From Nitrospirota bacterium (GTDB lineage: Bacteria > Nitrospirota > Leptospirillia > Leptospirillales > Leptospirillaceae): a stretch of 64,000 nucleotides of DNA. The translations under genes were made by a program, and so were the position numbers. The stretch is from positions 1-64,000 of the forward strand of contig JAJYGC010000016.1 of the NCBI GenBank assembly GCA_021785195.1, in the 5' to 3' direction. The notes under the pieces are model-generated. The model ran no database searches. It saw nothing but the letters and a program-made list of their open reading frames with translations, and was not told the origin of the DNA. This document shows positions 1-64,000 of this stretch, one piece after another. The first letter of the stretch is position 1; each line of letters opens with the position of its first letter.

Positions 1-554
1 TTCAATTGGAAGCGGTCACACCCGGAGAATACAAGACGGGAGGACGGGGGGTAACGATTCAGTACGCTGTACACGATACCCCGTTTGGAAAAGCGTTTAT
101 TGCCAATACGAGCCGGGGAATCTGTCAGTTTTCCTTTCTGGAGACGACGGATCTTCAGGAGCCCTTGAGCGATTTGCATAAAAGGTGGCCCCATGCGACG
201 GTGATCGAAAATCATCAGCAGACGCCTTCGATTGTCGAGGCCATTTTCGAGAGGGAAAAAGCCCTGGACCGACCCTTGTCCTTGTATGTCTCCGGAACAA
301 ATTTTCAGATCATTGTGTGGAAAGCGTTGTTGCAACTTTCTCCTGGAATGGTGGCAAGCTATTCCCAGGTGGCCACGGCCATTGGTCGTCCTGGGGCTGC
401 ACGCGCATTGGGGCAGGCAGTGGGTGCGAATCCGGTTGCCTTCCTCATCCCTTGCCATCGTGTCATTCAAGAGTGCGGTAAGCTCGGTGGGTATCGTTGG
501 GGAGAAATCCGCAAACAGGCAATCCTTGCCTGGGAAACGGCAGGGCTTGAATGA
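1..554 (+). CDS. ada: Ada-type methylated-DNA-protein cysteine methyltransferase, C-terminal part (cut by window edge)
   Basis: The visible part is the methyl-acceptor domain of O6-alkylguanine-DNA alkyltransferase, which removes alkyl groups from guanine O6 onto its own cysteine. The acceptor motif PCHRVI is present (Cys about residue 150 counted from the TTG at 6), preceded by RALGQAVGANP, the usual DNA-recognition segment, and followed by GGYRWG. The reading frame is open to the left edge, and the segment TPGEYKTGGRG followed by IQYAVHDTPFG is the linker seen in Ada after its AraC-type helix-turn-helix. I therefore think the gene begins outside the window and encodes a regulator-plus-repair protein, and that the TTG at 6 is an internal leucine. 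The upstream regulatory domains cannot be seen, so a stand-alone Ogt with an odd N-terminus is the alternative. Confidence 0.88.
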   Translation, partial: QLEAVTPGEYKTGGRGVTIQYAVHDTPFGKAFIANTSRGICQFSFLETTDLQEPLSDLHKRWPHATVIENHQQTPSIVEAIFEREKALDRPLSLYVSGTNFQIIVWKALLQLSPGMVASYSQVATAIGRPGAARALGQAVGANPVAFLIPCHRVIQECGKLGGYRWGEIRKQAILAWETAGLE

Positions 555-910
555 TGACATTGGCCCAAGTGATTTTCGGGAAATCCGTCATCTACCGTCC
601 CGCCCGGCCAAGTCCCCGTCGTTTTGAATCCTGTCAGATTCCTGCCAGTGTCTCTTGACACCTCATGTATGTCCGATCCGAATTCTGGATTTCTTTCCCG
701 CGAAAACATCCTTATACGGGGCTAAGTGGTTCTGCTCATGTTTGCGTGAAATTGGCCAGGTTTTAGTCAATTTCGCGAATCTCCCGCTGAAAACGAGCAA
801 CCAGAGCCCCACGCCTCTGACCTGATTCGAGACACTTCTGTCTCCGATCCCGTTCGGGAGTCGTTCAAGTCTATCTTCTCTCTTGGGAGAGGGAGAAACT
901 CCTTTCTCGA
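555..910. other. 356-nt spacer without a recognisable gene
   Basis: Lies between the convergent 3' ends of the ada-like gene and the cupin gene. Short open frames exist on both strands but none has a convincing ribosome site or a recognisable product. No clear terminator hairpin with a T-run was found. Confidence 0.5.
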
Positions 911-1324
911 TCACTCCCTGTTGCAAGGTTCTATACGGAACTCGGTCACCCGGTCCGGTTCCCCTGCATAGATCACCAGGGCAATCGTTTCCCGAGATAG
1001 AATCGCGCTATGGGGAAGGCCTTTGGGGTGAAGTAGATAATCTCCGGGGAACCGGATCTGTTTGCCGGTCCCATCGTCGTGCCCCCCGTCCAGAATATAG
1101 ACGTGTTCGTCGGATTCTGCGACGGCCTTTATCCGGATCCTCTTTCCGGCGGGAGGTGTGAACCTTGTAATTTCGGCAACGCCCCCTCCTTCGGTCCGAC
1201 GGTCGCTCAGGATCTTGAGAAAAATGACATCCTGGCCATCGACCAATAGTTTTTCGCCAAAAAGAACACTGGCCGGAATCCAGGGCATTCCATTGGTTTG
1301 TTGGAAAAGTGCAGACAATGCCAT
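911..1324 (-). CDS. cupin-domain protein
   Basis: A 137-residue single-domain protein with a cupin-like pattern: a first strand region ending in HVYILDGGHDDGT, then FPGDYLLHPKGLPHSAILS, then a strand with ALVIYAGEP. The His residues in HVYILDGG and PKGLPHSA fit a metal-binding beta-barrel of the ChrR/cupin_2 type, but the classic GXHXH motif is imperfect, so metal binding is uncertain. The start ATG is preceded by AGGAG at a good distance. It is divergent from the ArsR-type regulator at 1426, with about 100 nt between the starts, suggesting that the regulator controls it. The substrate is unknown. Confidence 0.7.
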   Translation of the reverse strand: MALSALFQQTNGMPWIPASVLFGEKLLVDGQDVIFLKILSDRRTEGGGVAEITRFTPPAGKRIRIKAVAESDEHVYILDGGHDDGTGKQIRFPGDYLLHPKGLPHSAILSRETIALVIYAGEPDRVTEFRIEPCNRE

Positions 1325-1339
1325 GAAGTTCTCCTTTGT

Positions 1340-1389
1340 ATGTTAACGACAGGATTGCCTTTAAAGACGATCTGAAGGTAACGTAACAT
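1340..1389. promoter_or_regulatory. possible inverted repeat in divergent promoter region
   Basis: The intergenic region between the cupin gene and the ArsR-type regulator holds ATGTTAACG (1340-1348) and, inverted, CGTAACAT (1382-1389). This could be two half-sites of an operator for the adjacent regulator. It is a short match and could be chance. Confidence 0.25.
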
Positions 1390-1425
1390 TCTTTGCGATA
1401 TAAACGATTCGGGAGTGGCCGAAAT

Positions 1426-2112
1426 ATGGATGAAATTCTGACATTGACCCAAATGGCCCATCTGGTCTCTTCCCCGTCGCGGGCCGCGATGCTTCTGGCA
1501 ATGTCTGATGGACGTGCGCTTCCGGCGAGTGAACTGGCCTTTCGGGCGGGGATATCCAGTCAGACGGCCAGCGAACATCTGGCGTTGATGAAAAAGATGG
1601 GTATATTGGGTTTGGAAATTTGCGGCCGCCACCGCTATTACCGCATTGTTTCCCACCGGATGATGGAGACCATCGAAGATTTGCTCGCAGTTTCGGCAGA
1701 GGTCCGGTTCGGGGAACGTCCGGATATCGCCCGAGTTGCTCCGCTCAGACAGGCCCGCATGTGCTACGACCACCTGGCAGGTCGACTGGGGGTGGCCCTG
1801 GCGGAACAATTCCAGAAAAAAGGGTGGTTTTTTCTAGAAGGAAAAGATTTCCAGATCACGGACATTGGTCGCCACCAGTTGGAAGACTTTGGTGTCGACT
1901 GGCCAGTCCTTGAACGTTCCCGTCGTCTTTTAGCCCGGCGGTGCATCGATTGGAGCGAGCGTAAACCTCATATCGGTGGAGCTTTTGGGGCGTTTTTGGC
2001 CACCCGTTTCATGGAGCTTGACTGGGTACGGCGCAGTCAGGGAAGCCGGGCTGTTTATGCGACAAATGAGGGAAGGAGAAATTTCTTGGAAGCATTTGGG
2101 ATCGCACTGTAA
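1426..2112 (+). CDS. ArsR-family winged-helix regulator with long C-terminal domain
   Basis: A 228-residue protein with an N-terminal ArsR-like winged helix. The DNA-reading helix is around ELAFRAGISSQTASEHLALMKKMG, followed by the wing GRHRYYRI. The remaining 130 residues form a second domain that is usual for a subgroup of larger ArsR-type regulators whose inducer is unknown. I see no CxC metal site, so it is probably not an arsenite sensor. The ATG at 1426 is preferred over a TTG 33 nt upstream, because the homologous part begins shortly after it and GGGAG precedes it. It is divergent from the cupin gene and followed after 149 nt by the aminotransferase gene. Confidence 0.8.
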   Translation: MDEILTLTQMAHLVSSPSRAAMLLAMSDGRALPASELAFRAGISSQTASEHLALMKKMGILGLEICGRHRYYRIVSHRMMETIEDLLAVSAEVRFGERPDIARVAPLRQARMCYDHLAGRLGVALAEQFQKKGWFFLEGKDFQITDIGRHQLEDFGVDWPVLERSRRLLARRCIDWSERKPHIGGAFGAFLATRFMELDWVRRSQGSRAVYATNEGRRNFLEAFGIAL

Positions 2113-2261
2113 ACGGATCGGGATCTTAGACGATGAAGGGATCCCGGAGAGACTCGGGGAAGGGTTTTTCGCAACCGATGCCATTGAAAACACTGTATTT
2201 TGACCAAGATTAAAATTTCTTTGATGCTTGAGACATCGAAGATCTTTTTGGAGGGACTTCA

Positions 2262-3434
2262 TTGAAATCGGGCATCTTCGATCAATCTTTGATGAAAATA
2301 ACGGATCGACCCCCTGTCATCTTTGTTCGGGGTGAAGGATCGTGGTTGATCGACCAGGATGGCAACCGTTTTCTGGACTTTATCCAGGGATGGGCGGTGA
2401 ACTGCCTTGGACATTGTCCTCCGGAAATTGTTGGGGCCATCACCGCTCAGGCCCAGACGCTCATCAATGCCAGTCCGGCCTTCTATACCGACAGAATGCT
2501 GGAATTGGCCGACAAGATCGTGGACTGCTCCTGTATCGACCGGGTGTTCTTTACAAATAGCGGAGCCGAAGCCAATGAAGGGGCGATCAAGCTGGCCCGA
2601 AAATGGGGTTCTCTTCATCGTGAAGGGGCATTCGAGATCATTACGACGGAAAACGCGTTCCACGGCCGGACCCTCGCGACGATGTCCGCGTCTGGAAAAC
2701 CTCAGTGGGAGCCATTGTTTGAACCAAAGGGCGCAGGATTCGTCAAGGTTCCCTTCAATGATCTTGATGCCATCGAGCGCGCAATCTCTTCCCGGACGGT
2801 AGCCATCATGCTGGAGCCAATCCAGGGGGAGGCCGGAGTCGTTCCGGCAAGCCGGAATTTTCTGTCGGGGGTGAGGGAACTTTCCCAACGAATGGGTATT
2901 CTTTTGATTCTTGACGAAATCCAGACTGGGATCGGGCGAACGGGAAAAGCCTTCGCCTACGAACATGCCGGAGTCGAGCCCGATATTCTCACACTGGGAA
3001 AAGGGCTCGGGGGAGGTGTTCCGTTGGCTGCCCTCGGAGCCAAGGAGTCCGTTTGCTGTTTTGCGCCAGGTGAACAGGGGGGAACTTTCAACGGAAACGC
3101 CCTGCTCACTGCCGTGGGGTCTGCCGTTCTCGATACAGTCATGCGTCCTTCCTTCCTCAATGAAGTGTCGAAAAAGGGTGCACTTCTCAAAAATTGTCTG
3201 TCGGATCTTTCCCGTCGTTTGGGAGAAGGGGAAGTGCGCGGTGAAGGACTTCTGATCGGCTGGGTATTGGCACGTGCCGATGCCGGGAGGGTCGTCCAGA
3301 ATGCTTTCAAGCGGGGGCTTCTGCTGAATGCTCCTCGGCCAAATATTCTTCGATTCATGCCGGCGCTCAATGTGAGTGTGGAGGAAATCGAACGGATGAT
3401 GTCGATTCTGGAAGGGGTGCTGGTGGAAATTTGA
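2262..3434 (+). CDS. argD: class III aminotransferase, acetylornithine aminotransferase-like
   Basis: A 390-residue PLP-dependent fold type I enzyme. Hallmarks are FFTNSGAEANEGAIKLARK (phosphate and cofactor site), FHGRTLATMSASG, LDEIQTGIGRTGKAFAYEH (the aspartate that pairs with the pyridine nitrogen) and DILTLGKGLGGGVPL, where Lys about 247 would form the Schiff base. Length and motifs match ArgD, which converts N-acetylglutamate semialdehyde to N-acetylornithine in arginine synthesis. Related omega-aminotransferases cannot be excluded. The start is a TTG with GGAGG 7 nt upstream. No other arginine genes are adjacent. Confidence 0.85.
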   Translation: MKSGIFDQSLMKITDRPPVIFVRGEGSWLIDQDGNRFLDFIQGWAVNCLGHCPPEIVGAITAQAQTLINASPAFYTDRMLELADKIVDCSCIDRVFFTNSGAEANEGAIKLARKWGSLHREGAFEIITTENAFHGRTLATMSASGKPQWEPLFEPKGAGFVKVPFNDLDAIERAISSRTVAIMLEPIQGEAGVVPASRNFLSGVRELSQRMGILLILDEIQTGIGRTGKAFAYEHAGVEPDILTLGKGLGGGVPLAALGAKESVCCFAPGEQGGTFNGNALLTAVGSAVLDTVMRPSFLNEVSKKGALLKNCLSDLSRRLGEGEVRGEGLLIGWVLARADAGRVVQNAFKRGLLLNAPRPNILRFMPALNVSVEEIERMMSILEGVLVEI

Positions 3435-3553
3435 TGGAATCTTTTCTGAATGATTGTAAGATGGCCTTTTCCTCTTGAATCCAATACTCATAGTGACAGA
3501 GATCGATAGGAATCTGTCAGCAAGGAAATCCTCTACCTGTTTGGAGTCCGGCA

Positions 3554-3913
3554 ATGATCGAGAAGGATTTTGCGGAAGAGTTTGGACGAGACTGGATCGA
3601 TGCGTGGAACAGCCATGATCTGGATCGTATCCTTTCCCACTATTCGGAAGAGTTTGAAATGTCTTCTCCTAAAATGATCCAGATTGCAGGGGAGCCGTCC
3701 GGAACGCTCAAGGGAAAGGATGCGGTCGGAAAATACTGGGCCAAGGCGCTGGATCTGATTCCCGACCTCAGATTCGAGCTTGTAACGGTATTGATGGGAG
3801 TCGATACCATCGTTCTCTACTACAAGGGGGCACGAGGCCAGTTGGCAGCGGAGGTCTTTCATTTCGCTCCCGATCGCAAGGTATCGAGGGCCTACGCGCA
3901 TTATGCCGTATAA
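3554..3913 (+). CDS. NTF2-like / SnoaL-like domain protein
   Basis: A 119-residue single-domain protein. The pattern DWIDAWNSHDLDRILSHYSEEFEMSSP and LKGKDAVGKYWAKALDLIPDLRFEL is typical of the NTF2-like cone fold, in which a small cavity binds a ligand or carries out isomerase-type chemistry. The conserved WN.HD segment is present. Ligand and reaction cannot be told from sequence. GGAG precedes the ATG. It lies between argD and the C39-like gene on the same strand with spacers of about 120 and 70 nt. Confidence 0.75.
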   Translation: MIEKDFAEEFGRDWIDAWNSHDLDRILSHYSEEFEMSSPKMIQIAGEPSGTLKGKDAVGKYWAKALDLIPDLRFELVTVLMGVDTIVLYYKGARGQLAAEVFHFAPDRKVSRAYAHYAV

Positions 3914-3985
3914 TCTCTTCCCGTTGCATTTGCTCTTCATTGCCGGGATCGGTTCGAGCTTTGAGTTTCAGTGCAAGGGGCAAAA

Positions 3986-4405
3986 ATGAGAAATCCGGTG
4001 ATTCAGCTCGATCGGACGGGGTGCGGTATCGCCAGTGTCGCTGCACTCAGCGGTCTCCCATATGAGGAGATGAAGTCGATGGCCAATTCTATGGGTATTT
4101 TTGCGGAAGACAGGTCGCTGTGGTCGGAGACATTGTATGTCCGGAAGCTGCTGGAACGCGTGGGAATGAAAGCGGATCCCGGGGAAGCTCCTTTCCAATC
4201 CTGGGAAGCCCTTCCCGATCTCGCCCTTTTGGCCATCAAATATCATCTGGAGAAAGGTCATCCCTTCTGGCATTGGGTAGTGTTTGTCCGGGAAAATGCA
4301 CAACCGTTCGTGCTTGATTCGAAAATGGGACTTCGAAGCCATCTCAGGACGGACTTCGGCCGCATGCGCCCTCAATGGTACATCCGGGTCATCGATGGGC
4401 GGTGA
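3986..4405 (+). CDS. possible C39-like cysteine peptidase
   Basis: A 139-residue protein opening with RTGCGIASVAALSG, which resembles the catalytic-cysteine segment of C39/papain-like folds (C followed by G and a small-residue helix). Later it has HPFWHWVVFV and FVLDSKMG, which would supply the histidine and aspartate of a triad. There is no ABC transporter part and no signal peptide, so it would be a cytoplasmic stand-alone domain. The ATG at 3986 is chosen because AAGGGG precedes it; a GTG 15 nt upstream is the alternative. The enzymatic role is inferred from motif order only. Confidence 0.6.
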   Translation: MRNPVIQLDRTGCGIASVAALSGLPYEEMKSMANSMGIFAEDRSLWSETLYVRKLLERVGMKADPGEAPFQSWEALPDLALLAIKYHLEKGHPFWHWVVFVRENAQPFVLDSKMGLRSHLRTDFGRMRPQWYIRVIDGR

Positions 4406-4537
4406 AGGGTATCAGTAAAATGGTCGGTCTTGCCCCATGTTCATAACTCCTTCCAAACTTTCCTCACCTCCGGACAACCCGTTTCCGGGACTGGAGTGTT
4501 GTCCTGGATTTTTCCTCGGTTAAACAAAGAAGAGGGA

Positions 4538-5593
4538 TCAGGCGTTTTCGGAAAGAGGAACCGCAGGAGAATCTGCTGGAAAAGGATCCCCTGCCTCGGA
4601 TTCTTTCCAGCAGATCTTGTTCTTGCCAAATTTCTTGGCAGCATACATCAGATGGTCGGCGCGATGGAGAAGGGAACTCAGCCTCTCTCCCGGACGGTAT
4701 TGGGTCAAACCGATGCTGACGGTCACACAGGTTCCGTCAGAGCGTTTCACCTCCTGTTCGATCCGTTGGCGGAGGGTTTCTGAGAGGGAATGTGCGTGAT
4801 TGAAGGATTGGCTTGGGAGCAAGAGCAGAAACTCCTCGCCTCCAAGCCGGATAAAGTAGTCCCCCTTTCGAATCGACCGGTGGATGGACTCTGCCACCCG
4901 AACGAGAACCCGGTCTCCGGACTGATGGCCATCCTGGTCGTTGATGCGTTTGAAGTCATCGATGTCGAGCAGGGCCACGGACAATTCCATGTCCGGAATC
5001 CTGTCGACCTGGGTCATCAATCTGGACAATTGCTGAAGCCCCGCCTTTCGGAGGAGTGCCCCGGTCAGTGTGTCGACGACGGCTTCCCTCTTCAGGCGAG
5101 ACTGGTAAGTGTGGATCACCCTGTAATGGTACCAGGCGAGCACCACAGCGACAGAATAGGCCAGCACGGAACTCAGGAAGATGGGCAGTGATACGGAAGG
5201 GATGTGGTTCAGCACAGGGAAAAGAACGTATCCGATGACGATCGCGACCAGAGCTGCGGCATTCCAGAGGAGTGCGCGCCGATACCCCAGAAGGAAAAAA
5301 TAGGTGAGGGGAAAGACCGGATACCAGATCAGCATCAGAACTTCGTTGAAGGACAGGAAGGCTCCCAGAATCTGTTGGAAGAGGATCAGGCTGGCGAAGC
5401 CGGTCAGGATCTTTTTGTAGTGTTCCGGGTTGCGCGAGATTCCAAGGATCAGGAAGGGTGCAACGACCGAGAAAAGAACGGAGGGAATCACCCGGAAAAA
5501 TTCATTGCGGAACAGTTCGATGATGGTCATGGAGACAGAGGCGAGAATGCCGATCCATCCTCCAATGCGGAGGAACCGGACTCTGTCTTTCAT
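4538..5593 (-). CDS. membrane-bound diguanylate cyclase (GGDEF)
   Basis: About 351 residues. The first 180 residues are strongly hydrophobic with about six membrane-spanning stretches and no recognised sensor family. They are followed by a GGDEF domain beginning at DTLTGALLRKAGLQQL. The active-site loop is GGEEF, and RKGD lies five residues before it, a complete RxxD inhibitory site, so both c-di-GMP synthesis and product feedback are likely. The Mg-binding segment LLDIDDFKRINDQDGHQSGD is intact. The ATG at 5593 has a purine-rich site; a GTG 78 nt upstream in frame has none. Confidence 0.88.
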   Translation of the reverse strand: MKDRVRFLRIGGWIGILASVSMTIIELFRNEFFRVIPSVLFSVVAPFLILGISRNPEHYKKILTGFASLILFQQILGAFLSFNEVLMLIWYPVFPLTYFFLLGYRRALLWNAAALVAIVIGYVLFPVLNHIPSVSLPIFLSSVLAYSVAVVLAWYHYRVIHTYQSRLKREAVVDTLTGALLRKAGLQQLSRLMTQVDRIPDMELSVALLDIDDFKRINDQDGHQSGDRVLVRVAESIHRSIRKGDYFIRLGGEEFLLLLPSQSFNHAHSLSETLRQRIEQEVKRSDGTCVTVSIGLTQYRPGERLSSLLHRADHLMYAAKKFGKNKICWKESEAGDPFPADSPAVPLSENA

Positions 5594-6460
5594 GAAGTCC
5601 CTGTCCTCTTCGGGGTCGTCATGGTGTAACGAATTGGGGTGATTGCCAGAAATCACGATCTCCCCCGGCACGGGGTCTCAAAAAAGGATATTGAAAGTGA
5701 AACACTGAAGAAGGCTGGGAGAGTTTCTGGAAAGTCCCCGATTCGGGATATCCCGTGTTCGGTTTGGGGGGCAATGCGAGAGTAGTTATGTTTGAAAGGT
5801 CCAATCATTTGATTGGGGTATCCATTCAAATTCTCCCCGGTGCATAGCAGTGTTTTTGTGTTTTTCCGGATTGTTCCCGGTTTCTTTGTTTTATTTCTGC
5901 GATGGTGTGGTGATGTCCGGTCATTGCCCAAGGCCTTGTTGATGGATGGCCAAAGGACACGATTCCGGTTCCGGAAAAGGCTGGCGACCGCATGCCAGAA
6001 ACGGGAACTTCTGAAACAACCAAGGGCCGACCCAGGGCGGCACCAAGGCAAGACATCCGATTGGAATCGGCTGGACCAACGGGAACTTGGGTTACCGGAG
6101 AAGAACGGCTGACTTGATCGGGTGCTGATTGCCCCAGTGTGGGTCATGTCAGAAGCCATTTCATTCCCAAAAAAACATTATGATCTGTCAGAAATGGCTG
6201 CATCTATGACTATTCTGAAAAATATAGTCAATCACCTTCATTTTTTCAACGGAATTGTTTCGGAAAAATCTGGAGGGTCTGATCCAGGCAGAGTCCTGAA
6301 CCGGGAACTACCCCCTGAAACCCATGGAGGATCGCTGCATCAAAGGGGGAACAGGAAAAGGGAGTGCCCGGGAATCGACAGCGGTGGTTCCAAGAGAATA
6401 TTCGCGTTTGGCCCCTTATGTTGGGGAGAGGGATCCGGTCCCCAGAATCCCCTCTTGCGG
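5594..6460. other. long spacer without a recognisable gene
   Basis: About 870 nt between the diguanylate cyclase start and the 3' end of the DMT permease gene. Open frames of 100-170 codons occur on both strands, but their products have skewed composition, no signal or domain pattern and no good ribosome site. I see no tRNA, repeat or transposase trace. It may hold the promoter of the cyclase gene and decayed sequence. Confidence 0.5.
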
Positions 6461-7471
6461 TCACTGGGTCGATTCATCCCGGCTCTGTTCATACGGGGAT
6501 CTCCGCAAAATCTCCTGCTCGCTTTCACGGGGGGGAAGATCGGATTCCTTAACCGGACCCGAAACGTTTTGATTTCCCAATGAAAGGGAGGCCACCCCAC
6601 ACAGGACGAGGATCGCGCCGGCGACTTCTTCGACCGACAGTCTTTCACCAAGAAAAATTGTTGCCATCAGAAGGGTCGCAACAGGACCGAGAAAGGACAG
6701 GACGGCCGCCCGACTGGCTCCGATCATGGAAATGCCGAGTGTCATGAAAAAAGTGGGGAGCGCCGTGGAGAAGATCCCCATCAGGAGAATCGCCGACAGG
6801 GCCCGGGAGTCCACGTTCCCGAAATGGAGCGTTCCCGTGAACAGGGACTGCAGCGAAATCGCAGCCGTTGATACGATCATGACCACCGAGGTGAGCCAGA
6901 GGGGATCCACCCGTTTGAGCAGTCCCTCGAGACCCACGAGGTAGACGGCATAGAAGAGGGCGCTTCCGAAAACGAGGAGGATGCCGGATCCCTCTGTCGG
7001 ATGGGTTACGTGGTTCCCTTTGGTGACGATCGCAATTCCTGCATATGCCAGCAAGGAGGCGAAAATTTCCCCTGTTCCCAGTTTTTTCCTTAAAAAAAGG
7101 GCGGAGAGGAAGACGACGAAGGTCGGGTAAAGGAAAAGGACGAGCCGCTCCATGCCCGCACTGATTTTCGCCAGCCCCTCGAAGTCCATGACCGCCGAAA
7201 CATCGAACCCCAGAAGACCCAGAAGAAGGATTTTCAGGAAATCCCGGCTGGCGAGGGGGGGTCTGGAAAACCGGGTTCCCCTTCCGAACCAGAACACGCC
7301 GAAGAGATAGAGCGGAAAGACCGAAAGCATCCGGAGGGTCAGGACGGTAGCGGGGTCCACCCCTTCTCCATAGGCCATTTTTGCAAGAATTCCCTTGGCG
7401 GCGAATCCGATGGCCGAGAGGATGACAAGCAGGGCCCCCCATCGGAAACGGGAAGAATCGGACGAAGACAA
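6461..7471 (-). CDS. DMT-superfamily (EamA) permease
   Basis: A 336-residue membrane protein with ten predicted helices in two EamA repeats: the first begins at GALLVILSAIGFAAKGILAK and the second at GSGILLVFGSALFYAVYLV. Such proteins export or import small metabolites; the substrate cannot be read from sequence. The C-terminal 35 residues are charged and probably cytoplasmic. The start is a TTG with AGGAG five nt upstream. It stands alone, about 180 nt beyond the end of the outer-membrane protein gene on the same strand. Confidence 0.85.
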   Translation of the reverse strand: MSSSDSSRFRWGALLVILSAIGFAAKGILAKMAYGEGVDPATVLTLRMLSVFPLYLFGVFWFGRGTRFSRPPLASRDFLKILLLGLLGFDVSAVMDFEGLAKISAGMERLVLFLYPTFVVFLSALFLRKKLGTGEIFASLLAYAGIAIVTKGNHVTHPTEGSGILLVFGSALFYAVYLVGLEGLLKRVDPLWLTSVVMIVSTAAISLQSLFTGTLHFGNVDSRALSAILLMGIFSTALPTFFMTLGISMIGASRAAVLSFLGPVATLLMATIFLGERLSVEEVAGAILVLCGVASLSLGNQNVSGPVKESDLPPRESEQEILRRSPYEQSRDESTQ

Positions 7472-7654
7472 GAACGCTCCTTCACAAAATCGGCGGGAGG
7501 TTAAAATGGTTCATGGTATGGGTTGTGGAGGGATTTGGCAACTGTTTTGGGGGCTTTGCGCCGGACAGGTCCATTCTGGGCGCGTTGAATCGGAGGAAGG
7601 CCCCCCTTTCCTCCTGGGGGTGGTTCGAAGGCCAAGGCGGAGGATCGGTCCGGA

Positions 7655-9124
7655 TCAGAACCAGATGTTGACGCCGAACATCGTGGTGGTTACGGCACCG
7701 ATATAGGCAGCCGCCAGGGATTCATAGGACAGGTTGGCATAAAGCTCGATGTGCGGGTTGAACTGGAAGGAGAATCCCCCATCCCCCTGGAATCCCGCCA
7801 GCGGACCCGGTGTATCGAATGTGCCGACCACCCCCCCCAACTGCCCGTTCAAGACGAAATAACGCCCGAGTTGATCCAGGGTTGAAAGGCCCGCAAACCC
7901 GAAGCTTGAAGAAAGGAGGACGGGAACCTGCAGGGTCGGGTTGGGAACGAAGGGGGTGAAGGACTGGGTGTCGTAGCCCGCCACAAGATGAAGATCGGGG
8001 GTTTTCAGGAATCTCCAGTCGAGAGTGGCCATGGAGTTATGGTTGATCCCAAAGGGGGTCTGGGTTCCCTGGAGGGTGTCGTAGGTGTATTCGTATTCCC
8101 CGGAGAGGGAAAAATTCGAGAGAATGGTCCAGGTCGCGCTCAGCAGGCCACCGGACTGGAGCCCTCCGGCCAGAATCGCTTCTCCGTACCCGCTCCAGGG
8201 AAGCTGGTACCAGCCCTGCCCATCCACCCGGAGAGGCCCGACCGGAATGTCTGCATGACCGTAAAAACCCGCGTTGATCTGACCTCCCGCAAAGACATCC
8301 CCCACATCCCCCAGAAACTGGATTCCGGCGGGTCCTTGCCCATCCACGCCGGCATACAGGTAGGATTCGACGGAACTGTTTTGGCCCGACACCGCCCCCA
8401 CATAAAGGTTTGTTCCGGCCTGAAAGTGGACAGTGTCCTTGATCAATGGCGTTTCGATCGCCACCCCTGTCCCGATGGAGGCTCCTCCCGGGTACGAAAT
8501 ATCGATATTGCTGACCCGAAGGTGGTAGGCGCTGTTTTCCAGAATATAGGCCTCGGGCGACTGGAACGGAGGGGGAATCGCTTCCTCGAAATTGATGTTC
8601 TGGTCGAAGGTGATCAGGGGGGGCATGGAAAGTGCCAGTTCATTGAGGATCTTCTGATCTTCCCGGATTTTCATCCGTTCCGAAGAGGATTCGTTCTTGT
8701 TTCTGGAGAGGTTCGCCAGGATCTTTTTCGACCGGATCATGTCCCCCTGTTCCATCAAAAGCTCCGCCTTCAGGCGAAGCAGGGTCGGATCGGAAGGAAA
8801 CCGCTGGAGTCCCTTGTCGAGAATTGAAAGACCCCTGGAGGGTTTGTGGATTTTTCGGGCAATCCTCCCTCCCAGAATGTAGGCATCCCTGTTTTGGGGG
8901 TGGTTCCGGATGTATTGTGCGATCTGCAGTTCGGCCAGAGGATACCGGTGATTCCTGACAGTGGACTGAATCGTTTTCCAGTCGGAGTCTTCCCTTGGGA
9001 ATGCGGGAGGTTCATCGGCCCAGCAGGCGGGGGGAAAGAAGATCTGGGCCCCCTGATGGGAGCCCAGTATCGTGAAAAGGAGAAGGGCCGGGAAAGCCCC
9101 GGCATTCTTGAGTGAGGGAGGCAT
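7655..9124 (-). CDS. exported TPR / outer-membrane beta-barrel protein
   Basis: A 489-residue protein. It has an N-terminal signal region ending near ACWADEPP, then about 130 residues with TPR-like helical repeats (for example NRDAYILGGRIARKIHKPSR and LLRLKAELLMEQGDM), then about 290 residues of alternating hydrophobic/aromatic strands rich in Gly and Tyr. It ends in GVNIWF, a terminal Phe as in Bam-inserted porins. This TPR-plus-barrel order is that of polysaccharide export proteins such as PgaA and BcsC, though this protein is shorter and no synthase gene is adjacent. Its ATG overlaps the stop codon of the upstream charged-protein gene (TAATG), so the two are translationally coupled. Export of a polymer or of the partner is an inference. 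Confidence 0.75.
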   Translation of the reverse strand: MPPSLKNAGAFPALLLFTILGSHQGAQIFFPPACWADEPPAFPREDSDWKTIQSTVRNHRYPLAELQIAQYIRNHPQNRDAYILGGRIARKIHKPSRGLSILDKGLQRFPSDPTLLRLKAELLMEQGDMIRSKKILANLSRNKNESSSERMKIREDQKILNELALSMPPLITFDQNINFEEAIPPPFQSPEAYILENSAYHLRVSNIDISYPGGASIGTGVAIETPLIKDTVHFQAGTNLYVGAVSGQNSSVESYLYAGVDGQGPAGIQFLGDVGDVFAGGQINAGFYGHADIPVGPLRVDGQGWYQLPWSGYGEAILAGGLQSGGLLSATWTILSNFSLSGEYEYTYDTLQGTQTPFGINHNSMATLDWRFLKTPDLHLVAGYDTQSFTPFVPNPTLQVPVLLSSSFGFAGLSTLDQLGRYFVLNGQLGGVVGTFDTPGPLAGFQGDGGFSFQFNPHIELYANLSYESLAAAYIGAVTTTMFGVNIWF

Positions 9125-9687
9125 TAACGGGAGTGGCGGTGCATGCGGGCATGATACCCTGCACGATGTTTCGGAGAATAAAGTCTCGCGACCCGGATCT
9201 GGGAAGCCTTCATGATTTCCCGGACCGCTTCGCGATGGGTGTCCTGTTCAAAATCGGCCCGGCTCAGTCCCCGGAAACGATCATCGCCATCGTGGTGCAG
9301 GGACGCTTCAGGGGATTCACGATCCCGGTGTTCGATGTCCCGGCGATCCCGGTCCCTGAAGTCACGGGTTTGGTCGCGTCTGGAAAGTTCACCTTCGCGA
9401 TCCTGTTGTTTCAGATGGTCCCGGTCTTTTCTGTGTTCCCGGTCCAGATCCTTGCGGTCCTCCCCTTCCTCATCGTGACTCCGGGAGATTCGATCCGCGA
9501 CCTTATCATCCGACAAAGAGGAGCGGGCTTGCCGGTCCAGATCCACGAAAGAAGCCGAGCTTTTTGAAGATTGGGTTGATGTTGGCGTGGTCGAATGTTT
9601 CGAGACTGATGTGGCTCCGTGGGCAAATCCCACGCCTGCAATCAGGGAAGAAACGATCACGGCCGGAAGAAACTTCTGGTATTTCAT
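9124..9687 (-). CDS. small exported protein rich in Asp, Arg and His
   Basis: A 187-residue protein with a clear signal peptide (SSLIAGVGFAHGA) followed by a Ser/Thr-rich stretch and then a low-complexity region of about 100 residues dominated by Asp, Arg, Glu and His in DR/RD-type repeats. The end is His- and Arg-rich. No family is recognised. The composition suggests an unfolded or alpha-helical single chain able to bind metal or polyanions. GGAGG precedes the ATG. It is the first gene of a pair with the beta-barrel protein, whose start overlaps its stop. Confidence 0.7.
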   Translation of the reverse strand: MKYQKFLPAVIVSSLIAGVGFAHGATSVSKHSTTPTSTQSSKSSASFVDLDRQARSSLSDDKVADRISRSHDEEGEDRKDLDREHRKDRDHLKQQDREGELSRRDQTRDFRDRDRRDIEHRDRESPEASLHHDGDDRFRGLSRADFEQDTHREAVREIMKASQIRVARLYSPKHRAGYHARMHRHSR

Positions 9688-9855
9688 TGGAAACCTCCTT
9701 CCCGATGCCTCTCAGTGACATCGGCGCTAGAACCTATCAAAAATCCACAAAATATCATGTGACCTTCGTCAATTGTTTCTTTGATGGTCGAGATTGTCCG
9801 AGAAGGAAGTCCCAGGGTTTCAGGCCGGTGATTGATCCGGTGGAATTCCCTTCCG

Positions 9856-11274
9856 TCAGGGATCGGGGGGACCGTGCGGGGTGAACGTGCTTCGCCTCAG
9901 ATCCATGAAGATGTCCAGGCAGCGACTGTCCAGGGCCTGATCCCGCATGTCGTTCATGATGGCAAAGGCCTGATCGTCGGTCATTGCTTTACGGTAGGGA
10001 CGGTTTTCGGTCAGGGCATCAAAGATGTCGGCGACGGAAATCGCCCGGGTTTCGAGCGGGATCCGGCTGGCATCCAGACCCCGGGGGTATCCTTTTCCAT
10101 CGAGGCGCTCGTGATGGGCGCCTGCAATAAACGAAAGGGTTTCAAAGACCCCGATCCGGACCAGAATTTCCTCGGTGAACTGGGCGTGTTTCTTGACGAG
10201 TTCGTATTCTTCTCCGGACAGCCGTCCCGGTTTGTCCAGAATCGTGTTGCTGACGCCAAGCTTTCCCAGGTCGTGAAGGAATCCCCCTCTTCGTATCCAG
10301 ACACAATGGTCCTCCGGGAACCCGAGTTCCCGGGCGATCGCCAGGGTGTAGTCCCCGACCCGCTGGCTGTGGCCATAGGTGTAGGGGCTTTTGGCATCGA
10401 TGATCTTCCCGAAGGCCCTTGCCACCGCGTCCAGACGATCCGCATCGGCGGGGAAGGAGTACTCTTCGGGTTCAAGTTTTTGGACCCGGTTCTCAAGATC
10501 TGTTGACGAAAGCTCCTTCCAGAGCGACTGATCCGTTGAGATGGCTTCAAACGCGTCCACCACCTGGGGGTCGAACCAGGTTCCCCGTCGCTTCTTCACC
10601 TCGTAGATGGCCCGTGCGGCTGTCCCGTCAAACGAGAAGACATCGGCGACCTGGGAAAGAAGGGCAATCCGGGAGGCGAGCGGGATTTCTTCTTTCCGCA
10701 TCCCGCGGGGCCGCCCTTTTCCGTTCCAGTGTTCGTCCAGGCAGCGGATGGCTTGGGCGACCTCTTCGTTAAACCCCATTTCCAGCGCGATGTGGGCTCC
10801 CCGTTCGCATCTGGCCATGAACATCTCCGTGGCCAGATCTTCTCCGTTCATGGCCAGATGCAGGATCCTCCGGATTTTCTCCCGGAGCGGATGTCCAAGG
10901 GCGGTATTGGAAAAGACAAACTTCGCCACCTGAACCACGCTGTCGGTATCCACTGTTTTGAAGTTCTTCTTGGTCGTCCTGTCGTCGGTCCCGTAGAGTT
11001 CGAAAAGCCTGGCGGCATTGCTGCTGCAGCCGGCATCTTTCAGAAGGATGGAGTAATAGAGGTTCCAGAGGGATTTCCGATCCATTCCGAGGGACTCACC
11101 GATCGCCATGCCGATCCGGCACGAACGCAGACAATGACCCTGCGGCTGGCCTTCCGTAAGGTCAAGTGCATAGGTGAACGAGGCGATGACATCCGAGTAG
11201 GAAAAAGTCTGGTCGCCTGCCGGATTGCGTTCGGTCAGGGGATGGGGTCTTTCCGGTTTTAGTGGAATATGCAT
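9856..11274 (-). CDS. tandem HD-GYP protein with degenerate first domain (c-di-GMP phosphodiesterase)
   Basis: About 472 residues. The C-terminal domain is a normal HD-GYP phosphodiesterase: GHSQRVGDYTLAIARELG, LHDLGKLGVSNTILDKPGRLS, HAQFTEEIL, HHERLDGKGYPRGL and SVADIFDALTENRPYRKAM. The N-terminal half repeats the same layout in weakened form: GHCLRSCRIGMAIGESLG, LLKDAG in place of HD, then LDEHWNGKGRPRGM and SQVADVFSF. It therefore looks like an inactive copy kept for regulation or dimerisation. The ATG at 11274 has GGAG seven nt upstream; an ATG 42 nt earlier is less likely. It hydrolyses c-di-GMP or cGAMP; which one cannot be told. Confidence 0.88.
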   Translation of the reverse strand: MHIPLKPERPHPLTERNPAGDQTFSYSDVIASFTYALDLTEGQPQGHCLRSCRIGMAIGESLGMDRKSLWNLYYSILLKDAGCSSNAARLFELYGTDDRTTKKNFKTVDTDSVVQVAKFVFSNTALGHPLREKIRRILHLAMNGEDLATEMFMARCERGAHIALEMGFNEEVAQAIRCLDEHWNGKGRPRGMRKEEIPLASRIALLSQVADVFSFDGTAARAIYEVKKRRGTWFDPQVVDAFEAISTDQSLWKELSSTDLENRVQKLEPEEYSFPADADRLDAVARAFGKIIDAKSPYTYGHSQRVGDYTLAIARELGFPEDHCVWIRRGGFLHDLGKLGVSNTILDKPGRLSGEEYELVKKHAQFTEEILVRIGVFETLSFIAGAHHERLDGKGYPRGLDASRIPLETRAISVADIFDALTENRPYRKAMTDDQAFAIMNDMRDQALDSRCLDIFMDLRRSTFTPHGPPDP

Positions 11275-11422
11275 CGGGGTTCTCCGGGGTTCCGGATGAA
11301 ATCCGGGATGGAGCACGAACTGGCCCAGTCCTGTGAGGGATCCATTCTCTCATGGGTCCCGGTCCCAGCGTCAACGTCATTCTTCCGGTTTCTGTCATGA
11401 CCGGGATCCGGGAAGGGGGGAA

Positions 11423-12391
11423 TCATCTGAACGGGTGGAGAATGTCTTCCAGGGCCGGAAGCATCCTTTCGACGCTGCGCTTTCCCTCCAGGATAACCTC
11501 TTCCGATCGGTGAAACTCCAGGTGGCCGATCTGGGAAAGGCGGGGGGTGATGGAAAGATCCGGGGGATCACCGGCCATCCGGCTTCGGGTGATCCGATCC
11601 TGCATGATGTTGATGGCCCCCGAGATCACCTCGAAAAGCTTGGGAGGATATTCGTTCTCATCGACGTCTTCGCCAGAAGAGTCCTTTTTCTTGTCCCGAA
11701 GGTTCATGAACGGGGCGATCAGACGACTCCAGAAATCCGGTTCGCGTTCGGTCCCGATCCATTTCTCTTTGGAATCAGCATTGTCCGGGCGATCATGATT
11801 CTTTCCCAGAAGGTCGCCATTAAGGTTGACGGCGATGACGATATCGGCACCCAGTGCCCGGCACAGGGAGACCGGGACGGGATTGACGAGTGCTCCATCC
11901 ACCAGCCATCGTCCATCGAAAAAGATCGGGTTGAGAAGTCCCGGGTAGGCAATGGACGGGGACAGGGCGTCCAACAGGGATCCTTTCCGAAACCAGACTT
12001 CCTGGCCCGTGTCCAGGTCGGTCGCCACGGCGCCAAACCCCTTGGGCAAATCTTCGATCAGCATTGTGCCGATGGTTTCCCCGAAGATCCCGGCCAACTG
12101 ATTTTTGCTCTGGATGGATTCTTGTCCGACAAAGGCCCGGAGCATGTATCCCAGAACATCGGCCCATTTCAGTTCTTCCACCCAGCGTTCCAGCAGGTCG
12201 AGATGGCCGCTGGCATACGCGGCGCCCACCAGTGCCCCCACCGAAGTTCCACAGACGATGTCAGGCTCGAAGCCCAGTTCCTCCAGCGCCCGGATGACCC
12301 CGATGTGAGACCATCCCCGCGCCGAACCGCTTCCGAGGGCGAGACCGAGCCGGGGTTTGGAAAAAATGGATTTTTGTCTGCCGTTTGTCAC
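11423..12391 (-). CDS. patatin-like phospholipase (RssA/YchK type)
   Basis: About 322 residues. It contains the oxyanion loop LGSGSARGWSHIGVIRAL, the nucleophile elbow GTSVG and the dyad aspartate in DGALVNPVP, in the order and spacing of bacterial patatins. These are serine acyl hydrolases of membrane lipids; the substrate and role are unknown. The GTG at 12391 is preceded by AAGGAA and gives a protein that begins just before the conserved core. Using the first in-frame start 183 nt upstream would add about 60 residues of unlikely composition. It has no signal peptide, so it would be cytoplasmic or membrane-associated. Confidence 0.85.
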   Translation of the reverse strand: MTNGRQKSIFSKPRLGLALGSGSARGWSHIGVIRALEELGFEPDIVCGTSVGALVGAAYASGHLDLLERWVEELKWADVLGYMLRAFVGQESIQSKNQLAGIFGETIGTMLIEDLPKGFGAVATDLDTGQEVWFRKGSLLDALSPSIAYPGLLNPIFFDGRWLVDGALVNPVPVSLCRALGADIVIAVNLNGDLLGKNHDRPDNADSKEKWIGTEREPDFWSRLIAPFMNLRDKKKDSSGEDVDENEYPPKLFEVISGAINIMQDRITRSRMAGDPPDLSITPRLSQIGHLEFHRSEEVILEGKRSVERMLPALEDILHPFR

Positions 12392-12639
12392 GGGAGATTC
12401 CTTTTTGACGAACGTTCGATTGGGGAATAATGTAGACGAATGGAACCTCCTTGGTCTCCGTTTTTCGAGATGTGAAACAGTATATTCCCGGATCAGCGTT
12501 TGGGGAATCGCCGCGGTGATCCGGGTGATCGAAGGATTGACTCGGGAGGGGAACCATCGCGGATCCCCCGCCAATCGGGATGGAACGGAATCGGGACGTT
12601 TCGGGATCAGGTTTTTTCATTCAACCCGGAGGTGGAACG

Positions 12640-12972
12640 ATGAGACTTGTGACAGTCAAGCTGGAACCGCTCAAGCCACATGAAACCATTGTGATTGCTT
12701 CTGATGTTTGTGATGCGTTGGGGAGGCTATTGCTGAAAGCGCCCCATCCGCTCGACCTGGGAACGAAGGAGATCCTTTTGTCCCGGGGGGTCCGGGAAAT
12801 CATCATTCAGGATCGAAGGGACATCGCGCGGGTGGACGATGAAATGGCCATCCGGCTTGAGCTTGTGGCACTGGAGAAAAGAATGTCCCTTTTCGATGGC
12901 AACCCTGAAGGGGATTCCTTCAAGGAATTGGTGTGCAATACCGTGTCCGGGTTCTATGAGCACAGGAGGTAG
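12640..12972 (+). CDS. unknown small protein upstream of HDOD gene
   Basis: A 110-residue protein with no family I recognise. It has short beta/alpha alternation: VTVKLEPLKPHETIVIASDVCDALGRLLLKAPHP, then a segment with ILLSRGVREIIIQDRRD. GGAGG six nt before the ATG and the following gene beginning 31 nt after its stop suggest it is co-translated with the HDOD protein. A role in the same signalling unit is inference from position. Confidence 0.6.
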   Translation: MRLVTVKLEPLKPHETIVIASDVCDALGRLLLKAPHPLDLGTKEILLSRGVREIIIQDRRDIARVDDEMAIRLELVALEKRMSLFDGNPEGDSFKELVCNTVSGFYEHRR

Positions 12973-13003
12973 CATCTTAATGCCCTAGGAGGGAGGTGGT
13001 CAG

Positions 13004-13852
13004 ATGGAATTTGAGGAACTCTCGAGAAAGCTTGAGAAGCGGGAATCCTTTCCAACCTTGTCAGGTGTCATTTCCGAGATCGTTCACGAGATCGATGCTG
13101 AAAAGATATCGATGGAAGACCTCGGAAAAATCATCCAGAAAGATGTCTCCTTTGCGGCTCATCTCGTCCGGCAGGCCAATTCCGGTGCGTATGTGGAGGC
13201 CGGCCGGGTCTCAAGCGTCGCCCAGGCCGTCCGGGCGATGGGTTTTCGTGTGCTGAAGGGGCTCTGCATGACCTTGCCGGTGTTCGGTCGCCACAAGGAT
13301 GTTCCCGGAGTTTCCGAACTTTGGTATCACAGTCGGGTGGCTTCCCTGTGTGGCCGGATCCTCTCCGAAAAGCTCCAGATCGGAGAGAAGGATGAGGCGG
13401 AAACGGTGGGTTTGCTTCACGATCTCGGAAAGGTGTTCCTGACACTCGAGATGCCTGATTTCATGGCAAAACAGTCCCAAGTTTCCGGGACCCCCGGCAG
13501 CAAGGCAGACTGGATGTCCGAACGGGAACACATCGGGATAGACCACTGTTTTATCGGGTCCAGGTATGGAAGGATGTTTCATTTCCCGGGGGTCATCCTG
13601 GATCCGATTCTCTGGCATCATGAACCCGAGAAGGCCAATCAAAACAAGGAACTGGCACATATCTGCTGTCTTGGAGACCAGATTGCCGCCATTGTCGGTG
13701 CGCCCCACCCGGATTATCCTTTTGTGGAGCCGGCCCTGAGAAAATCCCTGGACTATCTCGGGATCAAGATGTCCTTGTTCCAGTCGATTCTGGAAGAATG
13801 CCTGAAACGGGCCTCTTCCGTTTCCCTCTGTGATTTTGAGACCCAGTCATGA
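13004..13852 (+). CDS. HDOD-domain protein
   Basis: A 282-residue protein covered by an HDOD domain: LEKRESFPTLSGVISEIVHEID near the start, then SFAAHLVRQANSGAY, VAQAVRAMGFRVLKGLCMTLP, and LLHDLGKVFLTLEM. HDOD proteins are catalytically inert HD relatives that act as adaptors or sensors in c-di-GMP, motility and chemotaxis circuits. Part of the metal-binding HD pair remains (HDLGK), so weak hydrolase activity cannot be fully dismissed. A strong GGGAGG site lies before the ATG. The gene is followed by the MutT-like gene after 22 nt. Confidence 0.85.
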   Translation: MEFEELSRKLEKRESFPTLSGVISEIVHEIDAEKISMEDLGKIIQKDVSFAAHLVRQANSGAYVEAGRVSSVAQAVRAMGFRVLKGLCMTLPVFGRHKDVPGVSELWYHSRVASLCGRILSEKLQIGEKDEAETVGLLHDLGKVFLTLEMPDFMAKQSQVSGTPGSKADWMSEREHIGIDHCFIGSRYGRMFHFPGVILDPILWHHEPEKANQNKELAHICCLGDQIAAIVGAPHPDYPFVEPALRKSLDYLGIKMSLFQSILEECLKRASSVSLCDFETQS

Positions 13853-13874
13853 CCTCTGTGGCAAGGAGACGTGT

Positions 13875-14297
13875 TTGACTCAACCGGAGTTTCCCCGTCG
13901 GTTTGTTGTGGCTTGCGCGCTGATCGAACGGGACGGCCGGCTTCTGGCAGCCCGTCGGAAAGAAGGCGGAGTGTTTTCAGGAAAATGGGAGTTTCCTGGC
14001 GGGAAAGTGGAAGACGGTGAAACCCCGGAAGAGTGTGTCGTCCGGGAAGTGGTCGAGGAGCTGGGAATGCTTGTCGAGATCCTCTTTCCCCTGACACCGG
14101 CTTTCCACCGGTACCCCTCGCTTGAAGTGACCATATACCCCTTTGTCTCTAGAATTGTTTCCGGAGAGATTGTCCGCAACGTTCATGACGCCATCTCCTG
14201 GGTTCAGCCGCAACAGATGGAATCCCTCGACTGGCTGGAAGCCGATCGTCCGATTTTACGGGAGTATCGGTCCCGCCTGGAAAAAATGGGGAGATGA
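13875..14297 (+). CDS. NUDIX hydrolase, MutT-like
   Basis: A 140-residue NUDIX enzyme. The NUDIX box is complete: GGKVEDGETPEECVVREVVEELG, with the REVVEELG glutamates that bind Mg. WEFPGGK and the length fit MutT-type 8-oxo-dGTP diphosphohydrolases, which cleanse the nucleotide pool. Other nucleotide-sugar NUDIX members are possible. The TTG start has AAGGAG seven nt upstream; the frame is open further upstream but no better start exists. Confidence 0.82.
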   Translation: MTQPEFPRRFVVACALIERDGRLLAARRKEGGVFSGKWEFPGGKVEDGETPEECVVREVVEELGMLVEILFPLTPAFHRYPSLEVTIYPFVSRIVSGEIVRNVHDAISWVQPQQMESLDWLEADRPILREYRSRLEKMGR

Positions 14298-14352
14298 CGC
14301 TGGAGCCCGGGTTCTGGAGCCGGCATAGAGTGCGTCTCTGACGAAACGGCCC

Positions 14353-14541
14353 CTACTCCGACTGAAACCTCACGGAGTCGTGGGACCCGTCGCAAAAGGG
14401 TTTGATCTGGGATCCGCCGCAGCGACAGAGATGATGGGTCATGCTTTCCGTTTCGGTTACGTTCTCCGAGGCATCTGTGATCCGGACCGGTCCGCGCAAC
14501 TCAAAGGGACCGTTTTTCTGACAATGGATCTGGGATTTCAT
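14353..14541 (-). CDS. CDGSH-type iron-sulfur protein
   Basis: A 62-residue protein. It carries the full CDGSH motif in HLCRCGGSQIKPFCDGSH: C-x-C-x2-S-x3-P-x-C-D-G-S-H, the three cysteines and one histidine that hold a redox-active, labile 2Fe-2S cluster. The N-terminal half has the beta-strand pair ITDASENVTETESM. In bacteria such short proteins are thought to serve in iron or redox handling. AGGAGGGG precedes its ATG, and the start overlaps the stop of the upstream lipoprotein gene by 4 nt, so the two are co-translated. Confidence 0.88.
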   Translation of the reverse strand: MKSQIHCQKNGPFELRGPVRITDASENVTETESMTHHLCRCGGSQIKPFCDGSHDSVRFQSE

Positions 14542-15011
14542 GGAACCCCTCCTGTTTTATGGAACGACTGATTGTCCGCCCGGGAAGACTGGGGCATGAC
14601 AGTGATCTGAAAGTTTTTCGCATCGGTCCACCATCCCGTAGGCTGCTCCAGAAGGCCCCCTGGCGTGGCGTGGTCGGTCTTGAGCCGGATGAACACGAAC
14701 GGTACCCCCAGCCGGGTATTCGTCATGATGACCCGGACTTCGGTTTGGGAGGGGACCCACCGAATCAAGTGCCGGTTGCGCAGGGCCCTGTTGAGGTCCT
14801 CTCGGCCTGCCACGTAAGCCGCCCACCCGTCCTTGAACGCATGCACGGAACGGCCCAGGAGAACCGGGACCCTTTCGTCGTCGGGCATGACCAGACGGCC
14901 TTTTTCTCCCGCGTAAATTTCCCCCGCGGTGGGGTAATAGGTGACCGGATCCTTGTTTTGGGTGCAAGAAAGCAGAAACAGTGACACGATGAAGACACTT
15001 CCTTTTTTCAT
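14538..15011 (-). CDS. small lipoprotein
   Basis: A 157-residue protein with a lipoprotein signal (SLFLLSC; Cys at about 16) and no recognised domain. The mature part contains EIYAGEKGRLVMPDDERVPVLL and RVIMTNTRLGVPFVFIRLKTD, giving a mostly beta-strand appearance. A GGGGGA site precedes the ATG. It is the first gene of a two-gene unit with the CDGSH protein. Function is unknown. Confidence 0.7.
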   Translation of the reverse strand: MKKGSVFIVSLFLLSCTQNKDPVTYYPTAGEIYAGEKGRLVMPDDERVPVLLGRSVHAFKDGWAAYVAGREDLNRALRNRHLIRWVPSQTEVRVIMTNTRLGVPFVFIRLKTDHATPGGLLEQPTGWWTDAKNFQITVMPQSSRADNQSFHKTGGVP

Positions 15012-15109
15012 GATCCCCCCATTTCCTGAAGTACACCCCCGAAAGGGGCAATCGTCAAGTCATCAACGCGGAAAAGGGGCGGGAGCCGGAGATCAGGGGG
15101 TCGTGTCTG

Positions 15110-16219
15110 TCAGGAGGGGGGTTTGGGGCGCTTTGCGTTTGGTTCCTGATCGTCGATATGGATGGCCCTGATCCTGTTTCGGCCTTCCTTTTTCGCAATG
15201 TACAGGGCCTGATCCGCAAGATTGTAGAACGTATCGAACAGGTCGGATGACTCGAGAAAACCGGCGGAAATTCCGATGCTGATGGTGAGCGGATGCTCGG
15301 AGTTTCCGGGATCGCCGTCGGACAGGACCGTGGAACGGATCGTTTCGGAAAAGGAAGCGATCTCATCGAGGGAGGCGTCCGGAAACAGGACCAGAAATTC
15401 GTCCCCGCCCCATCGGCAGAAGATGTTCGGGCGTTTTTCAAGATTTTTGGAGGTCTCGGCAGAGAGGCGCTGAAGCACCTGGTCCCCGTGATGGTGACCT
15501 TTCCGGTCGTTGAGTTCCTTGAAATGATCCAGATCGAAAATCATGAGGACAATGTTTTTCTGGACGAAGGAGTCGAGCCTTTTCATGAATCCCCGGCGGT
15601 TCAGCGTTCCGGTCAGGGGGTCCAGATTGGCCTCGATGGTGGAGTTCATCAGATTTTTATGGGCTTCCTGGAAGTCGTCCCCGATCTCCCTCATGGCGGC
15701 CAGCAGGGAGCGGGACTGCTCGATGATCTCCGTGAAGATGGGCCGGGCCTCTTCAAGGGTCCTGACGGTGTTGAACCGGTTCAGGCTCTTTTCCAGACGA
15801 TTGGCGGTCTGGTTCATCATGATGTGCACTTTTCCGATGAGTTCGTTCAGGTGGGAGACCGTACCCTCGAACTCTTTGCGTTGGTGCTGGACCTCTTTCG
15901 CAAACCCCCGGTTCCGGAGAAGCAGTTCATTGAGGATTTCCGAGAACGGTCCAATGACCTCCTCTTCCGGAACAAGGACTGTCTTGGGAAGATAGTCTTT
16001 CAGACGCTCGAGCTGCTTCAGGGTCCAGTTGTCTTCCTCGATCTGCGCGAAAATCTCCGTGAGTTCCAGAAGGGCGGCGCAAAAGTCCTCCTGGGGACGA
16101 TCGGAAAATCTGAAGTAGGTCAGGGCATAATTCAGCGGGGTCGGGGGTTTTCCCGATCGCGCCAGTTCCTGAAGGGTGTTCCTGACAATGTCGGCAGGTG
16201 ATTTATGATCCCGGTCCAT
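15110..16219 (-). CDS. diguanylate cyclase with N-terminal helical domain (GGDEF)
   Basis: A 369-residue protein without signal peptide. Residues 1-190 are helical, starting with KPPTPLNYALTYFRF, a pattern often seen at the N-terminus of soluble GGDEF proteins. The GGDEF domain begins at DPLTGTLNRRGFMKRL, holds LMIFDLDHFKELNDRKGHHHGD and ends in RWGGDEFLVLFP, so the active site is intact. The RxxD inhibitory site is not conserved: the equivalent position reads KRPN. Product inhibition at that site is therefore not expected. A GGAACCC-type site precedes the ATG. Confidence 0.88.
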   Translation of the reverse strand: MDRDHKSPADIVRNTLQELARSGKPPTPLNYALTYFRFSDRPQEDFCAALLELTEIFAQIEEDNWTLKQLERLKDYLPKTVLVPEEEVIGPFSEILNELLLRNRGFAKEVQHQRKEFEGTVSHLNELIGKVHIMMNQTANRLEKSLNRFNTVRTLEEARPIFTEIIEQSRSLLAAMREIGDDFQEAHKNLMNSTIEANLDPLTGTLNRRGFMKRLDSFVQKNIVLMIFDLDHFKELNDRKGHHHGDQVLQRLSAETSKNLEKRPNIFCRWGGDEFLVLFPDASLDEIASFSETIRSTVLSDGDPGNSEHPLTISIGISAGFLESSDLFDTFYNLADQALYIAKKEGRNRIRAIHIDDQEPNAKRPKPPS

Positions 16220-16536
16220 TGTGGGTTCCTTTTCTGGTCATTGCGGAAAGAACCATCAGGTTGAATTTGTCATGAACTGAACCAAACAACAAAGATTTCC
16301 ATCAAGCCTCATTCGCATCGCTCGTTAGACAAAATACGACTAATGGGCTTGAAAATCCATAGATCGATATTCATATTCAGTTTAAAAAAGAATAAATCCG
16401 GTTAAAGCATCAGCAATGATGAATTTGTACTTGATCCGCGTAAACGGAAACTCCCGGTGGTAAAATATTGAGGAACGGGAGGGTGTTTCAACACTGGTGC
16501 TGGAAGGATTTGGGGAGGGACACGCGAAGGGGTCGC
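16220..16536. other. 317-nt spacer, AT-rich promoter-like region
   Basis: Between the divergent cyclase gene and the small lipoprotein/carbonic anhydrase genes. It is more AT-rich than its surroundings. TGGTAAAAT near 16459 resembles an extended -10 element pointing right, but no good -35 stands at the proper distance. No gene is seen. Confidence 0.4.
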
Positions 16537-16770
16537 ATGGCATCCTGGATTTCATGGGGGACCTTGTTGTTGGTGTTTCTGCTCGTTTCGGCCTGCCACG
16601 GCGGGGGGGGGATCCGGATACTGAACGGTGGGAGGGAGATCCCCCTCGACAGGATCGCCTCTCCGGGGATAGTGTGTGGGGGTCCGTTCGGGAACCGTCA
16701 GAATGTTCTCCTGGCCTTAGCCTTGCGCAGGGGAAACGCATTCATTACAGGAAACCCATTAAACACTTGA
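16537..16770 (+). CDS. small lipoprotein
   Basis: A 77-residue reading frame with a lipoprotein signal (hydrophobic core LLLVFLLVSAC, Cys at about 20) followed by a Gly-rich stretch and about 45 residues without a known pattern. GAAGGGG precedes the ATG. Its stop lies 17 nt before the carbonic anhydrase ATG, which suggests one transcript. The gene is short, so it could be spurious, but the signal sequence and ribosome site support it. Confidence 0.55.
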   Translation: MASWISWGTLLLVFLLVSACHGGGGIRILNGGREIPLDRIASPGIVCGGPFGNRQNVLLALALRRGNAFITGNPLNT

Positions 16771-16787
16771 TGGATGGAGGAAGCTGA

Positions 16788-17366
16788 ATGAGTTCAGTCT
16801 TGGAAGAGGTACTGGCAGCGAACAAACTTTATGTCCAGGGGTTTGGCTCCAAAGGAGCCCTGGCGCTTCCGCCAAAAAGGCAATTTGCGATCCTGACCTG
16901 CATGGACGCCCGGATCAATCCGGCCGGAATGGCAGGATTGTCGGAAGGGGACGCCCATGTGATCAGAAATGCCGGGGGCCGGGCCAGCGACGATGCGATA
17001 AGAAGCCTTGTGATTTCCTACAAACTCCTGGGGACCAAGGAGTGGTTCGTCATTCACCATACCGATTGCGGAATGATGCTGTTCACGGACTCTGTCATGC
17101 GGGGGCTTCTCTCCAAGAGTCTCGAGACGGCCGTGATCGGGGAAAAGGGTTGGGAAGACCGGGGGAAGACTCCCGGATCGACGGAAGGGGAATTTGTCAA
17201 CTTTCTGCCGTTCTCCAACCTTGAGGAGAGTGTGGCGGAAGACGTCCGGAGGATTCGAAACCATCCGCTCGTTCCGAAGCGGATCCCGATCTATGGGTTC
17301 GTTTATGACGTCAAGACAGGAAAGCTGATCGAGGTTCCCAAGGCGATGGCGGCAGGAAAGGCCTGA
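16788..17366 (+). CDS. beta-class carbonic anhydrase
   Basis: A 192-residue enzyme interconverting CO2 and bicarbonate. The zinc-binding pattern is present: LTCMDARI gives Cys plus the catalytic Asp-Arg dyad, and [10 protein letters not shown] gives the His and the second Cys. The order, RNAGG and the short C-terminal region place it in the beta class. It has no signal peptide, so it acts in the cytoplasm. GGAGG precedes the ATG. The enzyme could supply bicarbonate for carboxylations or help in carbon fixation; the latter is inference. It is convergent with the DUF2844 gene, with a 28-nt spacer. Confidence 0.9.
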
Positions 17367-17394
17367 TCGGCTGATTCTTTGTGGTTAAATGGAT

Positions 17395-17943
17395 TCACCG
17401 GATCTGGTCGACCGGGAACCCGGGCGGGATTTGGTCGGGCAGGATGACTCTCCCGCTCAGGGCCCGGGGTTGTCCCCCCCCGTCGATCAGGAGATGGGCC
17501 GTTGTCACCCGGAGAAACCGCGACCGGATGGCGGGGTAGGTCGTTTGGGTCCTGGCCCGGACGATCGCCTCCCGGTACTCCGCGGCGTAGGCGCCCAGGA
17601 TTCTCCCCAGGTGCGGAGGAGGCATTCCTTGCCAGGTCACCGCGAACACGGTGCCGCCGGGAGTGACGTATTCCCGATAGGTCCGGGACGACGAGGTGAT
17701 GATGTGGATGCGGACCCCTCCCTGGGCCTGAAGGAGGGTGTGGGTCCCGGCGGAAACCGTACGGTCTCGGGAAACGGTCGCTTCGTCCTCCCCCAACGTG
17801 GCCCACGCGCGGTCGGGTCCGAGGGCTTCTCCCGCCAGGAGCGCCGACAGGACGATCAAGAGGGCCAGCCCGCCGGGGGAGAAGAGGTGTCCCCGCGAGC
17901 GTTGGGTGCGCGTTCCGGTCGTCGTTTTCACAGTCTTTCCCAT
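17395..17943 (-). CDS. exported DUF2844-family protein
   Basis: A 182-residue protein with an N-terminal hydrophobic export signal (LALLIVLSALLAGEALG) and cleavage expected near RAWATLGED. The mature part has the family's hallmark: TLGEDEATVSRD and REYVTPGGTVFAVTWQGMPPPHLGRILG. The family is known in proteobacteria as an uncharacterised exported protein, often next to DUF3443 genes. The ATG is 34 nt after the stop of the DUF3443 gene on the same strand, so the two form an operon. I assign no function; the pairing suggests the products work together in the envelope. Confidence 0.82.
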   Translation of the reverse strand: MGKTVKTTTGTRTQRSRGHLFSPGGLALLIVLSALLAGEALGPDRAWATLGEDEATVSRDRTVSAGTHTLLQAQGGVRIHIITSSSRTYREYVTPGGTVFAVTWQGMPPPHLGRILGAYAAEYREAIVRARTQTTYPAIRSRFLRVTTAHLLIDGGGQPRALSGRVILPDQIPPGFPVDQIR

Positions 17944-17977
17944 TCCAGCGAATCGTTCATTCCGGGGTTTCTTTCCT

Positions 17978-19288
17978 CTAGAAGGCCCAGTAGGGGCCGG
18001 TTCCCAGTGAAGACGCTCTTGTGTTGATCCCCACATAGACGTCCCGTCCGAAGAAAAAAGGCAACCCCCAATCGAATCCCCCCCCCTGCATCCCGATGGT
18101 TCCCACCACCGGGTATTGGAAGGAGGGTGCGGCGATGGAGAAATCGATAGTGGCGGACGGGCTTCCCCCGTCGCCCGCAATCTTGGCCGAAAGGGAAACG
18201 GGAGACGAAGGACAGTAGGTACTTGTGTTGGGACTGGCGCAGGTTGAAAGACTGTCGGTGAAGTAATAGGCTGGGGATCCCGAATCGATGAAGGCAAGGT
18301 TCGGGTAAGTGGAGCTCGAAAAGGTTGTTCCCTGGAAGGTGGTGTCGAACACAAAATTGGGCTGGCCCGACGCGGGGTAGGCCGTGACCCCGGATGCCGG
18401 GGTGTTGTTCGATTCGGTGCCGATGCCGAGGATGAGGGTCCCGGTCAGGGTGGAGGATCCGGCGGCCGCCGGACAGGGGATCGAGAGGATCACGCCAGTG
18501 TTGTCGCTCGGAAGGGACGCCACCGGGTTCTGGTCCTGACTGGACTCTGGTAGGGGGGTGGGGCTGCAGGTGGTCGAGGAACAGGTGAAGTAGTAATTAT
18601 TACTTGAATGGGTGGTGCAAGAGGTCCCGCACCAGTGGATCCCCAGCCCTACCCCCAGGATCCCGTTATATCCCGCCTGGGTGGGGCTGGTATCCGGAGC
18701 GAAAGTGGAGCCGCAGGAAGTATTCCCGGAGCTGGAAGACCCTGACGAGGTGTATTGGCCGGCATACGTGGGCTCGATGATCTGGATCGGAATGGGGACA
18801 GCCTGTTCTCCCCCCAATGTGACATAGGCTTGGACCAGCGGTCCCCAGTCCCCGTAGGATCCGTTTCCGAACCGGGCGCACTCGCCGACCGGGGATCCCC
18901 CTACGGTGATGGGAGAGTAGGATCCAGAGGAACTCAGGACCGAGGAGAAGATCCGGACCCCTGAGGATCCGGTGTCGACCAGCATGTTCGAGATGGTCTG
19001 GCAGTTGGTCCCCGAAGAGGGACAAAAGGTCACGTCGGTACAGGGGGCGTTGATGAAATTTCCACAGATCGTGTTGCCTCCGGTGCTCCCCAGATAGATG
19101 GGAAGGGTGTTGGGACCGGAGGCTGGTGGGGTGGCCGTCTGATTGGGGCAAGTGCTGAGAATCGGTCCAGTATTCCCCTGATTGCCACCCCCTCCACCGC
19201 ATCCGGGGGTCAGAAGGAACGCAAATCCCAGTCCAAGGCAGAGGAACACCTTTCTCAACATTCTGGGAGGGGTGAGAACGATTGGCAT
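17978..19288 (-). CDS. DUF3443-family lipoprotein with pepsin-like motifs
   Basis: A 436-residue lipoprotein: signal ending in FLLTPGC (Cys 30) followed by a Gly-rich linker. The mature domain is Ser/Thr/Gly/Cys-rich. Two aspartates sit in pepsin-style motifs: VDTGSSG (Asp about 105) and IDSGS (Asp about 335). Between them is YNGILGVG, much like the GILGLG segment of pepsin-fold proteases. This two-lobed arrangement suggests an aspartic-protease-like fold; activity is unproven. Twelve or more cysteines may form disulfides. AGAAGGGA precedes the ATG. It is followed by the DUF2844 gene. Confidence 0.82.
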   Translation of the reverse strand: MPIVLTPPRMLRKVFLCLGLGFAFLLTPGCGGGGGNQGNTGPILSTCPNQTATPPASGPNTLPIYLGSTGGNTICGNFINAPCTDVTFCPSSGTNCQTISNMLVDTGSSGVRIFSSVLSSSGSYSPITVGGSPVGECARFGNGSYGDWGPLVQAYVTLGGEQAVPIPIQIIEPTYAGQYTSSGSSSSGNTSCGSTFAPDTSPTQAGYNGILGVGLGIHWCGTSCTTHSSNNYYFTCSSTTCSPTPLPESSQDQNPVASLPSDNTGVILSIPCPAAAGSSTLTGTLILGIGTESNNTPASGVTAYPASGQPNFVFDTTFQGTTFSSSTYPNLAFIDSGSPAYYFTDSLSTCASPNTSTYCPSSPVSLSAKIAGDGGSPSATIDFSIAAPSFQYPVVGTIGMQGGGFDWGLPFFFGRDVYVGINTRASSLGTGPYWAF

Positions 19289-19394
19289 GGTTTCCCTTCT
19301 GGTGGCGGGTTCATTCGGAACGGATTCCCGATCGTCTCGTGTTTGGTCATCCCATTATGGAATGATGGAAGGGTGTTGGGAAAGGGGGGTTGGG

Positions 19395-20153
19395 GTGATT
19401 TCCGTCAAGACCGATCGGGTCATGGTGAATGACAAACAGGCGAACCGGGCGATGGACGCCCTTCGGGAACGATCGGATCCGGCCTGGGTTCCGGTGATCC
19501 GGAGATTTTTCCGGGATCCGGACCGGCATGTGTTCTGGGGTGTCCGAAAATCCGGAATCAAGGCCGTGGCCCGGGAATTTTCCGCGCTTTCCCTCGAGGG
19601 GATCAGGGAGTGCCTCCACTCGGAGATTCATGAGGCGCGTTCAATGGCCCTTTGGATCCTCCGGTTTCGTTATGAGAGAAGCGGTGAACCGGATCGGGAA
19701 ACGCTCTTCCGGTTCTACCTGGACCAACGGGAAGCTGTTGTTGAATGGGATCTGGTGGACGAAAGCGCCCCTTACCTGGTGGGCCGCCATCTGCTGGGAC
19801 GGGATCCCGGACTTTTGGCCGGGCTGGTGTCTTCCGGGCGAATGTGGGATCGGCGGATCGGGATCGTCTCGACTTGGTGGTTCATCCGGAATGGACGGGT
19901 GGGGACGACCCTGGCCCTGTCCGAGCGGCTTCTGGGAGACCCCGAAGACCTGATGCACAAGGCCACCGGATGGATGCTCCGGGAGGTCGGAAAACGGGAT
20001 CGGCCTGGCCTGGACGGATTTCTGGAGGCCTGGCACGACCGGATGCCCAGGACCATGCTTCGTTCAGCGCTGGAACGGCACTCCCCGGACGAACGGGCCA
20101 AATACCTCAAGGGAAAATCGTCCCGCCGGCCTTCAGGCCGTTCTTCAACATGA
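19395..20153 (+). CDS. AlkD-like DNA glycosylase / alkylation repair protein
   Basis: About 252 residues of HEAT-like helical repeats. Conserved features of the AlkD family are MALWILRFRYER, VEWDLVDESAPYLVG (Trp and Asp pair), MWDRRIGIVSTWWFIR and KATGWMLREVGKRD, then MPRTMLRSALERHSPDERA. AlkD removes alkylated bases such as 7-methylguanine or 3-methyladenine without flipping them. The GTG at 19395 is chosen because of AAGGGGGG upstream; ATGs at 19362 and 19365 would add eleven residues. Product size agrees with the family. It lies divergent from the DUF3443 gene. Confidence 0.82.
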   Translation: MISVKTDRVMVNDKQANRAMDALRERSDPAWVPVIRRFFRDPDRHVFWGVRKSGIKAVAREFSALSLEGIRECLHSEIHEARSMALWILRFRYERSGEPDRETLFRFYLDQREAVVEWDLVDESAPYLVGRHLLGRDPGLLAGLVSSGRMWDRRIGIVSTWWFIRNGRVGTTLALSERLLGDPEDLMHKATGWMLREVGKRDRPGLDGFLEAWHDRMPRTMLRSALERHSPDERAKYLKGKSSRRPSGRSST

Positions 20154-20172
20154 ACTGAGCGCAGGTTCCCGT

Positions 20173-21219
20173 TCAGGCATCGCTTCCAGAGAAGGATTCC
20201 GGTTTTCCGTAGAGAAAACCCTGCTGCCAGAGGTACCCCATCCCTTCCAGTACCCTGGCCTCCTCCGGATCCTCCACCCCTTCCGCCAGGGGGATGGTTC
20301 CGGCATGTCGGGCGATCTCCTGGACGTCCCGGGCCACTTTTTGTTTTTCGGGACTGTGTTGGATCCCGGAGACCCATTTCCGGTCGAGCTTGACGATATC
20401 GGGTTCGAGAAAACGCAGGGTGTCGAGGGTGTTGTGTCCTTCCCCCACGTCGTCCAGCGCATAGCGGAACCCGTTGTTGCGGTAATAGCGAAGGATGGAT
20501 TTCAGGTGGTTCAGGTCTTCGACGAACTCAGACTCGGTGACTTCGAAAACAATTTGCTCAGGAGAAAGACGGGAGGCGCGGATGGCCTTCATCGTGGTTT
20601 CGAGGCAGTGCTCGGCCACATAGATGACGCTGGGGATGAAATTGATGAAGTAGAGAAATTGCCCTTCCTGGGAGTTGGCGGACCGGATCGCCTGGATTCG
20701 GCACGCCCGGTCGAGATGGAAGAGCCGGTTCTGGCTGCTGGCTTCCTTCAGGAGAACCAAGGGGGGGATTGAGGCCCCGGAGGAATCCGTTCCCCGGGCG
20801 AGCAACTCGAATCCGATCGTGGTGTGTGGTCGGGTTCCGTGACATTCAACGATGGGTTGGCGGACCATCCGGATCCCCTTGCGTTCGATCAGTCCGTCGA
20901 TCCAGACCGCGGGTTTCATTTGGAGGATCCGTTCCCAGTCCAGCGGTTCCGGAAGGTGTTCCGGCAGGGAGGACGGGCGTTCGAGACGGTAGAATTGCCA
21001 TTGTGCGGGGTTGTAGTATTGTTCCCAGAATTCGAGCAATCCGTAAAAATGACCTTCTTCGATCCAGGCCGTTTTTTCTTCCAGAATACGGACAGGCGCA
21101 TCTTCCGCCCCGGTGGTCCGGGTCTGGACGGTGACCCCCAGAATGGATCGGGTCAGCGGGATGGAAGAATGGATCAGAAAACCGGACGTTCCGGAAAGAC
21201 AGGATGGGCAGGCGGTCAT
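20173..21219 (-). CDS. EAL-domain c-di-GMP phosphodiesterase
   Basis: A 348-residue protein. Residues 1-115 begin with TACPSC and form an unrecognised N-terminal domain; the rest is an EAL domain. Catalytic motifs are present with variants: FELLARG (EAL becomes ELL), FEVTESEF, ALDDVGEGHNT, IVKLDRKWV, LAEGVEDPEE and LWQQGFLYGKPE. The metal ligands and catalytic Lys and Glu therefore seem intact and hydrolysis of c-di-GMP is expected. GGGAGGGA precedes the ATG. It is convergent with the AlkD-like gene (20 nt between stops). The N-terminal CxxC could bind a metal. Confidence 0.87.
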   Translation of the reverse strand: MTACPSCLSGTSGFLIHSSIPLTRSILGVTVQTRTTGAEDAPVRILEEKTAWIEEGHFYGLLEFWEQYYNPAQWQFYRLERPSSLPEHLPEPLDWERILQMKPAVWIDGLIERKGIRMVRQPIVECHGTRPHTTIGFELLARGTDSSGASIPPLVLLKEASSQNRLFHLDRACRIQAIRSANSQEGQFLYFINFIPSVIYVAEHCLETTMKAIRASRLSPEQIVFEVTESEFVEDLNHLKSILRYYRNNGFRYALDDVGEGHNTLDTLRFLEPDIVKLDRKWVSGIQHSPEKQKVARDVQEIARHAGTIPLAEGVEDPEEARVLEGMGYLWQQGFLYGKPESFSGSDA

Positions 21220-21312
21220 GGGTCCCTCCCGGGATGCGTGGCAGTGTATGGAACAGTCGATGGGAACACGCTCCCAACAGGGTAGCAGGGGAGCAGGACG
21301 GGAGCAACGGAC

Positions 21313-22440
21313 ATGGACACGGACACGGATCCCCGGATGCCCCGGGAATCCGGAAACAGCGGGAACGATTCATCCCTTTATGATTATGAGCTGCCTGCCG
21401 ACCGGATTCGGCTCGTTCCCCCCGGAAAACGGGAGGAGAGCCGCCTTCTGGTGGTGGACCGATGTCGGGAATCTCCCCTTCGGGAGGTTCGGGCGGCGGA
21501 CCTTTCAGGGTGCCTGAAGCCAGGAGATCTTCTGGTGCTGAACGACTCACGGGTGATTCCTGCCCGGGTGTTTGGCACGGCCCCTTCCGGCCGGAGGGTC
21601 GAAATTCTGTTCCTGTCGGAAGAGGCCGTCCCTGTGGTCCGGTTTTTGGGACAGGGGATCGGTTCTGCGACGACAGTCCTGCTGCCGGGGGGAAGCCGTC
21701 TGACAGGGATCCGGTATGATGAGGGAAAGGGGCAGTTCGAAGGGGTTTATGAAGGACCCGATTCCTTGTCCGCCTATCTGGCCGAACAGGGAGAGATGCC
21801 CCTTCCTCCCTATATCCGGAAACGGCGGGACTACCGTCCGGACGACCGGCATCGCTACCAGACGGTGTACTCCCGGCATTCCGGTTCCGTGGCGGCCCCC
21901 ACGGCCGGGCTCCATCTGACCGAGGAAGTGATCGGACGACTCAGGCAAAAAGGGGTCCGGGTCGCATTTGTCACCCTTCATGTGGGGATCGGGACCTTCC
22001 GCCCTCTGGGGTCTGGTTCGCTCGACTCCCATTCCATGCATTTGGAACATTATCAGGTTCCGGAAGAAACAGTCCGGGCCATCGGGGAGGTCAAGTCGGG
22101 CGGGGGCAGGATTATGGCAGTGGGGACTACGGTGGTACGGACACTGGAGAGCTGGATCCGCCGTTCTCCCGGACAGGCCGCGTCCGGATGGACCGATCTT
22201 TTCATTCGTCCCGGATTTTCCTTCCAGGTTGTCGATGGACTCCTGACCAATTTTCATCAGCCCCGGTCCACCCTTCTGGTGCTGGTCGACAGTTTCCTGG
22301 GGGGGACCGGACGGTGGAGGTCCATCTATCAGTCGGCACTGGATCTGGGGTTCATGTTCCTGAGTTATGGGGATGCGCTCCTGATCCTTCCGGGAAATTC
22401 TGTGGATCAGGAAGTTATGGGAGGAAGGTCGGATGGGTGA
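21313..22440 (+). CDS. queA: tRNA preQ1(34) S-adenosylmethionine ribosyltransferase-isomerase
   Basis: A 375-residue enzyme that transfers and rearranges the ribosyl part of AdoMet onto preQ1 in tRNA, giving epoxyqueuosine. Family signatures are DYELPADRIRL near the start, LKPGDLLVLNDSRVIPARVFG, SGSVAAPTAGLHLTEEV, VTLHVGIGTFRP and LLTNFHQPRSTLLVLV. The N-terminal 25 residues before DYELP are a little longer than usual, so an internal start is possible; GGAGCA precedes the ATG used. The methyltransferase gene begins 8 nt before its stop, showing coupling. Confidence 0.93.
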   Translation: MDTDTDPRMPRESGNSGNDSSLYDYELPADRIRLVPPGKREESRLLVVDRCRESPLREVRAADLSGCLKPGDLLVLNDSRVIPARVFGTAPSGRRVEILFLSEEAVPVVRFLGQGIGSATTVLLPGGSRLTGIRYDEGKGQFEGVYEGPDSLSAYLAEQGEMPLPPYIRKRRDYRPDDRHRYQTVYSRHSGSVAAPTAGLHLTEEVIGRLRQKGVRVAFVTLHVGIGTFRPLGSGSLDSHSMHLEHYQVPEETVRAIGEVKSGGGRIMAVGTTVVRTLESWIRRSPGQAASGWTDLFIRPGFSFQVVDGLLTNFHQPRSTLLVLVDSFLGGTGRWRSIYQSALDLGFMFLSYGDALLILPGNSVDQEVMGGRSDG

Positions 22441-23269
22441 TCCGGGAACGGTCTCCGGGCTGATCCGGAAAGGTTGGGAAACGGCGGCCCCCGCGTACAA
22501 GGACGGAATCGGACCCCAGATCGAACCTGTATCGGTCCACCTGTCGGAAGTTCTCCGCGGTATACTGGTCCCGCCCGTCCTGGATTTGGCCTGCGGTCCC
22601 GGGACTGTTTTGCGGCATGTGTGGGGGGACGCCCCGGGTTTCACGGGATTCGGATGCGACTTTTCCCGGGAAATGGTCAAGATTGCCCGTGGCCGGGTCC
22701 GGGGTGCCGGTGGAATCGTGGCCGACCAGGATCTCCTCCCCTTTGCGGCGGAATCGTTCATGACAGTGGTGTCTTCCATGGGGACCATTTTCTCCTCTGA
22801 CCCCGGCAGGCAGATCGATGCGATTGCCCGGATCCTGAAACCAGGGGGGGTCTACGGGTTCTCGGCCTGGGGAAGGGCCGAGGAGTGCGAACTGCGGGGT
22901 GTTTCTGAAACGGTGATCCAGGGGTGGCCCCATCCCTATGAAGGCCGGATTCCTCCGTTGGAATCCCCGTTCTCTTCCGGCAGGACAAGCTGGCTCGAAT
23001 CTGTCTCCGATCGGGCGGGGCTCCGGATCGATCGGGTGGAGTCCGGTTCGGTCACCTTTCGTTTTCCGGATCGGGAGTCCGCCGCCAGGGCTCTTTTGGG
23101 GACGGGACGGTTTGCACTTCTCTTGCGGAATGGCCCAGGTCGACCGGATCGGGAAGGCGAGCTTGTTGAGCGGACCATGGCGGCCTTCACCCCGTATACG
23201 GATCCCGATTCCGGGGCGGTTTTGCTTTCCAATCGGTATCATTTGTTTGTTCTGGCCCGCAATCAGTAA
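22433..23269 (+). CDS. class I SAM-dependent methyltransferase
   Basis: A 278-residue Rossmann-fold methyltransferase. Motif I is VLDLACGPGTVLRHV, motif II is around FGCDFSREMVKIAR, and motif IV/post-I follows in DQDLLPFAAESFMTVVSSMG and ARILKPGGVYGFSAWG. The substrate is unknown; such proteins methylate small molecules such as quinone precursors. It overlaps the 3' end of queA by 8 nt and is probably translated through coupling. Nothing ties it to queuosine chemistry except position. Confidence 0.82.
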   Translation: MGDPGTVSGLIRKGWETAAPAYKDGIGPQIEPVSVHLSEVLRGILVPPVLDLACGPGTVLRHVWGDAPGFTGFGCDFSREMVKIARGRVRGAGGIVADQDLLPFAAESFMTVVSSMGTIFSSDPGRQIDAIARILKPGGVYGFSAWGRAEECELRGVSETVIQGWPHPYEGRIPPLESPFSSGRTSWLESVSDRAGLRIDRVESGSVTFRFPDRESAARALLGTGRFALLLRNGPGRPDREGELVERTMAAFTPYTDPDSGAVLLSNRYHLFVLARNQ

Positions 23270-23329
23270 TCGGACCGCGGGGGCCAGGCCATTCCTGATG
23301 TTGAGGATCCCTCTGGCAAGGAGTCACCC

Positions 23330-23725
23330 ATGGATGAGACAAAACGCTATGAGCAGGGCTGGAAAAGGCTTCAGGAGACCAATGAGCCCCAGGCGCGCCA
23401 ACTCCTCGATTCCCTGAAGGATGTGGCTCCGGATCTGGGAAGGTATATCGTCGAGTTTGCTTATGGCGATGTGCTGAGCCGGACGGGACTGGATGCCAAG
23501 TCCCGGGAACTGGTGTCGATCGGTATTCTTGCGGCCCTGGGAAACGCCTCACCCCAGCTGGAGATGCATATCCATTCCGCGCTGAATGTCGGTTGCACCC
23601 GGGAGGAAATTGTCGAGACGATGATCCAGACGGCGGTGTATGCCGGCTTTCCGGCGGCACTGAACGGGACCGCCATTGTCCGGGAGGTGTTCCTCGAACG
23701 GGAGCGGAACGGAATCAGGAGTTGA
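23330..23725 (+). CDS. carboxymuconolactone decarboxylase-family protein
   Basis: A 131-residue all-helical protein. SRELVSIGILAALGNASPQLEMHIHSALNVGCTREEIVETMIQTAVYAGFPAALNG matches the CMD core, with the conserved HIH and the CTREEI helix. The AhpD-type CxxC pair is not present: only one cysteine is found, so a peroxidase role is unlikely. It is the typical oligomeric CMD fold with unclear substrate. AAGGAG precedes the ATG. Confidence 0.85.
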   Translation: MDETKRYEQGWKRLQETNEPQARQLLDSLKDVAPDLGRYIVEFAYGDVLSRTGLDAKSRELVSIGILAALGNASPQLEMHIHSALNVGCTREEIVETMIQTAVYAGFPAALNGTAIVREVFLERERNGIRS

Positions 23726-23784
23726 CCCGATTTTGGAGTCAGGGGTGCCGCGTTTCCGACAACGGCCCCCGATTGACCCCGTGT

Positions 23785-24213
23785 TCAGGACTGGGAAGGC
23801 CGGGGGGGAGTGAAGAGCTTGACGTCGAAATTGAAAGTGAACGGCGTTTCGCATCCTTCGATCTGGGTGGAAATCCCGAACGATCCCGGTGCACCGAACG
23901 AAAGCCCGCCAAATCTGAGCAGGTTCATGATCTGGCCTTTCTGCAGGCGAATCTTTCCGGAAACTTCCCCTCCCACCAGCTTGCCTGTCTCCAGATTGTG
24001 GATCCGGGAGGTGAAGGACAACACGATGGCGTCTTGTTCCGAATCGAACATCTGGACGAAGCAGAGGAACGGGACGGTGATGGGAAACCCGGGAGAATAA
24101 ATCACGGGGACCTCCGGGGTGGGGGGATAGATCCCGATGAGAATCACCTTGTTGGTGATCTCGATCCGGAAGTCGTCGCACATGAGCGTGCATTTTTCTT
24201 GCAGAAAATTCAT
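23785..24213 (-). CDS. unknown conserved-looking protein (DUF6941-like)
   Basis: A 142-residue protein of mostly beta strands: CTLMCDDFRIEITNKVILIGIYPPTPEVPVIY, then FCF-type strands and FGLSFGAPGSFGIS-like turns. The opening resembles uncharacterised bacterial proteins I associate with DUF6941, but I am not certain. No signal peptide. The ATG at 24213 gives nine nt to GGAAGGA; an ATG nine nt upstream is adjacent to that site. Confidence 0.6.
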   Translation of the reverse strand: MNFLQEKCTLMCDDFRIEITNKVILIGIYPPTPEVPVIYSPGFPITVPFLCFVQMFDSEQDAIVLSFTSRIHNLETGKLVGGEVSGKIRLQKGQIMNLLRFGGLSFGAPGSFGISTQIEGCETPFTFNFDVKLFTPPRPSQS

Positions 24214-24327
24214 GATGTTCATTCCTTCCGGAAAATGTGATTGCTTCGGCCATCTCCATGGTATGGACAATTCCCGATTGTGGTGAAAAAGATGGTTTTC
24301 CGCAACCCGTTTTCACCAAATTCGTTT

Positions 24328-24936
24328 TCATCCGGGCTCTAAAAGACCCATGATGCCTTTGTGGATCAAGCTGACGGCAATGGCTGCGAGCAGAAGGGAA
24401 AAGATTTTTCCCACGGCCGTGGAAAGCGTTTTTCCGATGATCCGGTTGATCCGCTCCCCGTTGGACAGGATGGCATGGACAATCAGGATGTTCGTGAGGA
24501 GCGCCGTAACCACAGCCCAGAGGGGACCGCTTTTGGACAGAATCAGCGCGGTCGTCAGGGTGGCTGGCCCGGCGATGATCGGAATCCCCATCGGGACGAC
24601 CCCCAATGAACGCTGGAAGGAGAGCGCCGGGACCGCATTGACGTCAGTCCTGGGAGTTTGATCCTTCAGAAGATCCGCAATCGAGATCACCAGAAGAAGG
24701 ATCCCGCCGGCAATGGAAAAGTCCCAGATGGACAGTCCCAGATAATCCAGAACCGTCCTGCCGGCCAGGGCAAAGGAAAGACTCAGGGTGAAAGCGGTCA
24801 GGGAAGCCGTTCTGGCGGTACTCTTTTTTTGGGCGGGGGACATCCCCTGTGTTAGACTTAAAAAAAAAGGCAGGATCCCCGGCGGATCGATTGCTACGAA
24901 CAGGGGCAGGAACGCGAGGAGAAACCGGTGGCTCAC
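24328..24936 (-). CDS. MarC-family integral membrane protein
   Basis: A 202-residue membrane protein with six hydrophobic helices. Typical MarC segments are AIDPPGILPFFLSLT, IWDFSIAGGILLLVISI and VVPMGIPIIAGPATLTTALIL. Its biochemical function is unknown; early ties to antibiotic resistance were not upheld. The GTG start has GGGAG seven nt upstream. It is divergent from the DUF1844 gene with only 29 nt between start codons. Confidence 0.9.
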   Translation of the reverse strand: MSHRFLLAFLPLFVAIDPPGILPFFLSLTQGMSPAQKKSTARTASLTAFTLSLSFALAGRTVLDYLGLSIWDFSIAGGILLLVISIADLLKDQTPRTDVNAVPALSFQRSLGVVPMGIPIIAGPATLTTALILSKSGPLWAVVTALLTNILIVHAILSNGERINRIIGKTLSTAVGKIFSLLLAAIAVSLIHKGIMGLLEPG

Positions 24937-24965
24937 CGTAGACTCCCTTTGTGAAAGGATGGCAA

Positions 24966-25619
24966 ATGGCGGACAAGGAAGAAAAGGAACCCGAGATCAT
25001 TATAACGGACAGGCGTCCGAGATTTGATGCCGAAGAGGAGTCCGCTCGGGAATCCCGGCCTGGGCAACCTGTAGAAGAGGCAGCCCATCACCATGATGGG
25101 GTTCATGACCACGAAGGGATGGGGGGGCATGGCCATGATCACGATGCCGATGTCGAAGGTCCTCCGAAGGATGTCCGCCTTGAACAGGTTCTGGCCATTC
25201 TTTCGGGAATGGTCCTGAATCACCTCGCCTTCGATCCTGAAACCAGGCGCCCCGTCCCGTCGTTCAGCCTGAAGGAAGCCCGTTTCTTTCTGGGCCTGAT
25301 GGAAAAATTCCAGGAAGCGTTCCAGGAACGTCTGCCCCTTTCCGTCATGGGAGGACCGGTTTCTGAAGAAGAACCGAAGCTGGGCCATGTCCCGGCGATT
25401 CTGGGTGGGATGGCCATCAGTTCGCTGGGTGTGGACCCGAGGACCGGCCGTCCGGAACGGAAGCCGGATTTCGAATCGGCACGGTACCTCATCGATCTCA
25501 TGGACCTCTTCGTCAAGGAAGGGGAATCCGCACTCGATCCGGAAGAACGGGAGTATGTCAAGGACATGGTTTACCAGGCCAAGATGTACTTTGTGAGTCT
25601 GAAGGATCGGGCCGTCTAG
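24966..25619 (+). CDS. protein with two DUF1844 domains and a His-rich segment
   Basis: A 217-residue protein. After a charged N-terminus (ITDRRPRFDAEEE) comes a His-rich stretch with several HH, HDH and HGHDHD groups (about residues 40-62), then two copies of the DUF1844 helical pattern: LEQVLAILSGMVLNHLAF...KEARFFLGLMEKFQEAF and VPAILGGMAISSLGVDPRTG...ESARYLIDLMDLFVKEG. DUF1844 is of unknown role and normally single and about 100 residues. The His stretch may bind metal. The ATG at 24966 has AAAGGA upstream. Confidence 0.75.
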   Translation: MADKEEKEPEIIITDRRPRFDAEEESARESRPGQPVEEAAHHHDGVHDHEGMGGHGHDHDADVEGPPKDVRLEQVLAILSGMVLNHLAFDPETRRPVPSFSLKEARFFLGLMEKFQEAFQERLPLSVMGGPVSEEEPKLGHVPAILGGMAISSLGVDPRTGRPERKPDFESARYLIDLMDLFVKEGESALDPEEREYVKDMVYQAKMYFVSLKDRAV

Positions 25620-25629
25620 GGGGGGTTCC

Positions 25630-26856
25630 TTGTCGGGCCTGCCCAAGGGAAGGGTCCTGTCTATCCTGGTTGTCCTGGGGGTATTCGTTCTCTTTGCCGT
25701 GCTGTATGAAGTGCGCCATTCGTTTGAACAGGCCCTGCGGGCAGATCTCGTGCGGTCTGTCGACTCCGGTTTCAATGGCCGGATCGAGATCGGATCCGTC
25801 GATCTGAGCCTCCTTCTGGGGACAGTCGCCTTTCGCCAGGTTCGGGTCCTTTTCCCGATGGGAAAGGACGGAAAGATCTGGCGGCCCCTGTTCTTTTTTC
25901 CCGAGGTGGACGGTCATGTCAGTCTTCTGTCCCTCCTGAACCGGATCTATGATTTTCGGGACCTGACCTTCCAGCATCCCCTCGTCACCGCATTGGTTCA
26001 GGGAGACAAGGACAATTACCGGGGCTTTCTCGAGAAGTGGCGATCGGGGATCCGGCCTTCCGGGGATGGGGGGGCTACTGTCCGTTCCTTCCGTGTCAAC
26101 GATGCCCGAATCGAATGGGGCCCGGATCTGAAGACCCCCCTGGTGGTGCTCGAGAAACTTGAAGGCTCTGTCGAGTCGAACTTGTTGATGGATCGCTTCC
26201 GGATCCGGTTCTCATCCCCCACGCTGACGGTTCAGACCCGGTCCGGGGTCGTTCCCGTCGACGGATTCAGGTTTGCGGGAAACATCGAGCGGGGAAGCCT
26301 GAGGGATTTCAGGTTTGAACTGTCGATGAAACCCTCCTGGTTCTGGATCAAGGGAAACGTGACCCGGATTCAGGATCGCCCTTTTCTGGATCTCTTTTTT
26401 CATGGGAAGATTGATCTATCGATGATCGCTCCCCTTTTCGGGGGTAAACCGAAGGAATTTTCCGGAAATCTCAGGACAGACGGCTATATTCATGGTCCCA
26501 TCCACCATTGGAACGGGAACGTCCTTGTCCAGGGCGGCGATCTGACCGTTTCGGGAAAACGATACCGGTCCGTTTCCCTGAGAGCCAGATTTGCCCCCGA
26601 ACGATTGCACATTCAACCTTTTTCTGCGGTGCTTTCCAATGAAGGGGCAATTTCCGCCAGCCTGATCGCCAATCTGTCGACAAAGGCCCCTGTGGCCCGA
26701 ATCAAAATCCGGCAGGACCGTCGTGCGCCTTCGATCCTGGGGGATACCCCGGTTCAGGTCACGGTCACCCGAACGGTCCATCTTCCCCGTCGTGAGAATG
26801 TCCTTGATGAATGGCTTGAACTGGTCGGCAAGGTATTGGGTCCTTCCATGTCCTGA
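25630..26856 (+). CDS. AsmA-like membrane-anchored protein
   Basis: A 408-residue protein with one N-terminal transmembrane helix (LSILVVLGVFVLFAVLYEV) and a long, beta-rich periplasmic part: FNGRIEIGSVDLSLLLGTVAFRQVRVLFP and IRPSGDGGATVRSFRVNDARIEWG are AsmA/DUF748-like. Such proteins take part in envelope lipid transport. The start is a TTG with a G-rich ribosome site, ten nt after the preceding stop, so it is probably co-translated with the DUF1844 protein. The C-terminal end is basic. Confidence 0.7.
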   Translation: MSGLPKGRVLSILVVLGVFVLFAVLYEVRHSFEQALRADLVRSVDSGFNGRIEIGSVDLSLLLGTVAFRQVRVLFPMGKDGKIWRPLFFFPEVDGHVSLLSLLNRIYDFRDLTFQHPLVTALVQGDKDNYRGFLEKWRSGIRPSGDGGATVRSFRVNDARIEWGPDLKTPLVVLEKLEGSVESNLLMDRFRIRFSSPTLTVQTRSGVVPVDGFRFAGNIERGSLRDFRFELSMKPSWFWIKGNVTRIQDRPFLDLFFHGKIDLSMIAPLFGGKPKEFSGNLRTDGYIHGPIHHWNGNVLVQGGDLTVSGKRYRSVSLRARFAPERLHIQPFSAVLSNEGAISASLIANLSTKAPVARIKIRQDRRAPSILGDTPVQVTVTRTVHLPRRENVLDEWLELVGKVLGPSMS

Positions 26857-26874
26857 TTGCCGGGATGGAGAAAA

Positions 26875-29172
26875 ATGAATGAGATGAAGTTACCCGTTTC
26901 GGGAGGGTTCAAGAAAATTTTGCGTTCCCCGGGGATCCTGATCGGGGGATTTCTTGTCATCACCCTGGTGGTGACCTTCATCCAGATACAGGCCCCTCCC
27001 GTCCACTATTCCTCCCGTCTGATTTCTCACCTGATTGTCATTTTCCTCTTCAACATTGATTTCATTCTTGCGGCTTCACTGGTCATGGTGCTCATCCGGA
27101 ATATCGTAAAGCTGTACTGGGATCGAAAACGACGCATTTTTGGAAGCGGGTTCAAATCCCGTCTGATCGGATCCTTTTTGCTCATGGTCCTGATTCCGTC
27201 GATTCTCCTGTTCGTCGTTGCCTCGGGATTTTTGAACAATTCGGTTCAGCGGTGGTTCAGTTTCCCGATCACCGACTCCCTTCATTCATCTCTGGAAGTG
27301 GCCAAGGGGTATTATGACCAGACGAAGTCGAACACGGTCCTCATTGCCCGGGAGATCGCCGATGAACTTGCGGTCCGCCCCCGTGTGGTCGCCAGTCCGT
27401 TGCTTTTGAAAAAATTCCTTTCCCAGAAACGAAACGAATACGATCTGGCGGGTGTCGAGCTTTATGTCATGCATTTTGGTCTGGGTTTTCAGGATCCCAG
27501 GCCTGTCCGCATCGGTCGGGTCAATTCCCTGAATGTCCGCCTCCTGGATCTTCCAAGGGGAGAGGTTTCCCAAGCCCTGGCCAAAGGGGGAGAGGCGTTC
27601 GTCTATTCCACCGGAATGGGGGACCTGATCCGCGGCGTGGTTCCCGTAACCCTTCCGAGGTCGGAGAATAGCAAGGGTCTTCTGTCCAGCCAGGGGGCGG
27701 TGGTCGTGAACTACTTTGTGCCCGGACGGTTTTTGGAGAAAATGCGGAGCATCACCCACGCGTTCAGGGATTATCAGGCCCTCCAGAAATTCAAGAATCC
27801 GATTCGAGAGTCCTATCTGCTCCTGTTTTTGATGATCACGCTGATCATCATTTTCGGAGCGGTCTGGTTCGGGATCTACCTCGCCCGGAAGATTACCGAG
27901 CCGATCGGCGCCCTGGAGAGGGCGACAGAAGAAGTGGCGAAAGGCAATCTCGCGGTCAGGGTCCCGGAATCCGGGCAGGATGAGTTTGCCCTCCTGATCC
28001 GGTCGTTCAACCAGATGACGGAAGATCTGTCGGATTCGAATCAGACGCTGCAGCAGGCGAACTCCGAACTTGCAAGGCGTCGGGAATATACGGAAACGAT
28101 TCTGGAGCACATCGGCACTGGGGTCATTTCCCTCAATGGTGAAGGTCGGATCTCCACCTTCAATCAATCTGCCGAAGAGCTTCTGGACCTTCCCCGTGAC
28201 CAGGCCGTTGGAGCCCTTCTGTCCGAGGTGAATCATCCCGCGTTTGCCCTGTTTTCGGATCTGATCGGAAAGACCCGGGATAATCTTCCGGCGGGGGGAG
28301 AGGAGGAAAGGTCCCTTGAGCTCCCCTCCGGAAAGACGAAAACCTTTCGGATCCGTATCAATCGATTGGCACAGTCGAGCCCGGACCACTCGGGGGGGGT
28401 GGTCATCGTTTTTGATGACATCACCGCTCTCCTGATGGCCCAGAAGGCCCAGACATGGCGTGAAGTGGCCCAGCGGATTGCCCATGAGATCAAGAATCCC
28501 CTGACGCCAATCCAGTTGTCGGCCCAGCGGCTCCATAAAAAATTCCTGGACAAATCGGATGATTTTCCCAAGGTGTTCGAGGAGGCCATCCAGACGATTG
28601 TGGACGAGGTTCAGGGGATGAAGCATCTGGTGGATGAATTCTCCACCTTTGCCCGGATTCCGGGAAGCGCTCCGGTTCCGATGGATATTGTCTCCCTGCT
28701 CTCCGATGTCTCCGGACTCTATCGCTCGGCCCACAAGGATGTCGAAATCAAGATGGATGTCGACCCTGACCTTCCCCTCCTCTCGCTGGACAAGAACGCC
28801 ATCCGTCGGGTTTTCGTCAATCTTTTCGACAATTCCGTCAATGCCATGAATGAGTCCGGACAGGTTGACATCGCGGTCCGGCTGGCTCCGGGGAGGGGGC
28901 ACGTGACTGTATTTTTCGGGGATTCCGGTCCCGGGATCCACCCGGAAAATCTCGACCGGATCTTTCTCCCCTATTTTTCAACCAAGCATCACGGAATGGG
29001 GTTGGGTCTGGCCATCGTGCACCGGATCCTGGAGGAGCATGGGGCCACCATCTCCTACTCGAACCGTCCGTCGGGAGGCGCGCTTTTTTCCCTGACTTTT
29101 TTGGTAAAGTCTCCCTTGACCCACGATGTGGGTGATGGAAATGAAAACGGAGTCCTGTCCAATGAGCCGTGA
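26875..29172 (+). CDS. ntrY: NtrY-type sensor histidine kinase
   Basis: A 765-residue kinase: three N-terminal membrane helices, a long periplasmic region (about residues 125-315), a fourth helix, HAMP (KITEPIGALERATEEV), PAS (ILEHIGTGVISLNGEG), HisKA with RIAHEIKNPLTPIQL (phosphoryl acceptor His about 537) and HATPase_c: NLFDNSVNAM, GDSGPGI and GMGLGLAIVHRI. The layout is that of NtrY, which pairs with NtrX in nitrogen and redox control. The stimulus is unknown. The ATG at 26875 has GGAG upstream. The gene overlaps ntrX by 11 nt. Confidence 0.92.
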   Translation: MNEMKLPVSGGFKKILRSPGILIGGFLVITLVVTFIQIQAPPVHYSSRLISHLIVIFLFNIDFILAASLVMVLIRNIVKLYWDRKRRIFGSGFKSRLIGSFLLMVLIPSILLFVVASGFLNNSVQRWFSFPITDSLHSSLEVAKGYYDQTKSNTVLIAREIADELAVRPRVVASPLLLKKFLSQKRNEYDLAGVELYVMHFGLGFQDPRPVRIGRVNSLNVRLLDLPRGEVSQALAKGGEAFVYSTGMGDLIRGVVPVTLPRSENSKGLLSSQGAVVVNYFVPGRFLEKMRSITHAFRDYQALQKFKNPIRESYLLLFLMITLIIIFGAVWFGIYLARKITEPIGALERATEEVAKGNLAVRVPESGQDEFALLIRSFNQMTEDLSDSNQTLQQANSELARRREYTETILEHIGTGVISLNGEGRISTFNQSAEELLDLPRDQAVGALLSEVNHPAFALFSDLIGKTRDNLPAGGEEERSLELPSGKTKTFRIRINRLAQSSPDHSGGVVIVFDDITALLMAQKAQTWREVAQRIAHEIKNPLTPIQLSAQRLHKKFLDKSDDFPKVFEEAIQTIVDEVQGMKHLVDEFSTFARIPGSAPVPMDIVSLLSDVSGLYRSAHKDVEIKMDVDPDLPLLSLDKNAIRRVFVNLFDNSVNAMNESGQVDIAVRLAPGRGHVTVFFGDSGPGIHPENLDRIFLPYFSTKHHGMGLGLAIVHRILEEHGATISYSNRPSGGALFSLTFLVKSPLTHDVGDGNENGVLSNEP

Positions 29173-30550
29173 ATCGGTCCTGGTTGTTGACGATGAACCC
29201 AATATTCTGAAAGTTCTGGGAGAGGTCCTGACCGACGAAGGGTACCGGGTCGTGACGGCCCAGTCCGCCTCAGAGTCTCTCAGGAAACTGGAGGACGACC
29301 TCCCCGATGTGATCTTTCTGGATGTCTGGCTGGGTCCGGATGATGGCCTTTCCCTGATGGGAACGTTCAGGGAAAGGCATCCGGAGATCCCGGTCATCGT
29401 CATGAGCGGTCATGGAACGATTGAGACGGCTGTCCGGGCGATCAAGACGGGAGCGTTCGATTATGTGGAGAAGCCTTTTTCCCTCGACAAGATTCTGATT
29501 ACCACCCGTCACGCCCTCAGACAGAGGAACCTTGAGGAGGAGAACCAGTCCCTCCGCCGGATCGTGGAACGAAACTACAGGATTGTCGGGAATTCAGAAC
29601 CCATCCGCTCCCTGATGGAGTCCATCGCGAAGGCGGGGCCGACGAACGGGTGGGTCCTGATCCAGGGTGAAAACGGGACCGGAAAGGAGCTTGTCGCCAG
29701 AGAGATTCACCGGCTTTCCCCGAGAAACGGGAAAGCCTTTGTGGACGTCAACTGTGCGGCCATTCCTGAAAGCCTCATCGAAAGCGAGCTGTTCGGGTAC
29801 GAGAAAGGGGCATTTACCGGAGCGATGACGCAGAAAAAGGGAAAGTTTGAACTGGCGTCCGGGGGAACGCTCTTGCTCGACGAGATCGGGGATATGAGCC
29901 TGCCGACCCAAGCCAAGGTTTTGCGCGTTCTTCAGGAGAAAAGGCTTCAACGGGTGGGAGGCAACCGGGATATCCAGTTCGATGTGAGGGTAATCGCCGC
30001 CTCCAACAAGGACCTTCCCGAACTGATCCGGAAGCGGGAGTTTCGTGACGACCTCTTCTATCGGCTGAACGTCATTCCCATCTCCGTTCCTCCCCTTCGA
30101 GAGCGGTTTCAAGACATTCCCCTTCTCATCGCGCACTTCATCGAAGACCTGACGACCCAGGAAGGGCTGAAACCCAAAGGGTTCACGGAAGAGGCGATCG
30201 GACTGCTTTGCCGGTATTCCTGGCCGGGCAATGTGCGTGAACTCCGGAATCTGGTCGAGCGCCTCCTGATCATGATCCCGGAACCGGTCATCGATGGTGC
30301 CGCCATCCAGTCGATGCTGGGAAACGTCCCGGATGTCCATGAGTCCTCCATACCTCATGGATCTGTTCCCCTGAAGGAAGCCAGGGAAGCCTTCGAACGG
30401 GAATACATTCAGGAAACGGTTCGCAATTGCGGGGGGAACATGACCCGGGCTTCGGAAATTCTCAAGGTGGACCGCACTTCCCTTTACCGGAAGCTGAAGC
30501 AGTTTCCCGTTACGGAAGAGACCGGTGAGGAGGGGGCTTCCGAGCGGTAA
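29162..30550 (+). CDS. ntrX: NtrX-type sigma54-dependent response regulator
   Basis: A 462-residue regulator with a receiver domain ([14 protein letters not shown]; phospho-acceptor Asp in [17 protein letters not shown]), a central AAA domain with Walker [10 protein letters not shown], the sigma54 contact loop GAFTGA and Walker [13 protein letters not shown], and a Fis-like HTH at the end ([23 protein letters not shown]). It therefore activates sigma54 promoters after phosphorylation by the upstream kinase. The ATG at 29162 has GGAG nine nt upstream; ATGs at 29126 and 29141 are alternatives. Confidence 0.92.
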
Positions 30551-31540
30551 TCAGGATCGATCAAGCAAGGCCATTCCGTAAGTGATTCCCCCCCCGAAGG
30601 TGGAGAGCAGGAGTGGGCCCTCGGGGTACGGGATCTGGCCGAGCCCGTGCCCGAGGGTCAGAGGAAGGCTGGCGGAGGACGTGTTCCCGTGTTCGACAAT
30701 CGTGAGCGGCAGTCTTTCCGGAGGAATTCCCAGCCGTTCCGAAAGTTTTGCCAGAAGCCGGGCATTCGCCTGGTGGAACACGGCCATCCCGAGATCCGTG
30801 ATCTTTAAATGCTGTCGGGACAGAAAGTCAGGAATCTCCCGGGAAAGGATCGTGACCGCTTCCCGAAACACGCGGGTGCCGTCCATCCGAAGGATCCTTC
30901 TCCCGTCACAGGGGTCCGTCTCTTTCCGGATGAGATCGGCGAGGTCGCCTCTGGTGGCGGTCCGGATGGATTTGATGACCAGGGCAGGATGCCCGTTCAG
31001 GATGTGCCGCTCTTTCGAAATGAGTGCGGCCGCCGCCATGTCTCCAAACAGGGGCGCAGTTTCCGGACCGTGGACCCGGCAAAGTTGGGTCGACTTTTTT
31101 TCCGCGGAAACGATGAGGACATTCCTATATCCCCCTGCACCGATGAGCCCGGCCGCCGCCTGGAGGGCCACAAGAAATCCGCTGCAGGATCCGCCCACGT
31201 CGAGGGCGGGAACAGTCCTGTGTCCAAAAAGGCGATGGGCGATGAGTGAGGCCGTGGAAGGCATCATGAAGGCAGGGGTCGTGGTGGTGACCAGAAGGAA
31301 ATCGACAGAATCGCAAAGGTCCGGGGCGGATCGGAACAGGTCCCGGTAGGCCAACTCCGCCAGATCTTCGGTTTCCAGGGAGCCGGCTCGCGTTCGGGTG
31401 CGGATCCCGGTCAGTCGATGAAGTTCTTCCGGGTTTCCCTGAAATCCGGTTTCTTCCGGAAAGGGAATGCGGGGCAAATCCTTCACCCAGCCGATTCCGG
31501 ACAGATGGACAATATGGTCGAGCCGTTCCCGAGTTGACAT
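30551..31540 (-). CDS. fabH: 3-oxoacyl-ACP synthase III (KASIII)-like
   Basis: About 329 residues with a thiolase-type fold. The catalytic triad is present: Cys in GGSCSGFLVAL, His in FHQANARLL and Asn in EHGNTSSASLP. LTGIRTRTRA and FGGGITYGMALL also fit FabH. It condenses an acyl-CoA with malonyl-ACP; in absence of other fab genes its specialised role is open. The start at 31540 gives the normal N-terminal (MSTRERLDHIV); an in-frame start at 31564 lacks a site. Its stop lies directly against that of ntrX (convergent). Confidence 0.88.
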   Translation of the reverse strand: MSTRERLDHIVHLSGIGWVKDLPRIPFPEETGFQGNPEELHRLTGIRTRTRAGSLETEDLAELAYRDLFRSAPDLCDSVDFLLVTTTTPAFMMPSTASLIAHRLFGHRTVPALDVGGSCSGFLVALQAAAGLIGAGGYRNVLIVSAEKKSTQLCRVHGPETAPLFGDMAAAALISKERHILNGHPALVIKSIRTATRGDLADLIRKETDPCDGRRILRMDGTRVFREAVTILSREIPDFLSRQHLKITDLGMAVFHQANARLLAKLSERLGIPPERLPLTIVEHGNTSSASLPLTLGHGLGQIPYPEGPLLLSTFGGGITYGMALLDRS

Positions 31541-31644
31541 CGTGGGTCCAAAAATGGCAGTCATGTAAGATGGAAAAAACACTGGTGAACGATTATAGCA
31601 TGAAAATTCCAGGTCCCGGCGGATCTCCGGGAAGGGGACAAACC

Positions 31645-32361
31645 GTGATTTCCCTGCTTCGAAACATGGCAGTCCTTCCGGTACTTTCATTCTTTCTGGC
31701 CATTCCCCTCCTGTCCGGTTGCACTTATCTGGGTCTTATTCCCCCCCATCCCAAGGATATTCATACCTACAGTTTCCGGACCCATGCGTTCGGAACGTCC
31801 GCCCTTCTTGACGAAGCCTCCCGTTTTTATTTCAAGGGGGATTTCATCGAGGCCCGGGGAGAATACAAGAGATTCCTGGAGATGCATCCGACCCATCCGC
31901 TGGCGGCGTTTGCCCAGTATCGGATGGGGATGTGTGATTTTTACCAGATTCTGTCCGTGGATCGGGATCCTTCTCCGGTTCGGAAGGCCCTGGCCGACTT
32001 TCAGAAAGTGATTGATGAATATCCGGATTCCTCGTATGTGTCGAAGTCGGAGAAAAAGGTGACTTATTGCCGGGACCGGCTGTCCAGGGTCCATTTCTAT
32101 GTCGGCCAGTTCTACTACAAGACGAAGCGCTACAAGGCCGCTTCCTACAGATTTCACACCATTTTGCTGAAATATCCGGACTCGGTCCAGTATGACCGGG
32201 CTGAGTACTACTTTGCCCTTTCGAAATTCCATTTGAAGGAAAAGGAACGTGCCGCACGGCTGCTCGGTAAACTGATCCAGCAGTTTCCCAAGTCGAAATA
32301 TGCCGGAAAATCCCGGATCCTTCTTTCCTACTGGAAACGGGAAGGGTATATCTCCCGTTAG
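31645..32361 (+). CDS. bamD: BamD-like outer-membrane assembly lipoprotein
   Basis: About 238 residues with a lipoprotein signal (lipobox LLSGC, Cys about 25) and TPR-like repeats: ALLDEASRFYFKGDFIEARGEYKRFLEMHPTHP and RFHTILLKYPDSVQYDRAEYYFALSKF. Size and repeat spacing match BamD/YfiO, the essential partner of BamA in inserting beta-barrels. The GTG at 31645 with AAGGGG upstream gives a perfect lipoprotein start; further upstream ATG codons have no ribosome site. It may instead be a related TPR lipoprotein. Confidence 0.78.
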   Translation: MISLLRNMAVLPVLSFFLAIPLLSGCTYLGLIPPHPKDIHTYSFRTHAFGTSALLDEASRFYFKGDFIEARGEYKRFLEMHPTHPLAAFAQYRMGMCDFYQILSVDRDPSPVRKALADFQKVIDEYPDSSYVSKSEKKVTYCRDRLSRVHFYVGQFYYKTKRYKAASYRFHTILLKYPDSVQYDRAEYYFALSKFHLKEKERAARLLGKLIQQFPKSKYAGKSRILLSYWKREGYISR

Positions 32362-32371
32362 GAGGGAATCT

Positions 32372-33049
32372 GTGCAGAGATACCCTGTTTACCTGGACCT
32401 TTCGGGCCGGCCTGTCCTGGTCGTGGGAGGCGGGCGGGTGGCCCTGCGGAAAATGCCTGCGCTCCTGTCTTCCGGGGCCAAGGTTTCTCTCGTTTCCCCA
32501 TCGCTTGTCCCTGAATTGACCCGCATGGCCGAATCCGGACAATTCCTCTGGATTCCCCGGAGATATCTTGAGGGGGATGAGGCGGGCTTTTCGCTTGTTC
32601 TGGCCCTGACCGATCGCCCCGAGATCAATTGCCAGATCTCAGGGCGTTCCGACGGGTTCGTCAATCAGGCGACACCCTCCGAAGGGAATCCGGTCGCCCT
32701 GCCCTTTGTCGGACGACTGGACCCCCTGCTGTTGTCCATGGGCTCCGAACCACCGGATCCCCTTTTGGTGCGGGAGGTCGGGGAGTATCTGGGGGGAGTG
32801 CTGCGGAGGGAAGGGATTCCTGTCTATGCGCTTGAACATGTCATGCTCCGGAAGGTTCTGCTGGCCGATGGGCGACATGCTCGACCGGAAATTCAAAAGA
32901 TCCTTCAGGAGTTCAATCTTGCCTGGGCGCTGGGCCATCCCCTTCAGGAGGATCGTCTGTCCGCCTATGGGAGACGCCTGGGGCCGGACATTCTGAATCG
33001 TCTGTCCGACCTGCTTCGTTCACGGGAGGAAGCCTTACGATGTATCTGA
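32372..33049 (+). CDS. precorrin-2 dehydrogenase-like protein (siroheme synthase N-terminal type)
   Basis: A 225-residue protein starting with YPVYLDLSGRPVLVVGGGRVALRKMPALLSSGAKV, the NAD-binding motif of CysG-N/Met8p, followed by TLDRPEI-like dehydrogenase positions and a helical C-terminal part. These enzymes oxidise precorrin-2 to sirohydrochlorin on the way to siroheme or heme d1. The GTG start has AGGAGGG upstream. The stop overlaps the next ATG by 10 nt. Confidence 0.85.
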   Translation: MQRYPVYLDLSGRPVLVVGGGRVALRKMPALLSSGAKVSLVSPSLVPELTRMAESGQFLWIPRRYLEGDEAGFSLVLALTDRPEINCQISGRSDGFVNQATPSEGNPVALPFVGRLDPLLLSMGSEPPDPLLVREVGEYLGGVLRREGIPVYALEHVMLRKVLLADGRHARPEIQKILQEFNLAWALGHPLQEDRLSAYGRRLGPDILNRLSDLLRSREEALRCI

Positions 33050-33231
33050 TTGCCCGTTCGATCCAGCTTCTGGGGCTTGGTCTGACATTTGCCGATGTGG
33101 TCCTGTTCTTTTTCAAGAACATGACGATGATGTTTTTGCTGAAACTCTTCATTCTCGGGGTTTGTACGTTCTACCTGGGGTATTTTCTCCTGTCCCTGTC
33201 CGGAAGGGCTTCCCGAAAAGGGCAAGGATGA
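33040..33231 (+). CDS. small membrane protein
   Basis: A 63-residue protein with two hydrophobic stretches (SIQLLGLGLTFADVVLFFF and MMFLLKLFILGVCTFYLGYFLL) and a basic end. It overlaps the preceding gene by 10 nt and so is translationally coupled. No family recognised. It precedes tRNA-Leu by 92 nt. Confidence 0.6.
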   Translation: MYLIARSIQLLGLGLTFADVVLFFFKNMTMMFLLKLFILGVCTFYLGYFLLSLSGRASRKGQG

Positions 33232-33256
33232 TCCGGGACGCCGGGACGACCGGTAT

Positions 33257-33286
33257 TTGGCAAATGGCGTCTTTCTCTGCTAGAAT
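33257..33286 (+). promoter_or_regulatory. sigma70-type promoter of tRNA-Leu
   Basis: TTGGCA (33257-33262) is separated by 18 nt from TAGAAT (33281-33286); each differs from consensus at one position. The tRNA begins 37 nt after the -10 element. Position and quality make it a good candidate. Confidence 0.65.
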
Positions 33287-33323
33287 CTCACCCCTGTCCC
33301 CTTCAAGGGATTGTTTCCTCTGT

Positions 33324-33407
33324 GCCGAAGTGGTGGAATGGTAGACACGCACGTTTGAGGGGCGTGTGGGGAAACCCGTGCGGGTTCAAGTCCCGCCTTC
33401 GGCACCA
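33324..33407 (+). tRNA. tRNA-Leu (anticodon GAG)
   Basis: The acceptor stem GCCGAAG pairs with CTTCGGC, CCA is encoded, the T-arm has GGTTCAAGTCC, and the anticodon loop TTGAGGG gives anticodon GAG reading CUC/CUU leucine codons. The long variable arm marks a class II tRNA, as expected for leucine. A sigma70-type promoter lies just upstream. Confidence 0.96.
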
Positions 33408-33593
33408 TCCTTAGATTCCCTCACCGGATTTGTCCTGATATTTTCCAACCGCGAACTGTTCAGGTTCCCTCGTTCCACCGGTTCCACCCCATGGGTTGAA
33501 TCTTCCAAAATCATTTCCCCGTTCATTTATCCCGTTTTGTGCCAAGACCGGAAGCGGGGACTGCCTCAACGGAATCCCTCTCCTCAATCATCA

Positions 33594-34475
33594 TTATGTT
33601 TGATGATTTGGATCGGGGACAGGATCTTCTGACCGTTCGACGGTGATCCGTGTCTCAAGGGTCGATTGTCCTTCTCCCCGAAAATGTCCTTCTGTGGGGA
33701 GGGTGAGGGAGGGAAGGGCCGAAGACACGAGGGCGATGTGGTGATCCGCGGCCATCAGTCCTTCGCTCGGATCGTATCCCCTCCACCCACCCCCTGGAAG
33801 ATAGACTTCGAACCATGCATGAAGGTCCGGTTCCTCAAGGGTGTCAGGGGTGTGGTATCCACTGGTGAAGCGCGAGGCGATGTTGCAGTCCCTGCAGGCC
33901 GCAATGGCGAGAAGGGCAAAGTCCCTGCAGGAACCCTTTCTCTCCCTCAAAGTCCTGTCGGGAGGATGGGGATCTCCCGATTCACGGACGATGTAGCCGA
34001 ACGATTCCCGAATATGCCGGGTCAGGGCGGTCAGAAATGGAAGGATTTCGTTTCCGGAATCCCTCCTGATCCCATCCACGAAATCCCGAAAGGCCGGTTT
34101 GGTTTTCATTTCGGGAAATGGCTCGAGGTAGGGTGAAAGGAGAGCGGAGAGGGAAGGATTGTAGGTGGATGGCAATGCGTGGGTCGGGGAATCTGTCAGC
34201 AGGAAATCGAACGGGTTTTTTCGATGGGTCCCCACCTCGGATGAAGCGGCCAGAATCAGATTTCGATGAAGTCCCGAAAACCAGAGGATTTCTTCGACGT
34301 TTCCATCAAGACCCAGGATCCGGGTTGTCCGGATCGGAGTGGGTGTCACCTCAAGGCGATGGAATCTAACGGTCTGGGCAGCATCGGTCCTCGGATGGAG
34401 ACGGACTGTCATGGGTTCAAAAAAGGCCGGAGACGAAAATGCGAATTCCATGCGGTGGAAGATTTTAAATTGCAT
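33594..34475 (-). CDS. transglutaminase-like protein
   Basis: A 293-residue protein with an N-terminal beta domain (FHRMEFAFSSPAFFEPMTVRLHP) and a transglutaminase-like core. The triad is Cys in GSCRDFALLAIA, His in DLHAWFEVYLP and Asp in WRGYDPSEG. The family is found in many bacteria, often with peptidase or amide-cleaving roles; the actual reaction is unknown. No signal peptide. Confidence 0.85.
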   Translation of the reverse strand: MQFKIFHRMEFAFSSPAFFEPMTVRLHPRTDAAQTVRFHRLEVTPTPIRTTRILGLDGNVEEILWFSGLHRNLILAASSEVGTHRKNPFDFLLTDSPTHALPSTYNPSLSALLSPYLEPFPEMKTKPAFRDFVDGIRRDSGNEILPFLTALTRHIRESFGYIVRESGDPHPPDRTLRERKGSCRDFALLAIAACRDCNIASRFTSGYHTPDTLEEPDLHAWFEVYLPGGGWRGYDPSEGLMAADHHIALVSSALPSLTLPTEGHFRGEGQSTLETRITVERSEDPVPDPNHQT

Positions 34476-34974
34476 TGGGGGTTACCCAGTAAGGGCCTGG
34501 ACAAGGCTTCCTGGATGGGGCCGTCCCCATGTTGGGTGGGGGACTTGAAGTGGAGCTGGATGTCATCGGAGAGGGACCCACTATCCTGCCACTATTTACA
34601 TCCCGGTATGGGGTGGGATAAACTTATGGCACGGGTTCAAAAAAACCATTTTCTGATGGTAATGGATCAATGTTTCCGGTGCAAGGTCCCGGTGGTTTTG
34701 TTTCGAGATCGGTTTACCGGTTTTTCCGTTTTTCGATTTCCAGGTGTGGCTTCCAACGTTCCTTCCTGTTCGTTTTCCACCATGCTCTTCATCATCCGAA
34801 TCCAAGACGTTGCCGCTCCGAAATGAGGAAGGTCGGTGTGGCGGGATTTTTCCGCCGATCGGTAATCCATCACCGATGACCCTTTGACTGGCTTGCCGTA
34901 GGGAGGCCGGAAAATGATTTCCGGGCCCTACCCCTGTGGTCCTTAGATGAATATCTCAGAATAGGTTGGTCTCC
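34476..34974. other. 499-nt spacer with one strong hairpin and no recognisable gene
   Basis: Between the transglutaminase-like gene and the YqhA-like gene, divergent. No convincing gene was found. The one structured element is the inverted repeat at 34898-34931. Confidence 0.5.
34898..34931. repeat. inverted repeat / hairpin of unknown role
   Basis: GTAGGG and GGCCGGAAA on one side pair with TTTCCGGGCCCTAC on the other across a short ATGA loop, with a two-nt bulge. No T-run follows on either strand, so it is not a typical intrinsic terminator. It lies 44 nt before the YqhA-like start. Confidence 0.5.
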
Positions 34975-35601
34975 ATGCATCAGGGCAATGAGCATTCTCC
35001 AGTTTTCAAGGCATTGACCCTTGTTTTGGGGCGATCGCGGTTTCTTGTCTTCGTTGCGGTCCTGGCTGTCATGATGACAGCGTTTTCATTGTTTTTGATT
35101 GGGGCGATTCAGGCCATGGATGCTTTGTATTCGGCCTGGTCACTCGTATTGCGTGGGGAGTTTTCTCCCCATGGCATTTCCATGAGTCTGAACCTTAACA
35201 TTGTCAGCACTATGCTTGAGGCGGTCGTTTTTTACCTGGTCGGGGTCGGGCTGTATAGCCTGTTCATTTCTCCGCTGAACGTCGCGGTTGCCCTCGGCAT
35301 AGAATCCTTGACCGATTTGGAAAGCAAGGTTCTGAGCGTGATCATTGTCATCATGGGTGCCACATTCCTGCAGCATTTTGTGCGTTGGAGGGATCCTGTT
35401 TCCGCCTTGGAGTTTGGCGCTGCGATGGCACTGGTGGTGTTTTCCCTTGTGACCCTGCAATGGCTCGGCCACCGGGCGACCGAAATCCAGAAGTCCTACA
35501 GTCTCAAAACCCAGAACAGGGCCCAACATGAAATGTTTCACGAATCGACGGAACAGCATGAGGTTAAATCGGATGAATCGGTTGATTCCAGGTCGCCCTG
35601 A
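34975..35601 (+). CDS. YqhA/UPF0114-family membrane protein
   Basis: A 208-residue membrane protein with about four helices. LGRSRFLVFVAVLAVMMTAFSLFLIGAI, the Glu-Ala-Val-Val segment MLEAVVFYLVGVGLYSLFISPLN and LESKVLSVIIVIMGATFLQHFV are those of the UPF0114 (YqhA) group of unknown role. The ATG at 34975 is chosen over a TTG nine nt earlier. The C-terminal 35 residues are charged. Confidence 0.82.
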   Translation: MHQGNEHSPVFKALTLVLGRSRFLVFVAVLAVMMTAFSLFLIGAIQAMDALYSAWSLVLRGEFSPHGISMSLNLNIVSTMLEAVVFYLVGVGLYSLFISPLNVAVALGIESLTDLESKVLSVIIVIMGATFLQHFVRWRDPVSALEFGAAMALVVFSLVTLQWLGHRATEIQKSYSLKTQNRAQHEMFHESTEQHEVKSDESVDSRSP

Positions 35602-35727
35602 TTGCGGACGCCTCACAGGGTCCATCCGATGGATGCGAGGCAATACCAAGCGGAAAGACCTTCGGGAAAGAGTTGACACCCTCTTCGGGGTTCAGTGATA
35701 ATCAAACGCTGTTTCCTGTCAGAAAAA

Positions 35728-36408
35728 ATGAGCCCTGTCCCTCAATCAAACGGTGAGAATTCCTCGATCGTGTCCGACCTACATATAACTTGCCAGTTTG
35801 CTTCGCCTGAACAACAGGCCAGACGAATCCAGGAAGAACGGGAAGAGTTGTTCCGCATCCTCTATGAGCGGTCCTTCCTGTATCGTCCCGAGAACCCGTT
35901 TCTTCTGTCCTCGGGCCAACGGAGTCCTGTTTACCTCGACGGAAAGAAGACCACTCTTGGACATCCAAGGGCCCAGTTTCTGATTGGTGATATCCTGTTC
36001 CACATGATTGCGCCCCTATCCCCGGAAGGGGTGGGGGGGCTGACCCTGGGGGCGGATCCGATCGGAGTCTCGGTTTCTTTGGTCAGTGGACTCTATCGGC
36101 AACCGATTCCTTCTTTTGTCGTCCGCAAGACGGTCAAGGAGCACGGGACAAAAAATCCGATCGAAGGCGATCTGGCTCCGGGGTCCCGGATCATCGTGGT
36201 GGAAGACGTTGTGACAACGGGCGCCTCCGGGATGAAGGCGGTCGAGGCTTGTCGCGCTGCCGGTCATCAGGTCCTCAAGGTCGTCTCCCTGGTGGACCGG
36301 GATGAAGGCGGCCGTACCTTGTTTGAACGGGCAGGTGTGCCGTTCGATGCATTGTTCCAGCTCAAACGGTTCATCGAGTACGATGCCGAGGTTCGTGGAA
36401 TTCGCTGA
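35728..36408 (+). CDS. pyrE: orotate phosphoribosyltransferase
   Basis: A 226-residue protein in the type I phosphoribosyltransferase family. The PRPP loop is IIVVEDVVTTGASGMKAVEA; FLLSSGQRSPVYLDGKK, LTLGADPIG and VRKTVKEHGT are typical of PyrE, which forms OMP from orotate. The first 40 residues have no counterpart in most PyrE proteins, so the start may lie further on, for instance at the GTG encoding VSDLH. An in-frame GTG at 35695 is also possible. No other pyrimidine genes adjoin. Confidence 0.85.
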   Translation: MSPVPQSNGENSSIVSDLHITCQFASPEQQARRIQEEREELFRILYERSFLYRPENPFLLSSGQRSPVYLDGKKTTLGHPRAQFLIGDILFHMIAPLSPEGVGGLTLGADPIGVSVSLVSGLYRQPIPSFVVRKTVKEHGTKNPIEGDLAPGSRIIVVEDVVTTGASGMKAVEACRAAGHQVLKVVSLVDRDEGGRTLFERAGVPFDALFQLKRFIEYDAEVRGIR

Positions 36409-36457
36409 TGTCCGCTTTGCCCATCCCTTGATTTTCAAGTGCCGGGTGTGGGAACAT

Positions 36458-36486
36458 TTGAAAAGATAGGCCGATTGGCCTGTCAT
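36458..36486 (+). promoter_or_regulatory. possible promoter of the 50-residue membrane protein gene
   Basis: TTGAAA (36458-36463) with TGTCAT (36481-36486) at 17-nt spacing, about 90 nt before the start codon. The -10 match is moderate. Confidence 0.35.
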
Positions 36487-36579
36487 GTCCTTATTGTTTT
36501 CTTCTTTGGATTTTGAGGGGATTGTTGGGATTTCTCCCTGTCGGGTTGTTTTGGGTGTTCTGAAGGAGGGTGGAAGAAG

Positions 36580-36732
36580 ATGGTGCATGCAATGCTGGCT
36601 GCCTACAAGTTTGGGACCTTTGTTCCCAAAGAAGATTTCAGCAAGGGAACAACCCTTTTTGTAATCTTTGTCCTGATCGTTGGGTTTGCTCTCGCAACGA
36701 GCGCGATGATCGTCAAAACATTCGAGAAGTAG
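36580..36732 (+). CDS. 50-residue single-helix membrane protein
   Basis: A short frame: N-terminal VHAMLAAYKFGTFVPKEDF, then one hydrophobic helix (TTLFVIFVLIVGFALATSAMIV) and a basic end KTFEK. GGAGG stands ten nt upstream of the ATG, and an intrinsic terminator lies about 120 nt after the stop, so it looks like a monocistronic, actively expressed gene. It could be a small subunit of a membrane complex such as an oxidase, or a regulator; I do not recognise it. The hydrophilic N-terminus followed by a single helix suggests N-inside or periplasmic anchoring. Confidence 0.65.
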   Translation: MVHAMLAAYKFGTFVPKEDFSKGTTLFVIFVLIVGFALATSAMIVKTFEK

Positions 36733-36849
36733 GTCCGGACACGGCTCGTTACGTTCAAGACTCAGATTGCCTGTTCAAGATGAGCGATGTTCATGGGGTG
36801 GTCTGATCTTGTCTGTATGAGGGGTCGAATGTCTGGTCTTTTACGGTGA

Positions 36850-36896
36850 AAGGGCGGGGTATCTTTTTTGGGACAGATATTCCGCCCTTGTTTTTT
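36850..36896 (+). terminator. intrinsic terminator after small membrane protein gene
   Basis: AAGGGCGG (36850) pairs with CCGCCCTT (36882) and a T-rich run follows. The loop is 24 nt, a little long. It lies about 50 nt before the penicillin-binding protein start. Confidence 0.65.
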
Positions 36897-36947
36897 GAAA
36901 CTCTTTTTTGTCCGTTCTAGGACGAACCCTTCCCGGATCATCCACGC

Positions 36948-39311
36948 GTGAAAACCCGTCGAAAAACACTCTGGTTTGTACTTTTTTTTGTTCTGGTGGT
37001 GATTGCTGCCGGTGGGACAGGGGGGTATTTTTTCCTGAAACGGGTCAACCAGGGCGTTCCTTCCGTGGCTTTCCTGAAAACCTTTGTTCCCGTGACCACC
37101 TCTATCCTGTATGACCGGAACGGCCGGGTTATCGGCAGCTTCTACCGGGAAAAGCGCGAATATCTTCCCCTGAATAAATTGCCCCCCTTGATCGTCCATT
37201 CTGTCCTGGCTGTCGAGGACGCCAAATTTTACGAACACGGGGCGCTCGCCTATGGGTCCATCATCCGGGCGGCCATCTCCGATGCCCTTGCAGGATATTT
37301 GCGCGAAGGTGCCAGCACGATCACCCAGCAATTGGCGAGAAATATTTTTTTGAACCACAAGAAAAATCTCATCCGAAAACTGCGTGAGGCGATCCTTTCC
37401 TATCGGATCGAACAGGTTCTGACAAAGGATGAGATCCTGGAACTTTATCTGAATCAGATCTACTTCGGGGAAGGTGCCTATGGGGTACAGGCAGCGGCCC
37501 GGGAATACTTTGGAAAGGATGTCCGGGATCTGTCCCTCGCGGAGACGGCATTGATTGCAGGGTTGATCAGGTCTCCCATCGAGTTCTCGCCTTACCTGCA
37601 TCCCCAGGCGAGCAAGCGGCGCCAGCTGATTGTCCTGAAAAGGATGGAGTCAGTCGGTTTCATCAACCATGATGAACTCAAGAATGCCTATGCCCAGAAC
37701 CTTGTGTTCCGGAGACGAACCCGGGCCTCCAATCCCAATGCCTATTTTCTCGAGTATGTCCGACAACGGCTTGAAAAAATCATGACCCCCGACCAGCTTT
37801 ATGGGGGGGGACTCAGAATTTTTACGACACTGGATGCCAGGGTTCAGGAAATTGCGCTTCATGCACTCAGAAAGGGTCTTCGGACAATCGACCGGAGAAA
37901 GGGATTCCGGGGGCCTCTCAGGAAACTTTCGATTTCGGACCTCCGGAAGGAAATCCACAAGTCCCGGCCGATGGATCCGGCAGATCGGAATCCGGCGGTT
38001 CTCGGACGCCGCGTCGAAGGGGTGGTCACCCGGGTGCTGGCAGAGGGAGTCTGGTTCGATTGGGAGGGCGTTCCCGGCTTTATTCCGCTCGACAGGATGC
38101 TCTGGGCCAAAAAGGTCCTGGATGGGCCTAACTTTGACCGGGATTCAAAAATTTTGAACCCGTTCGCTCCTTCAATGATCCTGCATCCCGGAGATGTCGT
38201 CATGGTCCACCTGACGGGATTCTATCGGATGGGCAGGCGGTTTGGGTGGGAAGGCGGGTTGGACCAGGTTCCCCTGATCCAGGGATGCGTCGTGGCCATC
38301 AATCCCCAGACGGGCGGCGTTCTCGCCATGGTGGGAGGGTATAGTTTCCGCAGGAGCAAGTTCAACAGGGCCTACCAGGCCATTCGCCAGCCGGGCTCCT
38401 CATTCAAGATGATTGATTACGGAGCGGCCCTGGAACACGGGTATGCCCCGGGGACCATTCTCGAGGATGAACCCCTGGTTTTTTATGATTCTGTCCATAA
38501 AAGGATCTGGCGCCCGAAGGATTATGAACGAAAATTCCTGGGGCCGGTTCCCATGAGAACGGCCCTGGCCGATTCGATCAACCTGGCGACCATTCGGATG
38601 GTGAGAAGCATTGGCATCGGACCAGTCATCGACCTGGCGAGAAGGCTTGGAATCACAACTCCCTTGAACCATGACCTGTCCCTTGCGCTGGGTTCCTCTG
38701 GAGTCAGGCCGCTGGAATTGACCAGTGCGTATTCCGTCATTGCCAACCAGGGGGTCCGGAACCCTCCGCATGGACTGACCCGTGTCCTCAATTATCAGAA
38801 AACCACGGTCTATGAACATGTTCCTTCGCCCCAGAATGTGTATGATACGGCGTATAGTTATTTGCTGACGTCGATGCTTCAAAGCGTGATCAAGAGCGGA
38901 ACAGGGAAGGATGCCCTGGTCCTTCCGACCCTTCTGGCTGGAAAGACTGGGACGACAAACGATTTTCGGGATGCCTGGTTTATCGGTTTTTCCCCGCATA
39001 TTGCCCTGGGCGTTTATGTGGGAATGGATGATCATCGTTCCATGGGGCATGGAGAGTTCGGAGCGAGAGCCGCCCTGCCGATCTGGATCGATATCATGCG
39101 TCAGTCATTGCCGCTCTTCCCCGAGGCGCCATTTTCGATCCCGGATAATGTGGTGGATGTCCGGATTGATCCGAAAACAGGGAATAGGATTCCGATGAAT
39201 AATCCGGATTTTGTGGTGGAGATTTACAAGAAAGGTCAACTTCCCCCTTTGGAGGTCTCCCAGCAAAAACTCCCGGATACGGATTTTTACAATATTCCAG
39301 GTCTCCACTAA
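36948..39311 (+). CDS. mrcA: penicillin-binding protein 1A (transglycosylase/transpeptidase)
   Basis: A 787-residue bifunctional class A PBP. It has one N-terminal membrane helix, a GT51 transglycosylase (EDAKFYEHGALAYGSII, STITQQLARNIFL, ELYLNQIYFGEGAYGV) and a transpeptidase with SxxK motif GSSFK, SxN motif in DSINLA and KTG in AGKTGTTND. It polymerises and cross-links peptidoglycan at the outer face of the inner membrane. The GTG start follows a weak site. The insert between the domains (about residues 320-430) is of PBP1A type. Confidence 0.95.
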   Translation: MKTRRKTLWFVLFFVLVVIAAGGTGGYFFLKRVNQGVPSVAFLKTFVPVTTSILYDRNGRVIGSFYREKREYLPLNKLPPLIVHSVLAVEDAKFYEHGALAYGSIIRAAISDALAGYLREGASTITQQLARNIFLNHKKNLIRKLREAILSYRIEQVLTKDEILELYLNQIYFGEGAYGVQAAAREYFGKDVRDLSLAETALIAGLIRSPIEFSPYLHPQASKRRQLIVLKRMESVGFINHDELKNAYAQNLVFRRRTRASNPNAYFLEYVRQRLEKIMTPDQLYGGGLRIFTTLDARVQEIALHALRKGLRTIDRRKGFRGPLRKLSISDLRKEIHKSRPMDPADRNPAVLGRRVEGVVTRVLAEGVWFDWEGVPGFIPLDRMLWAKKVLDGPNFDRDSKILNPFAPSMILHPGDVVMVHLTGFYRMGRRFGWEGGLDQVPLIQGCVVAINPQTGGVLAMVGGYSFRRSKFNRAYQAIRQPGSSFKMIDYGAALEHGYAPGTILEDEPLVFYDSVHKRIWRPKDYERKFLGPVPMRTALADSINLATIRMVRSIGIGPVIDLARRLGITTPLNHDLSLALGSSGVRPLELTSAYSVIANQGVRNPPHGLTRVLNYQKTTVYEHVPSPQNVYDTAYSYLLTSMLQSVIKSGTGKDALVLPTLLAGKTGTTNDFRDAWFIGFSPHIALGVYVGMDDHRSMGHGEFGARAALPIWIDIMRQSLPLFPEAPFSIPDNVVDVRIDPKTGNRIPMNNPDFVVEIYKKGQLPPLEVSQQKLPDTDFYNIPGLH

Positions 39312-39329
39312 CAAGATTCCCCCGATTCC

Positions 39330-39359
39330 TTGAAAGACAGACCGGAAAAAATTCATAAT
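39330..39359 (+). promoter_or_regulatory. sigma70-type promoter of the gap operon
   Basis: TTGAAA (39330-39335) and CATAAT (39354-39359) with 18-nt spacing, 66 nt before the gap start. Both differ from consensus at one position. Confidence 0.55.
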
Positions 39360-39362
39360 TGA

Positions 39363-41644
<2,282 letters not shown>

Positions 41645-41669
41645 ATTATCCCGGGTTCCGGAGGCTTTG

Positions 41670-42467
41670 ATGTATTTGGTGGCCAACTGGAAAATGAATA
41701 TGTCGCGGTCCCTGATCGATGGATACCTGGAAGTGCTCTCCAGTGAGGCGATGTTTGGAATGCTGGAAGAGAAGGGGCTTTCCGTGGCGATCGCCGCTTC
41801 TCACATTTACCTTGATTATGTGAACCGGGAGGTTCACCGCAGGAATATTCCCGTCCGGGTCCTGGCCCAGGACGTTTCGACGCGTCTGTCGGGGGCGTTT
41901 ACGGGTGAGGTCGGAGTCCCGAATCTTCTGGATATCGGTGTCAAGGGTTCTCTCCTCGGCCACTCTGAACGAAGGCGGTTCTTCCGGGAGACGGATGAGG
42001 ACGTGGTTACCAAGACAAACCTGTGTCTCAATGGAGGGGTTGTCCCGGTCATCTGCTTTGGGGAGTCCCAGTCTGACCGTGAGACCGGTGCGACATTCGA
42101 AACCCTCCAGACCCAGATTGAGCCGGTGTGCCAGGAAATTGTCCGGGCTCGGGAAGAGGGGATCTATACTCCCTTTTACCTTGCCTATGAGCCGGTGTGG
42201 GCCATTGGGTCGGGGGTGAATGCCGGCCTGGAAGATATTCAGGAAGTCATTGCCTTTGTGTGTAAGGGGTTTTCCTGGCCTGATCCTCCCATCTGTTTGT
42301 ATGGCGGGTCGGTCGGACTGGATAATATCCGGGAATTGGCTTCTTTGAAGGTTCTTTCTGGATTTTTGGTGGGGAGTGCCTGGCTTGACCCCCACGTGTT
42401 ATTGCATTCGGCGAAATTGCTCCCCAAAATGGAGCGATCCACTCATGAAGGAGTCCGTTTCAAATGA
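41670..42467 (+). CDS. tpiA: triosephosphate isomerase
   Basis: A 265-residue TIM barrel. The first strand gives LVANWKMN with the active-site Lys; the catalytic His is in LLGHSERRRFFRETDEDV and the Glu in AYEPVWAIGSG; the phosphate loop ends with LYGGSVGLDNI. The ATG at 41670 has GGAGG close upstream. Its stop overlaps the secG ATG (ATGA). Confidence 0.95.
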   Translation: MYLVANWKMNMSRSLIDGYLEVLSSEAMFGMLEEKGLSVAIAASHIYLDYVNREVHRRNIPVRVLAQDVSTRLSGAFTGEVGVPNLLDIGVKGSLLGHSERRRFFRETDEDVVTKTNLCLNGGVVPVICFGESQSDRETGATFETLQTQIEPVCQEIVRAREEGIYTPFYLAYEPVWAIGSGVNAGLEDIQEVIAFVCKGFSWPDPPICLYGGSVGLDNIRELASLKVLSGFLVGSAWLDPHVLLHSAKLLPKMERSTHEGVRFK

Positions 42468-42769
42468 CTGTACTAATCACAATTGTTCATGTAATGACTT
42501 GTTTCCTGATCGTGGGGGCTGTCCTCCTTCAATCCGGAAAAGGGGCTGAAACCGGAGTCATGATCGGGGGATCCAGCCAGTCCATGTTTGGCGCCCGGGG
42601 GGCTTCCTCATTCCTGGCAAAAGTCACGGTCGTTCTGGCGACCCTGTTCATGGTGACCTCCCTTTCGCTCTCCCTGATCCGGCAGAGTCCCGTTGGACCG
42701 TCGCTCCTGCTGAACTCTCCATTAAAATCCCTGCCGGCGGCATCACCTCCCAAACCCAAGGCCCCGTGA
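42464..42769 (+). CDS. secG: preprotein translocase subunit SecG
   Basis: A 101-residue protein with two membrane helices: TCFLIVGAVLLQSGKG (the SecG signature with LLQ..KG), GGSSQSMFGARGA and VTVVLATLFMVTSLSLSLI. SecG stimulates SecYEG-driven export. It overlaps both neighbours by 4 nt. Confidence 0.92.
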   Translation: MTVLITIVHVMTCFLIVGAVLLQSGKGAETGVMIGGSSQSMFGARGASSFLAKVTVVLATLFMVTSLSLSLIRQSPVGPSLLLNSPLKSLPAASPPKPKAP

Positions 42770-44508
42770 TCCCGAGGGCTTTTTGTTCGATCGCCCTTCT
42801 TCTGTCGGGGCTGCTTCTGTTCGGAGCGGGAGGATGCAGCGGGTCTGCCAGGGAACATTGGAAGGTTGTTCCCCGGGCCAATATCACGGGTGGGCAACTG
42901 GTCATGGATGTCGTTTCGGATCCCCGGACCTTCAATCCAGCCCTCGCCAGTGAGACGACAAGCACGCAGATTCTCGGGTACCTGTTCAGGGGATTGACCC
43001 GGATTTCCCCGCATGATGGCTCCGTCAAGCCAGATCTGGCGAAAGACTGGAAAGTCAGCCAGGGGGGGCGGCGGGTCGTTGTCCATTTGTTGCCGGGCCT
43101 TCTTTGGTCGGACGGTGTTCCCCTTGATGGTCGGGATGTCGTTTTTTCCTTTGAAAAAATCTATTACAACCCCTCCATTGCCACTTCGGTCCGCTCGGAG
43201 CTTTTGGTCGAAGGGAAACCCGTTTCCGTTTCCCTCCGGGATCCGTTGACGGTTGTTTTTGAGACCTCCAAGCCGTTTGCCCCTCTGCTTGAATCATTGG
43301 GGGTCGAGATCCTCCCCCGGCATATACTGGAACCGATAGTAGATTCAGGGAAATTCAACCAGTCCTGGTCAGTGCGGGAAAATCCCTCCCATATCGTCGG
43401 GACGGGACCTTTTATTCTGGCAAAATACGCTCCTGGCCAATTTGTTGTCCTGAGGCGCAATCCGCTTTATCGACCTCCCCTGGGAATCAGCCCGTCATCA
43501 GGGTGTACCATGCCCTGCCTTTCTAAAATCGTGCTCAGGATCGTTCCCAATGATACGAGTTCCCTGATCCGATTTCTCACGGGGAAAACGGATCTGTTTG
43601 GAGTGACGCCCCAGCAGATGGCAGTCTTGAAACCTGAACAGAAACACGGGGCGTTCCGTCTCATGGTTCGGGGACCGTCCCTTTCCGAATCCTTTGTGAC
43701 GTTCAACGAGAACCCCCGGTCGCCCATTGCACCCTGGAAGCTCAAATGGTTTCGCAACCGGCGTTTCAGGGAGGCGGTGGCCTGGTCCATTGACCGCACG
43801 GCCATGATCAACATTGTTCTCAATGGGATGGGTTCGCCCATTCCGGGCCCTGTTCCCATCGCGGTCCGTGCGTTTTTCAATGACCGCCTTCCACCCTATG
43901 GGCATGATCCCGCCCGGGCGAGGGTCCTTTTGAAAAAAGCCGGGTTTTCCTACCGGGGATCCCGTCTGTATGATGGGGAGGGGCATCGGGTGATCATCAT
44001 TCTACTGACCAATACGGAAAGCCCGGAGCGCATTCAAATGGCCCAAATCCTTCAAGCCAACCTGAAAGATGTGGGAATCAAGATTCGGATTGTACCCCTT
44101 CAGTTCAACATGCTGGCCACGATGGTGATGTCGAGCTATCGCTGGGAGATGCTCCTGTTCGGTCTGACAGGGGTTCTTGATCCACACGGAGATATCTCCG
44201 TGTGGAAGTCTTCCGGATTCCTTCACCTCTGGAACCCCCGGGAAGCTCATCCAGACCAGAAGTGGGAAGCAGAAATCGACCAATTGTTCGATCAGGGGGC
44301 AACAACGATGGATCCGGTCCAGAGAAAAAAGATTTATGATCGTTGGCAGGAGATTGCCCATCGGGAACTTCCATTAATCGATCTTGTGACACCGGATCAG
44401 ATCACAGGCGTTCGGAAGACGCTTGGCGGGATCCATTCGACCCCGTTGGGTGGGGTGGTTCCGCATATTTCCCAGGTTTTCCAGAGTGGGGTATTGTCTC
44501 CGGCATGA
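42766..44508 (+). CDS. peptide ABC transporter substrate-binding lipoprotein
   Basis: A 580-residue OppA/DppA-type receptor with a lipoprotein signal ending in GAGGCSGS. Typical SBP_bac_5 segments are FNPALASETTSTQILGYLFRGLTRI, RVVVHLLPGLLWSDGVPLDGRDVVFSFEKI and RNRRFREAVAWSIDRTAMI. The GTG start overlaps the secG stop. It delivers peptides to the two permeases encoded next. The ATPase genes are not adjacent, so they lie elsewhere. Confidence 0.88.
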   Translation: MIPRAFCSIALLLSGLLLFGAGGCSGSAREHWKVVPRANITGGQLVMDVVSDPRTFNPALASETTSTQILGYLFRGLTRISPHDGSVKPDLAKDWKVSQGGRRVVVHLLPGLLWSDGVPLDGRDVVFSFEKIYYNPSIATSVRSELLVEGKPVSVSLRDPLTVVFETSKPFAPLLESLGVEILPRHILEPIVDSGKFNQSWSVRENPSHIVGTGPFILAKYAPGQFVVLRRNPLYRPPLGISPSSGCTMPCLSKIVLRIVPNDTSSLIRFLTGKTDLFGVTPQQMAVLKPEQKHGAFRLMVRGPSLSESFVTFNENPRSPIAPWKLKWFRNRRFREAVAWSIDRTAMINIVLNGMGSPIPGPVPIAVRAFFNDRLPPYGHDPARARVLLKKAGFSYRGSRLYDGEGHRVIIILLTNTESPERIQMAQILQANLKDVGIKIRIVPLQFNMLATMVMSSYRWEMLLFGLTGVLDPHGDISVWKSSGFLHLWNPREAHPDQKWEAEIDQLFDQGATTMDPVQRKKIYDRWQEIAHRELPLIDLVTPDQITGVRKTLGGIHSTPLGGVVPHISQVFQSGVLSPA

Positions 44509-45476
44509 TTCGATCGATTGGGGCGCGATTCATTCATCTGACTTTTGTGATGACGGGGATCCTGTTCCTGTCTTTTCTCCTCGTCTCCCTTGCTCCGGGA
44601 AATTTCCTTTCACAGATGGCCATGAATCCCCAGGTGTCCCCTGAGATCATTCAACAACTGAAAGTCCTGTACGGTCTGGACCAACCCTTCTATCTGCAGT
44701 TCTTTCACTGGATCGGGGCATTGATCCATGGAGAGCTGGGATATTCGTTTTCCTACCATCTTCCGGTGATGACACTCCTTTTGTCGCGGATCCCCCTCAC
44801 GGTTCTCCTGACGCTGACCGCGGTAGCCATGTCATGGGGATTGGCCCTTCCCCTGGCGGTCTATGGGGCCTCCCGACAGAAGGGGGTTCTGGATCGGATT
44901 CTGACCGGATTTTCCTATCTTTCGATTTCGGTTCCCTCTTTTTTTCTGGCCCTATTGGGGGTCCTGTTGGCTGGACGGACCGGATGGTTTCCGATCGGAG
45001 GCGCCCACAGCCCGGGTTTGGTTGGCAATGGTGGCCTTGATGGGATCGGTGATCTCCTGAAACACCTGGTTTTGCCGGCAATGACCCTCGCGTTGGGAAG
45101 TTTTGGAGTCTTATACCGACTGATGCGCTCTTCGGTCATCGAGGTTCTGGAACAGCCCTATTTCCGGGCGGCCAAGGGGAGAGGCATCGCTCCCCGATTC
45201 CTCCGCTTCCGATACCTGTTCAGAAATGCGCTGAATCCTCTCGTCACTTTGTTTGGAATGGAGCTGGGAGGACTTCTGTCAGGGGCGGCCTTTGTCGAAA
45301 TGGTGTACGCATGGCCCGGAATGGGGAGGCTCATGCTCCACGCTGTATTGACCGAGGACCTTTATCTGGTCATGGGTGGGATTTTGGCAGGGTCCTTCAT
45401 GCTCCTTATGGGGAATCTCCTGGCAGATGCGGCATTGTTCTTTTTGGATCCCCGGGTCCGGGAGCGCAGACCATGA
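44505..45476 (+). CDS. peptide ABC transporter permease (DppB type)
   Basis: A 323-residue inner-membrane permease with six helices. The EAA-like loop EQPYFRAAKGRGIAPRFLRFRYLFRNALNPLVTLFGME is clear. The start overlaps the preceding stop (ATGA). It forms the channel together with the DppC-type protein. Confidence 0.9.
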   Translation: MIRSIGARFIHLTFVMTGILFLSFLLVSLAPGNFLSQMAMNPQVSPEIIQQLKVLYGLDQPFYLQFFHWIGALIHGELGYSFSYHLPVMTLLLSRIPLTVLLTLTAVAMSWGLALPLAVYGASRQKGVLDRILTGFSYLSISVPSFFLALLGVLLAGRTGWFPIGGAHSPGLVGNGGLDGIGDLLKHLVLPAMTLALGSFGVLYRLMRSSVIEVLEQPYFRAAKGRGIAPRFLRFRYLFRNALNPLVTLFGMELGGLLSGAAFVEMVYAWPGMGRLMLHAVLTEDLYLVMGGILAGSFMLLMGNLLADAALFFLDPRVRERRP

Positions 45477-46501
45477 CCCGGATCCATTCATTGTTTCGAA
45501 GGGGGGGAATTCCCCTCTTGATCCTCCTTGGTTTTTTTCTGTCCAGCGTATTGGCAGAATTTCTGGCACCATACCGGTATGACAGTGTCCGATTCGACTT
45601 ATCATACATGCCGGCCCTATGGCCGTCCCGCCATTCGGGAGAATGGGCGGTTCCGGTATTGAAGTTGAAAGATCCGGTATTGCATCGGTTCGAGCGCGTT
45701 CCCGGGCAATGGGTCCCGGTCCGGTTTTTCTGCCATGGAGAATCCTATCGGTGGATGGGCGTGATCGAGGGTTCTCGCCATCTTTTCTGTGTGGACAGTC
45801 CAGGGAGGGTGGCCATTCTGGGGCTGGATTTGTTCGGAAGGGACCTCTATTCCCGATTGTTGTATGGGATCCGGTTCTCGTTTCTGCTGTCGATCTCGGC
45901 GGTTTCCCTTTCGTTTTTGATCGGAATTCTGGCAGGTCTCTTTGCCGGGACGACAGGAGGTTGGGCCGACCAATTGGTCATGAGGTTGGGGGAAGTTTTC
46001 ATGGCTATTCCCTCCCTGTACCTTTTGATGGGAATCCGGGCCATTTTTCCCCCTGGCCTTTCGGCCACCGAGGTCACTTTGATCATGACGGGAGCATTGG
46101 CGTTTGTGGGGTGGGCTGGACTGGCCCGTGTCGTCCGGGGTCTGGCGATGTCGCTTCGGGAAGAAGACTTTGTGCTGGCGGCCCGTTCCATTGGGGTAGC
46201 TCCATTTCGCCTTTGGACCCGGCACATTCTGCCGAATATGTCCTATTATTTGATCGTGGCGCTGACTCTTTCCATCCCGGGTTTTATTGTGGGAGAGTCC
46301 GGATTGTCCTTCTTGGGTCTGGGAATTCCGGAACCACATCCCAGTCTTGGAAATATTCTGGCGGAGTCCCAATCGCTTCCAGCGATGAAGGCCGCTCCCT
46401 GGCTGTTGTTGTCCGGAATGACAATTGTGGGGGTCGTAATTGTGTTCAACTTGTTGGGGGACCGGCTCCGGGACCCTGATCGAATGCGGAGGATTCCCTG
46501 A
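45473..46501 (+). CDS. peptide ABC transporter permease (DppC type)
   Basis: A 342-residue permease. After the first helix is a long periplasmic segment (RYDSVRFDLSYMPALWPSRHSGEW to VDSPGRVAILGLDLFGRDLYSRLLYG) as in the YejE/DppC group. The EAA-like loop is around VLAARSIGVAPFRLWTRHILPNMS. It overlaps the preceding gene by 4 nt and shares one base with the gph start (TGATG). Confidence 0.9.
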   Translation: MTRIHSLFRRGGIPLLILLGFFLSSVLAEFLAPYRYDSVRFDLSYMPALWPSRHSGEWAVPVLKLKDPVLHRFERVPGQWVPVRFFCHGESYRWMGVIEGSRHLFCVDSPGRVAILGLDLFGRDLYSRLLYGIRFSFLLSISAVSLSFLIGILAGLFAGTTGGWADQLVMRLGEVFMAIPSLYLLMGIRAIFPPGLSATEVTLIMTGALAFVGWAGLARVVRGLAMSLREEDFVLAARSIGVAPFRLWTRHILPNMSYYLIVALTLSIPGFIVGESGLSFLGLGIPEPHPSLGNILAESQSLPAMKAAPWLLLSGMTIVGVVIVFNLLGDRLRDPDRMRRIP

Positions 46502-47190
46502 TGGAAATTGAATTGCCACCGGATTGCCTGATCCTGTGGGATCTGGATGGTACGCTGGTGGATTCTCGGAAAGATCTTGTCAAGGCTACGAACATGGCCG
46601 TTCAGGAATTGGGGTATTCTCCGGTCAAGGAAGACCACTTTGCCCGGATGGTCGGGAACGGTGTCCGATACCTTGTGAATGCGGCGTTGCCTGAAGAGGC
46701 GCCTCCGGAAGAGCGGGAGCGAGCCATTGATATTTTTCTGGCCTACTACCGAAAGCATATCGCGGATGAAACGCGATTTTTCCCGGGAATCCAGTCGATT
46801 CTGGAGTCTCTTCCAGTGATCCACGCTGTCGTCTCAAACAAAAGAGAGGACCTCTGCCGGGAGTTGATCGGGAAGATGAGTGTCTCTTCCCTGTTTGCGG
46901 AAATTGTCGGAGGAGATACCTATGCCCAGAGAAAGCCGGATCCCGAACCCGTCATCCGGATGATGGAACGTTTTGGAGTGTCTGAAGAACGGACGCTGCT
47001 GATCGGCGACAGTGTGGTCGACATGGAAGCCGGCCGTCGGGCAAAGATCAGGACGGTCGGTGTGACATGGGGGTTTGGGAACCCTCTCGAACAAGAAGAG
47101 TTCAGGCCAGATTGGGTGTTTCAGAATGTTGACGGTCTTGCGGCGTTCCTGTCGGATTGGTGTGGGAGTCTGTCAGGAGAAACAAGGTAA
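46501..47190 (+). CDS. gph: phosphoglycolate phosphatase-like HAD hydrolase
   Basis: A 229-residue HAD-superfamily phosphatase: nucleophile motif LWDLDGTLVDSRKDLV, cap domain, VVSNK for the second motif, RKPDPEPVIRMM and LLIGDSVVDMEAGRRAKIRTVGVTWGFG. Length and order match Gph, which clears 2-phosphoglycolate. It is the last gene of the overlapped run. Its last 89 nt overlap the opposite-strand DUF4149 gene. Confidence 0.87.
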   Translation: MEIELPPDCLILWDLDGTLVDSRKDLVKATNMAVQELGYSPVKEDHFARMVGNGVRYLVNAALPEEAPPEERERAIDIFLAYYRKHIADETRFFPGIQSILESLPVIHAVVSNKREDLCRELIGKMSVSSLFAEIVGGDTYAQRKPDPEPVIRMMERFGVSEERTLLIGDSVVDMEAGRRAKIRTVGVTWGFGNPLEQEEFRPDWVFQNVDGLAAFLSDWCGSLSGETR

Positions 47191-47623
47191 GGGCCAGGTA
47201 TCCCGCAAGGATAAAGCCATTGATCAGCACTGATTGCTGGTGGAGGGAGTCAAATGCGGCCTTGAGGGACAGGTCCCCTTGATGGGAGAGCCAGGCCGCC
47301 CGGGAAGCCATGGCTCGAGGTCCCAGGGAAAGAGCAAGATATCCCGTTCCAACGGACAGCACGATCCAGGCGATCAGGGATCTTTTGGCAGAATCAGGTC
47401 GAAGGGCATATAGCCCGGCCTGGAGGGCAAGTGCCACGAGGGTAAAAATAAACAGCAGGTGAAAGTAGGGAGGAAAGAGAATACCCACAACCTCCCCTGC
47501 CATCTCCTTCCCCAGTGAAATGAAAAGGGTCGGGGTCACGAACAGCGTGAAGACAAGGGTTCCTCCCGTCAGAAAGACCAGAATGAATCCATAGATGAGG
47601 TTCAGAAGGCGTCGCAAGATCAT
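47102..47623 (-). CDS. DUF4149-like membrane protein
   Basis: A 173-residue protein with four helices: LIYGFILVFLTGGTLVFTLFVTPTLFISLG, FPPYFHLLFIFTLVALALQAG, LIAWIVLSVGTGYLALS and LINGFILAGYLALTLFLLT. The layout is that of the DUF4149/TMEM205 group of unknown function. It is convergent with gph and overlaps it by 89 nt, so its last 30 residues share DNA with the end of gph. Confidence 0.75.
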   Translation of the reverse strand: MILRRLLNLIYGFILVFLTGGTLVFTLFVTPTLFISLGKEMAGEVVGILFPPYFHLLFIFTLVALALQAGLYALRPDSAKRSLIAWIVLSVGTGYLALSLGPRAMASRAAWLSHQGDLSLKAAFDSLHQQSVLINGFILAGYLALTLFLLTDSHTNPTGTPQDRQHSETPNLA

Positions 47624-47812
47624 GGCTCAGTGTATGGGAGCGATGAATCCCGGGTCAAGGGGAATCCGGCTATTGGGCGATGGACCGTTGATGGGACGAA
47701 GTCTTCTGGATGGCCGGTTTCCCTGCCTGAAATACCGGTCGTGTTGGTCAAAGGCTGTCTTTCTGGTGTCCGCCTCAATGATCAGTCGTCGGAATCCAAC
47801 AATCAGGAGACA

Positions 47813-47905
47813 ATGGTGACTCGATCCATTACGTTCTCCTTCCTTTATCGATTAGGACGTTCTCTGACCCAAATGGGAAAGTTGCCCCCTTGGAACCGGG
47901 AGTGA
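47813..47905 (+). CDS. possible 30-residue leader peptide before MFS gene
   Basis: An ATG with AGGAG just upstream starts a short frame (VTRSITFSFLYRLGRSLTQ...) whose TGA overlaps the GTG at 47902 of the MFS gene in the arrangement GTGA. This could couple translation of the transporter. The spacing between AGGAG and ATG is short, and the frame could be chance. Confidence 0.3.
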   Translation: MVTRSITFSFLYRLGRSLTQMGKLPPWNRE

Positions 47906-49158
47906 CCGAGCCTGGATCCCGGAAACCCCGTGTTCCGGAAAGGATCAGTCTGCTAGGCCTCAGTTCCATGAACTTCTTTCTTGGAGAGATCGTTGGAGTG
48001 GGGGTTCCATTTCTCAACGCTTTTCTGAAAAACCATCACTGGTCCTTTCAGGAGGTGGGGATTGCCACCTCCATGATCGGTTTCGGGACATTGCTTTTTC
48101 AGGGATTTTCGGGGGTCTTTGCCGACCTTCTGAGGGAACCCAGGCTTTTGATGGGGGCAATGATTCTTCTTTACGGAGTCTGCTTTTCATTGGTTTCGGT
48201 GAGTACCCCCCATCATACTCTTACAGACAGTCTCCTCTTTGGGGTCGGGATGGCCAGTTCTTTTTTTGCCCCTCTTTCGGCTTCCCTGGCTTTTTCCCTT
48301 GTGGGACACCGCTCGTTCGCTCAGGTGATGGGGCAGACCCAAATGTGGAATCACGCGGGTTTTCTTGTCTCGGCACTCATCGCGATGGGAATCATCCCGT
48401 TTTTGGGGTTGGGCTCAGTCTTCATTCCGATTGCACTGGGGGCATGTCTGGGGGCCGTTTCTCTTGTCCTGATCAGAAAGAGTGACTTGATCTATCATCT
48501 GGTTCGGGAACCGGGCGAGGAAAAGACTCTGGGTGAGAATCTTGACACAATCCGGGATGAACGGACCCTTTCCCAGGTCTTCATCGATTTTTTTAAAAAT
48601 CCTGCCATTCGCATCCTTCTTCTTTCAACGACACTGTTTCAGATCTCCAATGCCCCTGTCATGCCGCTCCTTCTTTTGTACCTTCGATTCCTTGATGGAG
48701 GAAACGGAAAACTGGCATGGGTTGTCCTGATTGCCCAGGCCACAATGATTCCGGTCGCCTGGGCGAGCGCCCGTTATAGTCCCCGATGGGGACACAAGCT
48801 GGTCTTTTCCGTTGCATTCATCGTAATGCCGATCCGTTCACTGATTTGTGCGGCCACGACAAATACCGGGATCCTTTTGGCGACTCAGGTACTCGATGGT
48901 TTGGCCGGGGGGATTTACGGAGTGGTGGTGGCTTTGATCGTGGGAGATCTCACCAGGGGGAAAAAAGGGTTCAACATGTTGATGGGCCTTTCACAGATCG
49001 CGATGGCCCTCGGTGCGGTCATTGGACCCATGATTCAGGGAATTACGGTGGGGGGAGTGGGATTCCGTTTCACCTTTCTTGTTTTTGCAGGGGTTGCCTC
49101 GCTGGCGGGGATCATTTATTTTCATTTCATGCCGGATGATCTTTCCAAACATCGATGA
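47902..49158 (+). CDS. MFS transporter
   Basis: A 418-residue major-facilitator protein with twelve helices. Signatures include FFLGEIVGVGVPFLNAFLKNHHW, IGFGTLLFQGFSGVFADLLREPR with the loop 2-3 motif in degenerate form, and GKKGFNMLMGLSQIAMALGAVIGP. The substrate is unknown. The start could be the TTG at 47890 or the GTG at 47902; neither has a classical ribosome site, and the second overlaps a short upstream frame. Confidence 0.85.
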   Translation: MTEPGSRKPRVPERISLLGLSSMNFFLGEIVGVGVPFLNAFLKNHHWSFQEVGIATSMIGFGTLLFQGFSGVFADLLREPRLLMGAMILLYGVCFSLVSVSTPHHTLTDSLLFGVGMASSFFAPLSASLAFSLVGHRSFAQVMGQTQMWNHAGFLVSALIAMGIIPFLGLGSVFIPIALGACLGAVSLVLIRKSDLIYHLVREPGEEKTLGENLDTIRDERTLSQVFIDFFKNPAIRILLLSTTLFQISNAPVMPLLLLYLRFLDGGNGKLAWVVLIAQATMIPVAWASARYSPRWGHKLVFSVAFIVMPIRSLICAATTNTGILLATQVLDGLAGGIYGVVVALIVGDLTRGKKGFNMLMGLSQIAMALGAVIGPMIQGITVGGVGFRFTFLVFAGVASLAGIIYFHFMPDDLSKHR

Positions 49159-49191
49159 ATGGTGTGGCAATCCATCAATCAGGCGGGTAGG

Positions 49192-49659
49192 TCATTCAAG
49201 AATTTTGATCTTTTCAACCAGTGGACCTTTTTGAGTGGTGCGAAAGCTCACCGTCACCCTGTCCCCCGGTTTGAGAGATTTGACTCCCACTGTTTTTCCT
49301 TTTTTGAACACACTTGTTCGGGGGCTCAGATCTCCACCGAACACAGCCTCTGAAATCTCCCCCCTTTTGTGGATCACCAGGACTGTCATCGGATGATCCA
49401 GCAGGTTCACATGTTCCAGTCTGCCGGTGAATGTTCGGAGCAAGGGTTTTGTTGGGGGCTTTTTTTTGGGTTTGCTTGAATGGGTCTTTGTCTTGGAGAA
49501 AAGTGGGGAAAGGGGATTCCCGGAAAGTAATGGGTGATTGGATGTGGACTCCGAACGGGATTCCGAAGCTGTTGCCACTTCCATCCCTACGTAGGTCAGG
49601 GAGAGGGCTGAAAGAAAAATCAGGGGGAAAAAAAGTTGGGGCCGGGATCTATTGCGCAT
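49192..49659 (-). CDS. exported protein of unknown function
   Basis: A 155-residue protein with an N-terminal hydrophobic export signal (LFFPLIFLSALSLTYVGM). A Lys/Ser/Pro-rich linker is followed by a small beta-type domain: TFTGRLEHVNLLDHPMTVLVIHKRGE and VKSLKPGDRVTVSFRTTQKG, an OB/SH3-like strand pattern. Related to small exported DUF5666-type domains by style only. Confidence 0.6.
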   Translation of the reverse strand: MRNRSRPQLFFPLIFLSALSLTYVGMEVATASESRSESTSNHPLLSGNPLSPLFSKTKTHSSKPKKKPPTKPLLRTFTGRLEHVNLLDHPMTVLVIHKRGEISEAVFGGDLSPRTSVFKKGKTVGVKSLKPGDRVTVSFRTTQKGPLVEKIKILE

Positions 49660-50217
49660 CTGTCCTCCATCATTTCATAATCCGCCTTGAACATGTAAGT
49701 GTCGGCAATTTCGTCAGGGTCCATCCTCATCATACTCAGGAAAACCCGATGCATCCATCCTTTCTTCCTGGAACAGGGGTCAGGCGGCCCCCGACGACTT
49801 TATAAGGATTTTAAGGCGGGTCCGGGATCAAGGATTCTGGTCCCACCTTTAAAGTATTTGGTTCTTCCAACTAGGCATTGACAACATTCCAAAAGTTTAA
49901 TACTCTCTGAATCGCATCTATATTTCTTGACCACTGCAAGAAATCACCCGATTATCTTCTTGATAAACCGAAGCATTGACATCCCTTCTCCAACCATAGC
50001 AAGAAATCACTCGTTTTTTTCCTTATGAACCAAAGCACCCAAGCATTTTTCTGACCGTTCCTCATGTCCTCATAAAGCGGGTCGCTCATATCCCTGGCTT
50101 CTACCTCTGATCTGAATCCCCATTCTTTTTGGTTTGGGATCGGTAATGTCGAATCGGATTGTTGTTAGACGGGGATGCATTTTGATGAAGGTTGGGATGA
50201 CATGGGATAAGTCTATT
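49660..50217. other. 558-nt AT-richer spacer upstream of catalase gene
   Basis: No gene is visible. It includes two imperfect 63-nt direct repeats (from 49936) and several TTGACA-like hexamers (for instance near 49878) without a matching -10. The AT content is higher than in most of the window. Confidence 0.5.
49936..50061. repeat. two imperfect tandem copies of a 63-nt unit
   Basis: GCAAGAAATCACCCG at 49936 and GCAAGAAATCACTCG at 49999 start two units of 63 nt. Each continues with a pyrimidine-rich part and AAACCGAAGCA or GAACCAAAGCA. The two share about two thirds of bases. They lie about 160-280 nt before the catalase start and could be regulator sites or decayed repeat. Confidence 0.5.
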
Positions 50218-52383
50218 ATGAATAAAAAGAAAAAACATGACGAAGATATTAAAAATGCTGATTTGGCCAGGTTTGTCCAGGACAGCACGGGGCAATATCT
50301 CACGACCGATCAAGGGCTGCGGATCAATGATGACCAGAATTCTCTAAAAGCCGGGGAACGCGGATCGACCCTGCTCGAGGATTTCATCCAGCAGGAGAAG
50401 ATTACCCATTTTGATCACGAACGGATTCCTGAACGCGTTGTTCATGCCCGAGGTGCCGGGGCGCATGGTTACTTTCAGGTCTACGAATCACAAGCCAAAT
50501 TGACCAAGGCTGGCTTTCTCCAAGATCCTTCATTGAAAACACCGGTGTTCGCGCGCTTTTCCACTGTGGCTGGTTCACGGGGATCCTCCGATTTTGCGCG
50601 TGATGTTCGAGGTTTCGCGGTGAAATTCTACACAAAGGAAGGTAACTATGATCTTGTCGGAAACAACATGCCGGTGTTCTTCATTCAGGATGCCGTCAAG
50701 TTTCCTGACCTGATCCATTCGGTAAAACCCGAACCCCATAATGAAATCCCTCAAGCGGCCACCGCCCACGATACTTTCTGGGACTTTATTTCCCTGATGC
50801 CCGAATCCATGCACATGATCATGTGGATCATGTCGGATCGCGCCATTCCCCGGAGCCTCCGGATGATGGAAGGGTTCGGGGTCCATACGTTCCGTTTTAT
50901 CAATGCTGAAGGGAAATCGCGCTTTGTGAAGTTTCACTGGAAACCGTTGCTAGGTGTTCATTCGGTGGTCTGGAACGAAGCACTTGAGATCTCCGGGAAG
51001 GATCCTGATTTTCAGCGCAGGGATTTATGGGAGTCCATTGAAAATGGCGATTTCCCGGAATGGGAATTCGGGGTACAGATCATCGAAGAAGAAGACGAGA
51101 ACAAATTCGATTTCGACCTCCTAGACCCCACCAAGCTTATTCCCGAAGAACTGGTACCGGTCCAGCGTATCGGCAAGATGGTTTTGAACCGAAACCCACA
51201 GAACTACTTCGCAGAAACCGAACAGGTCGCCTTCCACCCCGGTCATCTGGTTCCCGGCATTGACTTTACGAATGACCCTTTGCTGCAAGGGCGTTTGTTC
51301 TCCTATACAGATACGCAATTGACAAGGTTGGGTGGGCCAAATTTCCATGAAATCCCGATCAACCGTTCAGTCGCGCCGGTGAACAATAACCAGCGTGAAG
51401 GACATATGCGCCAGTCGATCAATGCTGGGCGTGTGAGCTATTCGCCAAATACCTTGGGCGGAGGCTGTCCGATGCAGGCAGGAGCCGACTTGAGCGGCTT
51501 TGTCAGTCATTCGGAAAAGATCAATGCACAGAAAGTTCGCGGCAAAAGCGAGAAATTTTTTGATCATTTCAGTCAGGCATCGCTGTTCTTCAATAGCCAG
51601 GCTGATTGGGAACGGGAGCACATTGTGAAAGCCTTGCAGTTTGAACTTGGCAAGGTGAAAACCCCAGTCGTGTGCGAACGCATGGTCGGCATGCTGGCGC
51701 AAGTGGACAAATCCCTCGCCGTTCGAGTGGCGGCCGGTCTGGGAATCGCCGTCCCAACCAAGCTTCAGTTGCCGTTGAACCGAAGTGTACCGGCAGATGC
51801 AAATCCAGATGATTACCAGTCAAAACCAGCGAGGAAATCTGCTGGCATCTCACCTGCCTTGAGTATGTCCAACAAGCCTTCAGACGGCATCAGGACGCGC
51901 AAGATTGCCATACTGGCTGACGATGGTGTAGACGATACGGCGCTGACAGCCATGAAAAAGGCTCTGATGGCAGCTGGTGCCAATTGCAGGGTTGTCGCTC
52001 CACGAGGCGGGATGTTGATAGGCGAAGGTGGCACTGAAATCAAGGTTGACCACAGTCTGGCAACGACGGGTTCAGTGTTGTTTGACGCGGTCTATGTTCC
52101 AGGGGGCACACGGAGTGTTGCAACGCTTGGAAACGAAGCCGATGCGTTAGATTTCATCAATCAGGCTTACAGACATTGCAAGACCATCGCCGCATCGGGA
52201 GAAGGCCGCAAATTGGTATCGGCTTCCACCGGGAGTCAAGGGGAAGACGGTGATGGCGAGCAGTTCCCTGGGATCATCCTTGGATCTGAAGGTTCCATTG
52301 AAAAAATTGTGGAGGATTTTATCGGTGCGATCTCCCGACACCGTCACTGGAAAAGGGAAATGAAGGCTAATGCTCCGGGATAG
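50218..52383 (+). CDS. katE: large-subunit catalase (HPII / KatE type)
   Basis: About 721 residues. The catalase core has VVHARGAGAHGYF (catalytic His), FSTVAGSRGSSDFARDVRGFAVKFYTKEGNYDLVGNNMPVFFI (catalytic Asn), and RLFSYTDTQLTRLG with the heme-ligand Tyr. The C-terminal extra domain beginning at RKIAILADDGVDDTALTAMKK is the class I glutamine-amidotransferase-like part found in HPII. It breaks down H2O2 in the cytoplasm. The codon use is more AT-rich than neighbours, suggesting lateral arrival. The ATG at 50218 is chosen; ATGs at 50185 and 50197 are alternatives. Confidence 0.95.
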   Translation: MNKKKKHDEDIKNADLARFVQDSTGQYLTTDQGLRINDDQNSLKAGERGSTLLEDFIQQEKITHFDHERIPERVVHARGAGAHGYFQVYESQAKLTKAGFLQDPSLKTPVFARFSTVAGSRGSSDFARDVRGFAVKFYTKEGNYDLVGNNMPVFFIQDAVKFPDLIHSVKPEPHNEIPQAATAHDTFWDFISLMPESMHMIMWIMSDRAIPRSLRMMEGFGVHTFRFINAEGKSRFVKFHWKPLLGVHSVVWNEALEISGKDPDFQRRDLWESIENGDFPEWEFGVQIIEEEDENKFDFDLLDPTKLIPEELVPVQRIGKMVLNRNPQNYFAETEQVAFHPGHLVPGIDFTNDPLLQGRLFSYTDTQLTRLGGPNFHEIPINRSVAPVNNNQREGHMRQSINAGRVSYSPNTLGGGCPMQAGADLSGFVSHSEKINAQKVRGKSEKFFDHFSQASLFFNSQADWEREHIVKALQFELGKVKTPVVCERMVGMLAQVDKSLAVRVAAGLGIAVPTKLQLPLNRSVPADANPDDYQSKPARKSAGISPALSMSNKPSDGIRTRKIAILADDGVDDTALTAMKKALMAAGANCRVVAPRGGMLIGEGGTEIKVDHSLATTGSVLFDAVYVPGGTRSVATLGNEADALDFINQAYRHCKTIAASGEGRKLVSASTGSQGEDGDGEQFPGIILGSEGSIEKIVEDFIGAISRHRHWKREMKANAPG

Positions 52384-52706
52384 ACTTGTGAGCGAAATGA
52401 AACAGTTTCCGCTGACTTAAAACTGTTCACATCTTTAGCCCCCCGAATTGTGAGGGGTGCGGAAATTGGGAGGCTTGATGGAAGAAGCGATCAGACAGAA
52501 TGCGAACGATGGAATTGTTCATGCAACGGGGAATACCGCTCTCCTCCCTTCAAACTCTGTGTCATTGGGGGCCATTTTTGCTGGTTCTGTTGGCCTTCTA
52601 TTCCAGGCATTCAGCTTCCAGCCATCATCCTGATCGCGTTGTTTATCCATTAGACAGCAAGACTGTTATGCCTGCTTCCAACCTAAACCTAAGGAGAAAA
52701 GACATC
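52384..52706. other. 323-nt spacer between catalase and hemerythrin genes
   Basis: Contains a short G/C hairpin around 52440 without T-run and a frame of about 65 codons with hydrophobic end (near 52600-52653) but no clear ribosome site. It may be the decayed remains of a small membrane protein gene. Confidence 0.4.
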
Positions 52707-53186
52707 ATGGAAACCCAAACGGCGACAATGAATCAAAAAAATCAGACACCGGCCCAGGACGCAACGGAATTGTTGATTGCTGACCATAAGGCGGTCAGCG
52801 GATTGTTTGCTGAGTTCGAGAAAACGCAATCGAATGCTGAAAAAAAACGACTCGTTTCCAAAATCTGTAAAGAGCTGACTGTGCATGCACAAATCGAAGA
52901 GGAAATTTTTTACCCGGCAGTCAAGATTGCCTTGAAAGACAAGGAACTGGTTCCCGAAGCCAGGGTGGAACACCAAGTCTTGAAATCGCTCATCGAACAG
53001 GTTGATGGCCTGGAACCTGATGGGGAGATGTTTAATGCCAAGATCATGGTGATGTATGAATACGTCAAACATCACGTCAAGGAAGAGCAGGAGAAAATGT
53101 TCCCAAAGGCAAAAGCCACGAGTTTGAATATGCATGAACTAGGAGGCAAGCTTTCCGATCGTAAGAAAGCGCTCCTCGCGGAGTGA
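52707..53186 (+). CDS. hemerythrin-domain (HHE) protein
   Basis: A 159-residue protein. HKAVSGLFAEFEKTQ, ELTVHAQIEEEIFYPAV, EARVEHQVLKSLIEQ and YEYVKHHVKEEQEKMFPKAK supply the His and Glu/Asp ligands of a di-iron HHE four-helix bundle, so binding of O2, NO or iron is expected. AAGGAG lies before the ATG. It follows the catalase and shares its AT-richer style; the two could act together in oxidative stress. Confidence 0.88.
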   Translation: METQTATMNQKNQTPAQDATELLIADHKAVSGLFAEFEKTQSNAEKKRLVSKICKELTVHAQIEEEIFYPAVKIALKDKELVPEARVEHQVLKSLIEQVDGLEPDGEMFNAKIMVMYEYVKHHVKEEQEKMFPKAKATSLNMHELGGKLSDRKKALLAE

Positions 53187-53644
53187 TACTTAAGCAAAGC
53201 AAATCGTAAAATGCTTGGACCTTGATTGAACGTTTGACCGCTCATTCCCCCTTCTAAGCCCACAGGGCAAGAGGGGGGCAAGGGGGCGGTTTTGTTTTCC
53301 GCTTAAGATATTTTTTCCCATGCAGACCGTCAACCGTTTTCGATCCCCCAGAATTCCGATTCAGGATTGGACCCAAGCTCCCCGGTCGGTTTTTGGGAGG
53401 AATTTTTTAAGATTCAGGTCCGCTCCTATTCGAACAGGTCATCTTCGACCCCTTGTCTCCCTGGAACAAACTCCTGCCGTCAGGCCCAACATGACGGACC
53501 ATCAAGGGAGTTCCGGAGGGATTTGCTTGAGAAGCATTGACTGTCACAGACTTTGCTGCCACCTCCTCAGAAGTTCCCCATTCCGCACCTGTCCGGCTCT
53601 TTGTGCAGAAGACCTTCCGGTTTCCCCGAGTCCGGACCGTCATC
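53187..53644. other. 458-nt spacer with terminator and no gene
   Basis: The first part has the terminator after the hemerythrin gene. The rest has no recognised gene or repeat; it may include the outer end of the decayed insertion sequence. Confidence 0.45.
53237..53298 (+). terminator. probable terminator after hemerythrin gene
   Basis: ACCG and CCCCCTT (53237-53253) can pair with AAGGGGG and CGGT (53280-53290), enclosing a second small stem, followed by TTTTGTTTT. Position, 50 nt after the hemerythrin stop, fits. Confidence 0.5.
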
Positions 53645-54037
53645 TCAGGCCGAACAGAACAGGGGCCGGCATTGACCGCGGATCCGTGACAGGCTTTCCT
53701 GGGACCCGGCACCCACCGCCAGTTTGAGAACAAGCGTCCGGTCATGCCGCACGATCCGGCCCGGCATGGAAAAAAGCTTCCATCGGACAGTTCTCAGTGT
53801 CCACGTCAGGCCGGAGGCCGGAATAGAAGATCCCGTTTGAACCCGATAAAGAGGTTATAGGCCAGCACGCCAACCCGGAAAAACACCGCATTGGCGTGCA
53901 AGGTCACCGGTGGGCATGTACTCCATCCCCACCCCGTTCTTGAGTTCCTTGAAGAAGTTTTCGAAATGGCCCCTCAGCTGGTGTCAGCCCAGCACCTGTT
54001 GCGGGCTCCATTCCGGTCAGAAAGAGGGTGTATCTCA
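53645..54037 (-). pseudogene. decayed C-terminal part of an IS1380-family transposase
   Basis: Read on the minus strand, pieces in different frames give MEPQQVLG, then HQLRGHFENFFKELKNG and VGMEYMPTG, then (after a frameshift) LHANAVFFRVGVLAYNLFIG with FKRDLLF, then (after a stop) TVRWKLFSMPGRIVRHDRTL and VLKLAVG. This is the C-terminal order of IS1380-type DDE transposases, including the YxxR-E-KELK-type region. At least one extra base, one stop where Trp is expected (TGG to TGA), and two further breaks separate them. The N-terminal two thirds are missing, so the element is dead. Confidence 0.75.
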
Positions 54038-54113
54038 CCTAAAATCCAACAGGGAAAAGGGGTTTCTTTGTTTCGTCACAGCTCTGTATCAGAACCGGTG
54101 ATCAGAAATGATG

Positions 54114-54142
54114 TTGAAATCTATTCTATCTTCTGGTCTAAT
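54114..54142 (+). promoter_or_regulatory. sigma70-type promoter of the ATP synthase operon
   Basis: TTGAAA (54114-54119) and TCTAAT (54137-54142) with exact 17-nt spacing; each matches consensus at five of six positions. It would give a leader of about 147 nt before the first gene. No better pair is seen between the transposase remnant and the operon. Confidence 0.65.
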
Positions 54143-54295
54143 GGTAGAGTTTTTCTCACAGACATGTGGCTTATTCCCCGACGCAGGGGGCTCCGCAAGA
54201 ACTCTGCCGAACTGGCAGGGGCACCCCGCCGAACCCTCTCCGATTCTCCTTCTTTCGGCATTTCCGGTCCCCGGATGGCAAGGTGTGGGTACTCA

Positions 54296-54544
54296 ATGAG
54301 AGAGAAGAGCACCAACGGATTTGTGTTTGTGGCACGTCTGGGTTTTGAGTTGGTTGCAGTGACGTTTGTTTGTGCAGGGATCGGTTATTTCTTTGATTCG
54401 CGTCTTGGAATGCGTATTTTTCCCGCATTGTCCATTATCGGTCTTCTGATCGGTGGGGGTGCGGGGTTCTGGCTGGTTTACCGGACAATCACGCGGATGA
54501 CGGAGCCGACGGAACTGAATGATGACCATCAAGACCGGGAGTAG
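54296..54544 (+). CDS. AtpZ/AtpI-like small membrane protein
   Basis: An 82-residue protein with two helices: FELVAVTFVCAGIGYFFDSRLG and PALSIIGLLIGGGAGFWLVYRTI. The Gly-rich pattern is that of AtpZ/AtpI, thought to help assemble the c-ring or transport Mg. It opens the atp operon, three nt before atpB. The ATG has AAGGTG at a longer distance. Confidence 0.8.
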   Translation: MREKSTNGFVFVARLGFELVAVTFVCAGIGYFFDSRLGMRIFPALSIIGLLIGGGAGFWLVYRTITRMTEPTELNDDHQDRE

Positions 54545-54547
54545 GGG

Positions 54548-55282
54548 TTGAACGGTAATCCGCTTGAAGAGTTCTTTCTGCATACAATTGCGAAGGTTCA
54601 CCTGTTTGGGATGACAATTTCTGTCAGTGAGGCTGTGGTTTCATTCTGGATCATTGCGGGAATCGCACTTTTGGGGGCGTTCCACCTCAAGGTGAGGGCT
54701 ACGGTTGTCCCCGGAAAATTCCAGGGCCTCGTTGAAATGCTGTACGAGACGATGGCGCGGGTCGTTGATGAAAATATCGGGCCCGAGTACAGGGAACGAT
54801 ATCTCCCATGGATCCTGTCCCTTTTCCTGATCGTTTTCCTCGGGAATTTTCTGGGTCTCGTTCCCAGGGTGTTTACCGTGACATCCGAAATCGTTGTGAC
54901 GGGAATCATGGCGGTGGCCGTCTATCTGACGAGTCTGGTGATCGGGTTCTCCAGGCATGGGCTTCGATTTTTCTCGGTCCTTGTTCCTGAGGGGGTGCCT
55001 TTGTGGATGACCCCCCTCATTATTCCGATCGAAATCATTTCCCAGCTTGCCCGGCCGCTTTCCCTGGCCGTCCGGCTTTTTGCCAACATGACGGCAGGGC
55101 ACACAATCCTTTTTGTGCTCTTTACCCTGACCGGGACGTTAGCGGTTTATCTGAAGTGGCTTCCATTTTCGATTTCCGTCGTCCTGTATCTCCTGGAGGT
55201 CCTGGTGGCCTTTATCCAGGCTTATATATTCGCCATCCTGTCCGCTGTCTATATCGGTCAGGCCGTGAAGCTCAATCACTAG
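54548..55282 (+). CDS. atpB: ATP synthase subunit a
   Basis: A 244-residue membrane protein of the Fo part. The essential arginine lies in RPLSLAVRLFANMTAGH, followed by the helix KWLPFSISVVLYLLEVLVAFIQAYIFAILSAVYIG. LSLFLIVFLGNFLGLVP is also typical. It forms the proton half-channels beside the c-ring. The TTG start has GGGAG five nt upstream. Confidence 0.94.
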   Translation: MNGNPLEEFFLHTIAKVHLFGMTISVSEAVVSFWIIAGIALLGAFHLKVRATVVPGKFQGLVEMLYETMARVVDENIGPEYRERYLPWILSLFLIVFLGNFLGLVPRVFTVTSEIVVTGIMAVAVYLTSLVIGFSRHGLRFFSVLVPEGVPLWMTPLIIPIEIISQLARPLSLAVRLFANMTAGHTILFVLFTLTGTLAVYLKWLPFSISVVLYLLEVLVAFIQAYIFAILSAVYIGQAVKLNH

Positions 55283-55318
55283 ATTCTTAACTCAATCGGG
55301 AATGGAGGGTCACTTTTC

Positions 55319-55549
55319 ATGGATGTTCAAGCTGCTGCGTTGATCGGTATGGGTGCTGCCGCCATCGGTGTTGCCGGATCGGGTGCCGGCATTGGTTATA
55401 TTTTCGGAAAGATGATTGAAGCGGTGGCCCGCCAGCCAGAAGTTGAGAGCCGTGTCTCCAAGTACATGTGGCTCGGGTTTGCTCTCTCGGAAGCAGTGGC
55501 CCTGTATGCGCTGGTGATTGCATTCATCATCATGGGACTCCGGAAATAA
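55319..55549 (+). CDS. atpE: ATP synthase subunit c
   Basis: A 76-residue proteolipid with two helices. The N-terminal helix is GAAAIGVAGSGAGIGYIFGKMIEAVARQPE (the polar loop RQPE follows), and the second helix holds the ion-binding Glu in ALSEAVALYALVIAFIIMG. The pattern around it lacks the Gln and Ser of sodium-specific rings, so proton use is likely. A GGAGGG site precedes the ATG. Confidence 0.94.
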   Translation: MDVQAAALIGMGAAAIGVAGSGAGIGYIFGKMIEAVARQPEVESRVSKYMWLGFALSEAVALYALVIAFIIMGLRK

Positions 55550-55594
55550 GGATGATCGGGAAACAGACCGTGGAAGACAAAGAAAGGGACCAAG

Positions 55595-56122
55595 ATGCCA
55601 CAGTTTGATGCCCGGTATTTTTCTTCGCTTGGAGTCTGGACGGTACTGTCCTTCTTCGCGATGCTGCTGATTGTCTGGAAGGTGCTTTTGCCTTCGCTGA
55701 CAAGAGTGCTTGAGGAAAGACGCAACCGTGTTGTCTCTGATCTTGAGTCAGCAAGGAAAAATCGGGAAGAAGCGGCAAAGCTTCTTGAAGAACAGAAAGA
55801 GTTGTTGAGCCGTGCCCGGACCCAGGCAGACGAAATTCTTCACCAGGCTGAAGAGATGAGCCGCGTTCTCCGCGAGGAGAAGCAGAAGGAAACTCTCCTG
55901 GAGGTTGAAAGCCGACTGCGCAAGGCCGAAGCACAGATCAAGGCGGAATCGGACCGTATCCGCAACGAACTGAAAAAAGAGACCGTGTCCCTTGTTGTGC
56001 GCGGAATCGAAACAGTTTTGGAAGAAAGTCTGTCTGAAACCCAGAAGATGGTTTTTATTAACCGTGCCATCCGGGCGATCGAATCCGGTGCGGTCAAGGG
56101 AGAACCAAAGAAGGCAGGATGA
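55595..56122 (+). CDS. atpF: ATP synthase subunit b
   Basis: A 175-residue protein with a single N-terminal helix (TVLSFFAMLLIVWKVLLPSLTRVLEER) and a long coiled-coil stalk rich in Glu, Lys and Arg. It forms the peripheral stator arm. Only one b gene is present, so a homodimer is expected. It overlaps the atpH start by 4 nt. Confidence 0.92.
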   Translation: MPQFDARYFSSLGVWTVLSFFAMLLIVWKVLLPSLTRVLEERRNRVVSDLESARKNREEAAKLLEEQKELLSRARTQADEILHQAEEMSRVLREEKQKETLLEVESRLRKAEAQIKAESDRIRNELKKETVSLVVRGIETVLEESLSETQKMVFINRAIRAIESGAVKGEPKKAG

Positions 56123-56688
56123 AGATCGGAAAAAAAGCAAGAAATCGGGCGAAAAAGCTTGTCCAGTATGCCCTGGATAAAATCGGGACGGATGAATCGT
56201 CTTTCACTTCCTGGGATCGGGGCATTGAAGTTCTGGAGCATTTCCGGTTCAACCGGAAGGTGAGATCCGTGTCTCTTGACCGGAGTGCGTCCTTGGAGCA
56301 AAAGCTTGACCTTTTCCGAAAAGTGCTGGAATCCTCCTTGGGAACCTCCGTTCCCGATGGATTTGACACGCTTGTCGGCGGACTCATTCTGGAAGACCTG
56401 TGGGACGCCATTTCGGTGATCAGGGAAGATGTCCGGAAAAGGTTCAACGACCGGATTGGCAAGGTGGATGTTTCGATCACCTCTGCCGAAGATCTTTCGG
56501 ATCAGGAAAAACAGAAAATAACGCAAACCCTTTCGGGACCAATGGGCAATCTGCGTATCAAGGCTCGCTGGAATAAAGATCCGGACCTGATGGCCGGGCT
56601 TCTTGTCCAGTCTGGAACGCATGTGTGGGACGGCAGTTTGAAGGGCCGTCTGAATCAGTTGAAGCAGGAACTGCTGGATCGGGCATAG
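56119..56688 (+). CDS. atpH: ATP synthase subunit delta
   Basis: A 189-residue protein. The N-terminal helical bundle begins with [28 protein letters not shown], and the C-terminal domain has [28 protein letters not shown] and [23 protein letters not shown], typical of AtpH, which links the stator to F1. Sequence is less conserved than other subunits. Confidence 0.88.
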
Positions 56689-56717
56689 AACCGAATCGAC
56701 AGGGGGATGGGACAGCC

Positions 56718-58220
56718 TTGAAGAGCACAGACATCACCAACGATATTTTGAAAAACCTGAGCGCGTTCAAATCTGGCGTTGTCTCGGAAGACCGGGGAAC
56801 CATCCTTGAAGTCGGGGATGGAATTATTCGCATTGCGGGTTTGGAAAAGGCCAAGGCCGGGGAACTGCTTGAGCTTGTTCGCGGTGGAAAGGCTCTCGTC
56901 CTGAACCTCGAGGAAAATGAGGTTGGCGCTGCACTCCTTGAGACAACGGAGGAAGTCAGGGCCGGGGATGAGGTTCGTACGACCGGGCGGGTCATGGAAG
57001 TCCCGATTGGCCCTGAGATGATTGGCCGTGTGGTCAATGCTCTCGGTCAACCGATTGATGGGAAGGGACCCGTTGGGGCCAAGATGACTTCCGAGCTGGA
57101 GAAGATTGCCCCTGGGGTAGCCTCCAGAAAAGCTGTTGGTGTTCCCCTCCAGACCGGCATCAAGGCGATCGATGCGATGATTCCGGTGGGTCGTGGTCAG
57201 CGGGAACTTATCATTGGGGACCGTCAGACAGGCAAGACCACGATTGCCCTGGACACGATCATCAATCAGAAAGGGCAAGGGGTCATCTGCATCTATGTCG
57301 CGATCGGCCAGAAAGCGTCGAGCGTCGTGAATGCGGTGAATACCCTGGAGCAGAACGGGGCGATGGAATACACGATTGTCGTGGCCGCGTCAGCTTCGGA
57401 ACAGGCGGCGCTCCAGTATCTTGCCCCTTTTTCGGGTTGTGCCATGGGAGAGTATTTCCGTGACCGGAACCAGGATGCCCTCATTGTTTATGATGACCTG
57501 ACAAAGCACGCCTGGGCCTATCGACAGCTTTCCCTCCTCCTGAGGCGTCCTCCCGGAAGGGAAGCGTATCCCGGAGATGTGTTCTACCTCCACAGCCGTT
57601 TGTTGGAACGCGCGGCAAGACTGAACGAGGAACATGGCGGGGGTTCGTTGACGGCCCTTCCGATCATTGAAACCCAGGCCGGAGACGTTTCCGCCTTTGT
57701 TCCGACGAACGTGATCTCAATCACCGATGGACAGATCTATCTTGAAACGGATTTGTTCTATTCGGGGATTCGTCCGGCGATCAATCCCGGGATTTCGGTG
57801 TCCCGTGTCGGGGGCGCAGCCCAGATCAAGGCCATGAAACAGGTTGCCGGAAAACTTCGCCTTGAAATGGCGCAGTTTCGCGAGCTCGCCGCTTTTGCCC
57901 AGTTCGCGTCAGACCTCGACAAGACGACCCGGGATCAGATTGAACGCGGTGTTCGCCTCACGGAGATTCTGAAGCAGAGGCATTATTCCCCAATCCCTGT
58001 CGAAAAACAGATCGTGATCATTTTTGCGGCCACCAACGGTTTTCTCGATGGGATCAAACCGGACTTGCTCGCCCGGTATGAGAAGGAACTTTATCTGTAT
58101 CTGGACGCCAACGGGGCGGAAATCCTGAAGTCGATCAGGGAAGAGAAAGCTTTGTCTGAAAAGACCCTCGAAAAGCTGAAGTCTCTCCTGGAAAATTTTT
58201 CAAACATGTTCAAGGAGTAG
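56718..58220 (+). CDS. atpA: ATP synthase subunit alpha
   Basis: A 500-residue F1 subunit with Walker [14 protein letters not shown], the arginine-finger region and [35 protein letters not shown] at the end. It forms the non-catalytic nucleotide sites in the alpha3beta3 hexamer. The TTG at 56718 with AGGGGG upstream gives the usual length; an upstream in-frame start would add 31 residues from the delta-gene 3' region. Confidence 0.96.
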
Positions 58221-58223
58221 GGG

Positions 58224-59099
58224 ATGCCATCCCTCCGTTCGATCCGATCCAGGATCCGGTCAGTCAAGAATACCCGACAGATCACGAAGGCCATGGAAAT
58301 GGTTGCATCGGCAAAGATGCGAAAGGCACAGCAGAGAGTGCTGGATACGCGTCCGTACGCTGAAAAGATCTACGAACTCATGCATCGCATTTCTGCCAGA
58401 GAGAAATCCTGGTCAAGCCCCTTTTTTGAAATACGCCCCGTCCAGACCATCGGAATTCTCCTGGTGTCCACGGACAGGGGGCTTTGCGGTGCGATCAACT
58501 CCAATCTTTTCAGAACGCTTCTTCGGTTCATGAAGGAACGCCCCGGTGTCCGGTTTGAGTTTGTCACAATTGGTCGCAAGGGTCGGGATTTTGTCAGGCG
58601 GGGAGGTTATAACCTGACGGGAGTCATCCAGGGCGTCAAGGACCGGGGGACGATCGAAGAAATCCTTCCGGCGACCCAGCTTGTGATCGAAGAGTTTTCG
58701 GAAAAGAAAAGTTGGCAGGAAGCCTGGATCTTTTACACGCAATTCGAATCCATTATGTCCCAGAAACCCAGGTATGAAAAGCTTTTGCCGATTGCCCCTG
58801 AAGTCTTGGCCGGTTCCGGACAGAATGCGAATGCCGGAGAATATCTTTATGAACCGGATCGCAGGGATATTCTGGATGTGCTGATCCCCCGTTATTTCGA
58901 AACGGTGATTTTTCAGCGTGTCCTTGAAAATTTTGCGAGCGAATATAGTGCGCGGATGGTGGCCATGAAAAATGCCACTTCAAACGCAAAGGAAGTGATC
59001 TATGGCCTGACGCTGACTTACAACAAGCTCAGACAGGCAAATATTACAAAAGAAATTTCGGAGATTTCCTCCGGAGCCGAGGCCATCAGCCAAGGCTGA
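58224..59099 (+). CDS. atpG: ATP synthase subunit gamma
   Basis: A 291-residue protein forming the central rotor shaft. It starts with LRSIRSRIRSVKNTRQITKAMEMVASAKMRKAQ, has GILLVSTDRGLCGAINSNLFR, and ends with SARMVAMKNATSNAKEVIYGLTLTYNKLRQANITKEI, all diagnostic. It follows atpA by 3 nt. Confidence 0.96.
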   Translation: MPSLRSIRSRIRSVKNTRQITKAMEMVASAKMRKAQQRVLDTRPYAEKIYELMHRISAREKSWSSPFFEIRPVQTIGILLVSTDRGLCGAINSNLFRTLLRFMKERPGVRFEFVTIGRKGRDFVRRGGYNLTGVIQGVKDRGTIEEILPATQLVIEEFSEKKSWQEAWIFYTQFESIMSQKPRYEKLLPIAPEVLAGSGQNANAGEYLYEPDRRDILDVLIPRYFETVIFQRVLENFASEYSARMVAMKNATSNAKEVIYGLTLTYNKLRQANITKEISEISSGAEAISQG

Positions 59100-59111
59100 T
59101 CGATGGAGTAG

Positions 59112-60530
<1,419 letters not shown>

Positions 60531-60532
60531 TT

Positions 60533-60967
60533 ATGGGTTTCATGCTGTCCCTGATGACCCAGGAACGCCATTTGTTGACTGAAGAGGTCGATTACATCCA
60601 GGCCAAGGGAATTGAGGGTGAGTTTGGTGTCCTGAAAGGACATGCCCCTTTTCTGACGCTGCTGGATGTCGGAGAGTTTCTGGTCCGGAAAGGTGAGTCC
60701 GTTTACTCCTATTTTGTCGCTGGGGGGGTTGTTGAAGTCCTTCAGGACCGGGTGACTGTTCTGGCCGACACGATCGAACGGGCAGAGGAAATTGACGGGA
60801 AACGCGCGGAGGAGGCAAGACAGAATGCGATTGAAGCCCTGAAGCAACCTGTTTCCTCCCAGTCCAGACTTCAATACGAGCAAGTTTTGAAACGTGAAGG
60901 AATCCGCTTGGGGATTGTGGCCAAACGCCGCTCGACCAGACATCCTGGCCGTTTTGGAGAAGAATAG
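60533..60967 (+). CDS. atpC: ATP synthase subunit epsilon
   Basis: A 144-residue protein of the rotor stalk. The N-terminal beta-sandwich has GIEGEFGVLKGHAPFLTLLDVGEF and YFVAGGVVEVLQDRVTVLADTIERAEEID; a helical C-terminal tail follows and may act as an inhibitor. It ends the operon, 61 nt before the terminator. Confidence 0.93.
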   Translation: MGFMLSLMTQERHLLTEEVDYIQAKGIEGEFGVLKGHAPFLTLLDVGEFLVRKGESVYSYFVAGGVVEVLQDRVTVLADTIERAEEIDGKRAEEARQNAIEALKQPVSSQSRLQYEQVLKREGIRLGIVAKRRSTRHPGRFGEE

Positions 60968-61028
60968 GACGTTGTTTTAGGAACGACCATTTTTGGCGAT
61001 TCAGGTTTTACGAATCTTGCAAATCTTG

Positions 61029-61068
61029 AAAAAAGGCCCGGAGCCGTCAGTGGTTCCGGGCCTTTTTT
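61029..61068. terminator. strong intrinsic terminator after the ATP synthase operon
   Basis: A 14-bp perfect stem: AAAAAAGGCCCGGA pairs with TCCGGGCCTTTTTT around a 12-nt loop. The T-run on the right serves the atp operon; on the other strand the opposite T-run can end the convergent HTH/metallohydrolase gene, whose stop is 7 nt away. Confidence 0.95.
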
Positions 61069-61074
61069 GTGATT

Positions 61075-61947
61075 TCAGGCGTTCATGATTGGATTGGCGT
61101 TGAAAAAGGGATTCCATTCCCGTTCCATCCCGACAGTGGTAAATGGCCCATGGCCGGACACGATGAACGTGGAAGGATTGTTCAGGGTGAGGAGATGCTG
61201 GACCGAAAGAAGGGAGTTCTGAAAAGCGTCCGGGTTTTCCGCTTTTCCCGAAGATCCGGCAAAAATGGCATCTCCCACGAACAAGACGTCATGGATCAGG
61301 TAGGCGACTGATCCGCTTGTGTGGCCTGTTGCCTTTTGTGTCCCAATTTTCCAGCCCAACGAGGAAAGTTGATCTCCGGCTTCCTCAGGGCGCTGAAAAC
61401 GAATGGCGGAAGGAAGGGGAGAGGGCAAAAGGGAGAAATCGGCTTTGTGGAGAAAGATTTTTGCAGGAAGCTGGCTTCCTAGTCGGCTAAGGTCTCCCGC
61501 ATGATCTGAATGGCCGTGTGTCAGTAAAACCGCATCCAGTTCCAGATCCATTTTCTCTATTGTTTGGCAGATTGTTTCTCCCAACCCCCCTGTGTCAACC
61601 AAAAGGGCTCTCTTTGGAGAGCCGGGATGGAAGACCAGATAGGTCCAGACCGCATATCCGAAGTAGTCCTCTCTGACCGGAAGGACCGAGCTGGGAAGAG
61701 ACAGACAGGGGGTTCTCTCTGGAGCAAAGTGAAGGCGTTCCATGACATTTCCGTTGAACCCCATCGATGTTCCTAGGGATGCCCATTCGTCCGCTGAGGG
61801 AATCACCGTACCCGCCTCCATGCCCCTCAAGGAATCCATGGGAATCCCGGTGGTGTCCGATAGGGCCCGGAGACCTACCTTTCGACCATACCGAAATTTT
61901 TTGAGAACATCGTTGTACTGGTCTTCAAGTTTCATGTTTACAGTCAT
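61075..61947 (-). CDS. HTH domain fused to metallo-beta-lactamase-fold hydrolase
   Basis: A 290-residue protein. The first 75 residues look like an XRE-type helix-turn-helix: GRKVGLRALSDTTGIPMDSLRGMEAGTVIPS. The rest is an MBL hydrolase with LLTHGHSDHAGD (metal ligands HxHxDH), GHTSGSVAYLIHDVLFVGDAIF and IVSGHGPFTT. Such enzymes cleave thioesters (glyoxalase II-like) or other esters. AAGGA precedes the ATG; a second ATG lies 12 nt downstream. Confidence 0.82.
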   Translation of the reverse strand: MTVNMKLEDQYNDVLKKFRYGRKVGLRALSDTTGIPMDSLRGMEAGTVIPSADEWASLGTSMGFNGNVMERLHFAPERTPCLSLPSSVLPVREDYFGYAVWTYLVFHPGSPKRALLVDTGGLGETICQTIEKMDLELDAVLLTHGHSDHAGDLSRLGSQLPAKIFLHKADFSLLPSPLPSAIRFQRPEEAGDQLSSLGWKIGTQKATGHTSGSVAYLIHDVLFVGDAIFAGSSGKAENPDAFQNSLLSVQHLLTLNNPSTFIVSGHGPFTTVGMEREWNPFFNANPIMNA

Positions 61948-61952
61948 GACTG

Positions 61953-62912
61953 TCAGGTTCCTTCTTCGAAGAAATTGATTCCGATAAAGTAGACTAAAAA
62001 CGAGCGCACCTGATGTTCAAGCCGGACAAATATTTTCTTGTTCTTAAGGGCAAGTCCTTTCCTGTAATAGTAATCGGACAGGGAGTAGGTCCCAAGGGAT
62101 TCATAAACAACCCCAAGATTGAAATAGAGCCGGTAAGGGACGGTTTCCTTGTTCTTGAGGTAGAGCGAGTAGTCAGAGTTCAGGAAAAAAAGTGCCAGTC
62201 TTGATTTGTTGCGCTTCAAGCTTTCATAGGCTTTTCGGGATAGATGGTCAAAGGGATAAAATGGCCTTTTCAGAGTGATGTTGACTGGGTAGAACAAATA
62301 GGCAATATGTTGTGAAATCTGCCCATAAAGTTTTAAATTGAGGGTTTTTAAGGGTTCAAAATGTCGGTTGAACAGGGAAAGTGGCACCCTCCGCGTATGA
62401 TTGCTGACAATGATGGTTTTGTCGATATAGATCTGGTAGGGAAAGACATGGATGACCACGACATGAAAGGTCATTTTGTTTGTCCGGACGGTCATGGGGA
62501 CCGAAAGAACGCTGCAAGGAGGGTGCGGGCAGGTTCCGGTGTTTGAGATGGCCTTGTCGGTAACGGTGTGGGATAGGATATGAAGGAGAATCAGAACATT
62601 GGATTGGCTCAAGTGGGCAAGGTTCTGAACAGATAGAGGGGTGTTGTCAAAATTGTGTGGAATGGAGATTGGGACAGCCTTGATCCCGCCGATCGTTTCA
62701 ATATTCCGGATCATTGTATGTTGAAACAGCCTGTTTTCAGGGCTGTCGAGTGGCCAAACAAGAACACCGATCTGCTGGATGTTATTGAGGTGAAGGGGGG
62801 GCTTGACCGTATCATGCAGAATGACCTGGTATGAAGAGCAACCTGTCAGGGCCAGCAACAGGAGCAAGATGGACAAGAGATGGGGCCTGCAACGGATTCC
62901 AGAAAAACGCAT
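61953..62912 (-). CDS. lipoprotein of unknown function with C-terminal TPR-like segment
   Basis: About 319 residues with a lipoprotein signal (SILLLLLALTGCSS; lipobox LTGC). The central part is beta-rich with IGVLVWPLDSPENRLFQHTMIRNIE and HVVVIHVFPYQIYIDKTIIVS, and the last 60 residues look TPR-like: YRLYFNLGVVYESLGTYSLSDYYYRKGLALK. The ATG at 62912 has AAAGGTG upstream and gives the right signal; ATGs up to 62978 are less likely. No family recognised. The composition is AT-richer than most of the window. Confidence 0.7.
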   Translation of the reverse strand: MRFSGIRCRPHLLSILLLLLALTGCSSYQVILHDTVKPPLHLNNIQQIGVLVWPLDSPENRLFQHTMIRNIETIGGIKAVPISIPHNFDNTPLSVQNLAHLSQSNVLILLHILSHTVTDKAISNTGTCPHPPCSVLSVPMTVRTNKMTFHVVVIHVFPYQIYIDKTIIVSNHTRRVPLSLFNRHFEPLKTLNLKLYGQISQHIAYLFYPVNITLKRPFYPFDHLSRKAYESLKRNKSRLALFFLNSDYSLYLKNKETVPYRLYFNLGVVYESLGTYSLSDYYYRKGLALKNKKIFVRLEHQVRSFLVYFIGINFFEEGT

Positions 62913-63043
62913 GGGCACCTTTTGAATTGAAAGGGAGTCCTCATCAGCGATACTAAGGAATGAAACCAAGACGAGCATTCATTATTGCGCGTTCAGGGCA
63001 GGGGTGCAAACCAGGGTGGCCCACTCCACTTCAGAAGATCAGG

Positions 63044-63073
63044 TGGAAATTTATCCGGAGGTTCGTCTATAAT
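63044..63073 (+). promoter_or_regulatory. sigma70-type promoter of tRNA-Pro
   Basis: A perfect TATAAT (63068-63073) lies 29 nt before the tRNA. The best -35 is TGGAAA (63044-63049), 18 nt upstream, four matches of six. Confidence 0.6.
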
Positions 63074-63101
63074 CCCAAAGTACGGGACTTACCCATTAAA
63101 A

Positions 63102-63179
<78 letters not shown>

Positions 63180-63281
63180 TTGATTCGTTATTCCTTCGAA
63201 ACGCTTTTTGTTTTCCATCCCGCGTTCTGTCAGAGCCATCCTCCATCGTGTATCAGGACCGCCATCTCGGGAGCAAGGTTG

Positions 63282-63698
63282 ATGAAGAATGGAAAGACCG
63301 CCATTGTCGGGGGAGTACTTTTTTTCTTCGCAGGAATGGCCCTGTATTTTGCCCATTTTGGGAAATCGACTCACCCACATCAGGGTTCTACCGATCCCTC
63401 CAACCTGATTGTCGGCAATATCGTTTCAGTCTCCGGATCAGTCTTCACCTGTCCAACGTTGTCGGATATGAGTTCACTTCAGGATGACTCCTTAGCCCAT
63501 GATGAGATCGGATTCCGCAACCATTTCGACACAAACCATTGCAAGGACATCCCGGTTGGTCCGGAAAAATTCCGCATTCTGAAATTTTCATCGGGAGTTG
63601 CCGGCACAAGGTATGTAAAGTTGAGTTCCCTTAAAACCGGTACTTCGGGCTGGTTTCCACTAAAAGAAGGGACTTTTTGGAAGGAGTCGGATCACTGA
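63282..63698 (+). CDS. small anchored exported protein
   Basis: A 138-residue protein with one N-terminal hydrophobic stretch (AIVGGVLFFFAGMALYFAHF) that may be an uncleaved anchor. The mature part contains two cysteines and VSGSVFTCPTL, CKDIPVGPEKFRILKFSSGVAGTRYVKLSS, a mostly beta pattern resembling small SH3-like modules by style. It lies 100 nt after tRNA-Pro. Function unknown. Confidence 0.55.
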   Translation: MKNGKTAIVGGVLFFFAGMALYFAHFGKSTHPHQGSTDPSNLIVGNIVSVSGSVFTCPTLSDMSSLQDDSLAHDEIGFRNHFDTNHCKDIPVGPEKFRILKFSSGVAGTRYVKLSSLKTGTSGWFPLKEGTFWKESDH

Positions 63699-64000
63699 TC
63701 TGAGAGGGCAGGGTACTGAAGTAGGGCCCCCCCAAAGCTAATCAACCAAGAGCCGCACTCCCGTTCAACAAACCCTTCCCAGAAATTGTTTCAGGATCTT
63801 ATGGGATGGGAAAATGCAATAAGGTTTCCGCATCCCTTTCCGCCCACTTTCCCATCTTTCATAAAATATTGTTCGGGATTAATGAGGATTGTCTCAGATT
63901 TGGATTGCTTGTAGAGTGTTCCATGAGTGGAAGTAAATGAAGCCCCGGATGTGATTGGCCCGTTTTGAGAGGGGAATGGCCGGGATATCATGATTGTTGA
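63699..64000. other. 302-nt end of window without a confident gene
   Basis: One minus-strand frame of 66 codons (63791-63991) has an unremarkable, partly protein-like composition but no visible ribosome site or known domain. I do not call it a gene. Confidence 0.4.

Follow-up and report, generated by a model that had tools for sequence, protein, structure and literature searches.

We suggest that two adjacent genes in the window, the whole 64,000-nucleotide stretch of Nitrospirota DNA analyzed here, encode an exported, outer-membrane-anchored aspartic protease and a dedicated partner, DUF2844, that would act on this protease as a detached inhibitor or chaperone; we consider this reading of the pair rather likely as a whole, with the protease as its likely part and the inhibitor or chaperone role as a tentative, weakly supported hypothesis. 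Both open reading frames are intact and lie head-to-tail on the minus strand, with 34 nt between the gene for the DUF3443 lipoprotein (17978-19288; 436 aa) and that for DUF2844 (17395-17943; 182 aa, with a start codon that is not certain). The initial annotation had assigned the products to these two families and had described the second as a small exported partner 34 nt on, and both statements are borne out: DUF3443 (PF11925) scores 324.8 bits against a gathering cut-off of 25 over profile positions 14-367 of 367, and DUF2844 (PF11005) scores 100.2 bits against a cut-off of 22.4 over positions 1-130 of 130. If our reading is correct, two families of unknown function become one concrete enzyme-partner system.

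Active-site motifs and predicted fold of DUF3443

The DUF3443 lipoprotein, a predicted bilobal pepsin-like aspartic protease, carries a signal peptide, a lipobox cysteine (Cys30) and two catalytic-type aspartates, Asp105 and Asp335. VDTGSSG, NGILGVG and IDSGS follow one another in the order that had been reported, as the N-lobe active-site motif D105-TGSSG110 (18959-18976), the N-lobe psi-loop motif N208-GILGVG214 (18647-18667) and the C-lobe active-site motif D335-SGS338 (18275-18286), all on the minus strand. LVDTGS and FIDSGS both fit the pattern Xaa-Xaa-Asp-[ST]-Gly-[ST]. Across 76 aligned DUF3443 homologues, drawn from Nitrospirota whole genomes and from a scan of a species-level genome collection, D105 and D335 are invariant in 76 of 76, which answers the question raised earlier of whether both aspartates are conserved; G110, G149, G212, F405 and G408 are likewise invariant, and both aspartates are kept in four plasmid-borne copies from Burkholderia and Paraburkholderia. 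Because the motifs are conserved in 76 homologues, they are not chance occurrences. The first motif is mostly DTGS, with a minority of DTAS, DTMS, DTGD, DIGS, DYGS, DFGS and DVGS, while the second is DSGS (49) or DTGS (23) in 72 of the 76. DTAS, DIGS, DYGS or DFGS, with both aspartates retained, occurs in copies from the family of the window genome (L014, L020, L021 and L022), and these copies are possibly weakened or altered enzymes.

An AlphaFold model of the DUF3443 protein, computed with the homologue alignment, is two-lobed and almost all beta (pLDDT 86.9, pTM 0.87). Foldseek returned 423 matches in the PDB at E<=0.001, and all 50 matches listed are pepsin-like aspartic proteinases, the best being endothiapepsin (E 4.6e-11, probability 1.00), with secreted Candida proteinases and BACE1 among the matches listed. 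The comparison with pepsin and A1 structures that had been proposed as a check is thus in line with a two-lobed beta protein. Against pepsins, TM-scores by query are moderate, at about 0.4-0.47 with most in the range 0.42-0.47, and those by target reach 0.59, which suggests the same fold as in pepsins with loops and lobe orientation differing. On the basis of this model, we regard the fold as almost certainly pepsin-like.

At the level of sequence, DUF3443 is related lobe by lobe to clan AA, with Asp_protease_2 as the yardstick and the catalytic aspartate in register. Pfam Asp_protease_2 matches 10 of the 76 members (hmmscan, best 6.4e-5), covering the N-lobe in L081, L047 and L010 and the C-lobe in L018 and L084. 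Aligned as profiles, the N-lobe and single-lobe Asp_protease_2 score 39.9 against a maximum of 15.1 over 30 column shuffles (P 1e-5), placing D105 on the aspartate of the DTG motif and G212 of NGILGVG on the glycine of the hydrophobic-hydrophobic-Gly psi-loop; the corresponding alignment of the C-lobe is weaker (P 0.02). When the two lobes were compared with each other as profiles, the Asp motifs came into line, but the score was exceeded by at least one of 30 shuffles, and we therefore do not count this self-similarity as evidence. ORFs that weakly match DUF3443 and Asp_protease_2 together are found in L026, L030, L133 and L143 (G093); they may form a family intermediate between proteins with one lobe and proteins with two.

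Other features set DUF3443 apart from family A1. None of the 76 members has Pfam Asp (PF00026) among its matches at E<=1, and a PDB sequence search with DUF3443 gave no solved relatives and no pepsin. In the flap-equivalent segment, F140-GNGSYGDWG149 (18842-18871, minus strand), the Tyr75-equivalent position, assigned by motif order, is Phe140 in the window protein and F in 65 and Y in 11 of the 76 homologues; W148 is present in 68 of 76 and G149 in all. A1 proteins have two psi-loops of the hydrophobic-hydrophobic-Gly type, while DUF3443 has I-L-G in the N-lobe and F-D-W-G in the C-lobe. The latter belongs to F405-DWGLPFFFGRDVY418 (18035-18076, minus strand), a strand-helix-strand segment in the model and the equivalent of ILGDVFI..Y in pepsin, and from this pattern Asp406, which is present in 74 of 76 aligned proteins and replaced by Val in one Burkholderia copy, is placed at the first hydrophobic residue of the psi-loop. 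In pepsin (Ile300) and HIV protease (Ile84), this residue faces the substrate, and a preference of DUF3443 for a basic P1' residue, conferred by Asp406, is a speculative possibility. A single-lobe dimer of the retropepsin type does not describe the protein either, because a single chain holds both lobes and both Asp motifs. The window protein does not match PF20729, and two homologues match it weakly (below the cut-off where seen, best E 2e-4). Because several strict tests of A1 membership failed, DUF3443 is best filed within the pepsin/retropepsin superfamily as an exported family of its own, with a pepsin-like layout and not A1 by sequence. The description "pepsin-like" in the initial annotation thus holds for the fold and the active-site layout but not for membership of MEROPS A1 by sequence, given the lack of a Pfam Asp match, the flap Phe and the altered C-lobe psi-loop.

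Export, anchoring and distribution

In the window protein, the signal peptide is followed by the lipobox FLLTPGC30, in which the Pro at position -2 is non-canonical, while the lipobox of most homologues is standard and leads into Gly-rich sequence. A Cys is present in the lipobox column in 60 of 76 aligned proteins, and 62 of 105 homologues pass an automatic lipoprotein pattern, with GCGG recognizable by eye in most others. By the rule known from E. coli, Gly rather than Asp at position +2 suggests from sequence that DUF3443 would be located in the outer membrane. No prosegment separates the lipid anchor from the catalytic domain; the model shows only a linker of low confidence up to about residue 44, and its confidence climbs from about residue 50 onward. 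In Geobacter-group proteins (L035, L044, L053, L062 and others), this linker is expanded by at least one Ig-like repeat, as if to reach outward from the anchor.

The claim of twelve or more cysteines was conservative, as the window protein has 16. C30 is the lipobox residue, and ten others are 75-100% conserved among the 76 homologues: Cys 89, 96, 137 and 192 are invariant, 236, 241, 350 and 359 almost so, and 220 and 224 present in 75%. The ten probably form five disulfides. Mature DUF3443 proteins also have few Lys and Arg residues and an acidic character (median pI 4.1; a net negative charge in 91 of 91), and such a body is a known trait of pepsins. As a group, the family suggests disulfide-rich and possibly acid-stable enzymes.

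DUF3443 was confirmed, by one peptide pattern, in 291 stretches of the genome collection, from Nitrospirota, Desulfuromonadia/Geobacter, Syntrophaceae, Acidobacteria, Betaproteobacteria and Bdellovibrionales/Oligoflexia, and it is present in 26 of 198 Nitrospirota genomes; relatives of the window pair include named Nitrospirota/Nitrospira records, and the family with which the source genome groups points to a probable Leptospirillum-like acidophile as host. Two-lobed pepsin-like proteases are described as uncommon in bacteria, mostly located in the cytoplasm and lacking signal peptides; mycobacterial PecA is the exception at the surface. In view of these counts for DUF3443 alone, the earlier remark that such proteases are rare in bacteria needs qualifying; the family would be a large multi-phylum group of exported, lipid-anchored two-lobed pepsin-like proteases with a conserved partner, and it bears on the origin of bilobal pepsin. 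A single copy was found in the source genome, which is incomplete (1.41 Mb, 64% complete), and none was found in phages. One genome (G056) has three copies, two of them divergent (L018 and L027) and without DUF2844 within flanks of 1.5 kb. NCBIfam has no model for the pair. A search of the open-access literature found no paper on DUF3443 or DUF2844, and the matches to these names were Plasmodium gene identifiers.

Linkage to DUF2844 and proposed function

DUF2844 has a Sec signal with a predicted cleavage site AWA|TLG, and the N-terminus of the mature protein, A|xLG, is strongly conserved. Its AlphaFold model (pLDDT 82.6) has the order H-EEEE-H-EEE, that is, a helix and four strands followed by a helix and three strands, and matches periplasmic structures weakly in Foldseek (4h0a, E 4.4e-3; 4hbr, E 0.14). 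One DUF2844 member has a weak match to PepSY_2 (E 0.017), and PepSY families are almost absent in Nitrospirota. A profile search for an internal repeat in DUF2844 found none.

In a set of the best 80 of the 291 confirmed stretches, DUF2844 adjoins DUF3443 on the same strand in 72; five of the remaining eight, those with enough flank, have no DUF2844 near DUF3443. This adjacency spans Nitrospirota, Desulfuromonadia, Acidobacteria, Betaproteobacteria and genomes of the Bdellovibrionota type. Among the 198 Nitrospirota genomes, 23 have both genes, three only DUF3443, one only DUF2844 and 171 neither (Fisher p 9e-26, a value inflated by kinship). DUF2844 comes first in 91 of 97 neighbor pairs and DUF3443 in six, so the window has the minority order. 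Two distinct clades show the swap (L001/L011/L025, which is that of the window, and L004/L046/L055), and the pair was kept both times. The tree distances of the two families correlate at 0.81 against a permuted maximum of 0.23, a correlation inflated by common species history, and in genomes with two pairs some partners track their own gene (e.g. L038 and L073). A net basic charge is found for DUF2844 in 72 of the 91 pairs; in a small background of exported proteins, however, 49% are basic and 38% are as basic as DUF2844, and this control weakens a charge complementarity with DUF3443 to one that is only suggestive. On the strength of adjacency, co-occurrence, tree distances and order swaps, we consider it likely that DUF2844 is a physical partner of DUF3443. 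Co-transcription of an unrelated envelope protein, with adjacency resulting from operon drift only, would fit the five loci that have adequate flank and lack a nearby DUF2844, as well as the variation between loci of the neighbors other than the pair. Adjacency in several phyla, the co-occurrence (p about 1e-25) and the retention of the pair through two independent changes of order make this explanation very improbable.

The neighborhood of the pair varies. In the window, the pair has as neighbors genes for a carbonic anhydrase-like protein, a DNA alkylation repair (HEAT) protein and GGDEF and EAL proteins, and a small putative lipoprotein (MKKGSVFIVSLFLLSCTQ...) without a Pfam match is encoded at 14538-15011 on the minus strand. 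A search of the flanking ORFs for a conserved third gene found only a sensor kinase/response regulator cluster that recurs, in 25 loci, and is not universal. In some Geobacter-group loci, this cluster (BaeS-like by eye) is directly upstream of DUF2844-DUF3443 (L056:2741-4850 and L051:41-2157), a hint of envelope-stress control of the pair. On plasmid pBGF2 of Burkholderia glumae (NC_010879; L150), DUF2844-DUF3443 has cheZ on one side and flhB on the other, within a chemotaxis/flagellar region. Tandem DUF3443 duplicates follow one DUF2844 in L074:5501-8345, and tandem DUF2844 copies precede one DUF3443 in L041 and L089.

Based on the model and the conserved motifs, we consider DUF3443 likely to be an active protease. 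Through a Gly/Pro/Thr-rich linker, Cys30 would anchor it in what is probably the outer membrane, and its catalytic domain (about residues 58-436) would adopt the pepsin-like two-lobed beta fold with about five disulfides as braces. D105 and D335, facing each other, would activate a water molecule, and the enzyme would cleave envelope or extracellular proteins within extended peptide segments. Several points count against a protease, i.e. the flap Phe, the F-D-W-G of the C-lobe, the variant N-lobe motifs, the moderate TM-scores and the lack of a Pfam Asp match. DUF3443 could instead be a catalytically dead binding or scaffold protein with a pepsin fold, and DUF2844 its ligand or subunit. The flap Phe, the altered C-lobe psi-loop and, in some members, the variation in the residue that follows the first Asp would suit such a protein, and inactive pepsin-fold relatives exist (PMC2761423), as in plant xylanase inhibitors and pregnancy-associated glycoproteins. 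However, the known inactive relatives have lost a conserved active-site Asp (PMC2761423), whereas both aspartates of DUF3443 are invariant across the alignment and the four Burkholderia/Paraburkholderia copies, and the window protein has intact DTGS and DSGS; a dead enzyme is, therefore, unlikely.

In our preferred reading, Sec-exported DUF2844 would bind the DUF3443 protease as a detached inhibitor or folding chaperone and thus play in trans the role that the pepsinogen prosegment plays in cis. We favor this role because the protease has no prosegment, because the partner is small, exported and co-inherited, and because its model weakly resembles small periplasmic domains proposed as inhibitors (PMC2954215); we advance it tentatively over a role as substrate or any other. 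As a dedicated substrate, DUF2844 would be processed to a functional or signalling species. Its position next to DUF3443, the co-inheritance of the two genes, the shared compartment and the strongly conserved mature N-terminus, as is possible for a processed product, are consistent with this, but the conserved residues (F100, W104, G157, G164 and P173) lie scattered through a compact domain in the model, where no conserved linker suited to cleavage is obvious, and we consider a substrate improbable. In a more far-reaching version of the inhibitor/chaperone reading, which we put forward as a doubtful idea, DUF2844-DUF3443 would be a widespread "split pepsinogen", in which an outer membrane-anchored protease of the pepsin type that lacks a prosegment is held inactive or folded by a mostly basic PepSY/BLIP-like partner encoded in a gene of its own and released by acid or another envelope cue. 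If true, the protease would act in an acidic periplasm in acidophiles such as the probable host, and DUF2844 would possibly be a new kind of protein inhibitor of aspartic proteases.

Comparison with known systems

In Pfam, DUF3443 and DUF2844 are names without function, and the window proteins lie far above both cut-offs. Plasmids of Burkholderia and Paraburkholderia carry an annotated pair of these two neighbors as well; the order in the window is the minority one. Small periplasmic proteins of the BLIP, PepSY-like and DUF2874 type, whose tandem repeats of a helix and four strands have been proposed to act as inhibitors, may resemble DUF2844 in their small size and in the tandem layout of helix and strands (PMC2954215); there is no significant sequence relation, and the structural matches have Foldseek E-values from 4.4e-3 to 0.14.

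DUF3443 shares with the eukaryotic A1 proteases, for instance endothiapepsin, the secreted Candida aspartic proteinases and BACE1, a two-lobed single chain, two D[TS]G motifs in order, an N-lobe ILG and an acidic body poor in Lys and Arg. It differs from them in having no sequence match in the PDB or to Pfam Asp, in the flap Phe, in the F-D-W-G of the C-lobe and in the lack of a prosegment, as well as in its lipid anchor, its cysteine pattern and its adjacent partner gene. Replacement of the flap Tyr75 by Phe was described in 2009 as never having been shown in an active enzyme (PMC2761423).

Among bacterial proteins, the shewasins are A1 homologues that, like DUF3443, are bilobal, lack a prosegment and in some cases have Phe75 in the flap (PMC2761423, PMC4814920). 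Shewasins are, however, cytoplasmic, without a signal peptide and described from seven species (PMC2761423, PMC4814920), whereas DUF3443 carries a lipid anchor, is exported and occurs much more widely. In mycobacteria, PecA has been proven to be a pepsin-like protease at the surface, and an Asp mutant of it is inactive; it and the C-terminal domain of PE_PGRS16 (PF20729) resemble DUF3443 as surface-located bacterial pepsin-like proteins with DTG/DSG motifs; unlike DUF3443, PecA belongs to the PE_PGRS family and is exported by type VII secretion (PMC6819658). Finally, the secreted retropepsin-like Rlo proteases of Pseudomonas aeruginosa are also exported bacterial aspartic proteases in an envelope context, but they are of the retropepsin type and have other operon partners (PMC12239564).
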